Shown here piece after piece: positions 1 to 64,000 of a stretch of DNA of 64,000 nt. A program made the translations under genes and the position numbers. Within the stretch, counting starts at the first letter, position 1; each line of letters starts with the position of its first letter. The notes under the pieces are model-generated. The model searched no databases and was not told the DNA's origin. It saw only the letters and a list, made by a program, of their open reading frames with translations. The DNA is from Betaproteobacteria bacterium (GTDB lineage Bacteria > Pseudomonadota > Gammaproteobacteria > Burkholderiales > CAIKXV01): contig CANGYF010000017.1 of NCBI GenBank assembly GCA_947458265.1, forward strand, positions 1-64,000. Reading direction: 5' to 3'.

Positions 1-1569
1 CCGATGGACCGGCTGGTCTGCGGCGACGTCGGCTTCGGCAAGACCGAGGTCGCGCTGCGCGCCGCCTTCGTCGCGGTCAACGAGGGCAAGCAGGTGGCCG
101 TGCTGGTGCCCACGACGCTGCTTGCCGAACAGCACCACCAGACCTTCTCCGACCGCTTCGCCGAATGGCCGGTGAAGCTGGCCGAGCTGTCGCGCTTCCG
201 GTCCGCGAAGGAGCAGTCGGCGGCGCTGGCCGGACTGGCCGACGGCAAGATCGACATCGCGATCGGCACCCATCGCCTGATCCAGCCCGACGTGAAGTTC
301 GCCAACCTGGGGCTGGTGATCATCGACGAAGAGCACCGCTTCGGCGTGCGCCAGAAAGAGCGCCTGAAGGCCCTGCGTGCCGAGGTCGACGTGCTGACCC
401 TCACCGCGACGCCGATCCCGCGCTCCCTGGCGATGGCTATGGAAGGACTGCGCGACTTCTCGGTGATCGCGACCGCACCCGAGAAGCGCCTGGCGATCAA
501 GACCTTCGTGTCGCGTACCTCCGACGGCCTGCTGCGTGAGGCCTGCCAGCGCGAACTGCGGCGGGGCGGCCAGATCTACTTCGTGCACAACGACATCGGC
601 ACCATCGCCAACCTCGAGGAGAAGCTGGTGCGGCTGATCCCGGAGGCGCGCATCCGCATCGCCCACGGACAGATGCGCGAGCGCGAACTCGAGTACGTGA
701 TGCGCGACTTCTACCAGCAGCGCTTCAACCTGCTGCTGTGCACGACCATCATCGAGACCGGCATCGACGTGCCGAGCGCGAACACGATCATCATCGACCG
801 CGCCGACCGATTCGGCCTGGCACAGCTGCACCAGCTGCGCGGCCGGGTCGGCCGCTCGCACCACCAGGCCTATGCCTACCTGCTGACCCACGACGAGGCA
901 CCGGTCAGCGCCGATGCACGCAAGCGGCTCGATGCCATCCAGATGATGGAGGAACTCGGCTCGGGCTTCTACCTTGCCATGCACGACCTGGAGATCCGGG
1001 GCGCGGGCGAGGTGCTCGGCGACAACCAGTCCGGCGAGATGCAGGAGATCGGCTTCGGCATGTACACCGAGATGCTGTCCTCGGCCGTGCGCTCGCTGCG
1101 CGCGGGCAAGGAGCCTGACCTGGATGCACCGCTGGCGATCACCACCGAAATCAACCTGCATGCCACGGCGGTACTGCCTGAGAACTACTGCGCCGACGTG
1201 CACGAGCGCCTGGTGCTGTACAAGCGGCTGGCCAACTGCGAATCGCTGGAGGAACTCGAGGCGCTGTCCGAGGAACTGGTCGACCGCTTCGGCCTGCTGC
1301 CGGAGCCGGCGCGTACGCTGGTGGACACGCACCGCCTGCGCATCCTGTCCCGGCCGCTGGGCGTGATGCGCATCGACGCCGGAGCGAACGCAGTCCAGAT
1401 ACAGTTCATACCCAACCCGCCGGTCGACCCGCAAAAGGTGATCGCGCTGGTCCGCGGCCGGCCAGGCCATCGCCTGACCGGTTCCGAGAAGCTGCGCATC
1501 GACGTCCCGCTCGCCAATACCGGCGAACGCGTCGAGCTTCTGCGCAAGACCCTGCAGGCGCTGCAATGA
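1..1569 (+). CDS. mfd: Transcription-repair coupling factor Mfd, C-terminal part (5' truncated)
   Basis: Mfd is the ATP-driven DNA translocase that removes stalled RNA polymerase and recruits UvrA. The reading frame is open from base 1 (CCG, then ATG at 4), so the ATG is internal and the N-terminal half lies outside the window. Of the 522 visible residues, the first part is the helicase core: Walker A GDVGFGKT at 8-15, DEEH box at 109-112, and the family segment TATPIPRSLAM. The second RecA lobe carries ETGIDVPSANT and QLHQLRGRVGRS. The last ~120 residues match the TRCF C-terminal domain. The stop overlaps the serB start in ATGA, so the two genes are probably co-transcribed. Confidence 0.97.
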   Translation, partial: PMDRLVCGDVGFGKTEVALRAAFVAVNEGKQVAVLVPTTLLAEQHHQTFSDRFAEWPVKLAELSRFRSAKEQSAALAGLADGKIDIAIGTHRLIQPDVKFANLGLVIIDEEHRFGVRQKERLKALRAEVDVLTLTATPIPRSLAMAMEGLRDFSVIATAPEKRLAIKTFVSRTSDGLLREACQRELRRGGQIYFVHNDIGTIANLEEKLVRLIPEARIRIAHGQMRERELEYVMRDFYQQRFNLLLCTTIIETGIDVPSANTIIIDRADRFGLAQLHQLRGRVGRSHHQAYAYLLTHDEAPVSADARKRLDAIQMMEELGSGFYLAMHDLEIRGAGEVLGDNQSGEMQEIGFGMYTEMLSSAVRSLRAGKEPDLDAPLAITTEINLHATAVLPENYCADVHERLVLYKRLANCESLEELEALSEELVDRFGLLPEPARTLVDTHRLRILSRPLGVMRIDAGANAVQIQFIPNPPVDPQKVIALVRGRPGHRLTGSEKLRIDVPLANTGERVELLRKTLQALQ

Positions 1570-2429
1570 CCCCAACCGAAACGCCCGCCGCCCTGATCGT
1601 TCAGGGAATCGATGTCGAGACCCGCGCACTCAAGATGCTCGCCACCTTCACCGGGGCCCGCTCCATCGCCGGCCTCGGCAACGGCGCCTTCCGCCTGGTC
1701 GACGCGAAGCCGCACGAACATGTCGCCGGCTTCTGCGCGAACGAGAAGCTCGACTGGGCGTGGGTCCCCGCCGCGCGCGGGCTGGACACGCTGAAGCTGG
1801 CCGCCTTCGACATGGACTCGACGCTGATCACCATCGAGTGCATCGACGAACTCGCCGACTTCGCCGGCTGCAAGGACAAGGTCTCCGAGATCACGGCGGC
1901 GGCGATGCGCGGCGAGCTCGACTACCCGTCGAGCCTGCGCCGGCGTGTCAAGCTGATGGCGGGCATCGAAGCCGCTTCACTGGAGTCGGTCTTCCTGGAG
2001 CGGCTGAGGTATTCGCCGGGGGCGGAGTCGCTGCTGCGCCGGCTGCGCTCGCTCGGCGTGCGAACGCTGCTCGTGTCCGGCGGATTCACCTACTTCACCG
2101 ACCGGGTACGGGAACACCTGCAGATCGACTTCACCCGGTCGAACACGCTGGTCATCGAGGACGGACGGCTGACCGGCGAGATCGAGGGCGACATCGTCGA
2201 CGCGGACGCCAAGGCCGCCGAACTCGCCAGCCATGCCCGCGACCTGGCTATCGGCGCCTCGGGCGTGCTGGCGGTCGGCGACGGCGCGAACGACCTGAAG
2301 ATGATGGCCCTGGCCGGCACCAGCGTCGCCTGGCGCGCCAAGCCTGCCGTGCAGGCGTCGGCCACGCATGCACTGAACCATGCCGGCCTGGATGGCGTGC
2401 TGAACCTGTTCAACCCGAAGGACGCATAG
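1566..2429 (+). CDS. serB: Phosphoserine phosphatase SerB
   Basis: SerB hydrolyses O-phosphoserine to serine, the last step of serine synthesis. The 287-residue protein has a ~70-residue N-terminal extension and a HAD phosphatase domain. The nucleophile motif is DMDST with Asp82 and Asp84; the second motif is SGGF at 171-174; the third is GDGAND at 238-243. All expected catalytic residues are present. The ATG lies inside the mfd stop (ATGA, 4-bp overlap), which fixes the start and suggests translational coupling. Confidence 0.96.
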   Translation: MTPTETPAALIVQGIDVETRALKMLATFTGARSIAGLGNGAFRLVDAKPHEHVAGFCANEKLDWAWVPAARGLDTLKLAAFDMDSTLITIECIDELADFAGCKDKVSEITAAAMRGELDYPSSLRRRVKLMAGIEAASLESVFLERLRYSPGAESLLRRLRSLGVRTLLVSGGFTYFTDRVREHLQIDFTRSNTLVIEDGRLTGEIEGDIVDADAKAAELASHARDLAIGASGVLAVGDGANDLKMMALAGTSVAWRAKPAVQASATHALNHAGLDGVLNLFNPKDA

Positions 2430-2445
2430 GCACGGGGAGGCTGCG

Positions 2446-4050
2446 GTGGCGGACGCGACGCTCGATGCACTGATCATCGGTGGTGGCCACAACGGACTGA
2501 CCTGCGCCTGCTACCTGGCAGCGGCCGGACTGAAGGTCCGGGTGCTGGAACGGCGCCCGGTGCTCGGTGGCGCAGCGGTGACCGAGACCTTCCATCCCGG
2601 CTTCCGCAACTCGGCGCTGTCCTACACGGTCAGCCTGCTCAATCCCACCGTGATCCGCGACCTGCGGCTCGCCGAACACGGCCTGCGCGTGCTGGAGCGG
2701 CCGCTGGCCAACTTCCTGCCGCTGTCGGACACCTCGTTCCTGAAGATGGGTGGCGGGCTCGCGGCGACCCAGGCGGAAGTGGCGAAGTTCTCGTCGCGCG
2801 ATGCGCAGCGGCTGCCCGAGTACTACGACCGGCTGGAGCGCGTGGCAGACGTGCTGCGCGACATCGTGCTGGAGACCCCGCCGAACGTCGGCGGCGGCAT
2901 CGGCGAGATGCTGCGCGCCCTGTCCACCGGCAACCGGGTGCGCCGGCTGTCGATGCCCGAGCGGCGCGACCTGCTGGACCTGGTCGCCAAGAGCGCCGGC
3001 GACCTGCTCGACCGCTGGTTCGAGTCCGATCCGATCAAGGCGGTGCTCGGCTTCGATGCGGTGGTCGGCCACTATGCGAGCCCGTACACGCCCGGCAGCG
3101 GCTACGTGCTGCTGCACCACTGCTTCGGCGAAGTGAACGGCCGCCGCGGCGCCTGGGGCCATGCGGTCGGCGGCATGGGATCGATCACCCAGGCGATGGC
3201 CGCCGAGGCCCGTCGGCGCGGCGTGGAACTGGTCACCGATGCCCCGGTCGCGCAGGTGCTGGTGCGCGAGGGCCGCGCCTGCGGCGTGGCCCTGGCCGAC
3301 GGCACGGAGATTGCCGCGCGCTGCGTGGTCTCGAACCTGAACCCGAAACTCCTCTACCGCGACCTGGTGCCGCAGGACAGCATGGATCCGGAGTTCCGGC
3401 AGCGCGTGGCGGGCCATCGCAACGGCTCCGGCACGGTGCGCATCAACGTCGCGCTGTCCGAACTGCCAGCGTTCACCTGCCTGCCCGGCACCGGCGTGCA
3501 CCACCAGTCGGGCATCATCTGCGCACCGTCGCTCGCCTACATGGAGCGCGCATTCTTCGATGCCCGTACCGAGGGCCTCGCGCGCGAGCCGATCGTCGAG
3601 GTGCTGATCCCGAGCACGGTCGACGACTCGCTCGCGCCGCCCGGACAGCATGTGGCAAGCCTGTTCTGCCAGCAGTTCGCACCCGAGCTGCCCGGCGGCC
3701 GATCGTGGGACGACGCGAAGGACGAGGCGGTGCGCCGCGCCTTTGCGGTGGTCGATCGCTTCGCGCCGAACTTCAGCCGCTCGGTCATCGCATTCAAGGC
3801 GAACACCCCGCTGGACCTCGAACGCGAGTACGGGCTGGTCGGCGGCGATATCTTCCACGGGGCACTGACGCCGGACCAGCTATACAGCGCACGCCCCTTC
3901 CTCGGCCATGCGGACTACCGCGGCGCACTGCGCGGGCTCTACCTGTGCGGCTCAGGCACCCATCCGGGCGGCGGGGTCACCGGGGCGCCCGGCCACAACG
4001 CGGCGCGCGAGATCGTCAAGGACTGGAAGCGCGGGCGCCTGCGGCACTGA
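2446..4050 (+). CDS. FAD-dependent oxidoreductase, PYROXD2/phytoene-desaturase-like
   Basis: A 534-residue flavoprotein of the CrtI/PYROXD2 amine-oxidase-like superfamily. A Rossmann FAD motif GGGHNG sits at residues 12-17, followed by an acidic strand end (LERRPVLGG) typical of this group. The C-terminal FAD-contact region is around GLYLCGSGTHPGGGVTGAPG. The start is a GTG with GGGGAGG 5 bases upstream. The substrate cannot be read from the sequence. No carotenoid genes lie nearby, so a carotenoid role is not supported and a general redox role is more likely. It follows serB by 16 bases and may share its transcript. Confidence 0.88.
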   Translation: MADATLDALIIGGGHNGLTCACYLAAAGLKVRVLERRPVLGGAAVTETFHPGFRNSALSYTVSLLNPTVIRDLRLAEHGLRVLERPLANFLPLSDTSFLKMGGGLAATQAEVAKFSSRDAQRLPEYYDRLERVADVLRDIVLETPPNVGGGIGEMLRALSTGNRVRRLSMPERRDLLDLVAKSAGDLLDRWFESDPIKAVLGFDAVVGHYASPYTPGSGYVLLHHCFGEVNGRRGAWGHAVGGMGSITQAMAAEARRRGVELVTDAPVAQVLVREGRACGVALADGTEIAARCVVSNLNPKLLYRDLVPQDSMDPEFRQRVAGHRNGSGTVRINVALSELPAFTCLPGTGVHHQSGIICAPSLAYMERAFFDARTEGLAREPIVEVLIPSTVDDSLAPPGQHVASLFCQQFAPELPGGRSWDDAKDEAVRRAFAVVDRFAPNFSRSVIAFKANTPLDLEREYGLVGGDIFHGALTPDQLYSARPFLGHADYRGALRGLYLCGSGTHPGGGVTGAPGHNAAREIVKDWKRGRLRH

Positions 4051-4124
4051 TCCCGGTGGAAGCACAGTTGGACGCCATGAGACTATCATGGCGTTTCGCC
4101 CTGCGAGAGGTATCTTCCAGCCCC

Positions 4125-5102
4125 ATGGACCATCGCTCTCAATCCCGCCTGAACGGCCTCTGCGGCTATGTCGTGGACCGCATCACCCACCTGCGCAGCG
4201 ACGCCGACTGGCTGGCGGCGCGCCTGGCCGATCCGTCGAGCCGCGTGGTTCCAGTGTGGCGCAGCCGCAACCTGATCCGTGCTGGCGACGACCTGTCGGC
4301 GGTGATGCTCGACAGGGCGGCGGCGGCGGAACTGGTCGCGGCCACCGAGACGCTGGTACTGCTCGGCGAGGACGACGGCATTGCCTACTTCGCGGTCGGC
4401 CTGCCGGGTCGCGAGGATGACACGCACGCCCGGCTCAGCATGCTCGGCGAGTTCCGCGACCTGCGCGACACCGCTGCGCTGCTGCCGGCGCGCGAGGGTG
4501 CGCTGCTGGCCCATGCACGCGCGATGGTGTTCTGGCACCAGACGCACCGCCATTGCGGCAGCTGCGGCTCGCCCACGCGCAGCGCAGAGGCCGGGCACTC
4601 GCGGGTCTGCCTGAACGAGGCGTGCAAGCGGTCCTGCTATCCGCGTACCGACCCGGCGGTGATCGTCGCCGTGAGCCGCGGCGAGCGCATCCTGCTCGGG
4701 CGCAAGCCCGAATGGCCACCCGGCCGGTTCTCCACCGTGGCCGGCTTCGTCGAGCCGGGCGAGACGCTCGAGGAAGCGGTCGCGCGCGAGGTGAAGGAAG
4801 AGACCGGCATCGTGTGCGGCGAAGTGGTCTACCACTCGTCCCAGCCCTGGCCGTTCCCCAGCTCGATCATGCTCGGCTTCCATGCCTTCGCCACCAGCGA
4901 GGCGATCACGGTCGACACCACCGAGCTCGACGATGCACGCTGGTTCACCCGCGAGGAGATGGTCGCCGGGCTGCTGTCGGGCAGTTTCCTGCTGCCGCGC
5001 AGCCTGTCGATCTCCTTCCGGCTGATCGAGGACTGGTTCGACGCCGGGCGTGCCGACGGTACGCCGACGCTGCGCGAACTGGGTGCCGGCCGGACCTGGT
5101 GA
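4125..5102 (+). CDS. nudC: NAD(+)/NADH pyrophosphatase NudC (Nudix)
   Basis: NudC cleaves NADH/NAD+ to NMN(H) and AMP and can remove NAD caps from RNA. The 325-residue form carries an N-terminal domain, a zinc ribbon (Cys144, Cys147, Cys162, Cys167), a complete Nudix box at 207-229 (G-x5-E-x7-REVKEETGI) and the family signature SQPWPFPSS at 239-247, which separates NudC from other Nudix enzymes. ATG 4125 is preferred, though an in-frame ATG at 4077 would add 16 residues. At 325 residues it is longer than the enterobacterial protein (~257), the extra being N-terminal. Confidence 0.94.
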   Translation: MDHRSQSRLNGLCGYVVDRITHLRSDADWLAARLADPSSRVVPVWRSRNLIRAGDDLSAVMLDRAAAAELVAATETLVLLGEDDGIAYFAVGLPGREDDTHARLSMLGEFRDLRDTAALLPAREGALLAHARAMVFWHQTHRHCGSCGSPTRSAEAGHSRVCLNEACKRSCYPRTDPAVIVAVSRGERILLGRKPEWPPGRFSTVAGFVEPGETLEEAVAREVKEETGIVCGEVVYHSSQPWPFPSSIMLGFHAFATSEAITVDTTELDDARWFTREEMVAGLLSGSFLLPRSLSISFRLIEDWFDAGRADGTPTLRELGAGRTW

Positions 5103-5123
5103 TCCGCAGCACCCGCCGAACGG

Positions 5124-6425
5124 CTACAGCAGGTTGAACAGGCTGAGTCCCTGCACCTGCACGAACGACTTCTGCGCCGCCTCGAGCAGGGTCCTCTGCA
5201 GCGTGAGGTCACTGATCGCCTTTGCATAGTCGACGTCGCGCAGGTCGCTTGCGCTCGCCTCGAACTGCAGTCCGAGGTCGATGTTGGTCGCCTCGGTGGC
5301 GTCGATCTCCTTCATCCGTGACCCGATCGCCGTCTGCACGTCCAGGCTGCGGTTGATCGCCTGGTCGATGTTGGCGAGTGCCGCGCCGAGGTCGTTGGTC
5401 AGCTTCGCGCTCTGCGCCGGCGTGCTGATCGTGGTCGACAGCGCGGTGATCAGGTTGTTCACCGTCGCGAACACGCTCTGCGTCGGGCTCTGGCTCACCG
5501 TGAAGGTATCTGCGTCGCCCGGGTTGCCGGCGACCGTGACCGTCGCACCGAAGTCGAACGCGGGCTCGGCACCCTGGCTGCGCAGGTTGATCGCGCTGCC
5601 GGGCGTGAAGGTGCGCAGGTAGGGGCCGGTGGCAGAAGCCGCGGCCCCGGTGAGCAGCGAGTTGCCGCTCACGTTGTCGACCAGGTCGTAGGTGGTCGTT
5701 GCCGGGTTGGTGGCGCCGTTGACGTCGAAGCGGATGGTGAAGTTCGCCGGATTGCCGTTGGCGTTCCAGGCGGCAGGGTCGGTGACCGCGCCGATGCCGA
5801 TGGTGCCGGTACCGGTATTGCCCACTGCGGCGGCCGCGACGAAGTCACCGTTGCCGGTGCGGATGCGCTGGAAGATCTCCGAACCCGCATCGCTGATCGG
5901 GACGTAGCGCGACGCGCTGATCTGCAGCAACCGCTGGCCCTGGTCGCCGGCGTACTGCACCGTCCCGGGGGCCGACTCCGAGAACGGCTGCGTCTGCCCG
6001 CGGTATCCGGCGAACAGGTAGTTGCCCTGCCCGTCGGTCGCGTTGGCGAGCGACAGCAGTTCCTGATAATTGCCGCGCAGTTCGCGCGCGAGGATCGCTC
6101 GGCCGCTGTCGCCGAGCGTGGCGTTGCCAGCGCTGATGATCGTGGCGCGCACGTCCTGCAGCGAACGGATCACGCCCTGCAGGGACTGCTCGCTCACCGC
6201 CAGCGACGCGCTCGCCGAACCGGCATTCTCGACGAACTGCGCGGTGGATGCCTTCGCCTGCGACAGGTCGAGGATGCGCCCGGCGGCGATCGGGTCATCG
6301 GCCGGCGTGACCACACGGCGCCCGGTCGACACCTTCTGCTGCGCGTCGAGCAGTGATCGCTGCCGGTCGCTGATGGTGCCGATGCCCTGGTCGAACAGTG
6401 TGTTGGTGCTGATGCGGATTCCCAT
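5124..6425 (-). CDS. flgL: Flagellar hook-filament junction protein FlgL (HAP3)
   Basis: FlgL forms the second ring of the hook-filament junction, on which flagellin polymerises. The 433-residue protein has the flagellin-like N-terminal helix (RISTNTLFDQGI...) and a C-terminal D0 helix ending in LSLFNLL, both required for coiled-coil assembly. The central region is Gly/Asn/Thr-rich and variable, as in the family. It is the last gene of the minus-strand flg operon, 19 bases after flgK, and converges on nudC with only 21 bases between the stops; no clear terminator is seen there. Confidence 0.96.
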   Translation of the reverse strand: MGIRISTNTLFDQGIGTISDRQRSLLDAQQKVSTGRRVVTPADDPIAAGRILDLSQAKASTAQFVENAGSASASLAVSEQSLQGVIRSLQDVRATIISAGNATLGDSGRAILARELRGNYQELLSLANATDGQGNYLFAGYRGQTQPFSESAPGTVQYAGDQGQRLLQISASRYVPISDAGSEIFQRIRTGNGDFVAAAAVGNTGTGTIGIGAVTDPAAWNANGNPANFTIRFDVNGATNPATTTYDLVDNVSGNSLLTGAAASATGPYLRTFTPGSAINLRSQGAEPAFDFGATVTVAGNPGDADTFTVSQSPTQSVFATVNNLITALSTTISTPAQSAKLTNDLGAALANIDQAINRSLDVQTAIGSRMKEIDATEATNIDLGLQFEASASDLRDVDYAKAISDLTLQRTLLEAAQKSFVQVQGLSLFNLL

Positions 6426-6444
6426 GTCAGGTGCCCGGTTCCGG

Positions 6445-8355
6445 TCAGTTGAGCTGCAGGATCGAATCGAACAACTTGGACGAGACCGAGATCAGCTTGC
6501 TCGCCGCCTGGTAGGCCTGCTGGAACCGGATCAGGTTCGCAGCCTCCTCGTCCAGGTTCACGCCGGACAGCGATTGCTGCGCGGCCTTGGTCTCCTTGAG
6601 GATGCCGTCGAGCGCGTTGCCGGTCACCTTCACCTCGCTGGCGATCGCACCCACGTTGCCCACCATCGCGCTGTAGGCGGTCTGGTAGGTGCTCGCCCCG
6701 CCGTCGAGGCCGGGCACCGACTGCAGTGACGCCAACAGCACGGCATTGCGGTTGTCGGTGCGCCCGCCGGTGTTGGCCTGCACGACCAGGGTATCCGAAG
6801 CCTCCGGGCGACCGGCGAGCTTCGTCGACCAGCCGTTGAAGCTGATCGTCATGCCGGCGGTAAAGGCGACGTTGGTGGCCAGGGTGGTCGATGCGGTGCT
6901 GTCGACCACATTGAACGTGTTGGGTGGCGAATTGAAGGTGATGGTGACGGTGTTCGACAGCGCAGCGTTGAGCGGCGGTTGGTTAGTCGCATCCACCACC
7001 GGCGCCTCGATCGTCGCGCTGCCCAGGTTGGAAACCGTGGCCACGGCGCGCACCGGGGCGGCAGCCGCGATCAGCGATGGATCGCTGAACGCGAGGCCCA
7101 GGTCGCGGGCACCGAAACGGGTCGGCTGCACCAGCCAGCTGTTTCCGGCGGCCGGGGTACCGGTTCCGGCGGCCAGCGTGACGCCATCGATGGTCTGCGG
7201 CAGGGTGGCGAAGGGGCCGCTGACCACGTTGTCGGACAGGCGGGTCACCGCATAGCCGGTTCCGTCGAAGGACACCCGGTAGTCGCTCAGCGTGAGGGCG
7301 GACACGTCGGCGATCGAGGCGCCGAGGGTCGCGGTGGTACTGCTGCCCGAGGTCACGGTGGGCGCCGGCACGTTGAAGAAATCGCCGCCGGCCACCCCGT
7401 TCAGGTCCTGCCCGAGCCGCTGCTGCGCGTTGAACATCTCGCCGAGCGCGACCGCGATCCGGCCGATTGCATTCTGAGTCGGATCCAGCGACTCGCTGCG
7501 GAACTGCAGCAGCGCACCCAGGCTGCCGCCAGTGATGCTGCGGCTGTCGATCGGTACCGGAGCGCCAGTGAACTGGTAGCCGATGTCGAGCCGCCGCGGA
7601 TCGTCCGCGTTCGGCACGACCGCCAGGGTGAGGGCCTGCTCGCCAACCACCAGCGCCTGTCCGGTACCGATGGTGATGTTGTAGCCGCCGTCGGACTGGC
7701 GGATCACCTGCGCCGAGACCAGCTTGTTGAGGTCCATCACCAGCATGTCACGCTGGTCGAGCAGGTCGTTCGGCTGCTGCCGGCCAGTCCCGGCCACCGT
7801 TGCGATCTGGCCATTGAGTCGGGCGATCTGGCTGGCGATCGTGTTGGCGCGCTCGACCGTGCCCGAAAGCTCGACGTTGACGCCGGTACGCAGGTCGGTC
7901 ATGCGTTGGTCGAGCGCACCGAAACGCGACACCAGCGCCCCGCTGGTGGACAGCAGCGCCTGACGCGACGTGGTGGCTCCGGGGCTGGCCGCGACGTCCT
8001 GCACGGCGCGGAAGAACTCCTGCATGGCCGGGGACAGCCCGGACGCCGGATCGGCCACCAGGTTGCCGATCTGGTTCACCTGCGTCGCATAGGTGTCGTA
8101 GAACGAGACCTGCGTCTGCGCCAGCTGCGTCTGACGGTCCAGCACCTCGCTGTAGGAACGCCGAACGTTTTCGACGGATACGCCGCGGCCGAAGAAGCCG
8201 CCACCGGAGAGCTGCGGCACCTGCGGTGCCAAGTCGACGCGCTGGCGGTTGTATCCGGCAGTGGACGCATTGCTGATGTTCTGGCCGGTGGTGACCAGCC
8301 CGGCCTGTGCCGCGTTGAGCGCGGTCAGGCCTATGTTCATCACGCTACCGGACAT
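6445..8355 (-). CDS. flgK: Flagellar hook-associated protein FlgK (HAP1)
   Basis: FlgK is the first junction protein on the hook tip. The 636-residue protein begins with the rod/hook N-terminal motif (LTALNAAQAGLVTTGQNISNAS) and ends with a C-terminal helix containing EEAANLIRFQQAYQAASKLI, the family signature. The middle is a long Ala/Gly/Thr-rich surface domain. Its start overlaps the flgJ stop by 11 bases, as expected in a tightly packed operon. Confidence 0.96.
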   Translation of the reverse strand: MSGSVMNIGLTALNAAQAGLVTTGQNISNASTAGYNRQRVDLAPQVPQLSGGGFFGRGVSVENVRRSYSEVLDRQTQLAQTQVSFYDTYATQVNQIGNLVADPASGLSPAMQEFFRAVQDVAASPGATTSRQALLSTSGALVSRFGALDQRMTDLRTGVNVELSGTVERANTIASQIARLNGQIATVAGTGRQQPNDLLDQRDMLVMDLNKLVSAQVIRQSDGGYNITIGTGQALVVGEQALTLAVVPNADDPRRLDIGYQFTGAPVPIDSRSITGGSLGALLQFRSESLDPTQNAIGRIAVALGEMFNAQQRLGQDLNGVAGGDFFNVPAPTVTSGSSTTATLGASIADVSALTLSDYRVSFDGTGYAVTRLSDNVVSGPFATLPQTIDGVTLAAGTGTPAAGNSWLVQPTRFGARDLGLAFSDPSLIAAAAPVRAVATVSNLGSATIEAPVVDATNQPPLNAALSNTVTITFNSPPNTFNVVDSTASTTLATNVAFTAGMTISFNGWSTKLAGRPEASDTLVVQANTGGRTDNRNAVLLASLQSVPGLDGGASTYQTAYSAMVGNVGAIASEVKVTGNALDGILKETKAAQQSLSGVNLDEEAANLIRFQQAYQAASKLISVSSKLFDSILQLN

Positions 8356-8764
8356 TTCGATCTCCCTGACGGATTATCGGCATCGCCTGCCCGTTCTTGA
8401 TCTCACCGGTAGCCTGGGCACCCCCGGTGGCCTGCTCGGCCGCCTTCGCCATCGAGCGCGAACGGTCGATCTGGGCGAGCACCATGTCGGCCATGCCGAT
8501 GCCCGGGCCGTTGGCGATCCGGTTCGCCAGCTGCTCGTCGAGCAGCCCGGTGTACATGCGCGACTCGTTGCTGTCGAAGATGCCTTCGCCATCGCCCTTC
8601 TGGGCGTCGCGCATGCTCTTCAGCAGCTGGTTCAGGAAAATCGATTCGAACTGCTTCGCCGCCGCCTGGATCGCCTTCGGATCGTCCGCACGCGCCTTCG
8701 AGCGCAGCGAGGAGAGCGCGTTGGGATCGAGGGACGAACTGGACGGGATGAACTTTGCGTCCAT
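8345..8764 (-). CDS. flgJ: Rod-binding protein FlgJ, short form without muramidase domain
   Basis: A 139-residue protein matching only the N-terminal half of enterobacterial FlgJ, which caps the growing rod. It contains the conserved segment around AAKQFESIFLNQLLKSMRDAQ and a SRMYTGLLDEQLA block. The C-terminal glucosaminidase/muramidase domain of the two-domain form is absent: the reading frame stops and flgK begins immediately. The peptidoglycan opening needed for rod passage must come from another enzyme. The start codon shares one base with the flgI stop (TGATG). Confidence 0.92.
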   Translation of the reverse strand: MDAKFIPSSSSLDPNALSSLRSKARADDPKAIQAAAKQFESIFLNQLLKSMRDAQKGDGEGIFDSNESRMYTGLLDEQLANRIANGPGIGMADMVLAQIDRSRSMAKAAEQATGGAQATGEIKNGQAMPIIRQGDRNVR

Positions 8765-9948
8765 CAGATGATCTCCAGCTCGGCCTGCAGGGCCCCGGCT
8801 GCGCGCATCGCCTGCAGGATGGACAGCAGGTCCTGCGGGCTGGCACCGACCGCGTTCAGCGCGCGCACGACTTCCGCCAGCGACGGGCTGCCGGGGATCT
8901 GCACCAGTTGCCCGCGGTCGGACTTGATCTCGATGTTGGCGCTTTCGGTCACCACCGTCTGGCCGCCCGACAGCGCACCCGGCTGGCTCACGCCCGGGGT
9001 GCTGCTGATCGTCACCGACAGGCTTCCATGCGCCACCGCGCAGGGCAGCACGGTGACCAGCTGGTTCATCACCACCGATCCAGTGCGCGCATTGATGATC
9101 ACCCTCGGCGATGCATCGGCGCGGATCACCGACAGGTTCTCCATCGTCGCCAGGAAGCCGACCCGCTGGTGCGGGTCCACCGGCGCCTGCACCCGGACAT
9201 GGCGTGCATCGAGCGCCTGTGCGGTGCCGTTGCCGAACTGCGTGTTGATCGCCATGGCCAGCCGGTTGGCGGTGGTGAAGTCGGCTTCGCGCAGCTCCAG
9301 GTTGACGAACTCGCCCTGCCCGACCGGCGTCGACGGTGTCCGTTCGACCGTCGCGCCATTCGGGATGCGGCCCGAGTTGAGCTGGTTGATCTGCACGCTC
9401 GAGCCACCGGCGGCAGCGCCCGCGCCACCGAGCAGGATATTGCCCTGGGCGACCGCGTAGATCTGGCCGTCGGCGCCGCGCAGCGGCGTCATCAGCAGCG
9501 TGCCGCCGCGCAGGTTGCGCGAGTTGCCCATCGAGGACACGGTGATGTCCAGGCTCTGCCCGGGCCGTGCGAAGGCCGGCAGCGAGGTGGTCACCATCAC
9601 CGCCGCGACGTTGCGCAACTGCAGGTTGGTGCCCGGCGGCAGCTGCACGCCGAGCTGGCCGAGCATGCTGACGATGCTCTGCACGGTGAACGGGGTCTGG
9701 GTGGTCTGGTCACCGCTGCCGTCGAGTCCGACCACGATGCCGTAGCCGACCAGCTGGTTCGGGCGCGCGCCCTGCAGCGTGGCAAGGTCCTTGATGCGGC
9801 TCTGGCCCCAGGCTGCGCCGGGACCGGTACACAGCAGTGCCAGCAGCAGCGCCAGCAGCAGGCCCGGCCGCGACGGACAGGCACGCACCAGGCGCTGGTC
9901 GCCCTGCCACGAAGCGTTGCCGGAAAAGGCGAAGGAGCGGAAAATCAT
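8764..9948 (-). CDS. flgI: Flagellar P-ring protein FlgI
   Basis: FlgI forms the periplasmic P ring around the rod. ATG 9948 is chosen because it lies 15 bases after the flgH stop; a longer reading would enter flgH. The 394-residue product has an unusually long Sec-type signal (about 47 residues, hydrophobic run LLLALLLALL before AWG) and then the family start SRIKDLATLQGARPNQLVGYG. Conserved blocks such as GSGDQTTQTPFT and the C-terminal SLAEVVRALNAVGASPQDLLSILQ are present. Confidence 0.96.
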   Translation of the reverse strand: MIFRSFAFSGNASWQGDQRLVRACPSRPGLLLALLLALLCTGPGAAWGQSRIKDLATLQGARPNQLVGYGIVVGLDGSGDQTTQTPFTVQSIVSMLGQLGVQLPPGTNLQLRNVAAVMVTTSLPAFARPGQSLDITVSSMGNSRNLRGGTLLMTPLRGADGQIYAVAQGNILLGGAGAAAGGSSVQINQLNSGRIPNGATVERTPSTPVGQGEFVNLELREADFTTANRLAMAINTQFGNGTAQALDARHVRVQAPVDPHQRVGFLATMENLSVIRADASPRVIINARTGSVVMNQLVTVLPCAVAHGSLSVTISSTPGVSQPGALSGGQTVVTESANIEIKSDRGQLVQIPGSPSLAEVVRALNAVGASPQDLLSILQAMRAAGALQAELEII

Positions 9949-9962
9949 GGTCGGGTTCCCGA

Positions 9963-10646
9963 TCAGAACGGCAGGAAGGTGAGGAACAGGCGTCCCAGCC
10001 ACGCCATCCGCTGCGCCTCGCTGATGTAGCCGGAGCCACGGAATTCGATGCGGGCGTCGGCGACCCGCGTCGAGGACACCGAATTGGCCGCGGTCACGTT
10101 GTTCGGGTTGACCACTCCGGAGAAGCGGATGTACTCGGTGTTCGTGCCGATGGACACCTGCTTCTCGCCCGAGACCAGCAGGTTGCCGTTCGGGAGCACC
10201 TCGATCACCGTGACCGCGATGCTGCCGGTCAGGATGTTGTTGGTCGAGGCGCCACCGCTACCGGCGTGCGAGTTGCTCGACGAGGCGCTCACATCCAGTC
10301 CCTGGAAGGTCTTGCCGAGCATGCCGGCGATCGTCGGCACGCTGGCCGTGGTCTCGCCCTCGCGCTTGGCGCTGCTGGAGGTGGTGTTGCTCGCCTGCAG
10401 GCGTTCCTCGATGGTGACCATGATGGTGTCCCCGACGAAACGCGCGCGCCGGTCGTTGAACAGCAGCAACCGCGCGGTGCCGTCCTGGAAGATGGCCCCG
10501 TCGGCCGGCGCAGGCCGCGCCTGCTGCTCCGGGCGCACGCTCATCGGCTGGTGCACGTTGGTCGGTGGCACGGTGCTGCAGCCGACAGCGGCGAGCGCCA
10601 GCAGGATCGCGGGGATACGCAGCAGGCAATGCAGAGCGATTTTCAT
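9963..10646 (-). CDS. flgH: Flagellar L-ring lipoprotein FlgH
   Basis: FlgH builds the outer-membrane L ring. The 227-residue product starts at ATG 10646 with a lipoprotein signal; the acceptor Cys is residue 23 (AAVGC). Mature-part signatures include DRRARFVGDTIMVTIEE, LPNGNLLVSGEKQV and the C-terminal YISEAQRMAWLGRLFLTFLPF. The frame is also open upstream through flgG, but that reading would lack the signal peptide and is rejected. Gene order flgG-flgH-flgI is the usual one. Confidence 0.96.
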   Translation of the reverse strand: MKIALHCLLRIPAILLALAAVGCSTVPPTNVHQPMSVRPEQQARPAPADGAIFQDGTARLLLFNDRRARFVGDTIMVTIEERLQASNTTSSSAKREGETTASVPTIAGMLGKTFQGLDVSASSSNSHAGSGGASTNNILTGSIAVTVIEVLPNGNLLVSGEKQVSIGTNTEYIRFSGVVNPNNVTAANSVSSTRVADARIEFRGSGYISEAQRMAWLGRLFLTFLPF

Positions 10647-10708
10647 GGTCGACTCGATTTCTACGGGGCGGAAGCGGGAGGGGCTAGGGACGGCGCGGCG
10701 CGGCCCGA

Positions 10709-11491
10709 TCAGAGCTGCGTCAGCTTCTGCAGCATCTGGTCGGAGGACTGGATCGAGCGCGAATTGATCTCGAACGCACGCTGCGCCGTGATCAGGTTCA
10801 CCAGTTCCTCGGTGACGTTGACGTTCGAGGTCTCGACGAAACCCTGGTTCAGCGCGCCGAGTCCGTTGGTGCCTGGCACGTTGGTCTGTGCGGTGCCCGA
10901 AGCGGCAGTCTCGAGGAACAGGTTCTCGCCGCGCGCCTGCAGGCCGGCCGGGTTGATGAAGTTCGCCAGCTGGATCTGGCCGACCTGGGTCGGCGCCGTC
11001 GCGCCCGCGGCGAGCACGCTCACCGTACCGTCGCTGCCGATGGTGATGCTCACCGCGTTCGGCGGTATGGTGATCGTCGGCTGCAGCGGATAGCCGTTGG
11101 AGGTGACCATCTGCCCCTGGTTGTCCAGCTGGAAGGCGCCATCGCGGGTGTAGGACACCGAGCCGTCGGGCAGCGTCACCTGGAAGAAACCGTTGCCGTT
11201 CACCGCCAGGTCGAGCGGATTGCCGGTGTTCTGCAGGTTGCCGGTGGTGAAGATCCGGGCAGTGGCCACCGGGCGCACGCCGGTGCCCAGCTGCAGCCCC
11301 GACGGCACCTGCGTCTGCTGCGTCGACTGGGCCCCGGGCTGGCGCAGCGTCTGGTAGAGCAGGTCCTCGAACACCGGCCGCTGCCGCTTGAAGCCGTTGG
11401 TGCTGACGTTGGCGAGGTTGTTCGAGATGACGTCGACGTTGGTCTGCTGTGCTTCGAGACCGGTCTTGGCAACCCACAGGGAGCGGATCAT
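10709..11491 (-). CDS. flgG: Distal rod protein FlgG
   Basis: FlgG forms the distal rod. The 260-residue protein has the family-typical length, an N-terminal [20 protein letters not shown] helix, the rod/hook motif [13 protein letters not shown], and a C-terminal helix with [20 protein letters not shown]. These terminal helices interlock the axial subunits. It lies 16 bases after flgF in the same operon. Confidence 0.97.
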
Positions 11492-11507
11492 CGTTGGCTT
11501 TCAGGGA

Positions 11508-12251
11508 TCAGGCGTTGAGGTTGAGCAGTTGCGCCGCCGAGCGGGCATTCTGGTCGGCGGTCTGCACCATCCGGATCTGCATCTCGAAATGGCGCGACTG
11601 CGAGATGATGTCGGTGATGGCGGACACGGCATTCACGTTGCTGCGCTCCAGGGCGCCGGCAGCCAGCGCGACGTTCTCGTCGGCCGGGGCGGGCTGCCCA
11701 CTCGACAGGCGGAACAGGCCGTCGTCGCCGCGCACCAGCTCGCGCTCGTCGGGGTTTACCAGCTTGATCCGGCCGACGGCGTTGGTGATGTTCGGGATGC
11801 CGGCCGTCGGGATGGTCGACACGGTTCCGTCGCGGCCGATGCTGATGCGGTTGTCGGGCGGTATAGCGATCGGACCGCCGTCGCCCACCACGTTCAGGCC
11901 GGTCTTGGTCTGCAGCTGTCCGTTGGCGTTGATCTCCAGCGCGCCGCTGCGGGTGTAGGCCTCGCGCCCGTCGGGCGTCTGCACGGCGATCCAGCCACGC
12001 CCTTCGACCGCCACGTCCAGGCCGCGCCCGGTGTGGTCGATCGGGCCCGGGGCGAAGTTGGTGCCGACGGTCGAATCGACCACGAAGGTGCGGGTGGGTT
12101 GCCCCGGCCCGATCACCGCGGCCGCGCGCGCGCTGTTGTACTGCGAGCGGAAGCCATCGGTCGAGACGTTCGCGAGGTTGTGCGAGGTCGAAGCCTGCTT
12201 CGACAACGCATGCTTCGCGCCGTTCATCGCTATGTAGATCAGGCGGTCCAT
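11508..12251 (-). CDS. flgF: Proximal rod protein FlgF
   Basis: FlgF is a proximal rod subunit. The 247-residue protein starts MDRLIYIAMNGAKHALSKQA and carries the NLANVSTDGFRSQ axial-protein motif. The C-terminal helix (ISQSRHFEMQIRMVQTADQN) matches FlgF rather than FlgG. It sits between flgE and flgG in the normal order. Confidence 0.96.
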   Translation of the reverse strand: MDRLIYIAMNGAKHALSKQASTSHNLANVSTDGFRSQYNSARAAAVIGPGQPTRTFVVDSTVGTNFAPGPIDHTGRGLDVAVEGRGWIAVQTPDGREAYTRSGALEINANGQLQTKTGLNVVGDGGPIAIPPDNRISIGRDGTVSTIPTAGIPNITNAVGRIKLVNPDERELVRGDDGLFRLSSGQPAPADENVALAAGALERSNVNAVSAITDIISQSRHFEMQIRMVQTADQNARSAAQLLNLNA

Positions 12252-12279
12252 TCAGCTCTGCCGTCCGGTGGTTGTTCGA

Positions 12280-13503
12280 TCAGCGCAGGTTGACGAGGGT
12301 CTGCAGCACCGCGTCGTTGGTCTTGATCGTCTGCGCGTTGGCCTGGTAGTTGCGCTGCGCGGTGATCAGGTCGACCAGCGCCTCGGTCAGGTCGACGTTG
12401 CCCTCCTCGAGCGCGGCCGACTGCAGCACTCCCAGCGTGCCGCTGCCGGGGGTTCCGGTCACCGCAAGGCCGGAGCGCGGCGTCTCGGCATACTGGCCGT
12501 CGCCCAGCGGGTTCAGGCCCTGCGCGTTGACGAAGGTGGAAAGCACGACCTGGCCCAGGTTGCTGTTCTGCCCGTTGGTGTAGCGGCCGCGGATCACGCC
12601 GTCGTCGCCGATATTGAAGCCGGCGAGCTTGCCGGAGGTAAAGCCGTTCTGGCTGAGCCCGGTGACGCCGAAGTCGGTGCCAAACTGCGTCGCGCCGGAG
12701 AAGTTGAAGTCGATGATCAGCGGCGAGACCGCACCGCTGGTCACTGGCAACTCCACCCCGGCCGCCGGCATCGCGGTGGTCAGCAGGCCGGTATTGGAGA
12801 AGTTCAGCGTCGCCGGCAGGTTGGTCAGGTTGGGGACGGGCGAGTTGTCGATCGTGCCGAACAGGTTCCACTCCCCGGGGACGCTGGTGCGCACGAAGAA
12901 CAGTTCGATCACGTGCGGGTTGCCGAGCGAATCGTAGACCGTGCTTGCCGTCGTGTTGGTGTAGGTCGTCGGGTTGTTCGCGTCGAACGGCACGGTGATC
13001 GCGGGCTTGCGCGAATCGAGGTTGAACACTGCCTCGAACGATGAGGTCGGCGTCGGTGCCACGTCGGTGGTCGAAATGCGCAGCGGGACCGGCTGGCTGG
13101 GCAGGATGGTGCCGTTGGCGTCGGCGACGTATCCGGTCAGGTTGTAGCCCGACGCGTTGACGATGAAGCCGGCATTGTCGATCTGGAATTCGCCGTTGCG
13201 GCTGTAGGACACCGCGCCGTTCTGTTCCATCCGGAAGAACCCGTTGCCGGAGATGGCCACGTCGAGCGGGTTGTTGGTGATGCTGATCGTGCCCTGGGTG
13301 AAGTCCTGGGCGATGGTCGCGACCTTGGTGCCGATGCCGATCGCATTCGAGCCACCACCGTTGAGCGAGGACGCCATCACTTCGGCGAACTGGGTGCGCG
13401 AGCCCTTGAAGCCGGTGACGTTCGCGTTGGCGACGTTGTTGCCCACCACGTCGAGTTCGCGGGCGGCGCTGTTCAATCCACTCAAGCCTGTCTGAAAGCT
13501 CAT
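12280..13503 (-). CDS. flgE: Flagellar hook protein FlgE
   Basis: FlgE polymerises into the hook that joins rod to filament. ATG 13503 is chosen because AGGAGA lies just upstream and the product begins with the family sequence MSFQTGLSGLNSAARELDVV; the frame is open further upstream but without homology. The 407-residue product has the NNVANANVTGFKGSR motif, a variable centre, and a C-terminal VDLTEALVDLITAQRNYQAN helix. A 76-base gap separates it from flgD. Confidence 0.97.
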   Translation of the reverse strand: MSFQTGLSGLNSAARELDVVGNNVANANVTGFKGSRTQFAEVMASSLNGGGSNAIGIGTKVATIAQDFTQGTISITNNPLDVAISGNGFFRMEQNGAVSYSRNGEFQIDNAGFIVNASGYNLTGYVADANGTILPSQPVPLRISTTDVAPTPTSSFEAVFNLDSRKPAITVPFDANNPTTYTNTTASTVYDSLGNPHVIELFFVRTSVPGEWNLFGTIDNSPVPNLTNLPATLNFSNTGLLTTAMPAAGVELPVTSGAVSPLIIDFNFSGATQFGTDFGVTGLSQNGFTSGKLAGFNIGDDGVIRGRYTNGQNSNLGQVVLSTFVNAQGLNPLGDGQYAETPRSGLAVTGTPGSGTLGVLQSAALEEGNVDLTEALVDLITAQRNYQANAQTIKTNDAVLQTLVNLR

Positions 13504-13579
13504 CGGTTCTCTCCTGTGGTTCGGTCTGTCTGTCTCGTGTTTCGGGTTCGGATGCTTGCCGGTCGGATGCCTGCAGGCC

Positions 13580-14248
13580 TCAGTCGATGCGGCGGACCTG
13601 CGACACATCGGCCGCGCCGAGGCCACGCAGGTTCAACAGCGACGAGCCGCCCTGCATGGTCACGCTGTCGACGTAGCCGGCGACCAGGCCGCTGGCGACC
13701 ACTGCCCTGGAGGCGTTGGTCGCATTCAGGCGCAGCGAGTAGTCGCCAGCAGCGACCCGTTCGCCAGCGTCGTTGCGGCCGTCCCATTCGAAGGTCGAGG
13801 TGCCCTGCGGCAGCGCTCCGAAAGACAGGCTGCGCACGGTCCTGCCGCTGGCGTCCTGGATCGCGACGCCCACCTTGTCCGCCGCGCCGGCCAGTTCCAC
13901 GCCGACAGTGACCGGGCCACTGCCGCCCAGCCGGACCAGGTCGCTCGACACGACCACGTTGCGGCCGATCAGCGAAGCATTCTGGGTGGCCGACATCGCG
14001 CTGGACATCGCCGACAGGGAGTTGTTGAGCTTGTCGATGCCGCCGACGGTGCTGATCTGCGCGAGCTGGGTGGTGACCTGCGCGTTGTCCATCGGATTCA
14101 TCGGATCCTGGTTGCGCATCTGCGTGACGAGCAGCTTCAGGAATCGGTCCTGGCTTTCATCGGCGGTCGAACTGGCGAGCGTGCCGCCGACGGAGGACCG
14201 CGGCAGGACGCTGGCGTTGCTGTTGACGGCAGGCAGAACGGTAGACAT
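13580..14248 (-). CDS. flgD: Hook-cap / hook assembly scaffold FlgD
   Basis: FlgD caps the growing hook and is lost when the hook is complete. The 222-residue protein has the conserved N-terminal block DRFLKLLVTQMRNQDPMNPM, then a FlgD Ig-like/Tudor portion around FEWDGRNDAGERVAAGDYS. Length and order (flgC-flgD-flgE) are typical. Confidence 0.96.
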   Translation of the reverse strand: MSTVLPAVNSNASVLPRSSVGGTLASSTADESQDRFLKLLVTQMRNQDPMNPMDNAQVTTQLAQISTVGGIDKLNNSLSAMSSAMSATQNASLIGRNVVVSSDLVRLGGSGPVTVGVELAGAADKVGVAIQDASGRTVRSLSFGALPQGTSTFEWDGRNDAGERVAAGDYSLRLNATNASRAVVASGLVAGYVDSVTMQGGSSLLNLRGLGAADVSQVRRID

Positions 14249-14277
14249 GGCGGATTTCCTGGAGGCCGGGTCGGGGG

Positions 14278-14688
14278 TCAGGTCTGCAGCAGCGACAGCG
14301 TGCGCAGGGTCATGGTCTTGGCCGCGTTCATCACGTCGGCGTTCGTCTGGTAGGCGCGCGATGCGGAGATCATGTTCACCATCTCCTCGACTGCGTCGAC
14401 GTTGGGCATCGTCACGTAGCCGCGTGCGTCCGCCAGCGGGTGGTTCGGATCGAACTGCAGGCGCGGCGGCGACGGGTCCTCGACCACGCGCGCCACGCGC
14501 ACGCCGACGGCCGACTTGTCGCTGCCCACCGGCTGCGCGCTGAACACCACCTGCTTCGCCTTGTAGGCACCGCCGGTCGAGCTTGCTGCGCTGTCCACGT
14601 TGGCGAGGTTGCTGGCGACCACGTTGAGCCGCTTGGACTGCGCGGTCATCGCGGAACTGGCGATCTGGAATACGGCATTCATCGACAT
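14278..14688 (-). CDS. flgC: Proximal rod protein FlgC
   Basis: FlgC is a proximal rod subunit. The 136-residue product carries the axial N-terminal helix with SSAMTAQSKRLNVVASNLAN and the C-terminal VDAVEEMVNMISASRAYQTN block. It lies 40 bases after flgB and 29 before flgD. Confidence 0.97.
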   Translation of the reverse strand: MSMNAVFQIASSAMTAQSKRLNVVASNLANVDSAASSTGGAYKAKQVVFSAQPVGSDKSAVGVRVARVVEDPSPPRLQFDPNHPLADARGYVTMPNVDAVEEMVNMISASRAYQTNADVMNAAKTMTLRTLSLLQT

Positions 14689-14728
14689 GGTGTACGGGCG
14701 TCCGTCGGGGTTGCGCGAGTGCTGGGAT

Positions 14729-15133
14729 CTACTGGCCGGAGATCGCGCGCTGCAGGCCGCTCACGCGCGACTGCATGAACGCGACATCGGCCTGGTACTT
14801 GACCGAGTTCTCGGTGAATCGGGCCATCTCGAGGTTCATGTCGACGGTGTTGCCATCGATCGAGCCCTGTACGACCTCGCGGTACTTGGTGCCGCCCGAG
14901 CCGGCGACGCCGGAGGACGGAGCAAGGTGGGCACCATGGGTCTGCGCCATCGAGAAGCCGCCCTGCCCGGACTGGATGCGCCTGAGCTGCGTCGCGAAGT
15001 CGACGTCGCGCGCCTTGTAGTTCGGCGTGTCGGCGTTGGCGATGTTGGTAGCCAGCACCTGCTGGCGCGCCGCGCGCAGGTTCATCACCTGGAGGCGGTA
15101 GTCGAAGTGCTGGTCGAGGCGGCTGGTCATCAT
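14729..15133 (-). CDS. flgB: Proximal rod protein FlgB
   Basis: FlgB is the most proximal rod subunit and here the first gene of the flgBCDEFGHIJKL operon. The 134-residue product has LDQHFDYRLQVMNLRAARQQ, the ANADTPNYKARD motif and the C-terminal EMARFTENSVKYQ segment. ATG 15133 and ATG 15130 are adjacent; no strong Shine-Dalgarno precedes either. A sigma-54-type promoter lies about 40 bases upstream. Confidence 0.96.
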   Translation of the reverse strand: MMTSRLDQHFDYRLQVMNLRAARQQVLATNIANADTPNYKARDVDFATQLRRIQSGQGGFSMAQTHGAHLAPSSGVAGSGGTKYREVVQGSIDGNTVDMNLEMARFTENSVKYQADVAFMQSRVSGLQRAISGQ

Positions 15134-15171
15134 GGCAATGCGGCAAGGCGTGGGGGTGACGCCTGCTGTAT

Positions 15172-15187
15172 TGCGATTACCGTGCCA
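15172..15187 (-). promoter_or_regulatory. Candidate sigma-54 (-24/-12) promoter of the flgB operon
   Basis: On the minus strand these 16 bases read TGGCACGGTAATCGCA. They match the RpoN consensus TGGCACG-N4-TTGCA at all but one fixed position, with the -24 GG and -12 GC at the required spacing. The transcription start would fall near 15160, leaving a short leader before flgB at 15133. This implies an RpoN-dependent activator of the FleQ/FlrC type, not encoded in the window. Confidence 0.72.
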
Positions 15188-15321
15188 GCGCGCGGATTTT
15201 CTTATAAACCCTTATAGATCAGATCCTTGCGAATCAATCGGCGACCCAGGCGTAGACACCGGGACGGCTGCCGCCGCGGCATCGATTGCCGCGTGCGGCA
15301 ACCGATGCCACGGGCAGGCGG

Positions 15322-17016
15322 TCAGGCGTCGGTGAACACGCGGTTCTTGCCGGCCTGCTTGGCGCGATACATCGCCTGGTCGGCGCGCTTGACTACCTCG
15401 GACTCGGACTCGCCCGGGCGCAGTTGGGCCACCCCGGCGCTGAAGGTGATCAGCAGCTTCTCGTTGTTGGCGAGGAAGAACCGCTTGGTCAACTCGCGCT
15501 GCAGGCGCTCGATCGCGAACTTGCCGGCCTCCAGCGTCGTTTCCGGCAGCAGCACGACGAATTCCTCACCGCCGAAGCGGCCGATGCTGTCGCTCGGGCG
15601 CAGCAGGGCCTTGATCACCTTCACCAGGTGCACCAGCGCTTCGTCTCCGGCGCTGTGGCCGTACGTGTCGTTCAGGTTCTTGAAGTTGTCGAGGTCGATC
15701 ACCGACACGCACAATGCATTGCCGTAGCGCTCCGCCCGTGCTGCCTCGCAAGCGAGGGCCTCGTCGAGGCCACGCCTGTTCAGGCTGCCGGTGAGCGCAT
15801 CCTCGCGCACCTTCTCGCTGATCTCCTCGAGTTCGGTCTCGAGCTGGCGGATCTTCGATTCGGCCGCTTCGGCCTGCTTGCGCGCGGCTGCCACATCGTC
15901 GCGCGAGCGCAGCGCAGCGTTCTGCATCGTACGAATGTCGCCCATGAGCTCGTCCAGCACGCCCTTCAGGCCGGCGGCGTCCTCGCTTCGTTCGATTCGG
16001 TCGGCATAGACGCCGATCCTGTCGTGGTAGACCGCGGTGCTGTCTGACATCTCGCCGAGCCGCTCGACGAAGATGCCGATCATGTCCTTCAGCGTGCTCT
16101 TCGCATCGGCCAGGCTGCGCTTCAGCGTGCTCTGGTGCAGGATGATCTCGCGGAAGCGCATCTGGGCGTCGCCGAGCAGTTCAGGGGTCAGCGGCTGCGT
16201 CATCAGCTTGCGCATCACCTCGACCTGACCGCCGATCCACTGGTCGTCGTCGACCAGTTCGCCGATGTTCTCCACCAGCAACCGCACCAGGCCCATGAGG
16301 TCCGGCACCAGGCGCACGTCGAGCCCACGCACGTCGGCCGCATCCTTCCAGAATGCGTTCAGCCGGTCCGAGAGCTGGTTGCAGGTTTCGGCCGAATCGG
16401 CTTGCGCGGCGAGGTCCGCCAGCTCCACCAGTTCAGCGTTCATCGACGGATCCACGACGAAGCGCGGTGCGACGTCGTTCCGCAGGACCTCAGCCAGCAG
16501 TCGACGCAGCGTTTCGGCCGAGGACAACGGCGCGGCTGGAACCTCCAGGCGCGCCAGCGCGCCGGCCGCCAGCGGGATCTCGAGCGCCTCGGCGCCGCCG
16601 CCGGAGGCAGAGGCCGACGCCACCGATTCGACAGGGCGGGCAGCGACATCGATGCCGGAGCCGTGGCCGCGAACGCCTCTCCAGGAGTGAATCAGCACAA
16701 GCAGCTTGTCCTTGAGCAGCGGGGAGCGGCCGTAGGCGCCCAGCACCTGCTCCAGCTGCGCCACCGGTTCCCTCAGCGTGGCATCGCTGCGGGCCAGTTC
16801 GCCGAGCGCACCCAGGAGGGGCTGCAGGCCGTCTTCGGCATGCTGTGCGCGCGTGCCCGCGATCTCTTCGTAGAAGCGCTGGTAGTTGCCCGGCGTGGGC
16901 GCGAGCTTGCGCTGCGCGAGCATGCGCAGGGTCTCTCGGGCGATGTCGGTCGGACTCTTCCCTGGTGATGCCGCCGGGGCGGCAGGGGAAAGAACCACTG
17001 GTTTGACCCGCTGCAT
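15322..17016 (-). CDS. Diguanylate cyclase with N-terminal regulatory region (GGEEF)
   Basis: The 564-residue protein makes c-di-GMP from two GTP. The C-terminal GGDEF domain has an intact active site GGEEF at 482-486 and an inhibitory I-site RPSD at 473-476, five residues before it as required for product inhibition. Before it is a coiled segment (around QAEAAESKIRQLETELEEISEKV) and a ~350-residue N-terminal part with no membrane segments, so it is probably cytoplasmic. The conserved N-terminal block PTDIARETLRMLAQRKLAPT resembles other betaproteobacterial cyclases. It sits between the flgB promoter and flgA, hinting at a motility-to-sessility link. AGGA abuts the start, so the start is a little uncertain. 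Confidence 0.9.
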   Translation of the reverse strand: MQRVKPVVLSPAAPAASPGKSPTDIARETLRMLAQRKLAPTPGNYQRFYEEIAGTRAQHAEDGLQPLLGALGELARSDATLREPVAQLEQVLGAYGRSPLLKDKLLVLIHSWRGVRGHGSGIDVAARPVESVASASASGGGAEALEIPLAAGALARLEVPAAPLSSAETLRRLLAEVLRNDVAPRFVVDPSMNAELVELADLAAQADSAETCNQLSDRLNAFWKDAADVRGLDVRLVPDLMGLVRLLVENIGELVDDDQWIGGQVEVMRKLMTQPLTPELLGDAQMRFREIILHQSTLKRSLADAKSTLKDMIGIFVERLGEMSDSTAVYHDRIGVYADRIERSEDAAGLKGVLDELMGDIRTMQNAALRSRDDVAAARKQAEAAESKIRQLETELEEISEKVREDALTGSLNRRGLDEALACEAARAERYGNALCVSVIDLDNFKNLNDTYGHSAGDEALVHLVKVIKALLRPSDSIGRFGGEEFVVLLPETTLEAGKFAIERLQRELTKRFFLANNEKLLITFSAGVAQLRPGESESEVVKRADQAMYRAKQAGKNRVFTDA

Positions 17017-17046
17017 TCCTGATCCGTTCGGGGCACTGATACGAAG

Positions 17047-17056
17047 GTAATATTAC
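17047..17056. promoter_or_regulatory. AT-rich palindrome between cyclase gene and flgA
   Basis: GTAATATTAC is a perfect 10-base palindrome in the 94-base divergent spacer between the diguanylate cyclase and flgA. It is conspicuous in GC-rich DNA. It could be an operator or a -10 element for either gene; nothing more can be said from sequence alone. Confidence 0.3.
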
Positions 17057-17110
17057 TGTAACGTCTTGAGCAGATGAAATCTTTAGCAGTCCCTGAAGGA
17101 AAACGCCACC

Positions 17111-17887
17111 ATGCCTGCGATCACCCGACTGACGACGCCATCCGCCTGCCCGCTCCGTCGCCCCGGTGCCATCGCCCGCGGGGGGTGGCAGACCCGCGCG
17201 GCGGCATTGCTGCTGTTCGCCCCGCTCACTGGGCTCGGTGTGCCGCCCGCCGCGGCGCAGCCAGCGGCAGCGCTGAGCGAACGCATCGTGCAACAGGTGC
17301 AGCGGCACTTGCAGGACCAGACCGCCTCGCTGCCGGGAGAAGTGCGCATCGCCGTGAATGCACCCGACGAACGCACCAGGCTGGCCGCCTGCGACGAACT
17401 GCAGGTCGCCATGGCCCCGGGCGCCCGGGCCTGGGGCGTGGTGCCGGTCGGGGTGCGCTGCCTGCGGCCACAGCCCTGGCAGATCTATGTGCAGGCGACG
17501 GTCCGGGTATCGGCGCCGGTGGTAGTTGCCGCCAGGCCACTGGCGGCCGGCAGCGTGGTGGAAGCAGCCGACCTGACAACCCGGGTAGAGGAACTGACCG
17601 CGCTGCCAGCCTCGGTGCTGCAGGATCCGAACCTTGCGATCGGCCGGATCGCCGCTTCGACCGTACCTGCAGGCAGCGTGCTGAGATCCGAGAACCTGAA
17701 GCAGGTCCTGGCGGTGGTGAACGGACAGACCGTGCGGGTGATCTATGAATCGTCGACGCTGAGCATCACTTCCGAGGGCCGGGCGCTGGGCAACGCCGCG
17801 ATAGGCCAGGGCGTCGAGGTACGTGTCGGCTCCGGAAAGACGGTGCGCGGTATCGTCCGCTCCAGCGGCGTGGTGGTCATACAGTGA
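17111..17887 (+). CDS. flgA: Flagellar P-ring assembly chaperone FlgA
   Basis: FlgA is the periplasmic chaperone for FlgI. The 258-residue product has a long N-terminal signal region (hydrophobic AAALLLFAPLTGLG, cleavage near AAAQ) and a C-terminal SAF-type domain with RPLAAGSVVEAADL and GQTVRVIYESSTLSITSEGRALGNAAIGQ. GAAGGA upstream supports ATG 17111. It is divergent from the cyclase gene and heads flgA-flgM-flgN. Confidence 0.94.
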   Translation: MPAITRLTTPSACPLRRPGAIARGGWQTRAAALLLFAPLTGLGVPPAAAQPAAALSERIVQQVQRHLQDQTASLPGEVRIAVNAPDERTRLAACDELQVAMAPGARAWGVVPVGVRCLRPQPWQIYVQATVRVSAPVVVAARPLAAGSVVEAADLTTRVEELTALPASVLQDPNLAIGRIAASTVPAGSVLRSENLKQVLAVVNGQTVRVIYESSTLSITSEGRALGNAAIGQGVEVRVGSGKTVRGIVRSSGVVVIQ

Positions 17888-18016
17888 CCCGCTCAGGCAT
17901 GGCCGTTGCGTCCGGACCATGCGTGATCCGCCGATACGCCGCCGCGAAGCCTTGCGCGACGGCGTTGTCCATCGCACCATATGAGGACGAAGGCTGATTT
18001 CTTGCTGGATCTCCCC

Positions 18017-18043
18017 TAAAGATTCTGCCTTCCCGGTCGTAAA
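18017..18043 (+). promoter_or_regulatory. Candidate sigma-28 (FliA) promoter of flgM
   Basis: TAAA at 18017-18020 is followed after exactly 15 bases by GTCGTAAA at 18036-18043, compared with the sigma-28 consensus TAAA-N15-GCCGATAA (5 of 8 in the -10 box). A class-3 promoter before flgM is common in flagellar systems. The start site would lie only a few bases from the flgM ATG codons. Confidence 0.42.
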
Positions 18044-18050
18044 TGAGCAC

Positions 18051-18368
18051 ATGAAGATGAAGATCGACAGCAGCATTCCATCCTCCGCCCCGGTCACCCG
18101 TGTCCCCGAGACATCGGGCCGCCAGGGTACCGTCGCTCGTGCCACGACGTCCGGATCCTCGGCAGACAGCGTCGCCATCACCGACCTGTCGGCGCGCCTC
18201 AACCAGCTGGAAGGCGTTCTGGCCGGTGTACCGGTGGTCGACAGCGCCCAGGTTCAGGCGATCAAGGACGCCATCAGCGCGGGCCGTTTCCAGGTCGACT
18301 CGGAGGTCGTTGCCGACCGTCTGTTGTCGAGCGTCAAGGAGCTGCTGCTCCAGCGCGGAACAGCCTGA
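18051..18368 (+). CDS. flgM: Anti-sigma-28 factor FlgM
   Basis: FlgM holds FliA inactive until the hook is finished, then is exported. The 105-residue product is typical in size; the N-terminal half is polar and low-complexity, and the C-terminal half contains the binding helices (SVAITDLSARLNQLE and VQAIKDAISAGRFQVDSEVVADRLLSS segments). ATG 18057 would give the more usual MKIDSS start. Neither start has a good ribosome-binding site. Its target fliA is also in the window. Confidence 0.92.
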   Translation: MKMKIDSSIPSSAPVTRVPETSGRQGTVARATTSGSSADSVAITDLSARLNQLEGVLAGVPVVDSAQVQAIKDAISAGRFQVDSEVVADRLLSSVKELLLQRGTA

Positions 18369-18372
18369 GCGT

Positions 18373-18882
18373 GTGAACGCGCCGGCCGCGCCGCGGGTCA
18401 GTCCGTCGGACCCCCGCTCCCGGTTCATCGCCGACCTGCAGGCCGAAGCCGCCACGTTCGGGGAATTCTTCGATCTGCTTCGCACGGAGCAGGCTGCTCT
18501 CACGGCGCGAGACATCGAGGCCTTGCTGCAGATCGCGCCGGCCAAGTCCGAGCGCATACGTACCCTGAACGACCTGGCCCGTCGCAGGACCGCCTACCTC
18601 ACCAGCCAGGCATTCCCGGCCGACCGTGCCGGCATGGCACAGTGGCTGATCGTGCATGGGGGCACGGAACGCGAGGTACTGTCCGCGACCTGGAACGGGC
18701 TGCTGGACACGGCGGCGCAGGCCCAGGCACTCAATCGCGAGAACGGCGTCCTGATCGAAACCCGCCTGCAGCACAACCAGCGGCTGCTGTCGGTGCTGTC
18801 GGCAGGCGCGCAGCCGTCCCTGTACGGCCCCGACGGCCAGACCCGGATCGGCAGCACCGGGCGCGACCTGGGCAAGGTCTGA
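18373..18882 (+). CDS. flgN: FlgN-type flagellar export chaperone
   Basis: FlgN escorts FlgK and FlgL to the export gate. The GTG at 18373 lies 5 bases after the flgM stop. The 169-residue product is predicted helical, with FIADLQAEAATFGEFFDLLRTEQ at the start of the chaperone fold and a C-terminal amphipathic stretch (ALNRENGVLIETRLQHNQRLL). Sequence identity in this family is low, so the call rests on position after flgM plus helix pattern and length. It converges on motD with 2 bases between the stops. Confidence 0.85.
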   Translation: MNAPAAPRVSPSDPRSRFIADLQAEAATFGEFFDLLRTEQAALTARDIEALLQIAPAKSERIRTLNDLARRRTAYLTSQAFPADRAGMAQWLIVHGGTEREVLSATWNGLLDTAAQAQALNRENGVLIETRLQHNQRLLSVLSAGAQPSLYGPDGQTRIGSTGRDLGKV

Positions 18883-18884
18883 CC

Positions 18885-19712
18885 CTAGCGCACGGGGTCA
18901 GGGTTGGGGTTGACGTTGGCTGGCGCAGCGGTCGGCCTCGGCAGCCGAGCCTGTCCGGGTTCGGGCTCGGCCTGGATGATCACTGCCACCCGGCGGTTGC
19001 GTGCGCGCGCCTCCGGGCTGTCGCCCGGCTCGATCGGCTGGTTGTCCGCGTGGCCCAATGCGGTCAGCCGGGGCGCTGCGATCCCGGTCTCGACGAACAG
19101 GCGGACCACCGTGGCGGCCCGGGAAGCGGACAGTTCCCAGTTGGAGGCGAACGCCGGGGTGGCGATCGGCACGTTGTCGGTATGGCCCTCCACTGCGATC
19201 GCCCCTCGGGTGCGCGCGAGCACCTTCGCCACCTCCGCCAGCGTCTTCGTGGCTGCGGGTTCCAGCGCCGACTGGCCGGAACGGAACAGCACGCTGGCAT
19301 TGATCTCGATCACCAGGCCCTCGCGCGTCTCGCTGACCCGCAACAGCCCTTCCTTCACCAGGGGATCGAGCATGATCGACAGTTCGGCGCCGAGCTCGCG
19401 CATGCGCGCCATCATCGCGCGGATGGCTGCCTCGTCCTCCGGGGACCCGGGCGCCGGCCCGACGATGCCGCCCTGCTCCAGCCCGACGATCGAACGCGGC
19501 GAGTTCGTCGAGCTCTGGGCATCGGGCAGGCGCGACGGATTCTGGAACGCCTGCACCAGCGAGTCGCTGAAAACCCGGTACTTGCTCTCGTTCACCTGCG
19601 AGATCGCATACATCACCACGAAGAAAGCGAACAGCAGGGTGATGAAGTCGGCGTACGAAACCAGCCAGCGATCGTGCGGTTCCGGATCCTCGGGCAGGCG
19701 CTTGCGCGGCAT
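18885..19712 (-). CDS. motD: Flagellar stator protein MotD (MotB family)
   Basis: MotD with MotC makes a proton-driven stator. The 275-residue product begins MPRKRLPEDPEPHDRW, then one membrane helix containing the proton-carrying Asp22 (SYADFITLLFAFFVVMYA). The C-terminal OmpA-like peptidoglycan-binding domain has EGHTDNVPI and NWELSASRAATVVRLF. ATG 19712 is chosen because it follows the motC stop by 8 bases; a longer reading has no homology. The Pro-rich tail (PTAAPANVNPNPDP) is non-conserved. Confidence 0.93.
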   Translation of the reverse strand: MPRKRLPEDPEPHDRWLVSYADFITLLFAFFVVMYAISQVNESKYRVFSDSLVQAFQNPSRLPDAQSSTNSPRSIVGLEQGGIVGPAPGSPEDEAAIRAMMARMRELGAELSIMLDPLVKEGLLRVSETREGLVIEINASVLFRSGQSALEPAATKTLAEVAKVLARTRGAIAVEGHTDNVPIATPAFASNWELSASRAATVVRLFVETGIAAPRLTALGHADNQPIEPGDSPEARARNRRVAVIIQAEPEPGQARLPRPTAAPANVNPNPDPVR

Positions 19713-19720
19713 GTCGGCGG

Positions 19721-20461
19721 CTAGACCAGGTAACCCTGGAGGCGGATCTCGATGGAGCGCGGATTCTCGCCGTTGGCGATGCCGACCAGCCCCTCGATCA
19801 GCATTTCCCGCAGGCTCACCTCGCGTGCGACCAGCGTCTTGATCTTGTTGGCGATCGGCAGGAACACCAGGTTCGCCAGGCCGACGCCGTAGATGGTGGC
19901 GACGAATGCGACCGCGATTCCAGCGCCCAGCTTCGCCGGATCGGTCAGGTTCTCCATCACCTGTATCAGGCCCATCACGGCGCCCAGGATGCCAACCGTC
20001 GGCGCATAGCCACCGGCGGCCTCCCACACCCGGGCAGCCGCCCGGTGCCGTGCCTCGAACGCATTGAGCTCCAGCTCGAGCGCCTCGCGCAGCACGTTCG
20101 GCTCGGCGCCATCGACCAGCAGTTGCAACCCCTTGCGCTCGAACGGCTCGCGCGAGGCATCGATCGCGGTCTCCAGCGCGAGGAGCCCGCTGCGGCGGGC
20201 AATCTGGCTCCATCCACTGACCCGAGCGATCAGCTTCTTCGGTTCATGCACCGGCGGCTTGAACACCCACCGCGCCATGCGCATCGCATCGGAGAACTGC
20301 TGCGCCGAACTCTGCAGCATCACCGCACCGGCGGTGCCGCCGACCACCACCAGCAAGGCCGTGACCTGGAGCAGCGACGCCGGATGGCCGCCTTCCAGCA
20401 TCAACCCGCCGATGATCGCGGCGAGACCCAGCAACAGGCCGGCTATGCTGATCCGGTCCAT
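19721..20461 (-). CDS. motC: Flagellar stator protein MotC (MotA family)
   Basis: The 246-residue protein has four predicted membrane helices and a cytoplasmic loop, starting MDRISIAGLLLGLAAIIGG with GGHPASLLQVTALLVVVGGT. This is the short MotC/PomA type rather than enteric MotA. The C-terminal part has AGGYAPTVGILGAVMGLIQVMENL and the conserved membrane Pro/Gly pattern. It follows fliA by 43 bases and pairs with motD. Confidence 0.93.
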   Translation of the reverse strand: MDRISIAGLLLGLAAIIGGLMLEGGHPASLLQVTALLVVVGGTAGAVMLQSSAQQFSDAMRMARWVFKPPVHEPKKLIARVSGWSQIARRSGLLALETAIDASREPFERKGLQLLVDGAEPNVLREALELELNAFEARHRAAARVWEAAGGYAPTVGILGAVMGLIQVMENLTDPAKLGAGIAVAFVATIYGVGLANLVFLPIANKIKTLVAREVSLREMLIEGLVGIANGENPRSIEIRLQGYLV

Positions 20462-20504
20462 CAGGGCTGCCCGTTCGCCGGGCTGTGCTGTACCCGGGCC
20501 GAGA

Positions 20505-21227
20505 TCACGGGTTCTGCGTCCACTCCTTCATCCGCGCGCGCAGCCGGGCGACCGCCTGGCTGTGCAGCTGGCAGATGCGCGATTCGCTGACGCCGAGGAC
20601 CTGGCCGATCTCCTTCAGGTTCAGTTCCTTCTCGTAGTAGAGGCCCATCACCAGCTTCTCGCGCTCGGGCAGGTTGCTGATGGCGGTGACCAGCATCTGG
20701 CGGAAGCCCTTGTCCTCGATGATGGCAAGCGGATTGGACTGGTTGTCGGCGAGAAAGAAGTCGAAGAAGTCGTTGTCGTCGGACTCCTGGAAATCCTCGT
20801 AGTGCAGCAGCTGCGAGCCGCGGGCATCGCTCAGGATGTGCTGGTAGACGCTCAGCGGCATCTCCATCTCGTCGGCCAGCTCGGCCTCGCTCGGCTGGCG
20901 GCCGAACTTCTGCTCGAGCTTCGCCACCGCCGCCTCGATCTTGCGCAGGTTCTTGCGCACGTTGCGCGGCAGCCAGTCGGCGTGGCGCAATTCGTCGAGC
21001 ATCGAGCCGCGGATGCGCTGCACGGCATAGGTTTCGAACTGGGCGCCCTGCGTACTGTCGAAATTGTCCGAGGCATCGAGCAGGCCAATCAGGCCGGCCT
21101 GGATCAGGTCGTCGACATCGACGCTCGCAGGCAGCCGGGTCATGAAGTGATAGGCGATCCGCTTCACCAGCGGCGCCATCTCCTTGACGATGGCATCCTT
21201 GTCGTCTATCGAGGCAATCGGGGGCAT
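20505..21227 (-). CDS. fliA: Flagellar sigma factor FliA (sigma-28)
   Basis: FliA directs RNA polymerase to late flagellar promoters. The 240-residue protein has region 2 (LVKRIAYHFMTRLPASVDVDD, LIQAGLIGLLDA, FETYAVQRIRGSMLDELRH), region 3 and region 4 (LPEREKLVMGLYYEKELNLKEIGQVLGVSESRICQLHSQA). It lies 24 bases downstream of flhG. Its antagonist FlgM is encoded 2 kb away on the other strand. Confidence 0.97.
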   Translation of the reverse strand: MPPIASIDDKDAIVKEMAPLVKRIAYHFMTRLPASVDVDDLIQAGLIGLLDASDNFDSTQGAQFETYAVQRIRGSMLDELRHADWLPRNVRKNLRKIEAAVAKLEQKFGRQPSEAELADEMEMPLSVYQHILSDARGSQLLHYEDFQESDDNDFFDFFLADNQSNPLAIIEDKGFRQMLVTAISNLPEREKLVMGLYYEKELNLKEIGQVLGVSESRICQLHSQAVARLRARMKEWTQNP

Positions 21228-21251
21228 CTAAAGGGGCAATCCTGTACTGAA

Positions 21252-22256
21252 TTAGCGCGATACTAGTGCGGTTCGGTCCGGCGAGCCGGTCGGCGACGGA
21301 TTATGGGACGGCCCGTGCGATGCGTCGAGGGAAGAAAGGCGGACCGTTGCGTCCGTACCGTCCCGCCCCCTCGCATTCTGCGCCGGAACGCCGTCGAGCG
21401 CTGCTTCGCCGAGCAGCAGGGCGCACCAGGCATCCGCAGGCGAACCGGGAAGCAGCATCGGCACATCCAGCTGTCCGGCGAGCGCCGCCCCGGCCGCAGC
21501 CGCACGGCTGCCGGGGAAGACGTCGGCGAGCGGGCGATGCAGCCGCTCGGCCCGCGGCACCATCGGATCGGCCGGCACTGCCCCGGCATACTCCACCTGG
21601 ACCTGCAGGAAGCGGCGTGCGGTCTGCGCCACCTTGCGCCAGGCCGATTGCGCAGCGTTCGCGTCCGCAGCGCGTGCCATCCACCACAGGTAGCGCTGCT
21701 GGCCGACCTCGAGCGCAAGCATCTTGAGCGCCGAATAGGCCGCAGTCACCGAGCGCTGGGCATCGGTGGACCCCAGCAGCACGGTACCGGCCTGTGCTGC
21801 CGCCGGCCACCATCGATCGACGCGATCGGAAGGCACGTCAATCAGCACGCAATCGAAGCGGGACGCCAGTTCCGACAGGGCGCGACCGGCGGCGGGTGCG
21901 GCGCCGGGGGCCGGGGCCGGCAGCGGACCGGCCGGACCAAGCCGGGCTGCCGGCACCCAGGTCACGCCGCCGCTGGCGTGCAGCAGCACCTCGTCCAGCC
22001 GCCGCTGTCCCGACAGCGCCTCGGCAAGGTCGCCGCGCGGGAACAGGCCGAACCATCCTGCGCCGCTGCGCATCTGCGGCTGTGCATCGACCACCAGTAC
22101 CGAATGGCCACGGCGTGCCATCGCGTCGGCGGTCGCAGCGACCAGCGCCGTCTGGCCGATGCCGGCGTCACCGCCGATGAACAGGGCGCTGCGCAGGGCG
22201 GAGCCGCCCAGCAGGCGGCGCAGGCTGGAGGCCTGGTCTTCGACAGGCGCGATCAT
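21252..22256 (-). CDS. flhG: FlhG/FleN-like MinD-family protein with degenerate P-loop
   Basis: FlhG (FleN) is a MinD-type ATPase that limits flagellar number and antagonises the master regulator. Position between flhF and fliA is diagnostic. The 334-residue product keeps the fold marks (VLVVDAQPQ, FDCVLIDVPSD), but the deviant Walker A is GGDAGIGQT at 28-36: both lysines of KGGxGKT are gone and the catalytic one is Gln35. ATP use is therefore doubtful. The C-terminal ~60 residues are low-complexity. ATG 22256 is preferred over an upstream GTG at 22289. Confidence 0.83.
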   Translation of the reverse strand: MIAPVEDQASSLRRLLGGSALRSALFIGGDAGIGQTALVAATADAMARRGHSVLVVDAQPQMRSGAGWFGLFPRGDLAEALSGQRRLDEVLLHASGGVTWVPAARLGPAGPLPAPAPGAAPAAGRALSELASRFDCVLIDVPSDRVDRWWPAAAQAGTVLLGSTDAQRSVTAAYSALKMLALEVGQQRYLWWMARAADANAAQSAWRKVAQTARRFLQVQVEYAGAVPADPMVPRAERLHRPLADVFPGSRAAAAGAALAGQLDVPMLLPGSPADAWCALLLGEAALDGVPAQNARGRDGTDATVRLSSLDASHGPSHNPSPTGSPDRTALVSR

Positions 22257-22291
22257 GCCGACGCCGCCACGATGGAGCGCCACCGGCACGA

Positions 22292-22339
22292 CGTGCGGGC
22301 TTCACTCCGGCACCGCGTGCCGGCTTCACTCCGGCATCG
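22292..22339. repeat. Two-copy 24-bp tandem repeat in the flhF-flhG spacer
   Basis: Bases 22292-22315 and 22316-22339 are two head-to-tail copies of a 24-base unit with the shared core GGCTTCACTCCGGCA and two mismatches. It lies in the ~100-base spacer between the flhF stop and flhG start, upstream of both candidate flhG starts. Confidence 0.75.
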
Positions 22340-22358
22340 GCGATGCCGCATCGCCTGC

Positions 22359-23852
22359 TCAGACACCGGAGCCTCCGCTGGCTGCCACGAGGGCGAACTC
22401 GTCGCCAGCCGGGGTGAACGGATTGGCGGCTTCGCGGCCGCGCAGCGCGCGGTCAATCAGGTACAGCGGATTTGGCAGGTGCAGGTCTTCCGGTACCCGC
22501 TGGCCGTTGGTCACGAAGCACACGGGCAACCGGTGGCGCAAAACCACATCGAGCACGCCGCCCAGCGAAACCGCCTCGTCGATCTTGGTCAGGATGCAAC
22601 CATCGAGGCCGCCGGCGGCATAACGCATGGCGACGTCCTCGAGCGTGCTGCCGGACGAGGCAGCGGACAGCAGCAGAAGCCGCTGCACGCCGCGCCCCTC
22701 GCCCGTCAACAGCGCTGCCTGCTCGGCGAGCCTGCGGTCGCGCTGGCTCATGCCGACGGTGTCGATCAGCGTCAGGTGGCGCGAAGCCAGGTCGCCCAGG
22801 GTCATCTGCAGCTCGGGCTCGTCGCGCACCGCGATGACCGGTACCCCGAGGATGCGGCCATAGATGCGCAACTGATCGAGCGCGCCGATCCGGAAGCCGT
22901 CGGTGGTGAGCAGTGCTGCGCTGGCCGCCCCGCGCGCGAGCACGCAGCGCGCGGCCAGCTTGGCGACGGTGGTGGTCTTGCCGACACCGGTCGGCCCGAC
23001 CAGCGCGAACACGCCGCCCTGCTCGCACGGGTCGGTCGGCTGCAGCAGTGACTTCAGCCGCTCGAACAGCAGTGTCCGCACCTGTCGCCATGCGGTGTCG
23101 ACCTGGGTCGACGGCGCCGCCCCGGGCAGGGCTGCATTGCCGTCCTGTCCGGCCACGGTCGCATCGGCAGGATCCGTCCGGCCGACCGCATCGGCCAGTT
23201 CCCTTGCCAGGACGGTGCTGAAGCCCGCCGCCAGCAACCGGCGCATGAGCTCGGTCTCCACCGGCGAGCGTCGGGCGCGCTCGCCCCAGGCGAATCCGGC
23301 GAGCTGGTTCTCGACCAGCGACCGCAGCGAGCGGACCTCGGCTGCAATCTCGGTCATGGCGACGCTGTCGGCGGCAGCCAGCGCCGGCGCGGCGACCGGG
23401 GCTGGCCCGGAAACGACTGGAACCACCGGTGCCCCCGGAGCGGCACTGGCGGCGTCGGCGCCAGCCACTGCTGCCTGGGCTGCCCGGTAGTCTGTTGCCG
23501 GCAGCGGCGCGGGCGACGGGCGAGCGCCCGCAGCGAGCTGCGCGGGCGGCCACTGCGCGGTGGACGCCGGCGCAGGCCGGCGCACGACGTCCGGCAGGTC
23601 CGGATCGTCGACCAGTGCCGCCTGCGTGTAGGCGTCGATCGCCGAGCGCCGGAGCGGCTCGACCTCGGCCCGCGGCGGGAACGGCGTCGGCAGCACCGCC
23701 GGCTCGGCACCCGATTCGATCATCGCCACCAGTTCCACGCCGCCCGAGGGCAGCCGCCGGTTCGACAGGATCAGCGCATCGGCGCCGAGCGCATCGCGCA
23801 CCTCGCGCAGGGCTTCCCGGGTGGATGCCGCCTGGAAGCGCCGGACGATCAT
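22359..23852 (-). CDS. flhF: Flagellar polar-placement GTPase FlhF
   Basis: FlhF is an SRP-family GTPase that selects the flagellar pole. The 497-residue protein has the B domain start MIVRRFQAASTREALREVRD, a long Pro/Ala-rich linker (~residues 50-165), an N domain and the G domain. G1 is GPTGVGKTT at 286-294; LIDTVGMSQRD and ILTKIDEAVSLG mark later G motifs. The start overlaps the flhA stop by 4 bases. Confidence 0.96.
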   Translation of the reverse strand: MIVRRFQAASTREALREVRDALGADALILSNRRLPSGGVELVAMIESGAEPAVLPTPFPPRAEVEPLRRSAIDAYTQAALVDDPDLPDVVRRPAPASTAQWPPAQLAAGARPSPAPLPATDYRAAQAAVAGADAASAAPGAPVVPVVSGPAPVAAPALAAADSVAMTEIAAEVRSLRSLVENQLAGFAWGERARRSPVETELMRRLLAAGFSTVLARELADAVGRTDPADATVAGQDGNAALPGAAPSTQVDTAWRQVRTLLFERLKSLLQPTDPCEQGGVFALVGPTGVGKTTTVAKLAARCVLARGAASAALLTTDGFRIGALDQLRIYGRILGVPVIAVRDEPELQMTLGDLASRHLTLIDTVGMSQRDRRLAEQAALLTGEGRGVQRLLLLSAASSGSTLEDVAMRYAAGGLDGCILTKIDEAVSLGGVLDVVLRHRLPVCFVTNGQRVPEDLHLPNPLYLIDRALRGREAANPFTPAGDEFALVAASGGSGV

Positions 23853-25981
23853 CCCCGGCCCCCGAGCACCGCCACCACGCGGATGGTCCGGCTGTCAGGG
23901 ATCTCGGCGTGCGAGATGACCTTCAACTGCGGTACCGCGCGCTTCAGGAAACGCATCAGCAGCGTGCGCAGCGCCGGTGCCACCAGCAGCACCGCCGGCT
24001 GGCCGGACTGTTCCTGTACCTGCGCGAGGTTGGCGGCCTGGCGCAGCAGGTTGTCGGCAAGCGACGGCTCCAGGCCGGCGCCCTCGGACTGACGGTCGCC
24101 CCTGTCGCCCTTGTCGCTGGCACGGCCCTGTGTCATCTGGGTAAGCATCTGCTCGAGTGTGGGGTCGAGCGCGATCACGGGCAACTCCCCCGAACCCGGG
24201 AACACCGCCTGCATGATCGCGCGGCCCAGCGCCACCCGAACCTGGGTGGTGAGTTCCTCCGGATCCTGCGTCTTCGCGCCATGCTCGGCCAGCGACTCGA
24301 TGATGGTGCGCATGTCGCGGATATGGACGCCATCGGACAACAGGTTCTGCAGCACGCGCTGCACCACCGTGAGGCTGAGCACCCGCGGCACCAGGTCCTC
24401 CACCAGCTTCGGGGAATCCTTGGCGATATGGTCGAGCAGCGCCTGCGTTTCCTCACGGCCGAGCAGTTCGTGCGCGTTCGACTGGATCATGTTCGACAGA
24501 TGGGTCGCCACGACCGTACCGGCATCGACCACCGTGTAGCCGAGGCTTTGCGCCTGGTCGCGCTGGCCGGCGTCGATCCAGGTGGCAGGCAGGCCGAACG
24601 CCGGGTCCTTCGTCGCCGTGCCCTGCAGGTTACCCAGTACCCGCCCTGGATTGATCGCCAGGAACATGCCGGGGAACACCTCGCCGGTACCGGCATCGAC
24701 GCCCTTGAGCAGGATGCGGTAGGCGTTGGGCCGCAGCTCGAGGTTGTCCCGGATATGCACCGCAGGCACCAGGAAGCCGAGGTCCTGCGCGACCTTCTTC
24801 CGGATGCCGCGGATGCGCTTGAGCAGTTCGCCGTCCTGGGCGCGATCGACCAGCGGGATCAGCCGGTAGCCGACCTCCAGGCCCAGCATGTCGACCGGCA
24901 CCACGTCGTTCCAGCCGACCTCCACCGGATCGGCCCTCGCCGGCGGTGGTGGCGGCGGCAGCGCAGCCGCCTGCTGCTGCTTCTGCGCGGTTCGCCAGCC
25001 GAGCCAACCCAGGCCGCCGGCGATCGCGAGGAAGGCCAGGTTCGGCATGCCCGGGATCAGGCCGACCAGGCCGATCATGCCGGCGGTGATGTACATCACC
25101 GCCGGCCGGTTGAACATCTGGCTGATGAACTGGTCGGACAGGTCCTGCTCGCTGCCGGCGCGGCTGACCACGATGCCGGCGGCGGTCGAGATCACCAGGG
25201 CCGGGATCTGCGCGACCAGGCCGTCGCCGATGGTCAGCAGCACGTAGGCCTCGGTCGCATCGCCGAAACCCATGCCGTGCTGGAGCATGCCGATCAGCAG
25301 CCCGCCGACGATGTTGATGACGACGATCAGGATGCCGGCGATCGCATCGCCGCGGACGAACTTCGACGCACCGTCCATCGAGCCGTAGAAGTCGGCCTCG
25401 GCCGCGATCGCCTGGCGCCGCGCACGCGCCTCGTCTTCCCGGATCAGCCCGGCATTCAGGTCGGCGTCGATCGCCATCTGCTTGCCGGGCATCGCGTCCA
25501 GGGTGAAGCGCGCCGCGACCTCGGCGATCCGTCCTGCACCCTTGGTGATCACGACGAAGTTGATCACCACCAGGATGATGAAAACGATCAGGCCGACCGC
25601 GTAGTTGCCGCCGATCAGGAAGTGGCCGAAGGCCTCGATCACCTGGCCGGCGGCATCCGGACCGGTATGGCCTTCAAGCAGGATGACCCGGGTGGAGGCG
25701 ACGTTGAGCGACAGGCGCAGCAGCGTGGTGACCAGCAGGATGGTCGGAAACACCGAGAACTCGAGCGGCTTGAGCGTGTACAGCGCGACCAGCAGCACGA
25801 TCACCGACAGCGCGATGTTGAACGTGAACAGCAGGTCGAGCAGGAACGTGGGCAACGGCAGGACCATCATCGCGAGCACGAGGATGATCAGCACCGGCGC
25901 CGCGGCCCGCGTCCACTGCGAGCTGCCCTGCCGGCCGCCCGGCAGGGCTACCGCGCCAGGGATGGGCGGCAGTGCACTCAT
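23849..25981 (-). CDS. flhA: Flagellar export gate protein FlhA
   Basis: FlhA forms the nonameric export gate ring of the flagellar type III apparatus. The 710-residue protein has an N-terminal membrane half (about eight helices; FHIPEP-type conserved loop seen around FTLDAMPGKQMAIDADLNAGLI) and a cytoplasmic C-terminal half. The linker is Pro/Ala-rich (LPPPPPPARADP). It follows flhB by 22 bases and overlaps flhF. Confidence 0.97.
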   Translation of the reverse strand: MSALPPIPGAVALPGGRQGSSQWTRAAAPVLIILVLAMMVLPLPTFLLDLLFTFNIALSVIVLLVALYTLKPLEFSVFPTILLVTTLLRLSLNVASTRVILLEGHTGPDAAGQVIEAFGHFLIGGNYAVGLIVFIILVVINFVVITKGAGRIAEVAARFTLDAMPGKQMAIDADLNAGLIREDEARARRQAIAAEADFYGSMDGASKFVRGDAIAGILIVVINIVGGLLIGMLQHGMGFGDATEAYVLLTIGDGLVAQIPALVISTAAGIVVSRAGSEQDLSDQFISQMFNRPAVMYITAGMIGLVGLIPGMPNLAFLAIAGGLGWLGWRTAQKQQQAAALPPPPPPARADPVEVGWNDVVPVDMLGLEVGYRLIPLVDRAQDGELLKRIRGIRKKVAQDLGFLVPAVHIRDNLELRPNAYRILLKGVDAGTGEVFPGMFLAINPGRVLGNLQGTATKDPAFGLPATWIDAGQRDQAQSLGYTVVDAGTVVATHLSNMIQSNAHELLGREETQALLDHIAKDSPKLVEDLVPRVLSLTVVQRVLQNLLSDGVHIRDMRTIIESLAEHGAKTQDPEELTTQVRVALGRAIMQAVFPGSGELPVIALDPTLEQMLTQMTQGRASDKGDRGDRQSEGAGLEPSLADNLLRQAANLAQVQEQSGQPAVLLVAPALRTLLMRFLKRAVPQLKVISHAEIPDSRTIRVVAVLGGRG

Positions 25982-26003
25982 CGGTCAACTCCCGGGGCCG
26001 GCA

Positions 26004-27200
26004 TCATGCGGCCGCGCGTCGCGCGTCCGGCCGTGGCACCGGCGCGGCATCATCGTCCGGGTCCGGGCCGGGATCGAGTTCGGCCGGCACCTCGAGCTGC
26101 GTCGGAGTCCCGGGCAGCACCGAGCCGTAGCCGCGCGCCAGACGCAGCTGGTACACCCAGGCCAGCACCTCGGCCACCGCGCCATAGAGCGGCGCCGGCA
26201 CGCCGTCGCCGATCTCGGCATGCCGGTAGAGCGCGCGCGCCAGCGGCGGTGCGCTCAGCACCGGCACGTCGTTCTCCCGCGCGAGTTCGAGGATGCGCGC
26301 CGCCGTCTCGCGCGTGCCCTTGGCCACCACCTGCGGTGCACGCATCCGCCCCTCCTGGTACTGCAGGGCGACCGCGTAGTGGGTCGGGTTGGTGATCACC
26401 ACGTCGGCCTTGGGTACCGCCGACATCATCCGCCGGCGCGCCATCTCGCGCTGCATCGCGCGGATGCGGCCCTTGACCTCGGGGTTGCCGTCGGTCTCCT
26501 TGCTTTCCTGCCGGACCTCTTCCTTGGTCATGCGCAACTGCTGCACATGGTTCCAGATCTGGAACGGCACGTCGATCGCGACGATCAGCAGCATCGCCAG
26601 CATCACGGCGACGAAGGCGTCGGTCATCAGCGTACCGACGTGCGCAAGCGCACTCTCGATCGGTTCCATCGCCAGCATCGCCATCGCTTCCTTCTGCTGC
26701 CAGAGCATGGCGATCACCACCGCGCCCAGCATGACCACCTTCAGGACGGCCTTGATCAGTTCGACCGCGCCGTTCCAGCCGAACGTGCGGCTGAGGTAGG
26801 CCGCCGGCGACAACCGGCTCAGCTTGGGCTGCAGGGCCTCGGTGCTGAACAGCCATCCCGACAGCAGCATCGGTGCGAGCAGCGCGACCAGCACGCAGGC
26901 GACGAACAGCGGCGCCACCACCCACAGGGCTGCGAGCATCGACTCGTACAGTCGCGACAGTGCGACGGCCGGATCGAACGCATGCGCACGGTCCAGATGC
27001 AGGCCAGTGGCGAACATCGTGCGCATGCCATCGATGAGCGTGGCGCCGGCGAAAAGCAGAAGTCCCCCGGACACAACCAGCGAAGAGAAGTTGCTGAGCT
27101 CGATCGAACGGGCAACCTGTCCCTGCTCACGGGCCTGTTCAAGGCGCCGTGGGCTGGCTGGTTCTGTCTTTTCGAGATCGCTCTGCTGCGATTCCGCCAT
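26004..27200 (-). CDS. flhB: Flagellar export switch protein FlhB
   Basis: FlhB switches export from hook to filament substrates after self-cleavage. The 398-residue protein has four N-terminal membrane helices and the autocleavage motif NPTH at 271-274 (between Asn and Pro). The C-terminal tail is Pro/Asp-rich, in keeping with the family. It is the first gene of the flhB-A-F-G-fliA-motCD string. A weak -10-like TAGTAT lies ~40 bases upstream; no sigma-54 site with correct spacing was found. Confidence 0.96.
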   Translation of the reverse strand: MAESQQSDLEKTEPASPRRLEQAREQGQVARSIELSNFSSLVVSGGLLLFAGATLIDGMRTMFATGLHLDRAHAFDPAVALSRLYESMLAALWVVAPLFVACVLVALLAPMLLSGWLFSTEALQPKLSRLSPAAYLSRTFGWNGAVELIKAVLKVVMLGAVVIAMLWQQKEAMAMLAMEPIESALAHVGTLMTDAFVAVMLAMLLIVAIDVPFQIWNHVQQLRMTKEEVRQESKETDGNPEVKGRIRAMQREMARRRMMSAVPKADVVITNPTHYAVALQYQEGRMRAPQVVAKGTRETAARILELARENDVPVLSAPPLARALYRHAEIGDGVPAPLYGAVAEVLAWVYQLRLARGYGSVLPGTPTQLEVPAELDPGPDPDDDAAPVPRPDARRAAA

Positions 27201-27432
27201 GGCTGGTCAATCCGTTTCGCGATACTAGCATGCATCGAACCTGCAGAACCCTGTAATGCATGCGCGCCAGGCCTATCCAGGGCCGCTTTGCGCCGGCCTC
27301 TGCGGCGACGCCCGCCACGCGTTCGTGCTAAGTTCTTCGGTACATGCAATGCCCGCGCGGCGCCCCGGTGCCGAGCGACCGGCGTTACCCGCGTTCCCCT
27401 CCAAGACAGCCGGCGACACCGGCGTACATGCC

Positions 27433-28407
27433 ATGCCAGACCATCGCGACCCGGTGCGCTCAGACCTGTTCCAGCCGATCGAGCCCTATTCGAGCGGCAT
27501 GCTCGCGCTCGACGGACGCCACCGCATGTACTGGGAACAGTCGGGCAACCCATCGGGCGTGCCGGTCGTGTTCCTGCATGGTGGCCCGGGCGCCGGCAGT
27601 TCGCCTGAACACCGGCGCTTCTTCCATCCCGGGTTCTACCGGATCATCGTGCTCGACCAGCGCGGTGCCGGCCGATCGCAGCCGCACGGCGAACTGGTCG
27701 ACAACACGACGCCCCTGCTGATCTCCGACCTCGAGCAACTGCGTACCCACCTGAACATCGACCGCTGGCTGGTGTTCGGCGGATCCTGGGGCAGCACGCT
27801 CGCGCTCGCCTACGCCGAGGCGCACCCGGAACGCTGCCACGGGCTGGTGCTGCGCGGCATCTTCCTCTGCCGCGATTCAGAGATCGATTGGTTCCTGTAC
27901 GGGCTGAAGGCGATCTTCCCGGAAGCATGGCGCGCCTTCACCGCGCAACTGGACACCGCCGAACGCGAGGACATTCTCACCGCCTATCACCGCCGGCTGG
28001 TCGATCCGTCGCCCGCGGTGCACATGCCTGCAGCGCGCGCCTGGAGCGTGTACGAAGGCAGCTGCTCTACCCTGCTGCCCAGCCCGGAGACCGTTTCGTA
28101 CTTCTCCGGCGACAGCGTCGCGCTCGGACTGGCCCGGATCGAGGCGCACTATTTCATCAACCGCATCTTCCTCCCGGACAACGCGCTGCTCGACAACATC
28201 GGGCGCATCCGCCACCTGCCAGGCGTGATCGTGCAGGGGCGGTATGATGCGGTGTGTCCGATCGTCAGCGCGGACGACCTGCACCACGCATGGCCGGAAG
28301 CCGAGTACATCGTCGTCCCGGATGCCGGACACTCGGCATGGGAGGGTGGCATCCGGGCGGAACTGGTCCGGGCGACCGAGCGCTTCCGCCTGCGGCTCGC
28401 CGGCTGA
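27433..28407 (+). CDS. pip: Proline iminopeptidase
   Basis: This alpha/beta-hydrolase removes N-terminal proline from peptides. The 324-residue product has the oxyanion motif HGGPG at 49-53, nucleophile Ser118 in GGSWGS, and probable Asp272 (GRYDAVCP) and His300 (DAGHSAW). Length and motifs match the S33 family. ATG 27433 gives the family N-terminus; the frame is open upstream without homology. The gene is divergent from flhB with 232 bases between, in which I see no strong promoter. Confidence 0.95.
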   Translation: MPDHRDPVRSDLFQPIEPYSSGMLALDGRHRMYWEQSGNPSGVPVVFLHGGPGAGSSPEHRRFFHPGFYRIIVLDQRGAGRSQPHGELVDNTTPLLISDLEQLRTHLNIDRWLVFGGSWGSTLALAYAEAHPERCHGLVLRGIFLCRDSEIDWFLYGLKAIFPEAWRAFTAQLDTAEREDILTAYHRRLVDPSPAVHMPAARAWSVYEGSCSTLLPSPETVSYFSGDSVALGLARIEAHYFINRIFLPDNALLDNIGRIRHLPGVIVQGRYDAVCPIVSADDLHHAWPEAEYIVVPDAGHSAWEGGIRAELVRATERFRLRLAG

Positions 28408-28557
28408 GCCCGAGGCCGAGGTGGCCGAGGTACCGCGCGGCAACGGCCGTGTGCCATGCCCGCAAGCTGGCCAGCCGCCGGGTACCGGGCGACGACATCC
28501 AGCGCACCGCACGGCAGCGCAATCACTCATCACCAGAAAGACGGAGTCAAGGCAAGC

Positions 28558-29478
28558 ATGAAGCTCTACACGTACAAGGCAGCCGCAGACGCGGCATCGA
28601 CGGTCGGCGTGCTCGATGCCGACGGCACCCACCTGGTCGACCTGGCCGCCACGGCGAAGGCCGGCGCGGTCGCGCTGCCGTTCGATCCGACCAGCATGCA
28701 GTCCCTGATCGACTCGGGCGCCGCCGGACTGGCCGCGGTGTCGACGCTGGCCGCCCACGCCGGAGCGGTGCGCGTCGCGCTGTCTTCGGTGTCGCTGTGC
28801 GCCCCGCTGCCCCGCCTGCTGCGCAACGTCTACTGCGTCGGCTGGAACTACCTGGACCATTTCAACGAGGGCGCCGCGCACCGCAAGACCGCTGTCGAAC
28901 TGCCTGATCATCCGGCACTGTTCACCAAGGCCTCCAATTCGCTGAACGGGCCGTTCGACCCGATCCCGTACAACGCCGAGGTGAGCGAAAAGATCGACTG
29001 GGAATGCGAGATGGGCATGATTATCGGCCGCCGCGGGCGCAACATCCCGGAAGCCGATGCGATGTCCTACGTGTTCGGCTACACCGTGCTCAATGACGTC
29101 ACCGCGCGCGACATGCAGCGCTACCATGGCGGGCAGTGGTTCAAGGGCAAGAGCCTGGACGGCAGCTGCCCGATCGGCCCGTGCATCGTCACCGCCGATT
29201 CGATCCAGCCCGAGGCACTCGACATCTTCACCCGGGTCAACGGCGTGGTGAAACAGGAGTCCAACACCCGGCACCTGTTCTTCAAGCTGCCCCAGCTGAT
29301 CGCCGAACTCTCGCGCGGGCTGACGCTCGAACCCGGCGACCTGATCGCCACCGGCACCCCCCAGGGCGTGGGTTATGCGCGTACCCCGCCCGAGTTCCTG
29401 AAGCCGGGTGACGTGCTCGAGACCGAAGTGCAGGGCATCGGCATCATCCGCAATCCGATCGTCGCAGTGAACGACTGA
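28558..29478 (+). CDS. Fumarylacetoacetate-hydrolase family enzyme
   Basis: A 306-residue FAH-fold enzyme. The metal ligands are visible: Glu149 and Glu151 in DWECEMG, Asp180 in VLNDVTARDMQ. The C-terminal block LTLEPGDLIATGTPQGVGYA is typical of the fumarylpyruvate / acylpyruvate / 2-hydroxyhepta-diene-dioate branch, not of mammalian-type FAH. The exact substrate cannot be assigned; no aromatic catabolism genes are adjacent. GGAG precedes ATG 28558; an upstream in-frame reading lacks homology. Confidence 0.9.
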   Translation: MKLYTYKAAADAASTVGVLDADGTHLVDLAATAKAGAVALPFDPTSMQSLIDSGAAGLAAVSTLAAHAGAVRVALSSVSLCAPLPRLLRNVYCVGWNYLDHFNEGAAHRKTAVELPDHPALFTKASNSLNGPFDPIPYNAEVSEKIDWECEMGMIIGRRGRNIPEADAMSYVFGYTVLNDVTARDMQRYHGGQWFKGKSLDGSCPIGPCIVTADSIQPEALDIFTRVNGVVKQESNTRHLFFKLPQLIAELSRGLTLEPGDLIATGTPQGVGYARTPPEFLKPGDVLETEVQGIGIIRNPIVAVND

Positions 29479-29542
29479 GCAGCGCGGCCGGATCCCGGCC
29501 ACAGGCAGTCATCAGTCGAGTTTCCGTCAGGAGTAATCGGAC

Positions 29543-30091
29543 ATGCGTACCGAAGTACATGTGCACGGCACGGTGGTGCTGGTCGAGGGTGTTTCCATCG
29601 GCCAGGTCGAGGGCGCACTGCGGCCCTGGCTCGACTACCTCGATTGCGCGTCGATCAAGGAAGCGCGCAGCCTGGAACAGGACGAGCCCGGCATCGTGTT
29701 CGACCGCAAGCGGTTCCTGCTCGAGATCTGCTGGACCGGGGATGTCGGACGCAACTTCCAGGGCGTGCTCGGCGATGCGCTGGCCGGGCTGGGCCCGCTG
29801 GCCGAGGAAGCGTCGACGGTCGAAATCACCTACTTCCACGACAAGGGCGATGAAGTCCAGCTCATGTTCGTCGGGCCGACGCCGCAGGCGATCCACGACA
29901 TGCAGCGCCGGCTGATGGTCGAGGAAGTGTCGAACCTGCTCGGGCGCCAGTTCGGCGCCGAGGATGTATCGCAAGTGGCGGCGCTGATCAACAAGCTTTT
30001 CGCCGAAGACTGGACGCGCAAGCAGGCGGCCGGAGAAAGCGGCCTGGCGAGCGCTACCCAGCCACACACGCGGCCCAAGCAGTTGCATTGA
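29543..30091 (+). CDS. Conserved protein of unknown function
   Basis: I do not securely recognise this 182-residue protein. It is soluble, without signal peptide or membrane segment. It starts MRTEVHVHGTVVLVEGVSIG, has an acidic middle (EEASTVEITYFHDKGDEVQLMFVG) and a charged C-terminal helix (QAIHDMQRRLMVEEVSNLLG), so an alpha/beta domain with a helical end is likely. Codon use matches the neighbours and the start at 29543 has CAGGAG upstream, so it is probably real. No functional context: it follows the FAH-family gene by 64 bases. Confidence 0.7.
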   Translation: MRTEVHVHGTVVLVEGVSIGQVEGALRPWLDYLDCASIKEARSLEQDEPGIVFDRKRFLLEICWTGDVGRNFQGVLGDALAGLGPLAEEASTVEITYFHDKGDEVQLMFVGPTPQAIHDMQRRLMVEEVSNLLGRQFGAEDVSQVAALINKLFAEDWTRKQAAGESGLASATQPHTRPKQLH

Positions 30092-30127
30092 CCGTTGGGG
30101 AGGGCCGCCTGCCCCCGCGGGCGCCCC

Positions 30128-30460
30128 CTACGCCGAGTCGTCCAACCTGCCCGGCGATGGATCGTTCGTCCGACGCCGCTCGCCGCGGCGGTCGCGCCCG
30201 GTGCGGGTATCGAGCAGGACCTGAACCTGCTGGCGCCGGCGATCCGGCCCATCACGGCGAGGCTCCTGCCGCCGCTCGGCCGCCGGCAACTGCACCTGCG
30301 GTAGCTGCACCTGCGGTGGTTGAACCGGAGCCTGTGGCTGCCCTGCGCCACTCAACGTCGACGGATTGCCCGCCCCGACTGCGGTGGCCGCGGAAACGCC
30401 TGCGACGTCAGACCGGGGTACGGTCGTGACTTTCCGGGACGGTATGGTCGGAAACTGCAT
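30128..30460 (-). CDS. Open segment in frame with and downstream of the phaM-like gene
   Basis: A 110-codon segment in the same frame as the PhaM-like gene, 60 bases after its TAG; all codons between are sense. It begins ATG-CAG-TTT with GGAG 9 bases upstream. The protein has a Gln/Pro repeat (QAPVQPPQVQLPQVQLP) and a basic C-terminal block with VLLDTRTGRDRRGERRR, which looks conserved rather than random. It may be a separate small gene or the C-terminal part of one protein split by the stop. Function unknown. Confidence 0.5.
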   Translation of the reverse strand: MQFPTIPSRKVTTVPRSDVAGVSAATAVGAGNPSTLSGAGQPQAPVQPPQVQLPQVQLPAAERRQEPRRDGPDRRRQQVQVLLDTRTGRDRRGERRRTNDPSPGRLDDSA

Positions 30461-30520
30461 GGAGGCCTGCTCCGGCGGATTCGACTCGGAAGCGGTCGCC
30501 CGGTCGAGCGCGTCCGCCAG

Positions 30521-30841
30521 CTAGCGCGGCCTGGACGCCGCACCCACCGTATCGTTTATCGACTCGAGCGCGGACTTCTGAAGCTCGAGCGTCTTCACCG
30601 TCATCTGGATGAAGCCGACGTTCATCTTCAGCCAGTTCTCGACGGCCTGCAGTTCGTTGATGCGCCGCTCGATCTCCTTCGGATCGACGGTCGGCGTGAA
30701 CAGCGCCGGCATGCCGGGGAAACCGGGCATCGGCGTCGTCGCGGACATCGCCGCCATGCCGGGAAGCCCGTAGGCCTCGGGGGTCCACATCTTGCGCACC
30801 CAGTCGAAGAACTCGCTGGTCTGGTCGGTGGAATCGGCCAT
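30521..30841 (-). CDS. PhaM-like polyhydroxyalkanoate granule-associated protein (short)
   Basis: The 106-residue product resembles the N-terminal part of PhaM, which activates PHA synthase and ties granules to the nucleoid. Visible marks are FFDWVRKMWTPEAYGLPGMA, a Met/Pro/Gly-rich stretch, and the helical block VDPKEIERRINELQAVENWL followed by LKMNVGFIQMTVKTLELQKS. AGGAGG lies 5 bases before ATG 30841. Known PhaM proteins have a longer, basic Ala/Lys/Pro tail; here a TAG ends the frame and a basic segment continues in the same frame. No phaC is in the window. Confidence 0.72.
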   Translation of the reverse strand: MADSTDQTSEFFDWVRKMWTPEAYGLPGMAAMSATTPMPGFPGMPALFTPTVDPKEIERRINELQAVENWLKMNVGFIQMTVKTLELQKSALESINDTVGAASRPR

Positions 30842-30926
30842 GGGGGCCTCCTGCGACGGTTGGTTTGCGAATACGGTCGGACGGCGGATTGGGTACTCTA
30901 CCCCCAACAAGGAACCGACCGACCCG

Positions 30927-31532
30927 ATGGATGACATTGTCGCGCAGGCGATGGCCCGATGGCCCGACGTACCGGCCGTGTACGGCTGGCTTCGACTCGA
31001 CCGGCGCGGCCGCTGGCTGGTGAAGGGCGAGCCGATCGGGCACCGGCACACCGTCGATTTCATCGGCCGCAACTACCACTGCGATGCGCTCGGCCGCCAC
31101 TTCTTCCAGAACGGGCCGCAGCGGGTCTACGTGGATATCGACCACTATCCCCATGTGCTGTGGCTCGATGGCACCCCGGATGGCGAGGCTTCATTCGTGA
31201 CGCACGCTGGTGCCCGCGTCGAGCATGTCCGGCGGGCATGGGTCCACGCTGTCGACGGCGTGGTGGTCGAGTTCGACCAGGCCGGCTCGACGCAGGCGGC
31301 CTGGGGCAGCGTGCTCGACCGCGACCTGCCGGCGCTGGTCGACTGCATCACCGATGCCCGGGGCCGGGCGCTCGATGCCAGCGCCTGGGAGCGCCTCCTG
31401 GAAGGGCGGGCGCCCGGCTGCAGGCTGTCGACCGGCGGCACGTCGGTGCCGGTCGATTTGCTTGCGCCGCAGCTGCCCTGCGGTTTCGTCCGAGAACCCC
31501 GCCCGGCCCCGGGTGAAGAGGCCTGTACCTGA
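30927..31532 (+). CDS. Conserved betaproteobacterial protein, DUF2946-type (tentative)
   Basis: A 201-residue soluble protein with N-terminus MDDIVAQAMARWPDVPAVYGWLRL and the block FFQNGPQRVYVDI. From memory, this family occurs widely in betaproteobacteria under a DUF2946 label; this is recollection, not a search. No signal peptide, membrane span or catalytic motif is evident. ATG 30927 gives the family N-terminus; the longer reading crosses the phaM-like start region on the other strand. Function unknown. Confidence 0.75.
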   Translation: MDDIVAQAMARWPDVPAVYGWLRLDRRGRWLVKGEPIGHRHTVDFIGRNYHCDALGRHFFQNGPQRVYVDIDHYPHVLWLDGTPDGEASFVTHAGARVEHVRRAWVHAVDGVVVEFDQAGSTQAAWGSVLDRDLPALVDCITDARGRALDASAWERLLEGRAPGCRLSTGGTSVPVDLLAPQLPCGFVREPRPAPGEEACT

Positions 31533-31569
31533 TATCGCCGAACGGCACCCGCACGAAGGATGGACCCAC

Positions 31570-32610
31570 ATGAACCGAATAATTGACCCACCCAGCGTCG
31601 CCATCGTCGGCGCTGGCCTGTCCGGCCTGGCCTGCGCCCGTACGCTGCAGGACGCCGGCGTGCACGTGCAGCTGTTCGACAAGTCGCGCGGCGTCGGCGG
31701 ACGGCTCGCGACACGGCGCACCGACCAGGGTTCGTTCGACCATGGCGCGCAGTACTTCACCGCGCGCGATGCGCGCTTCCGCGAGACGGTGGCGCAGTGG
31801 GTCGAGCAGGGACTCGCCGCGCCGTGGGCGCCGTCGCTGGTCGCGATCGACATGGCCGGCGCAGGCCCTGTCCGCTCGACCGTCGGAGACGGCACGGTGC
31901 GCCATGTCGGCCTGCCTGCGATGAACCGCATCGGGCGCGCGCTGGCCGAAGGCCTTGCCGTGCGTACCGACTTCACGGTCACCGCCGCTCGCCGCGGCCC
32001 GGGTACCGGTGGCCTCATGCGCTGGACCCTGGCCGGCACCGACGGCAAAGCCGGCGAAGCCGTGGTGGACGGCAGCTTCGACTGGCTGGTCACCGCGATG
32101 CCCTCGCCACAGGCTGCAGCACTGCTGGGCGATGCAGCCGACCTGCAGGCGCAGGCACGGGCAATGCCGATGGTTCCCTGCTGGGCGGTACTCGCCTCGT
32201 TCGATGCGCCGCTCGACACTGGTTTCGACGCCGCCTTCGTCAACGGTTCGGCGCTCACCTGGATCGCCCGCAACAATGCGAAGCCCGGGCGCGATCGGCA
32301 ACCCGAGTGCTGGGTCCTGCACGCTGCGCGCGACTGGAGCGAAGCCGAACTCGAAGCGCCGGCCGAGGATGTCTGCGCACGAATGCTCGAAGAATTCCGC
32401 CAGGTCACCGGTTGCGATGTGGCGCCTGCGAGCGCACGCGCCCATCGCTGGCGCTATTCGGGACCAGGCGCCCGCACCGACCTCGCCTGCCTGTTCGATG
32501 CCGGGAGCCAAGCCGGTGCCTGCGGCGACTGGCTGGCCGGCTCGAGGGTCGAAGGCGCCTGGCTGAGCGGGCTTGAACTCGCCGGACGCATCCTCGCCTC
32601 GTGCCGCTGA
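31570..32610 (+). CDS. Renalase-like FAD/NAD(P)-binding amine-oxidase family protein
   Basis: A 346-residue flavoprotein. The N-terminal Rossmann motif is VGAGLSGLACA (residues 14-24), followed by SRGVGGRLATRR, the renalase-type FAD-binding signature, and FDHGAQYFTA. The C-terminal part keeps HRWRYSGP and GDWLAGSRVEGAWLSGLELA. Bacterial renalase-like enzymes oxidise off-target isomers of NAD(P)H; whether this one does is inference. ATG 31570 follows the preceding stop by 37 bases. Confidence 0.9.
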   Translation: MNRIIDPPSVAIVGAGLSGLACARTLQDAGVHVQLFDKSRGVGGRLATRRTDQGSFDHGAQYFTARDARFRETVAQWVEQGLAAPWAPSLVAIDMAGAGPVRSTVGDGTVRHVGLPAMNRIGRALAEGLAVRTDFTVTAARRGPGTGGLMRWTLAGTDGKAGEAVVDGSFDWLVTAMPSPQAAALLGDAADLQAQARAMPMVPCWAVLASFDAPLDTGFDAAFVNGSALTWIARNNAKPGRDRQPECWVLHAARDWSEAELEAPAEDVCARMLEEFRQVTGCDVAPASARAHRWRYSGPGARTDLACLFDAGSQAGACGDWLAGSRVEGAWLSGLELAGRILASCR

Positions 32611-32725
32611 CGCGGCCGCGCGAGTGACGCCCTGTGGTCGCTTCGCCACGGGTGGCTATGGCATAGTCGGCGCGTCGAAGGGTGCCGCCATCCCGGTGGG
32701 CACGTTCGTCCAGAGGAGGTCCAGC

Positions 32726-33052
32726 ATGCTCACCATCGTCAGGGCCGTATCGGCCGCCGCAGTGATGTCGATCGCGTCGATCGCGATGCCGCTCGTGGCC
32801 CATGCGGCGGAAGACGGCCGCACGAAGCAACAGGAACTGATGGCTTCGTGCAACAAGATGGCCGCGCAGAAGGAGGTCAAGGGGGACGACCGCAAGAAGT
32901 TCATGAGCGCCTGCCTGAAGGGCGAGGTCCCCATGGCACCGACACGCACGCCCCAGCAGGAACGGATGGCCAACTGCAATCAGGAAGCCGGCACCAAGGC
33001 ACTGAAGGGCGACGACCGCAAGAAGTTCATGAGCGATTGTCTCAAGGGGTAA
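32726..33052 (+). CDS. PsiF-repeat periplasmic protein
   Basis: A 108-residue exported protein with a signal peptide (hydrophobic core to about AHA at 25-27) and two PsiF repeats. Each has a Gln-Gln-Glu start, a central Cys, the block KGDDRKKFMS and a closing Cys-Leu-Lys-Gly, giving Cys pairs that may form disulphides. The family is named after a phosphate-starvation gene of E. coli, but its role is not known. GAGGAGG lies 8 bases before ATG 32726. Confidence 0.9.
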   Translation: MLTIVRAVSAAAVMSIASIAMPLVAHAAEDGRTKQQELMASCNKMAAQKEVKGDDRKKFMSACLKGEVPMAPTRTPQQERMANCNQEAGTKALKGDDRKKFMSDCLKG

Positions 33053-33553
33053 CAGCTTTCCCCCGCCTGGGGGCGCAGGCGCAAGGCGCTGCGCCCCCAG
33101 GGTTGGTGCTCGCAGGAATCATCCCGGCGATTCACTACCCGCCCGCCAGCCTGCCGATACGGACCGCCAGGCGCGCTTTTCCTGGCCTGCCGAGCTGCCG
33201 GGAACCTGCGCCGCGCCGGACGCGGCGCGTTGGGCCACAGAAACAAGCACTTCTCACGAAAAATCGAGCGCATTCCCGACCGCACCATAGGGTCAATGCG
33301 CTTCACGTCCGACTGGCGGATCTGAAACTTATTATCTTGTCAGATCAGGGCCTTACGGCACTTTCCGAAGAAATCGACCGGTGACGATAGGCGCAATTCG
33401 GTCGGTCTGCTATTCTTTTCTGGCAGCCCACAAGGCTGGCGGAAGCAACTCCAGACTGTCAGGCCCGGATTTGTTGAACGGGCGCCCTCCGATGTAAACA
33501 TCTCGGCAAGGCGCCCGGAAGAACGGTCTGCAGGGTTTCAGAAACGCAGCGGG
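33053..33553. other. 501-base non-coding convergent region with stable hairpins
   Basis: This gap separates psiF-like (+) from the histone-like gene (-). It holds a 13-bp perfect hairpin at 33066-33101, a small CAGCC/GGCTG hairpin near 33424-33438, and a nested hairpin closed by CGGGCGCC (33479-33486) and GGCGCCCG (33510-33517) around a GATGT/ACATC dyad. No convincing protein-coding frame is seen. Some of this may be terminators; a small RNA is possible. Confidence 0.6.
33066..33101 (+). terminator. GC-rich hairpin after the PsiF gene
   Basis: A perfect 13-bp stem, CCTGGGGGCGCAG against CTGCGCCCCCAGG, with a 10-base loop, starts 14 bases after the psiF-like stop. There is no T-run, so if it ends transcription it may do so with help, or act mainly to protect the transcript end. 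Confidence 0.5.
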
Positions 33554-34231
33554 TCACCGCCCGAAAATCGGGAAGGGCCAGGCTCCCGGCACGGTAACCG
33601 GCCGGGGCGCTGCGAGTGATGAAGCAGGCGCTGTAACCGGGTTGACCATAGTTGCCGTCGCGGGCTTCGCTATAGACTTCCCAACTGCAGGCTTTTCCGG
33701 AGTGCTGGCAACCGCCGGCTTTGGGGCTGTCTTTTTTTGCGCGACCGCCTTGCTCTTCGCCGGCACTGCCTTCACCGGTGCCGCCGGTTTCGGGCCTTTC
33801 GCGATGACTCGCTTCGGCACCACCGCCGGGCGGGCGACGGCTTTCGCGCCCGCCTTGGCTACCGCCCTGGCGACGACCGGAGCAGGTGCACTCGCAGGTT
33901 TGCTGGAAGCCCTGCCACCTTTCTTCACCGCCTTCGTTGCCCCCTTGCGAGTCGCCTTCTCGACAGCCTTGCTGGACACTTTCGTCACGGCCTTCTTCGC
34001 GACTTTCTTCGCAACTTTCTTCGCGACTTTCTTGACGGCCTTCTTCGCGACCTTGGTCACGGCCTTCTTCGGCACGGCCTTCTTGGCCGGCTTGCGCACG
34101 ACCTTGGCGACCTTCTTCGCCGCTTTCTTGGCCGGCTTGCGTACGACCTTGGCAACCTTCTTCGCACCCGGCCGCGCCGACTTCTTCGCCGTGGACTTTC
34201 GTGCGACTTTCTTAGCGACTTTCTTGGCCAT
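33554..34231 (-). CDS. Histone H1-like Lys/Ala-rich nucleoid protein
   Basis: A 225-residue basic, low-complexity protein starting MAKKVAKKVARKSTAKKS. The first ~120 residues are reiterated KKVAKK / VVRKPAKKA / KKAVTKV units, as in eukaryotic H1 C-tails and bacterial HctB/BpH1 proteins; the rest is Ala/Pro/Lys-rich. The end is unlike the body: a hydrophobic-aromatic tail PGAWPFPIFGR. It probably binds DNA non-specifically and may alter with growth phase. ATG 34231 has GGGAGT upstream. AlgP-like regulators share this composition, so the assignment is by composition rather than by homology. Confidence 0.82.
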   Translation of the reverse strand: MAKKVAKKVARKSTAKKSARPGAKKVAKVVRKPAKKAAKKVAKVVRKPAKKAVPKKAVTKVAKKAVKKVAKKVAKKVAKKAVTKVSSKAVEKATRKGATKAVKKGGRASSKPASAPAPVVARAVAKAGAKAVARPAVVPKRVIAKGPKPAAPVKAVPAKSKAVAQKKTAPKPAVASTPEKPAVGKSIAKPATATMVNPVTAPASSLAAPRPVTVPGAWPFPIFGR

Positions 34232-34274
34232 CAGTGACTCCCGCTGCAGGACTGGGGGGTTCAACGCGTGCGTT

Positions 34275-35426
34275 TCATTCCCAGGACAGTGCACCACCGG
34301 TCTGGTACTCGATGACACGCGCTTCGAAGAAGTTCCGTTCCTTCTTCAGGTCGATCATCTCGCTCATCCAGGGGAACGGATTATTCGCACCGGCAAAGAG
34401 CGGCTCGATACCGATCTGCTGGCATCGACGATTTGAAATATACCGCAGATACTCCTTGAACATGGGTGCGTTCAAGCCAAGCACGCCGCGCGGCATCGTG
34501 TCTTCCGCGTAGCGATACTCGAGCTCGACTGCGGTGTTCATCAGTTGCCGTATCTCTTCGCGGAACGCCGGCGTCCACAGGTGGGGGTTCTCGGCCTTCA
34601 CCGTGTTGATCAGGTCGATACCGAAGTTGCAGTGCATCGACTCGTCGCGCAGGATGTACTGGTACTGCTCTGCGGCACCGGTCATCTTGTTCTGCCGGCC
34701 AAGTGCCAGGATCTGCACGAACCCGACGTAGAAGAAGAGCCCTTCCATGATGCAGGCAAATACGATCAGGCTCTTCAGCAGCTTCTGGTCAGCCTCCGGC
34801 GTCCCGGTGCGGAACTCGGGGTTGGTCAGCGTGTCGATGAACGGGATCAGGAACTCGTCCTTGGCGCGGATCGACGCCACTTCGTGGTAGGCGTTGAAAA
34901 CTTCGCTCTCGTCGAGGCCGAGCGACTCGACGATGTACTGGTAGGCGTGGGTGTGGATGGCCTCCTCGAACGCCTGCCGCAACAGGTACTGGCGGCACTC
35001 CGGCGCCGTGATGTGGCGGTAGGTGCCGAGCACGATGTTGTTGGCGGCGAGCGAATCCGCGGTGACGAAGAAGCCGAGGTTGCGCTTGACCAGCCGACGC
35101 TCGTCGTCGGTCAGCCCGTTGGGATCCTTCCAGAGGGCGATATCGCGGCTCATCTGGATCTCCTGCGGCATCCAGTGGTTCGCACAGGCATCCAGGTACT
35201 TCTTCCAGGCCCACTCGTACTTGAAAGGCACGAGCTGGTTCACATCGGTCTGGCCGTTGATGATGCGCTTGTCGTCGGCCGATACCCGGCGCGCGGTCGC
35301 CGGCTCGCCGGCAACGGCACGGGCCGACACGGCGGCCGTGGCCTGGGCCGGGTCGAGCGCGGCTGCGACCGCCCTCGCCGGCTGCTGTGCAGCCACGGCA
35401 CCAAAATCTTCTTCGAATGAAAGCAT
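34275..35426 (-). CDS. nrdB: Ribonucleotide reductase class Ia beta subunit NrdB
   Basis: NrdB holds the di-iron tyrosyl radical used by NrdA. In the 383-residue protein the metal ligands Asp124, Glu155 and His158 and the radical Tyr162 are in the expected E-x2-H-x3-Y pattern ([10 protein letters not shown]); a later EXXH pair lies in DESMHCNFG. The first ~45 residues are an Ala-rich extension. It lies 35 bases after nrdA and is followed by the histone-like gene. Confidence 0.97.
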
Positions 35427-35461
35427 GAGTCCGTTCCTCGTGAATCAGTGAATCGCCAGGG

Positions 35462-38365
35462 TTACTGGCAAGCTTCGCAATCAGGGTTGTCGATCGAGCA
35501 GAACTTCGCGTCGGTCGCCGGCAGCGCCTCTTCCGGGGCGGCCATCGCACCTCCGGATGCCCCGCCATTGACCGCGACCGCGTTGAGCTGTCCGGCCTTG
35601 ATGGTCGACTTCTCGGCCGAGGTCGCGCCGACCGTGCGCAGGTAGTAGGTCGTCTTCAGCCCACGCAGCCATGCCAGCTTGTACGTGTCGTCGAGCCGCT
35701 TGCCGGACGCACCCGCCATGTAGATGTTCAGCGACTGCGACTGGTCGATCCACTTCTGGCGCCGGGCTGCAGCCTCGACCAGCCAGGACGGATCGACCTC
35801 GAACGCGGTCGCGTACAGGTTGCGGATCTCGGCCGGGATCCGGTCGATCTTCGCCAGACTGCCGTCGAAGTACTTGAGGTCGGAGATCATCACCTCGTCC
35901 CACATGCCGAGCTTCTTGAGGTCGCGCACGAGGTACTCGTTGACGACCGTGAACTCGCCCGACAGGTTCGACTTGACGTAGAGGTTCTGGAACGTCGGCT
36001 CGATGCACTGCGACACGCCAGTGATGTTGGCGATGGTCGCCGTCGGCGCGATCGCCATCGTGTTCGAGTTGCGCATGCCGTGGCGCGCGATGCGTGCGCG
36101 CAGGGCATCCCAGTCGAGGGTGGTGGACTCGTCGCACTCGACGAAACCGCCCCGTTCCTCGCGCAGCAGCCGGATCGTGTCGATCGGCAGGATGCCACGG
36201 TCCCACAGCGAGCCCTTGAACGTTGCGTAGCGCCCACGCTCGGCAGCCAGCTCCGTCGACGCCCAGATGGCGTAATAGGAGATCGCTTCCATCGAACGGT
36301 CGGCGAACTCCACCGCCTCCTGGGACGCGGTCGGGATGCGCAGCTCGTGCAGGCAATCCTGGAAGCCCATCAGGCCGATGCCGATCGGCCGGTGCTTCAT
36401 GTTCGAGTTGCGCGCCTTGTTGACCGCGTAGTAGTTCAGGTCGATCACGTTGTCCAGCATGCGCATCGCGACGTTGATCGTACGCTGCAGCTTCTCGTGG
36501 TCGATCACTTCCTTCCCGCCGTCGAGCTTCAGGTGCGCCTTCAGGTTGACCGAGCCCAGGTTGCACACGGCGGTTTCGGCGTCGCTGGTGTTCAGGGTGA
36601 TCTCGGTGCAGAGGTTCGAGCTGTGCACCACGCCCACGTGCTGCTGCGGCGAACGGATGTTGCACGGGTCCTTGAAGGTGATCCAGGGATGGCCCGTCTC
36701 GAACAGCATCGACAGCATCTTGCGCCACAGCTGCAGCGCCGGGATCTTCTTGAACAGGCGGATCTCGCCGGCCGCCGCCTTGTCCTCGTAGCGAACGTAG
36801 GCCTTCTCGAACGCGGCACCGAACTTGTCGTGCAGGTCGGGAACGTCGGCGGGCGAGAACAGCGTCCACTCCCCGGCGTTCATCACCCGCTTCATGAACA
36901 GGTCAGGGATCCAGTTGGCCGTGTTCATGTCGTGCGTGCGCCGGCGGTCATCCCCGGTGTTCTTGCGCAGTTCCAGGAACTCCTCGATGTCGAGGTGCCA
37001 GGTCTCGAGGTAGGAGCAGACCGCGCCCTTGCGCTTGCCGCCCTGATTCACGGCGACGGCCGTGTCGTTGACCACCTTCAGGAACGGCACCACGCCCTGG
37101 CTCTTGCCGTTCGTCCCCTTGATGTGCGAGCCGAGCGCGCGCACCGGCGTCCAGTCGTTGCCGAGACCGCCGGCGAACTTCTGGAGCATCGCGTTTTCCT
37201 TGATCGCTTCGTAGATCCCGTCGAGGTTATCGGCGACCGTGGTCAGGTAGCAGGACGACATCTGGCTGTGCCGGGTACCCGAGTTGAACAGGGTCGGGGT
37301 GGAGCTCATGTAGTCGAACGACGACAGCACGTTGTAGAACTCGATTGCCCGCGCCTCGCGGTCGATCTCGCCCAGTGCCAGGCCCATCGCGACGCGCATG
37401 AAGAACGTCTGCGGCATCTCGACCCGGCGCTCGTCGATGTGGAGGAAGTACCGGTCGTACAGGATCTGCAGGCCGAGGTAGTCGAACTTCAGGTCGTTGT
37501 CGGCAATCAGCGCGCGGCCGAGCCGTTCCAGGTCGTACTGGCCGAGCCGCTCGTCGAGCAGCTGGGCGGCGACCCCTTCGCGGATCAGGCGCGGGAAGGC
37601 GACCGCATAGCCTTCGCGCATCTGGGCATGCGTCTTCTCTTCGCCGAGCGTCTCGATGCGCAGGTCGTTCAGCAGCAGCCTGGCGGTGACATAGCTGTAC
37701 TCCGGCTCCTGCTCGATCAGCGCGCGTGCGGACAGCACGGCCGACTTGCGCACCTCGCCGATCGGCACGCCGTCGTACAGGTCGCGCAGCGTCTGCTCGA
37801 CGATGGTGTCGACGTTCGTCTCGGCGAGTCCCTGGCAGGCCTCCTGCACCAGTCCATTGAGCCAGGCGAAATCCAGCGGGACGAGTTCCCCGTCGACCTT
37901 GACCCGCAGCGGCGCCGCGGCAGCCGGCACCCCGGCAGCCGGCTGCGCCTTGCGCAGTTCGGCCCTGGTGCGCGCGCGCTCCTCGCGATAGAGCACGTAG
38001 GAACGGGCTACCTCGTGCAGGCCCGAACGCATGAGCGACAGCTCGACCTGGTCCTGGATGTCCTCGATGTGGAGGGTGCCGCCATGCGGCTGCCGCCGAA
38101 GCAGCGCATTGATCACCATGGTTGTCAGTTGGCCGACCTGCTCACGCACGCGGGCAGACCCGGCAGCCTGCGAGCCGTCGACGGCCAGGAAGGCCTTGGT
38201 CACTGCGATGGCGATCTTGCCTGGCTCGAAGCCGACCACGGCGCCATTGCGCCGGATGACCTTGTACTGCGAATAACGTGCATCTGCCGGCGCGAGCGCC
38301 GCCTCGGTCACGGATACCGGCATCGACGGCGTTGCCTGAGGCGAAAGTTCGCTCGCTGTCTGCAT
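35462..38365 (-). CDS. nrdA: Ribonucleotide reductase class Ia alpha subunit NrdA
   Basis: NrdA reduces ribonucleoside diphosphates to deoxy forms. The 967-residue product has an N-terminal ATP-cone (starting YKVIRRNGAVVGFEPGKIA, near residue 33) for dATP feedback, then the barrel with the redox Cys in SSCYLT, the thiyl-radical Cys in NLCTEITL, and a second redox Cys in VCNLGSVNL. The C-terminal relay cysteines are in CSIDNPDCEACQ. ATG 38365 with GGAGAG upstream is chosen; the frame stays open upstream into the deacetylase region, without homology. Longer than the E. coli protein (761), as common in this NrdA subgroup. Confidence 0.96.
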   Translation of the reverse strand: MQTASELSPQATPSMPVSVTEAALAPADARYSQYKVIRRNGAVVGFEPGKIAIAVTKAFLAVDGSQAAGSARVREQVGQLTTMVINALLRRQPHGGTLHIEDIQDQVELSLMRSGLHEVARSYVLYREERARTRAELRKAQPAAGVPAAAAPLRVKVDGELVPLDFAWLNGLVQEACQGLAETNVDTIVEQTLRDLYDGVPIGEVRKSAVLSARALIEQEPEYSYVTARLLLNDLRIETLGEEKTHAQMREGYAVAFPRLIREGVAAQLLDERLGQYDLERLGRALIADNDLKFDYLGLQILYDRYFLHIDERRVEMPQTFFMRVAMGLALGEIDREARAIEFYNVLSSFDYMSSTPTLFNSGTRHSQMSSCYLTTVADNLDGIYEAIKENAMLQKFAGGLGNDWTPVRALGSHIKGTNGKSQGVVPFLKVVNDTAVAVNQGGKRKGAVCSYLETWHLDIEEFLELRKNTGDDRRRTHDMNTANWIPDLFMKRVMNAGEWTLFSPADVPDLHDKFGAAFEKAYVRYEDKAAAGEIRLFKKIPALQLWRKMLSMLFETGHPWITFKDPCNIRSPQQHVGVVHSSNLCTEITLNTSDAETAVCNLGSVNLKAHLKLDGGKEVIDHEKLQRTINVAMRMLDNVIDLNYYAVNKARNSNMKHRPIGIGLMGFQDCLHELRIPTASQEAVEFADRSMEAISYYAIWASTELAAERGRYATFKGSLWDRGILPIDTIRLLREERGGFVECDESTTLDWDALRARIARHGMRNSNTMAIAPTATIANITGVSQCIEPTFQNLYVKSNLSGEFTVVNEYLVRDLKKLGMWDEVMISDLKYFDGSLAKIDRIPAEIRNLYATAFEVDPSWLVEAAARRQKWIDQSQSLNIYMAGASGKRLDDTYKLAWLRGLKTTYYLRTVGATSAEKSTIKAGQLNAVAVNGGASGGAMAAPEEALPATDAKFCSIDNPDCEACQ

Positions 38366-38478
38366 TGCTTCTCTCCAGTTCGGTAAATCGGAAAAGTGGC
38401 GGTCGGGCCAGCCCGCAGGCGGTGCTCCACCTGCAGGCACCGGGCGCGGACCACTGGTGTCGCATGGGACCGGCGCGC

Positions 38479-38494
38479 ACACTACATCTTGTGC
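38479..38494. promoter_or_regulatory. Probable NrdR box 1
   Basis: ACACTACATCTTGTGC matches the NrdR box consensus ACACWATATATWGTGT at 13 of 16 positions and is centred in a GCGCACA/TGTGCGC dyad. NrdR represses ribonucleotide reductase genes when bound with (d)ATP. Its core CAC-N-ACATCT-N-GTG is repeated 53 bases away. Confidence 0.65.
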
Positions 38495-38531
38495 GCCAGA
38501 CCACCCCGCCACGCTATAACTTAGATGACCA

Positions 38532-38547
38532 CCACAACATCTGGTGG
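38532..38547. promoter_or_regulatory. Probable NrdR box 2
   Basis: CCACAACATCTGGTGG shares the CAC-N-ACATCT-N-GTG core of box 1 and lies in a perfect 8-bp dyad GACCACCA/TGGTGGTC. Match to the NrdR consensus is 11 of 16. The centres of the two boxes are 53 bases apart, about five helical turns, as expected for cooperative binding on one face. Confidence 0.58.
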
Positions 38548-38568
38548 TCGCTGGTTGATCTGTATCTA

Positions 38569-38596
38569 ATTCTAGGGGTTTGGATGGCTTCGTCAA
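38569..38596 (-). promoter_or_regulatory. Sigma-70 promoter candidate for nrdAB
   Basis: On the minus strand TTGACG (38596-38591) is followed after 16 bases by TAGAAT (38574-38569). The predicted start is near 38562, placing both NrdR-like boxes just downstream, where bound repressor would block elongation or clearance. Confidence 0.6.
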
Positions 38597-38678
38597 GCAG
38601 ATTGCCATGATTTTTTCCGCCCCCTCGCCTGCACCTGCATGCATGCAACGTTGCGGCGGCGCAGCGAATGCCGGGTTC

Positions 38679-39572
38679 CTAGCAGCCAGCTGCGATCCGC
38701 ACCGTCTGCAGGTGGATGTCCACCGTGTCTTCGATGTCCCGCGCATAGCCGCCGGCCATGCAAGCGGCCACCGGCAGGCCGGCGCGTGCGCACCGGCCGA
38801 AGACCAGGCTGTCGCGCGCGGCAAGTCCTGCGCGCGACAGCGAGAGTCGGCCGAGCCGGTCGCCCTCGTACGGGTCGGCACCGGCCAGGTAGACCACCAG
38901 GCCTGCGCGCGCAGCGGCGAATGCATGGTCGAGGCCGCGGTCGAGCCGGTCCAGATACTCGCTGTCGCCGGTGCCGTCGTCGAGTTCGATGTCGAGATCG
39001 CTCGTCTGCTTGACGAACGGATAATTGTTGCGCCCGTGGATCGAGAAGGTGAACACCGAGTCATCGCCCGACAGGATTGCGGCCGTGCCGTCGCCCTGGT
39101 GTACGTCGCAGTCGACCACCAGCACCCGCAGGCCGGGCCGGGCGGCCTGCATCGCGGCGGCCGCGATGGCCGCATCGTTGAACACGCAGTAGCCCGCCCC
39201 ACGGTCGTGGAAGGCATGGTGGGTTCCACCGGCAAGGTTGACGCCGGTGCCGTCCTCGATCGCCGCCAGGCAGGCGCCGATGGTGGCTCCGGCCGACCGG
39301 CGCGAACGCTCGGCCATCTGCAGCGACCAGGGAAACCCGATCTCCCGCTGCTGCTGCGCGCTCAGCGTGCCTGCAGAAACCGCCTGCAACCAGGCCGGGG
39401 CGTGCACGCGCAGGATGTCGACATCGCTCGCTGCCGGTGCCAGCTCGAGCTGCACGGCGCCCGGCGGCAATTCGGAGAGCACCCGCGAGCGCAGGCGTGC
39501 GTACTTCTCCATTGGGAAACGGTGTCCCGGGGGCAATGGCAGCACGAAGCTGTCACTGTAGTAGGCGCGCAT
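38679..39572 (-). CDS. Histone deacetylase-fold (arginase-deacetylase superfamily) hydrolase
   Basis: A 297-residue class II HDAC / acetylpolyamine amidohydrolase-like enzyme. The His pair 118-119 (GGTHHAF), zinc ligands Asp156 and His158 (DCDVHQGDG) and Asp233 (LAGADPYEGD) are all present, so it should be an active zinc deacetylase. Bacterial members act on acetyl-polyamines, acetoin-related or acetyl-lysine substrates; the substrate here is unknown. It ends the pilS-pilR-ampD string, 6 bases after ampD. Confidence 0.9.
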   Translation of the reverse strand: MRAYYSDSFVLPLPPGHRFPMEKYARLRSRVLSELPPGAVQLELAPAASDVDILRVHAPAWLQAVSAGTLSAQQQREIGFPWSLQMAERSRRSAGATIGACLAAIEDGTGVNLAGGTHHAFHDRGAGYCVFNDAAIAAAAMQAARPGLRVLVVDCDVHQGDGTAAILSGDDSVFTFSIHGRNNYPFVKQTSDLDIELDDGTGDSEYLDRLDRGLDHAFAAARAGLVVYLAGADPYEGDRLGRLSLSRAGLAARDSLVFGRCARAGLPVAACMAGGYARDIEDTVDIHLQTVRIAAGC

Positions 39573-39578
39573 ACCCGG

Positions 39579-40124
39579 TCAGCCAGCGAGCGCGGCGAGC
39601 AGACGCTGCCAGTCGAAGCAGGGCCCGGGATCGGTCTTGCGGCCGGGCGCGATGTCGCTGTGCCCGGCGAGGTGGACGATCGGGTAGCGGGTACGAAGCG
39701 TGCGCACCAGCCCGGCGAGCACCTCGTACTGCACGGCCTCGAAGGGGTCGTCGTCGCTGCCTTCGAGTTCGACCCCGATCGAGAAGTCGTTGCAGCGCTC
39801 GCGCCCCTGGAAGCTGGATATGCCGGCATGCCAGGCGCGCTTCGAGCACGGCACGAACTGGACCAGTTCTCCGTCGCGGCGGACCAGGAAATGAGCCGAC
39901 ACGCGAAGCGCTCGAATCGACGCAAAGAACGGATGCGCGTCCGCATCCAGCCGGTTCAGGAACAGGTCCTCGATCGCGCCCCCGCCATAGACGCGCGGTG
40001 GCAGGCTGATGTTGTGCACGACCAGCAGGTCGACCGGCACGCCGCGCGGGCGGGCGTCGCAATTGGGCGAAGGCGCCTGGCGCGCGGCACGCACGCGTCC
40101 GGAACGATCGATCGCGGCGGGCAT
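39579..40124 (-). CDS. ampD: 1,6-anhydro-N-acetylmuramyl-L-alanine amidase AmpD
   Basis: AmpD is the cytoplasmic amidase that recycles anhydro-muropeptides and so keeps AmpR-type beta-lactamase induction low. The 181-residue protein has zinc ligands His37 (VVHNIS), His155 and Asp165 (GHSDIAPGRKTDPGPCFDW), closely matching E. coli spacing (34/154/164). ATG 40124 is 20 bases after the pilR stop and gives family length. Confidence 0.95.
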   Translation of the reverse strand: MPAAIDRSGRVRAARQAPSPNCDARPRGVPVDLLVVHNISLPPRVYGGGAIEDLFLNRLDADAHPFFASIRALRVSAHFLVRRDGELVQFVPCSKRAWHAGISSFQGRERCNDFSIGVELEGSDDDPFEAVQYEVLAGLVRTLRTRYPIVHLAGHSDIAPGRKTDPGPCFDWQRLLAALAG

Positions 40125-40143
40125 GCACGCCCGGCCGCCACGC

Positions 40144-41490
40144 TCACTCGATGCCAAGCCGCTCCATCCGGTAGCGCAGCTGGCGGAACGAGATGCCCAG
40201 TATCTTCGCCGCAGCAGTCCGGTTGTAGCGCGTCTTCTCGAGCGCCTCGACGATCGCCTGCTTCTCGATCGTCGCCAGGTAGTCCTCGAGCGGGAGTCCG
40301 CGGATGTCGGGTGCCTCCACCGCGGCAGGCTTGAGCTGCAGGTCATCGCGCCCGATCTCGTTGCCCGCACACAGGGCCAGCGCGCGCTCGAGCACGTTCT
40401 CGAGTTCGCGCACGTTGCCCGGGAACGGATAGTCCTCGAGCGCACGCACCGCGGCGGCCGACAGGGCCGGGACCCGGGTGCCGTCCTGCGCGCCGCGCCG
40501 CTTGAGGAACTCCTGTGCCAGCAGGCCGATGTCCTCGGGCATGTCGCGCAGCGAGGGCATCTTGAGTTCGATCACGTTCAGGCGGTAGTACAGATCCTGC
40601 CGGAACCGCCCTGCCTTCACTTCATCGGCGAGGTCCTTGTGCGTGGCCGAGATCACCCGCACGTCGACCGCCTCTTCCTGCGTCGCACCGACCTTGCGCA
40701 CCCGCTTCTCCTGGATCGCCCGCAGCAGCTTGACCTGCATCAGCAGGGGCAGCTCGGCGACCTCGTCCAGGAACAGCGTGCCACCGTCGGCAGCCTGGAA
40801 GAATCCCCCGCGCTCGCCGTCGGCGCCGGTGAACGCACCCTTGCGGTAGCCGAAGAACTCGCTCTCGACCAGGTTCTCCGGGATCGCGCCGCAGTTGACC
40901 GGTACGAACGGCCGTTCATGACGGACGCTCTTCTGGTGGATCAGCTTCGCGGCAAGCTCCTTGCCGCATCCGGACTCGCCAGAGACATGGATCGGCGCCT
41001 GACTGCGCGCGAGGCGGTCGATCAGGGCCCGGGTCTGGCGCATCGGCACGCTTTCGCCGAGCAGGCTGTGCACTGCCGGCCCGCCACCCGCCGGTGCGTC
41101 GCCACCGGCACGCGCGGCATTGCCGTCCGACAGCTTGAGCGCGGCATTGACCAGTGCCCGCAACTGGCTCACCTGCACCGGTTTCGACAGATAGTCGAAC
41201 GCCCCGGCCTTCAGGGCCGCCACCGCATTCTCGGCACTGCCATAGGCGGTGATGACCGCCACCGGCATCCTCGGCCAGAAGCGCGCCGTGTGTTCGAGCA
41301 GCGCGAGGCCGTCCCCGTCGGGCAGGCGCATGTCGGTCAGGCAGACGTCGTACTGCTGCTTCTGCAGCAGGCGGCGTGCTTCGAATTCGCTTTCGGCCGC
41401 ATCGGTGGCCAGCCCCATCCGGTTCAGCGTAAGGCTGAGCAGTTCACGGATGTCCGCCTCGTCGTCGACGATCAGCGCTCGCCCGTTCAT
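40144..41490 (-). CDS. pilR: Type IV pilus response regulator PilR (NtrC family)
   Basis: PilR activates sigma-54-dependent pilin transcription when phosphorylated by PilS. The 448-residue protein has a receiver domain with phospho-acceptor Asp53, an AAA+ domain with Walker A GESGCGKE (171-178) and the sigma-54 contact loop GAFTGA (218-223), and a Fis-type helix-turn-helix at the C-terminus ([21 protein letters not shown]). ATG 41490 is used; the ~110 bases between it and the pilS stop are open but unconserved. Confidence 0.94.
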
Positions 41491-41599
41491 CGACGCCCGC
41501 CCCCCCGCTCCCGCACTGCGTCCGGAGCAGCCCGGTGCAGCAGGTGCAGCGGGGCCGGATGTACCGGTCGAACGGGCATGGGCGGGACGGAATGCGTGG

Positions 41600-43228
41600 T
41601 CATGCTCGCGTTGCCTCGTCTGCGGCCTTGCAGTGCAGGGTGAACCGGGTCGGTGGTGGCCCGGCCGCGAACTCGAGACTGCCACCGTTGGCGTCGGCCA
41701 GTTCGCGCGCCAAGTATAGACCGAGCCCGGTACCGCTACTGACGGTCGTGAAGAACGGTTCGAACAGCTGCGCCTGCACCGCCAGCGGGATGCCCGGCCC
41801 GTCGTCCACCACGTCGATCAGCACGCTGCCGGACGCGTTCGAAGGCTCACCGTGCCGTGCCAGGATGCGGATGCTGCCCGGCAACTGGCTGCCATGGCGA
41901 AGCGCGTTCCGGCAGAGGTTCCACATGACCTGGTTCAGGTGACTGCGGTCGAACTGCACCTGCAGCGGGCTGTCGGTCTCGACCACCAGCACCGCGCGCT
42001 CGATGCGCTCGTTCTTGCAGAACTCGGTGGCGAAGATCTCGAGGTAGCCAGTCAGTTCGACGACTTCGCGATGCACGCGGTCGCGCCGGTTGAGCTTCAG
42101 CACTTCCTGCACCATGCCGTCGATCCGCTGCGTGTTGTCGTGGATGATCTGCAGCAGCCGGGCATCGGTGGCGTTCGCCGACTCGGTCTCCTGCAGCAAC
42201 TCGGTCGCATGGTTGATCGCCGAGAGCGGATTGCGGATCTCGTGCGCGATGTTCGCGGTCAGCCTGCCCAGCGCGGCGAGCTTGAGCTGCTGTGCCTCGG
42301 CCTGGATGCGCGACAGGTCCTCCAGGAACAGCACCGAACGGCCGGCCACGTCGTCGCCGACCGGGACCGTGCGCAGGCCGACCTCGCGCGGCCCGGCCTT
42401 GCCCGGCTGCGGCAGGCGCAATGGCCTAGACAGCGGCTGGCCGTCGCGCTGCCAGCGTGCATGGGCCTCGGCCAGCAGCGGTGCGTACTCGATCAGCGCA
42501 GCCTGCCGCTCGGGCAGGCTGCGGCCGCCGAGTAGTTCGACCGCGCGCGCGTTGATCTGCCGGATCCTGCCGCGCTCGTCGACCACCACCACCCCGTCCT
42601 GCATGTCCTGGATGATCAGCTTGTTGACCTCGGCCAGGTTCGCCAGGTCGACGCCGCGCTGGGCGGCCAGGCGTTCGCTGGCCACCGCATAGCCAGCGAG
42701 CGAACGCACGACGAGGGCGGTGGCGAAGTAACCGATGCTGAGCAGCCCGGCCTGCACGAACTGCGACGGACTGTCGGGATGGAACAGGACCCGCCAGACC
42801 TGTTCGGCGAGGATGCCGAGCGACCCGAACGACGCGTAAAACAGCATCATCCGGCCGCGGCTGATCAGCGCGGCCCCGGCCTGCGAGGCCAGCAGCAGCA
42901 GGCCCAGGCCGCTCGAAATGCCGCCGCTGGCATGCATGGCGAGCACGACGAACAACGCATCGGCCAGCGCATGCGTGGTGAGCTGCCGCTCGAAGCCCGG
43001 CTTGCGCGCGACGATGCCGACGAAGGCGACCGCGGAGAAGGCAGCGTAGATGCCTATCGCCCAGAGGAACAGCTGCGGCTGGCTGCGGCCGAACAGCATC
43101 TGACGGTCGAGAAACCACACCGCGATCATCACCACCGGTACGAGGCAGCGATAGACGTTGAAATACAGCAGTGACCGCCAGTAATCGTCGCGGTATGCCG
43201 TGCCGGGACCCGCGTCCACGCCCGCCAT
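41600..43228 (-). CDS. pilS: Type IV pilus sensor kinase PilS
   Basis: A 542-residue sensor kinase with about six membrane helices in residues 25-175, a PAS-like domain (~200-305: MQDGVVVVDERGRIRQINARA), a HisKA box with His329 (NIAHEIRNPLSAINHATELL) and an HATPase domain (NLCRNALRHG; DDGPGIP; GLGLYLAR). Domain order and the linked pilR define it as PilS, which senses pilin levels in the membrane. Confidence 0.94.
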   Translation of the reverse strand: MAGVDAGPGTAYRDDYWRSLLYFNVYRCLVPVVMIAVWFLDRQMLFGRSQPQLFLWAIGIYAAFSAVAFVGIVARKPGFERQLTTHALADALFVVLAMHASGGISSGLGLLLLASQAGAALISRGRMMLFYASFGSLGILAEQVWRVLFHPDSPSQFVQAGLLSIGYFATALVVRSLAGYAVASERLAAQRGVDLANLAEVNKLIIQDMQDGVVVVDERGRIRQINARAVELLGGRSLPERQAALIEYAPLLAEAHARWQRDGQPLSRPLRLPQPGKAGPREVGLRTVPVGDDVAGRSVLFLEDLSRIQAEAQQLKLAALGRLTANIAHEIRNPLSAINHATELLQETESANATDARLLQIIHDNTQRIDGMVQEVLKLNRRDRVHREVVELTGYLEIFATEFCKNERIERAVLVVETDSPLQVQFDRSHLNQVMWNLCRNALRHGSQLPGSIRILARHGEPSNASGSVLIDVVDDGPGIPLAVQAQLFEPFFTTVSSGTGLGLYLARELADANGGSLEFAAGPPPTRFTLHCKAADEATRA

Positions 43229-43230
43229 CG

Positions 43231-43449
43231 TCAGTGCAGCCGCTCGTGTTCCCGGCTGCAGAACCGCACCCCGCCGGCTTCAACGCTTTCACCCCTGGGC
43301 AGGAACACGCCGCAGTGGGCACAGCGCACCATGTCCTCCACCGGCCGGTCCTCGGGCCTTCGTTCACGTCGGGCGGCGGCACGCGCCTTGCCAGTCACCA
43401 TCCAGAACACCACCGCGATGACCGCGATCAGCACCAGGTACTTGATCAA
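43231..43449 (-). CDS. PP0621-type small membrane zinc-ribbon protein
   Basis: The 72-residue product has one N-terminal membrane helix (IKYLVLIAVIAVVFWMV), a basic linker, and a C-terminal metal-binding ribbon: CAHC near residue 41 and Cys near residue 61 in the VRFCSREH segment. This matches the PP0621 family often found just upstream of pilS in betaproteobacteria. The best start is TTG 43449, which places the helix at the N-terminus; upstream codons are non-conserved. Function unknown; 2 bases separate it from pilS. Confidence 0.72.
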   Translation of the reverse strand: MIKYLVLIAVIAVVFWMVTGKARAAARRERRPEDRPVEDMVRCAHCGVFLPRGESVEAGGVRFCSREHERLH

Positions 43450-43471
43450 CGCGCACCGCCGTGCGGAAGGG

Positions 43472-44011
43472 TCACTGGCCCGGCGCCTCGGGATCCATGT
43501 GCAGTGCTTCGAGGAACCGCGACACCATGTTGTAGGCACCCACGGTCGCGGTCAGCTCGACCATCTGGCGCGCATCGAAGAAGCGCGCGGTGGCATCGAA
43601 CACGGCGTCGGGCACGTGGATCTGGCGCGTCATCGAGTCGGCGTAGGCGATCACCGCTGCGGCGCGCTCGTCGAACATGCCCGGCGCAGGGGCCGCCAGT
43701 GCTGGGAGGGTGCGCAGCCCTTCGAGCTGTGCCTCCGACATCCCTTCCTTCCGCGCGAACGGCAGGTGGGCTGCGAATTCGTACGGCGCGTCGTTGATGA
43801 CCGCCACCCGCATGATCGCCAGTTCGGTGTACAGCGCCGGAACCAGGCACTGCTGGCGGATCGCCGTCAGGAGGTGCAACCAACCCTCAGCCACCGGGGG
43901 GCTGTTCATCAGCATCCGGTAGAGGTTGAGCATCTTGCCTCCGCGCTGCTCACGGATGCGACGGGCAAGGTCCGGATTGTCCGACTCTTCAGCGTAGGCC
44001 ACGCGGGCCAT
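43472..44011 (-). CDS. Carboxymuconolactone-decarboxylase (AhpD-like) family protein
   Basis: A 179-residue helical protein of the CMD superfamily. Marks are the helical block ELAIMRVAVINDAPYEFAAHLPFARKEGM and VELTATVGAYNMVSRFLEAL. The CxxC redox pair of AhpD is missing, so a peroxidase-reductase role is not supported. ATG 44011 is preferred over a GTG at 44023 because GAGG lies 6 bases before it. It begins 26 bases after tRNA-Pro on the same strand. Confidence 0.85.
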   Translation of the reverse strand: MARVAYAEESDNPDLARRIREQRGGKMLNLYRMLMNSPPVAEGWLHLLTAIRQQCLVPALYTELAIMRVAVINDAPYEFAAHLPFARKEGMSEAQLEGLRTLPALAAPAPGMFDERAAAVIAYADSMTRQIHVPDAVFDATARFFDARQMVELTATVGAYNMVSRFLEALHMDPEAPGQ

Positions 44012-44037
44012 CTGACACCTCACGGGATCACGGCGCC

Positions 44038-44114
<77 letters not shown>

Positions 44115-44289
44115 AATTTGCGCAACAACAACACGAGAAACACACGAACATCAGAACATCACTGCGGCTTGCTACCACTTCACACCGCAGCGCGCACCGC
44201 AACGACCGGCGCGGAGCATACCAGCAACGCATCAAACTGCAGAACAACCTTTGCGTGCCGGCGGGCCGGTGGTCCGCTCGGTTGCCCGG

Positions 44290-45252
44290 TCAGACGTCGC
44301 GCCCCACAGCGAAGGCCGCGAAGTCTATCAGAGAATCGCGGAACTTCGAACCCGGGAGCGAACGAATGGCGTCCTGCGCGCACTGCGCCTCGCGCTCGGC
44401 CTGGCTGCGCGCGTAGGCGAGCGACCCGCATCCCTCCAGGGCCGCGAGCACGTCGCCGAACCGTTCGACCGTACCCTCCTCGATCACCTCGCGCAGCATC
44501 GCGCGCTGAGCATCGGGTGCGTTGGCAAGCGCATGGATCAGCGGCAGCGTCGACTTGCCCTCGGCCAGATCATCCCCCAGGTTCTTGCCGATCGATGCAC
44601 GGTCGCCGGAATAGTCGAGCACGTCGTCGATCAGCTGGAACGCGGTACCCAGGTGCATGCCGTAGGTAGCCAGCGCCTGCTCGTGCGCCGGCGCCTGGTG
44701 CGCAAGCACGGCACCGAGGCGCGCGGAAGCTTCGAACAGCTTTGCCGTCTTCGAGCGCACCACGCGCAGGTACTCGGCTTCGGTCAGGTCGGCATTGTGC
44801 ACGCCGAGCAACTGCAGCACCTCTCCCTCGGCGATCACGTTGGTCGCGTCGGCCAGCACTTCGAGCACCCGCAGGTCCCCGACCCCGACCATCATCTGGA
44901 ATGCACGCGAATAGATGAAGTCGCCGACCAGCACGCTCGCTGCGTTGCCGAACCGCGCATTGGCGGTCGGCCGACCACGGCGCAGCGTCGATTCGTCGAC
45001 CACGTCGTCGTGCAGCAGGGTGGCGGTGTGGATGAATTCGACCACCGCAGCGATCTCGAGGTGGGCGCGTCCGGCATAGCCGGATGCGCCGGCCGACAGC
45101 ACGACCAGCGCCGGGCGCAGCCGCTTGCCTCCGCTCGAGACCAGGTACTCGGCGACCTGCCGGATCAGCGGCACATCCGAGGCGAGCCTGTCGCGTATGA
45201 CCTGCTCTACCGCGTCGAGGTCGGCCTTGATAAGGTTGCGGAAAACTTCCAT
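44290..45252 (-). CDS. ispB: Octaprenyl diphosphate synthase IspB
   Basis: IspB makes the ubiquinone side chain by chain elongation with isopentenyl diphosphate. The 320-residue trans-prenyltransferase has the first Asp-rich motif DDVVD at 82-86 and the second DDVLD at 209-213, plus the substrate-binding GGKRLRPALV near residue 41. It is divergent from rplU, the usual arrangement in proteobacteria. Confidence 0.96.
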   Translation of the reverse strand: MEVFRNLIKADLDAVEQVIRDRLASDVPLIRQVAEYLVSSGGKRLRPALVVLSAGASGYAGRAHLEIAAVVEFIHTATLLHDDVVDESTLRRGRPTANARFGNAASVLVGDFIYSRAFQMMVGVGDLRVLEVLADATNVIAEGEVLQLLGVHNADLTEAEYLRVVRSKTAKLFEASARLGAVLAHQAPAHEQALATYGMHLGTAFQLIDDVLDYSGDRASIGKNLGDDLAEGKSTLPLIHALANAPDAQRAMLREVIEEGTVERFGDVLAALEGCGSLAYARSQAEREAQCAQDAIRSLPGSKFRDSLIDFAAFAVGRDV

Positions 45253-45389
45253 CGGGACTCGGCGCAGGCGCGCGATCGTGAACGTCGGACTTCGGCGGGA
45301 AGCCCGGGAGGATAGCAGGTGCCACCGCCGCCAGGCGCGTACCCCGGTCTGCCGGACGACCGCGGGAACCTCCGAAGGCTTCAGAACCT

Positions 45390-45418
45390 TTGACTGCGGC
45401 CCGCAGCGTGGGTATCAT
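45390..45418 (+). promoter_or_regulatory. Sigma-70 promoter of rplU-rpmA
   Basis: TTGACT (45390-45395), exact 17-base spacer, TATCAT (45413-45418). The start would be near 45425, giving a ~58-base leader to rplU with AGGAG 7 bases before the ATG. Strong by consensus, as expected for ribosomal protein genes. Confidence 0.78.
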
Positions 45419-45482
45419 CGCGGGTTCTGTAGTTTCCGGCATGCGCGGATGCGCCGGCCAGTCCGTTCCCAGGAGCATTCCC

Positions 45483-45794
45483 ATGTATGCGGTCATCCAG
45501 ACCGGTGGCAAGCAGTACCGCGTTGCCGTCGGTGATCAACTGAACATCGAGAAGCTGGCGGTTTCCGTCGGCGATGAAATCGCACTCGACAAGGTGCTGA
45601 TGGTGTCCGACGGCGAGACGTTGTCGATCGGCAAGCCGCTGCTCGAAAACGCGACGGTCAAGGCCACCGTGATCGGCGAGGGGCGCGGCGACAAGGTCCA
45701 CATCTTCAAGATGCGCCGGCGCAAGCACTATCGCCGCAGCCAGGGCCACCGGCAGTCCTACACAATGGTCCGCATCGACACCATCCAGGCCTGA
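45483..45794 (+). CDS. rplU: 50S ribosomal protein L21
   Basis: The 103-residue product has the L21 start [14 protein letters not shown] and the RNA-contact block [16 protein letters not shown]. Length is exactly typical. ATG 45483 is set by AGGAG and by homology; the upstream in-frame extension lies over the promoter. Confidence 0.98.
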
Positions 45795-45819
45795 GCCGGC
45801 CCGAACACAGGAGTCAAGC

Positions 45820-46077
45820 ATGGCACACAAGAAAGCAGGCGGCAGCTCGCGCAACGGCCGCGATTCTCAGGCCAAGCGCCTCGGCGTGAAGCGCTATGGC
45901 GGCGAAGCCGTCTCGGCGGGTTCGATCATCGTCCGCCAGCGCGGCACGCGCATGCGCGCCGGCGACAACGTCGGCATCGGCCGCGACCACACGCTGTTCG
46001 CGCTGATCGAAGGCCTGGTGAAGTTCGAGCTCAAGGGCGAACAGCTGCGCACGACGGTCAGCATCGTTCCTGCCTGA
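45820..46077 (+). CDS. rpmA: 50S ribosomal protein L27
   Basis: The 85-residue product begins [20 protein letters not shown], the L27 N-terminal arm that reaches the peptidyl-transferase centre, and contains [20 protein letters not shown]. It follows rplU by 25 bases. A terminator lies 26 bases downstream. Confidence 0.98.
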
Positions 46078-46103
46078 GCAGGAGCCAGCCACCGCGGTGA
46101 CGG

Positions 46104-46138
46104 AGCCCTGCCGGCGACGGCAGGGCTTCTTCTTTTCC
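46104..46138 (+). terminator. Intrinsic terminator after rpmA
   Basis: Perfect 10-bp stem AGCCCTGCCG / CGGCAGGGCT with a GCGA tetraloop, followed by a T-rich tail (TCTTCTTTTCC). A textbook intrinsic terminator separating rplU-rpmA from obgE. Confidence 0.88.
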
Positions 46139-46160
46139 GCAACCCGGCACCATCCTCCAG

Positions 46161-47291
46161 ATGAAATTCGTCGACGAAGCGATCATCGATGTCCTGGCCG
46201 GCAACGGCGGTGACGGCGCGGCCAGCTTCCGCCGCGAGAAGTACATCCCGCGCGGCGGCCCCGATGGCGGCGACGGTGGCCGCGGCGGCAACATCCATGC
46301 GGTCGCGGACCGCAACATCAACACGCTGGTCGATTTCCGGTTCGCGCGTACCCATCGCGCAGGGCACGGCGAGCGCGGGATGGGCTCCGATTGCTACGGC
46401 GCAGCCGGCAAGGACATCACGCTGCGCATGCCGGTCGGCACGCTGGTGTACGACGCGGATACCGGCGCTCCGATCGCCGACCTGGCGCGGGACGGCGACG
46501 TCGCACTGCTCGTGCGCGGCGGCAAGGGGGGCCTGGGCAACCTGCACTTCAAGTCGAGCGTGAACCGGGCGCCGCGCCAGTCGACCCCGGGCGAGCACGG
46601 CGAAGTGCGCAAGCTGCGGCTCGAACTGCGCGTGCTGGCCGACGTCGGCCTGCTCGGCATGCCGAACGCCGGCAAGTCGACGCTGATCCGCGCGGTCTCG
46701 GCGGCGCGGCCGAAGGTCGCCGACTATCCGTTCACGACGCTGCATCCGAACCTCGGCGTGGTGCGCGTCGATATCGACAACAGCTTCGTGATAGCGGACA
46801 TCCCCGGCCTGATCGAGGGAGCGGCAGAGGGCGCAGGCCTGGGCCACCAGTTCCTGCGTCACCTGCAGCGTACCCACCTGCTGCTGCACCTGGTCGACGT
46901 GGTCGACGATGCCCAGGACCCGGTCGACGCAGTACGCAAGATCGCCCGTGAACTCGTCAAGTACGATCCCGCGCTGGGCGACAAGCCGCGCTGGCTGGTC
47001 CTGAACAAGATCGACGCCCTGCCCGACGGCGACGCGGCGAAGCTGCAGAAGGACATCGTGCGCCGGCTGCGCTGGAAGGCACCGGTGTTCTCGATCTCCG
47101 CCGTCTCCGGCGAAGGCTGCCAGCCGCTGATCCGAGCGATCAGCGACCACCTGGCCGCGGCGCGGGCGGCCATCGAGGCTGCAGCCCAGGCGCAGGAAGC
47201 TGCGTCGGCTGCTGCCGCCACTACCACCGCCACCGCCACCTCGCTTCCCGCGACGCCCGTCTCCGACACACTCGGCGCTCCGGATGCCTGA
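46161..47291 (+). CDS. obgE: Obg family GTPase ObgE/CgtA
   Basis: ObgE is an essential GTPase involved in 50S assembly and stress signalling. The 376-residue protein has the Gly-rich Obg fold (residues 1-158), then the G domain with G1 GMPNAGKST at 166-174, [10 protein letters not shown] switch, DIPGLIEGA and LNKID. The last ~40 residues are an Ala/Thr tail ([17 protein letters not shown]) in place of any conserved C-terminal domain. It starts just beyond the rpmA terminator and precedes proB. Confidence 0.96.
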
Positions 47292-47339
47292 GCGCCGCCT
47301 GCGCCCCCCGCCCTGCAACCGCCGCACACCCGCCCGACC

Positions 47340-48512
47340 ATGAACCCCGCGAACGCCGCCGCCACCACCGCTGCCGACGGTGCAGAACTACCCGCGTTCA
47401 GCAACGCCAGGCGCGTCGTGGTCAAGGTCGGCAGCAGCCTGGTGACCAACCGTGGGCAGGGCCTCGACCGCGAAGCCCTCGCACGCTGGGCATCGCAGAT
47501 CGCGCGCCTGCGCGCGGGCGGACGCGAGATCGTCCTGGTGTCCAGCGGCGCGATCGCAGAGGGCATGCAACGACTTGGCTGGGCGAAACGCCCGAGCGCC
47601 CTGCACGAACTGCAGGCCGCCGCCGCCGTCGGGCAGATGGGCCTCGCACAGGTGTACGAAAGCTGCTTCCGGGAACACGGGCTGCTCACGTCGCAGATCC
47701 TGCTGACGCATGAAGACCTCGCGGACCGGCGTCGCTACCTGAACGCGCGCAGCACCCTGATCACCCTGCTCGGGCTGGGCGTGATCCCGATCATCAACGA
47801 GAACGATACGGTCACCACCGAAGAGATCAAGCTGGGCGACAACGACACGCTGGCGTCGCTGGTCACCAACCTGATCGAGGCCGAGGCGCTGGTGATCCTG
47901 ACCGACCAGACCGGCATCTTCACCGGCGACCCGCGCCTGGATCCATCCGCGACGCTGCTGGCCACCGCCCGCGCCGGAGATCCCCACCTCGAGTCGATCG
48001 CCGGAGGCGTCGGCAGCGCGATTGCGCGCGGCGGCATGCTGACCAAGGTGCTCGCGGCGAAGCGCGCGGCACGCAGCGGTGCGTACACCATCGTGGCCAG
48101 CGGCGAGGAACCTGAGGTGCTGGTGCGGCTGGCCGCCGGCGAGGCGATCGGCACGCTGCTGGTGCCCGACACCGCGCCGATGGCCGCGCGCAAGCAGTGG
48201 CTGGCCGACCAGTTGCAGGTGCGCGGGCAGATCTCGCTCGATGCCGGCGCGGTGCGCGCGCTGCTGGTCGAAGGCAAGAGCCTGCTGCCGATCGGCGCCA
48301 CCGCGGTGAGCGGCGAATTCGACCGTGGTGAGCTGGTGCGCTGCATCGGGCCCGACGGCGCCGAGGTCGCCCGTGGACTGGCGAACTATCCGTCTGCCGA
48401 GGCTGCACGCATCCTCGGCGTACGTTCGGGCGAAATCGAAGCGACACTCGGTTACGTGGTCGAACCCGAACTGATCCACCGCGACAACCTGGTGGTCACG
48501 GCACGGCCCTGA
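47340..48512 (+). CDS. proB: Glutamate 5-kinase ProB
   Basis: ProB phosphorylates glutamate, the first step of proline synthesis. The 390-residue protein has an amino-acid kinase domain ([45 protein letters not shown]) and a C-terminal PUA domain ([24 protein letters not shown]...). A ~20-residue Ala/Thr-rich N-terminal extension precedes the kinase domain. It follows obgE by 48 bases, as in many betaproteobacteria. Confidence 0.96.
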
Positions 48513-48547
48513 CCACCACGGCCGCACCACGGCCGCGCGGCTTCGCT

Positions 48548-49213
48548 CTAGTCGAGGACAGCCCTCGGATGCAGGCCCGCCTTCAGCGCGGAACGCAGTT
48601 CATTGAGCGAGGCTGCTGCCACCCGACCCGGGCAGAAGATGTCCTGGTGCAGGATCGTGCGCATGCCGGTCGAGTCGTTGCGGTCGACCGGCTCCCAGCG
48701 CGGGGTGCGCACCGGCGTCCAGCGACCGTCGGTGGTGCCGGTCGCGAGCATCATGCGCTCGCGCGACCCGCAGCGAATCGCCTCGAAGGTCACGCTGCGC
48801 GCCCCGCTCGCGCTGCGCGCGACGAACGTGTAGCGCACGTCGCTGCCTGGAACGAGTTGCAGCGACTGCTGGTCGACCGCGAAGCGCAGGTCCGCGCGCA
48901 GCTCCTGGCGCAGCACCACGAGGTCCTTGTCCTGCGGCCACGGTGGCAGTGGAACTGCGAGATCCTTGCCGTCGTTGCCCTCGCCCGGCACCAGCACGTG
49001 CGGCCCGAGTGCAGCGGCCACGGCCTTCGGATCCTCAGCCGCAGGCTTTGCGGCCGAGGCTGCCGGCTGCGTACCGGCGGTACCGCACCCGGACAGGAGC
49101 ACGACCGCAGCCAGCAGGCAATGCAGTGCACCGGCACGCGTGCGGCCGGGCACCGTGCGCAGCCGCACGGAAAGGCCGGCAGGCCGGCAGGCGGCGGGGA
49201 GATCGATACGCAT
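48548..49213 (-). CDS. CNP1-like lipoprotein
   Basis: A 221-residue protein with a long positively charged N-region and a lipobox LSGC (Cys43), so probably membrane-anchored. The body contains DKDLVVLRQELRADLRFAVD and a C-terminal HQDIFCPG segment typical of the CNP1-like family found in neisserial and other betaproteobacteria. Function of the family is unknown. ATG 49213 gives the signal; GGAAG lies upstream. It converges on proB. Confidence 0.84.
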   Translation of the reverse strand: MRIDLPAACRPAGLSVRLRTVPGRTRAGALHCLLAAVVLLSGCGTAGTQPAASAAKPAAEDPKAVAAALGPHVLVPGEGNDGKDLAVPLPPWPQDKDLVVLRQELRADLRFAVDQQSLQLVPGSDVRYTFVARSASGARSVTFEAIRCGSRERMMLATGTTDGRWTPVRTPRWEPVDRNDSTGMRTILHQDIFCPGRVAAASLNELRSALKAGLHPRAVLD

Positions 49214-49319
49214 CGTGACTTCCACTCTGGACCCTGGAGCACGGATTGTAGGCCCCGGCCCCGCTTCGGGTGGCTGAGACCCCTGGACGCGCGACAGGAC
49301 GGCAGCCCCGTGGCTGCGC

Positions 49320-49904
49320 TCAGGCAGCGCGGGGATGGTCCTGGCCGGCCGCAGACACGGCCACTGCATGCGGAGTTTCCAGGTCGGAGTGCAGCGCCGG
49401 CGCGGGGGAGGCGCCAGCCGGACGCCCGCCGGTACGCGGCAGGTAGCGCACCAGTTCAGCCAGCGCGTTGTGGTACACATCGCGCTTGAACTCGACCACC
49501 GCTTCCATCGGGATCCAGTAGTCGCTCCAGCGCCAGGCATCGAACTCCGGCCGCTCGTTGGCGCGCAGGCGCACGTCGCAATCGCGGCCGGTCAGCCGCA
49601 GCAGGAACCAGATCTGCTTCTGCCCGCGATACAGGCCACGCGAATCGCGCCGGGTCCACTGTTCGGGGACGTCGTAGCGCAACCATTCGCGGGTACGGCC
49701 GAGGATGCGGACATGGCACGCCTGCAGCCCGACCTCTTCCTCGAGTTCGCGGTACATCGCCTGTTCCGGCGTCTCGCCGCGCTTCATGCCGCCCTGCGGG
49801 AACTGCCAGGCATCTTCGCGCACGCGCTTGCCCCAGAACACCTGGTTGCGGGTGTTGCTCAGGATGATGCCCACATTCAGGCGATAGCCATCGCGATCGA
49901 TCAC
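49320..49904 (-). CDS. rppH: RNA pyrophosphohydrolase RppH
   Basis: RppH removes pyrophosphate from 5' ends of RNA to begin decay. The 194-residue Nudix protein starts [17 protein letters not shown] and has a complete Nudix box at 38-60 (GG-x5-E-x7-RELEEEVGL), plus the family segment [12 protein letters not shown]. The neighbouring proS is its common partner in betaproteobacterial genomes. The C-terminal ~25 residues are unconserved. Confidence 0.95.
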
Positions 49905-50002
49905 CGCATGCCCCCGGATCCGACTCTATATTGCAAACCTGCGGACGATACGGGATTTTTTCACACTTTCCACGCCATGGGTAGCCGGGGAAACGGCCGG
50001 AT

Positions 50003-50794
50003 TCAGATCAGCAGCCGGTTCTCGCTGTAGGGATTGGCCTGCCGGAGGGCCTCCACGAACGAGCCGAACTCCAGTCCGTGCACCGGTTCGAGCTGGCGCG
50101 CCCGGTCGCGCAGGTGCTGCCAGCGCCAGTCGCCGTCGGCCGTCGCGAATCCGAAGGCGATCATGTTGCCCGGCCGGGCCACCGGCAACAGCAGCACGCG
50201 CCCGGAGAACGCATCGAGAAAGCGGTCGCGGTAGACCGGATACTCCGGCGCGTTGCTCCAGAAATTGACCGCGCATGCGCCCTCCCGGGTCAGGACGGCG
50301 GCCGCATCCGTGAAGAATGCACGGGAAGCACAGGATGCAACCTGGCGGCGTTCGTCGTACACATCGACCAGCAGCAGGTCGACCGACGATGCAGCCACGC
50401 CCGCGAGGTGCTCCGCGGCGTCCCCGAGCGTCACCGCCAGCCGCGCATCGTCCGGCGGCAGCGCGAAATGCTCGCGCGCGATCGCGATCACATCGGGATT
50501 GGCGTCGACGGCCTCCAGTGTGCATCCGGGCAGCCGATGATGGATGTACTTGGCCAGCGAACCGCCACCCAGGCCAAGCAGCAGCGCGCGCCCGGGGTCG
50601 GGCCGGAACAGCAGGCTGCACAGCATGGCCCGGGTATAGGCGAGTTCGAGGCGCACCGGGTCGGACAAGCGCATCGCGCTCTGGATGGTCTTGCTGCCGC
50701 CGAGGAACAGCCGGCGCACCCCCGCCTCATCGCTGTAGCGCACGGAACCTGCCGCACCATCGTTCGTTCCCAGCCAGTCGCGCAACCAGTCCAC
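50003..50794 (-). CDS. Spermidine-synthase-fold methyltransferase-like protein
   Basis: A 263-residue protein with a SAM/decarboxy-SAM pocket (LLLGLGGGSLAKYIHH) and the acidic strand end EAVDANPDVIAIAREHF, as in polyamine aminopropyltransferases. The catalytic Asp of the gatekeeper loop may be in LLLVDVYDER. True spermidine synthases are ~280-300 residues; no speD is linked, so activity is uncertain. No ATG fits: GTG 50794 with GGAG six bases upstream is the best start; GTG 50797 is adjacent. It is divergent from proS. Confidence 0.75.
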   Translation of the reverse strand: MDWLRDWLGTNDGAAGSVRYSDEAGVRRLFLGGSKTIQSAMRLSDPVRLELAYTRAMLCSLLFRPDPGRALLLGLGGGSLAKYIHHRLPGCTLEAVDANPDVIAIAREHFALPPDDARLAVTLGDAAEHLAGVAASSVDLLLVDVYDERRQVASCASRAFFTDAAAVLTREGACAVNFWSNAPEYPVYRDRFLDAFSGRVLLLPVARPGNMIAFGFATADGDWRWQHLRDRARQLEPVHGLEFGSFVEALRQANPYSENRLLI

Positions 50795-50982
50795 CACACG
50801 CTCCACACAGACGATACTCGACGAAAGGATCGGCAGGGCACCCCAACTGCGCTGCGAAACACCCGTAAACTCAGGTGGTTTGCCCGACAGCTTCGGCGAC
50901 CGCGGCGCGCGCTTCGGCGCCAGCCCCCGCCGATCGCCGACCGGGCCGCCTCCACCTTCGACCACGGACTGCAACCTACCCC

Positions 50983-52695
50983 ATGCGCACCTCAGGTTTC
51001 TATCTTGCCACGCTCAAGGAGGCCCCGAGCGAGGCCGAACTCGTCAGCCACAAGCTGATGCTGCGCGCCGGGCTGATCAAGTCGCTCGCACGCGGGCTCT
51101 ACACCTGGATGCCCCTCGGCCTGCGCGTGCTGCGCAAGGTCGAACGCATCGTGCGCGAGGAGATGGACGCCGCCGGCGCGGTCGAACTGCTGATGCCGGC
51201 GGTGCAGCCCGCCGAACTCTGGCAGGAGTCGGGACGCTGGCAGAAGTACGGGCCGGAGCTGCTGCGCATCCGCGACCGGCACCAGCGCGACTACTGCTTC
51301 GGGCCGACGCACGAGGAGGTGATCTCGGACACCGTACGCCGCGACATCAAGAGCTACCGGCAGCTGCCGGTCAACCTGTACCAGATCCAGACCAAGTTCC
51401 GGGACGAGATCCGCCCGCGCTTCGGCGTGATGCGCGCGCGCGAGTTCCTGATGAAGGACGCCTACTCGTTCCACGCCGATGCCGCCAGCCTGCAGCAGAC
51501 CTATGACGCGATGTACCGGGCCTACAGCCGGATCTTCGAGCGGCTCGGCCTGCAGTTCCGCGCGGTCGCGGCAGACACGGGCCAGATCGGCGGCACCGGG
51601 TCGCACGAGTTCCATGTGCTGGCCGATTCCGGCGAGGACGGCATCGCCTACTGCCCCGCCTCGGCATTCGCGGCCAACGTCGAGCTGGCCGAGGCGCTGG
51701 CCCCGGCCGTACCGCGCCCGGCTGCAGGGGCAGCCATGCAGAAGGTATCCACGCCGGGCCTGAAGACCTGCGAGGCGGTCTGCGCAAGCCTGTCTCTGCC
51801 GCTCGAGCAGATGGTCAAGTCGATCGCAGTGGTGGCCGACGGCCGTTTCCAGCTGCTGCTGCTGCGTGGCGACCACAAGCTCAATGAAGTGAAGGCAGGC
51901 AAGCTGCCGGGCTTCGCCGACTTCCGCTTCGCCAGCGACGGCGAGATCCTCGAAGCCCTCGGCTGCGAACCCGGCTACATCGGGCCGGTCGGCGTCGATG
52001 CCGCGATCCCGGTGCACGCCGACCGCAGCGTCGCGGTGCTCGCGGATTTCGCCTGCGGCGCGAACGAGGCCGGCTTCCACCTGACCGGGGTGAACTTCGG
52101 TCGCGACCTGCCGGATACAGTCTCGGTGCACGACCTGCGCAACGTGGTCGAGGGCGACCCGAGCCCGGACGGCGCCGGTCCGCTGGAACTGTGCCGCGGC
52201 ATCGAGGTCGGGCACATCTTCCAGCTGCGTACCCGCTACTCGCAGGCGATGAAGGTCGAGTTCATCGACGAGGCCGGCCAGCCCAGGCCGATGGAGATGG
52301 GCTGCTATGGCATCGGCGTGTCGCGCATCGTAGGCGCGGCGATCGAGCAGGGTTTCGACGAGCGCGGCATCGTGTTCCCGCCCGCGATCGCACCGTTCGA
52401 GGTGGCGATCACCCCGATCGGCCTGCACAAGAGCGAGGCGGTGCGCGCCGCCGCGGAATCCCTCTACGCGGCGATGAAGGCAGCCGGTATCGACGTGCTG
52501 CTCGACGACCGTGACGAGCGTCCGGGAGCGATGTTCGCCGACATGGAACTGATCGGCGTCCCGCACCGGATCGTGCTCGGCGATCGCGGGCTGGCGAAGG
52601 GGGAGTGCGAATACAAGGGCCGCCGGGACGCACAGCCGTCGATGATCCCGCTCGACGGCGCGCTCGCCTTCGTCATGGGCAGGCTCGGCCGGTGA
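50983..52695 (+). CDS. proS: Prolyl-tRNA synthetase
   Basis: ProS charges tRNA-Pro. The 570-residue class II synthetase has motif 1-3 elements ([44 protein letters not shown]), a bacterial-type insertion editing domain around residues 225-400 for mischarged Ala, and the C-terminal anticodon domain. ATG 50983 gives [19 protein letters not shown], the family N-terminus. Confidence 0.97.
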
Positions 52696-53414
52696 ACGCA
52701 GCGCGTCGGCGCCTGCTGCGCGCCCTGCCCGGCGTTTCTGCCCGGGCGGCCGCGCTCGCCGCGATTCCCGCAGTGGCAGGGCTGCTGCGCGCAGGCGATG
52801 CACAGGCCGGCGCGCAGCTGTACGAGCCGCTGCAGGCGACGGTACGCGCCTCGCTGTCGCGCGCGATCAGCGACCAGGTCGTGTCGTTCCATGCATTCGA
52901 CACCGACGGCGAGGCGAAGCTCTGGCTGGCCGACATGGGCAGGCGTATCGAGCGGCGCATGCCGGACGAGCAGCTGCGCAAGGAGTTCCTGATGACCCTG
53001 CACTATGAGGCCACGCGCGCGGGCCTCGACGCGCAACTGGTGCTGGGGCTGATCCAGGTCGAGAGCGCGTTCCGCAAGTACGCGGTGTCCAGCGCCGGCG
53101 CGCGCGGCTTCATGCAGGTGATGCCGTTCTGGATCGACGTGATCGGGCAGAAGGACCACAACCTGTTCCACCTGCGCACGAACCTGCGCTACGGCTGCGT
53201 GATCCTGCGCCACTACGTCGACATCGAGCAGGGCAACCTGTTCCGTGCACTCGGTCGCTACAACGGCAGCCTCGGCAAGCCCGAGTATCCGAACCTGGTG
53301 GTAAGGGCCTGGATCAACCACTGGAAGTTCGACCCGAGGTCCGCGACCCGGCTCGCCGCTGGCGATCCGGCGATCCAGGCCCGGAGCGATCAGGCGCCGC
53401 CGCCCCCGCGCTGA
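52692..53414 (+). CDS. Lytic transglycosylase (SLT family)
   Basis: A 240-residue exported murein lyase. The GTG start overlaps the proS stop in GTGA. The signal region begins [10 protein letters not shown] with a hydrophobic run to about [10 protein letters not shown]. The SLT domain has catalytic Glu124 (IQVESAF), the GFMQVMP block and LGRYNGS (AYNxG motif variant). It could supply glycan opening for cell-envelope machines; whether it serves the flagellar rod is only a guess. Its end overlaps yihY on the other strand by 25 bases. Confidence 0.9.
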
Positions 53415-54304
53415 TCGACCGGCTGCCCGGCGGCCGTATCCTGTCCCGCCTGCGCGCGACCGGCCCGCGCCACCGGGATCACCGCGACCAGCACCGCGCC
53501 CATCAGCAGCACCAGCCAGGACAGGTATATCCACATCAGGAAGATCGGCACCGTGGCGAACGCGCCGTAGATCGCATGGTATCCACCGATGTGCGTGACG
53601 TAGAGCCCGAACGCGCGCTTGGTGACCTCGAACAGCACGCCCGCGAACAGGCCGCCGATGGCGGCATCGCCGACCCGCACTGGCTGGTTGGGCAGCGCGT
53701 GGTAGAGCAGCCCGAACGCGACGATGGTCAGCACGAACGGCACCAGCCGCAGCCCGGTGAGCACGAACTCGTCGAGGTAGCCGAACCAGCCCATCGACCA
53801 GGAGACCAGCAGCGAGGTCAGCGACAACCCGGCACCGATCAGCAGCGGACCGACCGTCACCAGCATGCCGTAGACCGCGAGCCGCGGCGCCCGCCGCCCG
53901 ACGTTGCCGGTACGCCAGATGTCGTCGAACGCACCCTCCATCGTCAGCACCAGCACCACGGCCGTCACGACCAGGACGACCAGGCCAATCGCGGACACCT
54001 TTGCCGCGTTCGCCGCGAACTCGCTCAGGTAGACGCTCACGACCCGGTCCGCCGCTTCGGGCAGCAGCGTACGGGTCGCGAATGCGCGCAACTGGTCGGT
54101 GATCTCGCCGAACACCGGGAACGCGCTGACGATCGCGAAGCCGATGGCCAGCAGCGGCACGATCGCGACCAGCGTGGTGAACGCGAGGTTGGAGGCCGAG
54201 TCGACGCAGCGTGCCTCGCGGAAGCGTGCCGTCGCGAGCAGCAGGACCTGCCAGCTGCCGGCAATGGCACACCCCAGGGACTCGGGAAATCGATTGGCGG
54301 ACAC
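53390..54304 (-). CDS. YihY/RNase BN-like inner membrane protein
   Basis: An integral membrane protein with about six helices (SASNLAFTTLVAIVPLLAIGFA; GLVVLVVTAVVLVLTM; FVLTIVAFGLLYHALPN; FLMWIYLSWLVLLMGAVLV). The family was once called RNase BN but has no nuclease evidence; its role is unknown. GTG 54304 (304 residues) is chosen as it gives family length; the frame is open upstream through a tandem repeat and lacks homology. No good ribosome-binding site is seen, so the start is uncertain. Confidence 0.85.
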   Translation of the reverse strand: MSANRFPESLGCAIAGSWQVLLLATARFREARCVDSASNLAFTTLVAIVPLLAIGFAIVSAFPVFGEITDQLRAFATRTLLPEAADRVVSVYLSEFAANAAKVSAIGLVVLVVTAVVLVLTMEGAFDDIWRTGNVGRRAPRLAVYGMLVTVGPLLIGAGLSLTSLLVSWSMGWFGYLDEFVLTGLRLVPFVLTIVAFGLLYHALPNQPVRVGDAAIGGLFAGVLFEVTKRAFGLYVTHIGGYHAIYGAFATVPIFLMWIYLSWLVLLMGAVLVAVIPVARAGRAQAGQDTAAGQPVDQRGGGGA

Positions 54305-54407
54305 TGCAGCGTCGGGGCGGCGCGTAGGCGCCGATCGTCGGAGGGTGGGAAGGCGGATGCAGTCGCGGCACACGACGCGCGGCGGCACGGCGATAGATCG
54401 ACGCGCC

Positions 54408-54438
54408 GTCGTGCAGTCGTGCAGTCGTGCAGTCGTGC
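54408..54438. repeat. 8-bp tandem repeat GTCGTGCA, ~3.9 copies
   Basis: Three exact GTCGTGCA units (54408-54431) and a partial fourth (to 54438) in the spacer between yihY and the wrbA-like gene. A unit not divisible by three argues that it is non-coding; slipped-strand length change is possible. Confidence 0.8.
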
Positions 54439-54527
54439 CGGCAAGCCGGCAGCCGACAGCGCCAGGACCATCGACAGCGGCGCCTATTGTCGCCGTTCCT
54501 GCGCATGGCGCGCAGGCGTTCCTATAA

Positions 54528-55525
<998 letters not shown>

Positions 55526-55552
55526 CCCGCACGCCGCGCCAGGACACCCTCC

Positions 55553-55589
55553 GGTAGCTGGTAGCCGGACATCGCGGCTACCAGCTACC
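55553..55589. terminator. 15-bp perfect hairpin between convergent genes
   Basis: GGTAGCTGGTAGCCG pairs perfectly with CGGCTACCAGCTACC across a 7-base loop; AGCTACC follows once more at 55590-55596. It lies between the DUF2069 stop and the leuA stop and could end transcription from both sides. No T-run is present, so it might instead be an interspersed palindromic repeat. Confidence 0.6.
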
Positions 55590-55622
55590 AGCTACCCGAG
55601 GGACCCGCGGTTTCCCTGGCGC

Positions 55623-57161
55623 TCAGCCCTGCGGGCGGGTGCGCTGGATGTTGGCGTGCAGCCGGTTGAGGGCATTCAGGTAGGCCTTCACCGACGCCAC
55701 CACGATGTCGGTGTCGGCACCGACGCCGTTGACGATGCGCCCGGCCTGGTGCAGCCGGACCGTGACCTCACCCTGGGACTCGGTACCCTTGGTGATGCTG
55801 TTGACCGAGTAGAGCTGCAGATCGGCACCGCTCTGCACGAGCGACTCGACCGCCTTGAACGCCGCGTCGACAGGTCCGCTACCGGTGGCGTCAGCCCCCT
55901 TCTCGCTGCCGCCGATCGACAGCGTGACCCGGGCCCGCGGCTGTTCGCCGGTTTCCGAGTGCGCGCTCATCGAGGCAAGCTTGTAGTGCTCGTCCTGCGG
56001 CGTCACCGTCTCGTCGGACATCAGCGCCTGCAGGTCCTCGTCGAAGATCTCGTGCTTGCGGTCGGCCAGTTCCTTGAAGCGGGCGAATGCCGCATTCAGG
56101 ATTTCCTCGGATTCGACCACCACGCCGAGTTCCTGCAGCCGGGTCCGGAACGCATTGCGGCCGGACAGCTTGCCGAGCACGATGCGGTTGGCGTTCCAGC
56201 CGACATCCTGCGCACGCATGATCTCGTAGGTCTCGCGGTTCTTGAGCACGCCATCCTGGTGGATGCCGGATTCATGCGCGAAGGCGTTGGCCCCGACCAC
56301 CGCCTTGTTCGGCTGCACCGCGAAGCCGGTGATGCCAGCGACCAGCCGGCTGGCCGGCACGATCTGGGTCGTGTCGATGTTGGTGTCGCAGGAGAAGAAA
56401 TCCTGCCGCGTGCGCACCGCCATCACGATCTCTTCCAGCGCGGCATTGCCGGCGCGCTCGCCCAGGCCATTGACCGTGCACTCGACCTGGCGCGCGCCAT
56501 TCATGACGCCGGCGAGCGAATTGGCCGCCGCCAGGCCCAGGTCATTGTGGCAGTGGGTGGACCAGACGACCTTGTCCGCGCCCGGCACCCGCTCGCGCAG
56601 CGTCCGGATCAGTGCACCGTACTGTTCGGGCATGGTGTAGCCGACGGTATCGGGAATGTTGAGCGTGGTCGCGCCAGCCTTGATCACTGCCTCGAGCACA
56701 CGGCAGAGGAAATCGATGTCCGAACGACCGGCATCTTCGGGCGAGAACTCGACGTCGTCGGTGAAGCCACGCGCGAACTTCACCGCATTGACCGCCGTCT
56801 CGAGTACCTGCGACGGCTCCATCCGGAGCTTCTTCTCCATGTGGATGCGCGAGGTGGCGAGGAAGGTATGGATGCGCCTGCGCGGCGCGGGCGCGATCGC
56901 CTCGGCACAGCGGCGGATATCCGCCTCGTTCGCGCGCGAAAGGCCGCACACCGTCGATTCGCGGATGATCGAGGCGACCGAGTGCACTGCCTCGAAGTCG
57001 CCGTTGCTGGCGGCCGGGAAGCCCGCTTCCATCACGTCGACCCGCATCCGCTCCAGCTGGCGGGCAATGCGCAGCTTCTCTTCCCGGGTCATTGTGGCGC
57101 CAGGGCTCTGCTCGCCATCGCGCATGGTCGTGTCGAAAATGATGAGGCGGTCGCTGCTCAT
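55623..57161 (-). CDS. leuA: 2-isopropylmalate synthase LeuA
   Basis: LeuA condenses acetyl-CoA and 2-oxoisovalerate, the first committed step to leucine. The 512-residue protein has the TIM-barrel start [17 protein letters not shown] with the metal-site Arg-Asp, the metal His pair in [11 protein letters not shown], and the C-terminal leucine-feedback domain. It is the last gene of the ilvI-ilvH-ilvC-psd-pssA-leuA string and supplies the branch after IlvC. Confidence 0.97.
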
Positions 57162-57256
57162 GATGTCTCCTTGCCGCAGGATATGCGGTCGGTGGCTTCG
57201 ATCACCGGCTTCAGGTCATGAGCCGGCGCGGGGTAACGCAACAGGGGTCGTGGAGG

Positions 57257-57343
57257 CTAGCGCGCGGGGCGCAGCAGCCAGCTGGCCAGCAGGGTACTGG
57301 TCAGCAGGGTAAAGATCACGACGCGTTGGGTTACCGAGGACAT
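57257..57343 (-). CDS. Possible 28-residue Leu-rich leader peptide upstream of leuA
   Basis: A small ATG frame ending ~95 bases before leuA. The peptide has three CTG CTG leucine pairs (TLLTSTLLASWLL) plus Val-Val-Ile, suited to leucine-sensing attenuation, but is also consistent with a small membrane peptide. A CCGGCT/AGCCGG stem follows before leuA. It has no good ribosome-binding site. A TTGCGC-N17-TAGACT promoter ends 6 bases before the ATG, which would give a leaderless message. Unproven. Confidence 0.32.
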   Translation of the reverse strand: MSSVTQRVVIFTLLTSTLLASWLLRPAR

Positions 57344-57417
57344 GGCGCAAGTCTAGGACCTGGCGCGCGCGAGCGCAAGCACGGCGGCATGAACCGGCAC
57401 GCACACCCTTGCACCGG

Positions 57418-58314
57418 TCAGCGCTGCGGTCCGTCCGGCGGTTCGGCTGGTGCAGCCACCGCCTCGCCCGCCCGCCCGGCACCCTGATCGTCCCCGGGCA
57501 ACTGCGGCGCCGGACGCGCCGCGGGCTTGCGCAGCTTTTCCGCCAGCGCCATCACGTATCCGGACGAAGCGTAGACGACCGACACCGCGAGCAGCAGTTC
57601 GGCCAGCGTATCGGCGACCAGGCTGAGCAGCCCGCACCCGATCGCGGTACCTACGATCACGCGGAACGACACCGCCTTGCGCAGGTTGATGTCCTTGCCG
57701 CTGTAGAAGCGGAAGTTGCTGACCATCGAGAAGCCGGCGAATACCGTGACGATCCAGGCCAGCCACATCACGTCTCCACCCTCGACCTGGTAGAGGCTGA
57801 ATGCCCAGACCAGGCTGGCGACCAGGGCGGCGGCCGCCGGGCTCGGCAGCCCGGTGAAGTAGCGCTTGTCGGCGATGTCGAGCTGCGTGTTGAAGCGGGC
57901 GAGCCGCAGCGCGGCGCAGGCGCAGTAGATGAAGGCTGCGATCCAGCCCAGTCGGGCCACCACCCAGTGCGACTTGCTGCCGACCTCACCGAGATGGGAA
58001 AAGTCCTTCAGCGCCCAGACGTAGACCACCAGCGCGGGGGCGACGCCGAACGACACCATGTCGGACAGCGAGTCGTACTCGGCCCCGAATGCACTCTGCG
58101 TGCGCGTCCAGCGAGCGACCCGGCCATCCAGCCCGTCGAGGATACCGGCGATGAAGATCGCTGCGGCGGCGACCTCGAACCGGCCATTCATCGCCTGAAC
58201 GATCGAGAAGAACCCGGCGAACAGGGCCGCGGTGGTGAATGCGTTGGGCAGCCAGTAGATACCGCGCCGGCGACCTTCGACCTTCGCCATCTTGTGCGGA
58301 TCGCGGCGAATCAA
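57418..58314 (-). CDS. pssA: CDP-diacylglycerol-serine O-phosphatidyltransferase PssA
   Basis: PssA makes phosphatidylserine in the membrane. The 298-residue protein has the complete CDP-alcohol phosphotransferase motif, D63-G64, A67-R68, G77, D81, D85, followed by about six membrane helices. The C-terminal ~35 residues are Pro/Ala/Gly-rich. It overlaps psd by 4 bases, and Psd uses its product directly. Confidence 0.96.
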
Positions 58315-58990
58315 CGCGGCTGCCCCGATGCGGCGGCCGCGGTGGGAACAGCCAGTTCGGCGAGGACCGTCTGCCCGGCATACACGATGTCACCCAGCGA
58401 TGCACGGGGCGTCGCATCCAGCGGCAGGTAGACATCGACCCGGGAGCCGAAGCGGATGAAGCCGAACCGCTGCCCCCGCTCGACCCGGTCGCCCGGCTTC
58501 GCGTAGCACAGGATGCGGCGCGCGATGAGCCCCGCGATCTGGACGCAGGTCACCCGGGTGCCGTCGGCGGTGTCGATCACCATCGCGTTACGCTCGTTCT
58601 CGATCGACGCCTTGTCGATCGCGGCATTGAAGAAACGGCCGGGGAAGTAGCGCACCTCGCGCACTTCGCCGTCGACCGGTGCACGATTCGAATGCACGTT
58701 GAACACGTTCATGAACACCGAGACCTTGAGCGCGTCGCGCTCAAGGTACGGGTCCCGGGCCCTTTCCACGGCGACGATGCGCCCGTCCGCCGGCGAGATC
58801 ACCGCATTGCCGGCAGCCTCGAAGCTGCGTGCCGGATCGCGGAAGAACTGCACCACGAACAGTGCGACGATCCACAGCGGCAGCGACCACCACGGTCCGG
58901 CCAGGACCGTGGTCGCGATAGCCGCACCCACGGCCAGCGCAATGAAGGGCCACCCTTCGCGCGCCAGGATGGGGTGCGGGTAAGGGGTCA

Positions 58991-58991
<1 letters not shown>
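58311..58991 (-). CDS. psd: Phosphatidylserine decarboxylase Psd
   Basis: Psd converts phosphatidylserine to phosphatidylethanolamine. The 226-residue short-form proenzyme has two N-terminal membrane helices, [17 protein letters not shown], and the self-cleavage motif Gly182-Ser183 (RFGSRVDV), where Ser183 becomes the pyruvoyl group. The start shares one base with the ilvC stop (TGATG). Confidence 0.95.
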
Positions 58992-60613
<1,622 letters not shown>

Positions 60614-60734
60614 TCAGTACGGGGGGAATCGGGAAGCGGACGTGACACCTGGCCGCCACGCAGGGACGGCACGGAGGCGGCAGGTCCGCCGACAGGCAGA
60701 CGGGCGGGCAAAGCCCACCCTCACCGCGGCGGAA

Positions 60735-62456
60735 TCAGACCAGGATCATCTCCGACAGGCCCTTTCCGCCGGGCACCATCGGGAACACGTTCTCGGTCTG
60801 GTCGGTGATGAAGTCCATGAACACCAGCCGGTTCTTCATCGCGAACGCCTCGCGCATCGCACCTTCCACGTCAGCCGGCTTCTCGATGCGCATGCCCACG
60901 TGGCCGTACGACTCCGCGAGCTTCACGAAATCGGGCAGTGCGTCCATGTACGACTCGGCATGCCGGTTGCCGTGGAAGAACTCCTGCCACTGCCGGACCA
61001 TGCCCATGTATCGGTTGTTCAGCATGACGACCTTGATCGGCAGCCGGTACTGCGTGCAGGTCGACAACTCCTGGATGCACATCTGGATGCTCGCCTCGCC
61101 GGTCACGCAGGCAACCTGCGCATCGCGGTGGGCCAGCTGGACACCCATGGCCGAGGGCAGGCCGAAGCCCATCGTGCCCAGCCCGCCCGAGTTGATCCAC
61201 CGGCGCGGCTGGTCGAACTTGTAGAACTGCGCGGCCCACATCTGGTGCTGGCCAACGTCGGAGGTGACGTATGCGTTGCCTTCGGTGACCTTGTAGAGCG
61301 TCTCGATCACCGACTGCGGCTTGATGATCGCGCTCGAACGATCGAACTTCAGGCAGTCGCGGCTGCGCCACTCGTCGATCTGCTTCCACCATGCCGCGAG
61401 TGCGGTCGCGTCGGGCTGTTCCTGGGACGAAGCCGCCTGCGCCAGCATGTCCGCCAGCACATCCTTGACGTTGCCGACGATCGGCACGTCGACCTTGACC
61501 CGCTTCGAGATCGACGACGGGTCGATGTCGATGTGGATGATCTTCCGTTCTTCTTCGTGGAAGTGCTTCGGGTTGCCGATCACCCGGTCGTCGAAGCGCG
61601 CGCCCACCGCGAGCAGCACGTCGCAGTGCTGCATCGCCATGTTCGCTTCATAGGTTCCGTGCATGCCGAGCATGCCGACGAACTGCGGGTCGGTGGCCGG
61701 GAACCCGCCCAGCCCCATCAGGGTGTTGGTGCACGGGAAGCCGAGTGCACGCACCAGCTTCGCGAGGTCGGCGGCCGCCTCGCCGAGGACGACGCCGCCG
61801 CCGCTGTAGATCATCGGGCGCTTGGCTTCCATCAGCAGCTGCACCGCCTTCTTGATCTGGCCGGAGTGTCCGCGCGTCACCGGGCTGTAGGACCGCATCG
61901 GCACGTTCTGCGGGTAGCTGAACACCGCCTTCTCGACCGTGATGTCCTTCGGGATGTCGACCAGCACAGGGCCGGGCCGGCCGGTAGTCGCGATCTGGAA
62001 GGCCTTGCGGATCGTCGTCGCGATGTCGCGCACGTCCTTCACGAGGAAGTTGTGCTTCACGCAGGGCCGCGTGATGCCGACCGTGTCGACTTCCTGGAAT
62101 GCGTCCTGCCCGATCGCATGGGTCGGCACCTGGCCGCTGATGATCACCATCGGGATCGAATCCATGTACGCGGTCGCGATCCCGGTTACGGCGTTGGTCA
62201 CGCCCGGGCCGGAGGTGACCAGCGCAACGCCGGGCCGGGTGGTCGAGCGCGCATAGCCATCGGCGGCGTGCACGGCAGCCTGCTCGTGGCGCACCAGGAT
62301 GTGCTTGACCTTGTCCTGCTTGCAGATCTCGTCGTATATGTACAGCACGGCCCCGCCCGGGTAGCCGAACACGAACTCGACCTGCTCTTCCTGCAGGCAG
62401 CGGATGACGATCTCCGCACCGGAGAGCTCCATCACGTTCGCAGCGATCCTGTCCAT
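60735..62456 (-). CDS. ilvI: Acetolactate synthase large subunit IlvI (IlvB-type)
   Basis: The catalytic TPP enzyme joins pyruvate with pyruvate or 2-oxobutyrate. The 573-residue product has FGYPGGAVLYIYDE, the catalytic Glu in VRHEQAAVHAADGYA, and a GLGTMGFGLPSAMG block. The TPP/Mg motif is GEASIQM rather than GDGSIQM. ATG 62456 with AGAGG upstream is used; a Met nine residues in is an alternative. First gene of the ilvIHC-psd-pssA-leuA string. Confidence 0.96.
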   Translation of the reverse strand: MDRIAANVMELSGAEIVIRCLQEEQVEFVFGYPGGAVLYIYDEICKQDKVKHILVRHEQAAVHAADGYARSTTRPGVALVTSGPGVTNAVTGIATAYMDSIPMVIISGQVPTHAIGQDAFQEVDTVGITRPCVKHNFLVKDVRDIATTIRKAFQIATTGRPGPVLVDIPKDITVEKAVFSYPQNVPMRSYSPVTRGHSGQIKKAVQLLMEAKRPMIYSGGGVVLGEAAADLAKLVRALGFPCTNTLMGLGGFPATDPQFVGMLGMHGTYEANMAMQHCDVLLAVGARFDDRVIGNPKHFHEEERKIIHIDIDPSSISKRVKVDVPIVGNVKDVLADMLAQAASSQEQPDATALAAWWKQIDEWRSRDCLKFDRSSAIIKPQSVIETLYKVTEGNAYVTSDVGQHQMWAAQFYKFDQPRRWINSGGLGTMGFGLPSAMGVQLAHRDAQVACVTGEASIQMCIQELSTCTQYRLPIKVVMLNNRYMGMVRQWQEFFHGNRHAESYMDALPDFVKLAESYGHVGMRIEKPADVEGAMREAFAMKNRLVFMDFITDQTENVFPMVPGGKGLSEMILV

Positions 62457-62765
62457 TGGATTACCTCTGGGTACCGTGGGGTACTTTGTATGCGGGGCCG
62501 CGGGCAACCCATCGGTCACCGCACGGGAATCGCGTTTCCTGTGTCGCCGACGGCGACAGACGCACGCCGGACGCGCAGAATGGCCAACCAGGCCCCTGTT
62601 TCGCGATTCGAAACGAACCGGAGAGGCTACCGGTAAGGGGGGATGGGGTCAAGCAACGCTCCGTCGTGCGCGCTGTCGAGGGCACGGTCGACGATGCAGT
62701 CGCCCCCTCCATCCACGGCCGCAGACGGACGCGGCGGGGGCTTTGGTACCATTGTCCGCCCCCGG
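62457..62765. promoter_or_regulatory. ilvI / sigma-factor divergent region
   Basis: This 309-base gap holds two dyads: GTTTCG-CGATT-CGAAAC at 62598-62614, a good operator shape, and a hairpin TGTCGCC-GAC-GGCGACA at 62542-62558. No convincing -35/-10 pair or leader peptide with repeated branched-chain codons was found for ilvI. Confidence 0.45.
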
Positions 62766-63401
62766 ATGGCCGTGCACGCAAGCGCGGTGCCGGGCGGATT
62801 CATTCACCGATTCCCGCGACCGAGAACAATCCTGGCTTCCGAGAGCGAACTGTCGAGTTTCCTGACCGACGTCGAGCGGCGTGCCTTCAAGCAGGCGACG
62901 TACGCGGTGCGCGATCCCGAAGCAGGGTTGGACATCGTCCAGGATTCGATGATGAAGCTCGCCGAGAAGTACGCTGACCGTCCGGCTGAAGAGTTGCCGA
63001 TGCTGTTCCAGCGGATCCTCCAGAACACGATCCGCGACTGGTATCGGCGCACCAAGGTACGGAATACGTGGACCACCCTGTTTTCGGCGTTTTCCACCAA
63101 CAAGGACGACGAGGAAACCGATCCACTCGAGACGTTGCAGGCCACGGCCGATCCGAACGGCCAGGGCATGAATCCTGCGGATCGATTGCAGCGCATTCAA
63201 ACCCTTGAAACGATTGAAGAAGCCTTGTCAAGGCTGCCTGCGCGTCAACGTGAAGCGTTCCTGCTACGTTACTGGGAAGAACTGGATGTCTCCGAAACGG
63301 CCGAAGCGATGGGCTGTTCCGAAGGCAGTGTGAAGACGCATTGCTCGCGGGCGACCCATGCCCTCGCCGAGCTATTGAAAGCAAAAGGAATTTCCCTGTG
63401 A
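62766..63401 (+). CDS. ECF-like RNA polymerase sigma factor
   Basis: A 211-residue sigma-70 family protein with region 2 (ERRAFKQATYAVRDPEAGLDIVQDSMMKLAEKY; RILQNTIRDWYRR) and region 4 (LPARQREAFLLRYWEELDVSETAEAMGCSEGSVKTHCSRA), and no region 3. It belongs to the betaproteobacterial group that precedes DUF3619. ATG 62766 may be too far upstream: homology begins at about LASESELSSFL, where a CTG (62832) is in frame. The stop overlaps the next start in GTGA. Confidence 0.9.
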   Translation: MAVHASAVPGGFIHRFPRPRTILASESELSSFLTDVERRAFKQATYAVRDPEAGLDIVQDSMMKLAEKYADRPAEELPMLFQRILQNTIRDWYRRTKVRNTWTTLFSAFSTNKDDEETDPLETLQATADPNGQGMNPADRLQRIQTLETIEEALSRLPARQREAFLLRYWEELDVSETAEAMGCSEGSVKTHCSRATHALAELLKAKGISL

Positions 63402-63799
63402 ATGACGCGCAATTCGGCAGGCAGGTGGCAGCGCTGCTCGACGAAGGGCTGGCGCGCGTTGACGATGACGTGCTCACCCGGCTTCAGGTCGCCCGCAAAT
63501 CGGCATTGGGGATCGCGGCTGCGCCGCGCCATGTCCGGGCGCTTGCGCTCGCGGGCACGGGCGGTGCGTCCGGTGGCGGCCTGCGCGACTGGTTCGCCGG
63601 TCCTCGACTGTGGCTGGCCCTGGGCATGCTCGCACTGGCCATCTCCGGGGTGACCCTGACCGAATTCGGCGCCGATCCGGCGGCCGATGCAGCGGCGGAC
63701 CTCGACCTCGCCATCCTCGCCGATGACCTCCCTGTGACGGCCTACATCGATAACGGGTTCGATACATGGCTGAAGCGCCCGGTCGAACCTCAGCAGTAG
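63398..63799 (+). CDS. DUF3619 membrane protein
   Basis: A 133-residue protein with a soluble N-terminal helix (FGRQVAALLDEGLARVDDDVLTRLQVARKSAL), one membrane span (LWLALGMLALAISGVTLTEF) and an acidic C-terminal tail (DAAADLDLAILADDLPVTAY). The GTG start is inside the sigma-factor stop. The sigma factor / DUF3619 pair resembles a sigma factor with a membrane partner, but anti-sigma activity has not been shown for this family. Confidence 0.85.
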   Translation: MNDAQFGRQVAALLDEGLARVDDDVLTRLQVARKSALGIAAAPRHVRALALAGTGGASGGGLRDWFAGPRLWLALGMLALAISGVTLTEFGADPAADAAADLDLAILADDLPVTAYIDNGFDTWLKRPVEPQQ

Positions 63800-64000
63800 C
63801 GGACGCGGCGCACTGCCCGGACTGTCCGGACACTGCTCGCCGTTCCGCCTGCATTGCGCGCAAGAGCGCGGGCCTGCGGCCATGGTCGGCCGTCTGCGCC
63901 GGTGCGCTGTGCGCGCTGTTCCTGTTTGCCGGACCCTCGCTGATCGTCACGGCGACGAACAGCGGCGGCAGCGCGCATGCAGCCAGCGCCACGGCGGCGC
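63766..64000 (+). CDS. Probable secreted protein, 5' part (cut by window end; perhaps DUF3106)
   Basis: An open frame from ATG 63766 to the edge (78 codons). It overlaps DUF3619 by 34 bases. After a Cys-containing start (HCPDCPD) comes an Arg/Lys-rich stretch and a hydrophobic core (AVCAGALCALFLFAGPSLIV), like an export signal or membrane anchor. DUF3106 commonly follows DUF3619, so this is the likely identity, but the diagnostic domain is outside the window. The start could be downstream. Confidence 0.5.
   Translation, partial: MAEAPGRTSAVADAAHCPDCPDTARRSACIARKSAGLRPWSAVCAGALCALFLFAGPSLIVTATNSGGSAHAASATAA

Follow-up and report, generated by a model that had tools for sequence, protein, structure and literature searches.

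A probable pseudo-ATPase FlhG that keeps the FlhF-activating helix, and the recurrence of this state across the sampled Burkholderiales

According to a 2025 review (PMC12826062), FlhG is a MinD-like ATPase that controls the number and placement of flagella through its ATP-driven dimer, and as far as covered here that review names no lineage in which the protein lacks its ATP site. The flhG gene in the 64,000-nucleotide stretch of DNA analysed here (the window) raises the question of what such a protein is kept for: an earlier note had observed that its P-loop lacks both Walker A lysines, and had proposed that it acts without ATP cycling or is a decaying or repurposed regulator of FlhF or of the flagellar activator. 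The gene (21252..22256, minus strand; 334 amino acids from the ATG at 22256, picked over a GTG at 22289 that is open as well; translation containing ...LFIGGDAGIGQTALV...) occupies the family's usual place, directly downstream of flhF (22359..23852, minus strand), which encodes the partner SRP-type GTPase with an intact P-loop, GPTGVGKTTT, and before the sigma-28 gene fliA (20505..21227, minus strand), in flhF-flhG-fliA synteny. A phmmer search of solved proteins returned Pseudomonas FleN structures as the best sequence relatives, residues 25-273 aligning at E 2.5e-24, and the AF2 model (70 rows; pLDDT 83, pTM 0.80) keeps the MinD fold, Foldseek ranks 1-10 all being FleN or FlhG, with 4rz2 and 4rz3 among them. 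Among profiles, Pfam CBP_BcsQ was barely over cut-off and no FlhG-specific NCBIfam model matched, the best, TIGR01969, falling far below its cut-off. The earlier note had suggested looking for a second, canonical flhG; searching the window's own genome with the protein returned itself and two weak matches, L002 and L003 (E values 0.004 and 0.006 between them), of which the one inspected, L003, carries an ordinary ParA-type KGGVGKT loop, and the window copy is the only flhG detected. We consider it likely, a judgement that applies to the explanation developed below as a whole, that the window encodes a true FlhG/FleN orthologue, but one that has become a pseudo-ATPase.

The loss of the ATP site proved wider than first described. 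The deviant Walker A motif (22149..22175, minus strand, one base off the range originally given) reads GGDAGIGQT where PaFleN has the canonical GGKGGVGKT at the aligned place, with Asp (GAC, 22167-22169) at the first-lysine position and, as the earlier note had it, Gln (CAG, 22152-22154) at the catalytic second one, leaving GDAGIGQT in place of the two-lysine KGGxGK[T/S] signature of MinD/ParA-type proteins. Gone too are the catalytic aspartate of the DxDxG motif, the former Walker A'/switch I now reading DAQPQ (22074..22088, minus strand; canonical DADLG, Asp to Gln), and the switch II pattern DTxAG, the former Walker B/switch II being DVPSD (21825..21839, minus strand; canonical DTAAG). A normal loop in another frame had been named as a possible refutation; the FleN alignment runs through residues 25-273 in the present frame, and therefore no other frame is needed.

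The N-terminal enhancer/activator helix, by contrast with these ATP-site losses, is intact. It reads DQASSLR (residues 7-13; 22218..22238, minus strand), matching the DQAxxLR of the FlhG/FleN family, and its function is known from work on other species (PMC12826062, PMC12327844), its glutamine being reported as co-catalytic for the FlhF dimer (PMC12826062). In Bacillus subtilis, according to a 2025 study (PMC12327844), the Q8A substitution within DQAxxLR resembles an flhG deletion and loss of the membrane helix has a modest effect, while the hydrolysis-dead D65A variant, which is described as a constitutive homodimer and is to that extent not an ATP-free protein, has no discernible effect. The Q8A and hydrolysis-dead results fit the pseudo-ATPase reading.

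Within the genus the Asp/Gln loop is the established state. Nine genomes were matched (the window's included), eight with a readable loop, which is GGD[A/S]G[I/V]GQT in seven (the window's own included) and SASSALGQT in the eighth; neither P-loop lysine occurs in any of the eight, and two further congeners, 83 and 88% complete, gave no FlhG match. Across six of the genomes (all but L011, L009 and L010, the last two being partial), pN/pS was 0.07 (0.074) for the helix, 0.15 (0.149) for the altered loop, 0.31 for the folded part, 0.32 for the core and 0.94 for the C-terminal tail. The window flhG is no dead gene, because the helix is strongly constrained. One same-genus genome also carries a second flhA-flhF-flhG-fliA cluster (L161, G004:C137:1500-8500), whose FlhG is canonical at the ATPase site (SGKGGVGKTT, DADLGL) and lacks DQAxxLR; this cluster may represent a second flagellar system or sit on a contaminant contig.

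How far the state extends was surveyed in the order of the window, taken as Burkholderiales in the GTDB sense (the former Betaproteobacteria, here "betas"). The sample was anchored on FlhF (TIGR03499), which avoids querying with the odd FlhG itself, and 164 of 250 order genomes scored over the cut-off. The gene after flhF was read among the FlhF matches listed (G176 left out), matches from a separate FlhG search were added, and removal of duplicates by genome left 149 order FlhGs (39 families) and 30 from other gammas, with one second copy kept apart. The canonical GKGGxGK[T/S] occurs in 0/149 betas versus 30/30 other gammas in this FlhF-anchored sample. Of the two lysines, the first is present in 15 betas, the second in 41, both in 5 and neither in 98; three betas have no loop at all (L101, L152 and the disordered L155). 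DQAxxLR is found in 142/149 betas versus 24/30 gammas; six of the seven exceptional betas retain the glutamine, as HQA, HQG or DQG, and the six gammas with variants retain the ATPase site. The FlhF P-loop is intact in all 149 betas and all 30 gammas, and there is therefore no general decay of the locus. Mapped on FlhF trees, the fewest changes that account for the pattern are 8 for the first lysine, 14 for the second and 10 for GK, counts in which loss and regain are indistinguishable.

Column conservation followed the same division. Ranked over 300 columns in 146 betas (the three without a loop left out) and 30 gammas, the fixed residues of the helix average rank 6 in betas versus 80 in gammas, the P-loop ranks 154 versus 51, and the helix glutamine is 100% conserved in both; the invariant DQA-LR columns of alignment A2, whose rows were chosen by that motif, were not counted as evidence. 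A second, partly overlapping sample of 80 named loci contained an FlhG in 76, divided by record title and resemblance into 6 gammas and 70 betas, three of the latter being titled otherwise (L228 Gammaproteobacteria, L248 Moraxellaceae, L271 Alistipes). These betas, which include Burkholderia, Paraburkholderia, Caballeronia, Cupriavidus, Massilia and Janthinobacterium as well as Nitrosomonas, Nitrosospira, Thauera, Dechloromonas and Thiobacillus, show GKGGxGK[T/S] in none, both lysines in three and DQAxxLR in 69, the sole exception being a 90-codon C-terminal fragment (L294); five of the six named gammas are canonical, and the sixth is Litchfieldella. The earlier note's observation thus holds, and its interpretation holds in part but was far too local, the state recurring across the sampled order: Asp/Gln, which it had asked about as a clade-wide feature, belongs to the genus, whereas what the order shares is the absence of the canonical loop, in 149 of 149. 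An ATP-free protein is predicted most firmly for the 98 betas with neither lysine, the window's genus among them, while some of the 41 that keep the second (GRxGVGKT) may still bind nucleotide.

A second surface of the protein is probably retained along with the helix. In Geobacillus FlhG, FliY is reported to bind a surface formed by K177, R207 (once printed 277) and F215 (PMC12327844), and according to the same study this C-ring contact is nucleotide-independent in Geobacillus and Bacillus. We mapped these positions through the 4rz2 alignment, counting by hand with a chain offset of 8 fixed by K36 and D60. The YSALK segment of the window protein (21723..21737, minus strand) keeps both its Tyr and its Lys, the latter in the K177 column, and the residues at the three columns are K, K and F, that is, judged by residues only, two identical to the Lys and Phe of the Geobacillus surface and one R-to-K exchange. 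Among the 149 betas the K177 column is Lys in 143 and Arg in 5, the Tyr of the YxxxK helix is present in 143, and the F215 column is Phe or Tyr in 121, the R207 column being mostly Asn or Arg. From the Bacillus and Geobacillus work we infer that beta FlhGs would both bind the C-ring and stimulate the FlhF GTPase. The near-invariance of this Lys and Tyr, with the nucleotide-independent FliY binding, also lends itself to a different emphasis, in which FlhG would be kept mainly as a FliM/FliN adaptor for C-ring assembly and control of FlhF would be secondary. We consider this unlikely: few columns in betas are as conserved as those of the fixed helix residues, and no stretch is under stronger constraint than the helix, either in the genus or in the Halomonadaceae described below.

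The pseudo-ATPase reading must also be weighed against the possibility that a modified form of the switch survives, with the altered loop still binding a nucleotide or some other phosphate ligand non-canonically. The glycines and Thr of the loop are indeed still there, the loop is conserved within the genus, some betas carry GRxGVGKT or GKxxxGKT, and the first Asp of DxDxG is still Asp in 90% of betas. In the window protein itself, however, neither lysine remains, and the catalytic Asp and the switch II pattern are gone as well; moreover, the 149 betas carry 130 different loop strings, which speaks against a shared ligand, and at four beta loci most of the ATPase half is missing, making survival of such a switch a distinctly improbable account.

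These four loci (L101, L152, L240 and L295) keep the helix. In L101 and L152, which come from related genomes, 133-codon ORFs join DQAEGLR almost directly to the YARIK region. In L240, a locus from a Burkholderiales MAG, comparison with L255 shows a gap of about 120 residues running from the P-loop to Walker B, yet the protein shares 63-68% identity with its four closest full-length relatives in the alignment, and its model reaches a pLDDT of 82.8. L295 (Polynucleobacter) is a 185-codon ORF with DQAEGLRRIL near its start and most of the ATPase half missing. Elsewhere the gene is missing from this position: no FlhG follows flhF at three further order loci (L069, L141, L143; a fourth locus ended at its contig) or at four of the 80 named loci, those of Bordetella hinzii, two Achromobacter and Castellaniella. 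At six Bordetella/Achromobacter/Castellaniella-type loci (L286, L288, L289, L296, L141, L143), where no FlhG was found beside flhF, the G domain of FlhF is followed by a long extension, in ORFs of 758-906 codons. None of the 11 FlhFs searched, seven of them without FlhG beside them, contained a fused DQAxxLR-like motif.

Such absences could be taken to mean that FlhG is on its way out of the lineage and that the loop is mutational noise, as the word "decaying" in the earlier note implied, the more so as FlhG evolves faster than FlhF (untrimmed dN/dS 0.20-0.53 versus 0.075-0.39) and the C-terminal tail is near neutral. The genus values given above for the folded part, the helix and the altered loop itself contradict this, as do the retention of DQAxxLR in 142 of 149 order members and the confident fold predicted outside the tail, and we regard decay as very unlikely. 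That the reading stems from an error in sequencing or assembly, or from a contaminant contig, for which nothing speaks beyond the oddity of the loop, is scarcely credible, being refuted by the six other genus genomes with the same kind of loop (seven of eight with the window) and by analogous losses across the order.

The near-neutral tail (21255..21467, minus strand) has no recognisable FlhG/MinD membrane-targeting helix, and its residues 295-318 are modelled with pLDDT below 50. A membrane-helix sequence pattern is absent from all eight genus members (L010 is cut by a contig end). Across the order, a membrane-helix-like pattern occurs in 23 of 29 complete betas with GK versus 21 of 116 without it (Fisher 1e-9); a tree-based test for co-loss of the loop and the membrane helix was not significant, with only three supported independent pairs and little power. 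A coupling of the two losses would accordingly be strong in counts with few independent events behind it.

Taken as a whole, the most probable explanation in our view is that FlhG has become a pseudo-ATPase that keeps the FlhF-activating helix and probably the C-ring face, a reading built on the motif losses and retention, the selection, the predicted fold, the order-wide recurrence, the four ATPase-half deletions and the Halomonadaceae parallel observed here. The MinD fold would survive as a scaffold, with nucleotide binding, ATP-driven dimerisation and membrane targeting given up. Selection retains the DQAxxLR helix, which is proposed to enter the active site of the FlhF homodimer and supply the co-catalytic Gln for GTP hydrolysis, and probably also the nucleotide-independent FliM/FliN face around the YxxxK helix. 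Bound to FliM/FliN without ATP control, FlhG would be expected to deliver the helix to GTP-FlhF at the nascent basal body and so switch FlhF off. The earlier suggestion of a protein acting without ATP cycling, or repurposed as a regulator of FlhF, gains sequence support here, the ATP-site residues being lost order-wide and the FlhF-activating helix kept.

The likenesses to known systems are clear and the differences specific. With the FlhG/YlxH of Bacillus and Geobacillus and the FlhG of Vibrio, Shewanella and Campylobacter, the window protein shares its place downstream of flhF, the MinD fold and the DQAxxLR helix; those proteins, however, are characterised as ATPases that dimerise in an ATP-dependent manner and carry a membrane helix (PMC12826062), whereas the window protein has neither lysine, no catalytic Asp, no switch II pattern and no recognisable membrane helix. 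Pseudomonas FleN, the closest solved structure by sequence and fold, is reported to keep its ATPase, to act on FleQ and to lack DQAxxLR (PMC12713375), and the window FlhG is in these respects its mirror image: ATPase site lost, FleQ not detected, DQAxxLR kept. It likewise shares the fold of the MinD/ParA deviant-Walker ATPases but not their signature lysine, P-loop lysine or switch residues. Walker A mutants of Vibrio FlhG are reported to mislocalise and over-flagellate (PMC7226244), and Geobacillus FlhG K36A to lose GpsB binding (PMC12327844); loss of the ATP site is therefore not free in every context.

Outside the order the canonical site is the rule. In a phylum sample it was present at 5/5 loci of other classes and at 16/16 further gamma loci where an FlhG was recognised (at five loci none was, in some cases owing to a short flank), and among another 25 gamma loci from outside two special families (one of these loci coming from a genome already in the phylum sample) 24 were canonical and one was a truncated ORF. 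The Halomonadaceae (the family of handle G409, 41 genomes, including Litchfieldella, which is Halomonadaceae by NCBI) present a parallel to the betas. FlhC was found in 32 and FlhF in 31 of the 41, with few and weak FleQ matches (7/41, best 1.9e-7). Among the 25 with both FlhF and FlhC, the ORF after flhF carries DQAxxLR in 23 and a canonical P-loop in none, both counts being taken over all same-strand ORFs reaching past flhF (a count in which the loop was sought only in ORFs matching the FlhG profile gave DQAxxLR in 20) and three of the motifs lying immediately after the flhF end. These ORFs measure 155-314 codons from stop to stop, and in nine within-genus pairs pN/pS was 0.04 over the first 10 residues from DQA and 0.44 over the rest. 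We had expected a canonical FlhG in FlhC-lacking Halomonadaceae, wrongly: all six with FlhF (L332-L334, L336, L339, L340) have fliA directly after flhF, with no FlhG between the two, a statement about the locus only. In L326 and L327, too, no FlhG lies between flhF and the next sigma-factor gene.

As to the cause, FleQ was followed by proxy, with PF06490. The window genome (G000) has no PF06490 match at E <= 1e-4, the threshold set for it, and FlhC was not detected there either; that the protein regulates the flagellar activator, as the earlier note had also entertained, is unlikely if FleQ was meant. PF06490 exceeds the Pfam cut-off in 76 of 250 order genomes, with a best value of 5.8e-9, while gamma matches reach 2.9e-23; we infer that the order matches are generic receiver domains, and this makes the test a blunt one. 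Loss of FleQ was considered as the whole cause and rejected: all eight gammas without detected FleQ keep the loop, and therefore FleQ loss alone is insufficient; the 5/5 other-class loci carry the loop too. FlhDC as a direct cause within the betas was likewise rejected, canonical loops numbering 0/60 in FlhC-positive (E < 1e-50) versus 0/89 in FlhC-negative genomes, the latter including those outside the FlhC draw. What may link the cases is that in flagellar systems no longer under FleQ the ATP-dependent jobs of FlhG, as antiactivator and as membrane-bound ATP-dimer, would have lapsed and the help to FlhF in GTP hydrolysis would have stayed.

With more reserve, we lean towards a broader view, in which the whole order, and Halomonadaceae independently or by transfer, would have made an ATP-free protein out of a MinD-like ATP switch, one that serves an SRP-type GTPase as carrier of a single co-catalytic helix. 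The stages would be visible in living species, from an intact ATPase through a full-length fold without the lysines, a protein whose ATPase half is deleted and a short helix carrier (the 155-314-codon ORFs) to loss of the gene, with the stage set in FleQ-free flagellar systems, so that betaproteobacterial flagellar number and placement would be set without an FlhG ATP cycle. The loss of the ATP site in nearly every order member sampled, with the helix kept, suggests that FlhG can dispense with its ATP switch and has its core in the helix. If a whole order lives without the ATP site and keeps the FlhF-activating helix, evolution has run a separation-of-function experiment that shows which part of FlhG cannot be done without. 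For bacteria of the Burkholderia, Cupriavidus, Massilia and Thiobacillus types, flagellar control would then be predicted to differ from the Vibrio and Pseudomonas models, a path to losing flhG, and perhaps flhF, would be seen in lineages with FlhDC-type flagella, and such FlhG proteins should not be annotated as ATPases without caution. We recognised no description of a degenerate FlhG in betaproteobacteria in the open-access literature, covered by titles, abstract starts and term counts (most subscription journals lie outside it), and an earlier mention elsewhere is possible.

Two minor observations may be added. A MAG labelled Bordetella parapertussis (L222, CAMDXD010000040.1) encodes an FlhF that matches the window FlhF at 94%, and is probably mislabelled. 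The sequence GAACCGCACTAGTATCGCG (21255-21277, minus strand), at the 3' end of flhG, is largely conserved, synonymous sites included, in six of the seven same-genus loci shown, and probably serves the downstream fliA as a cis element.
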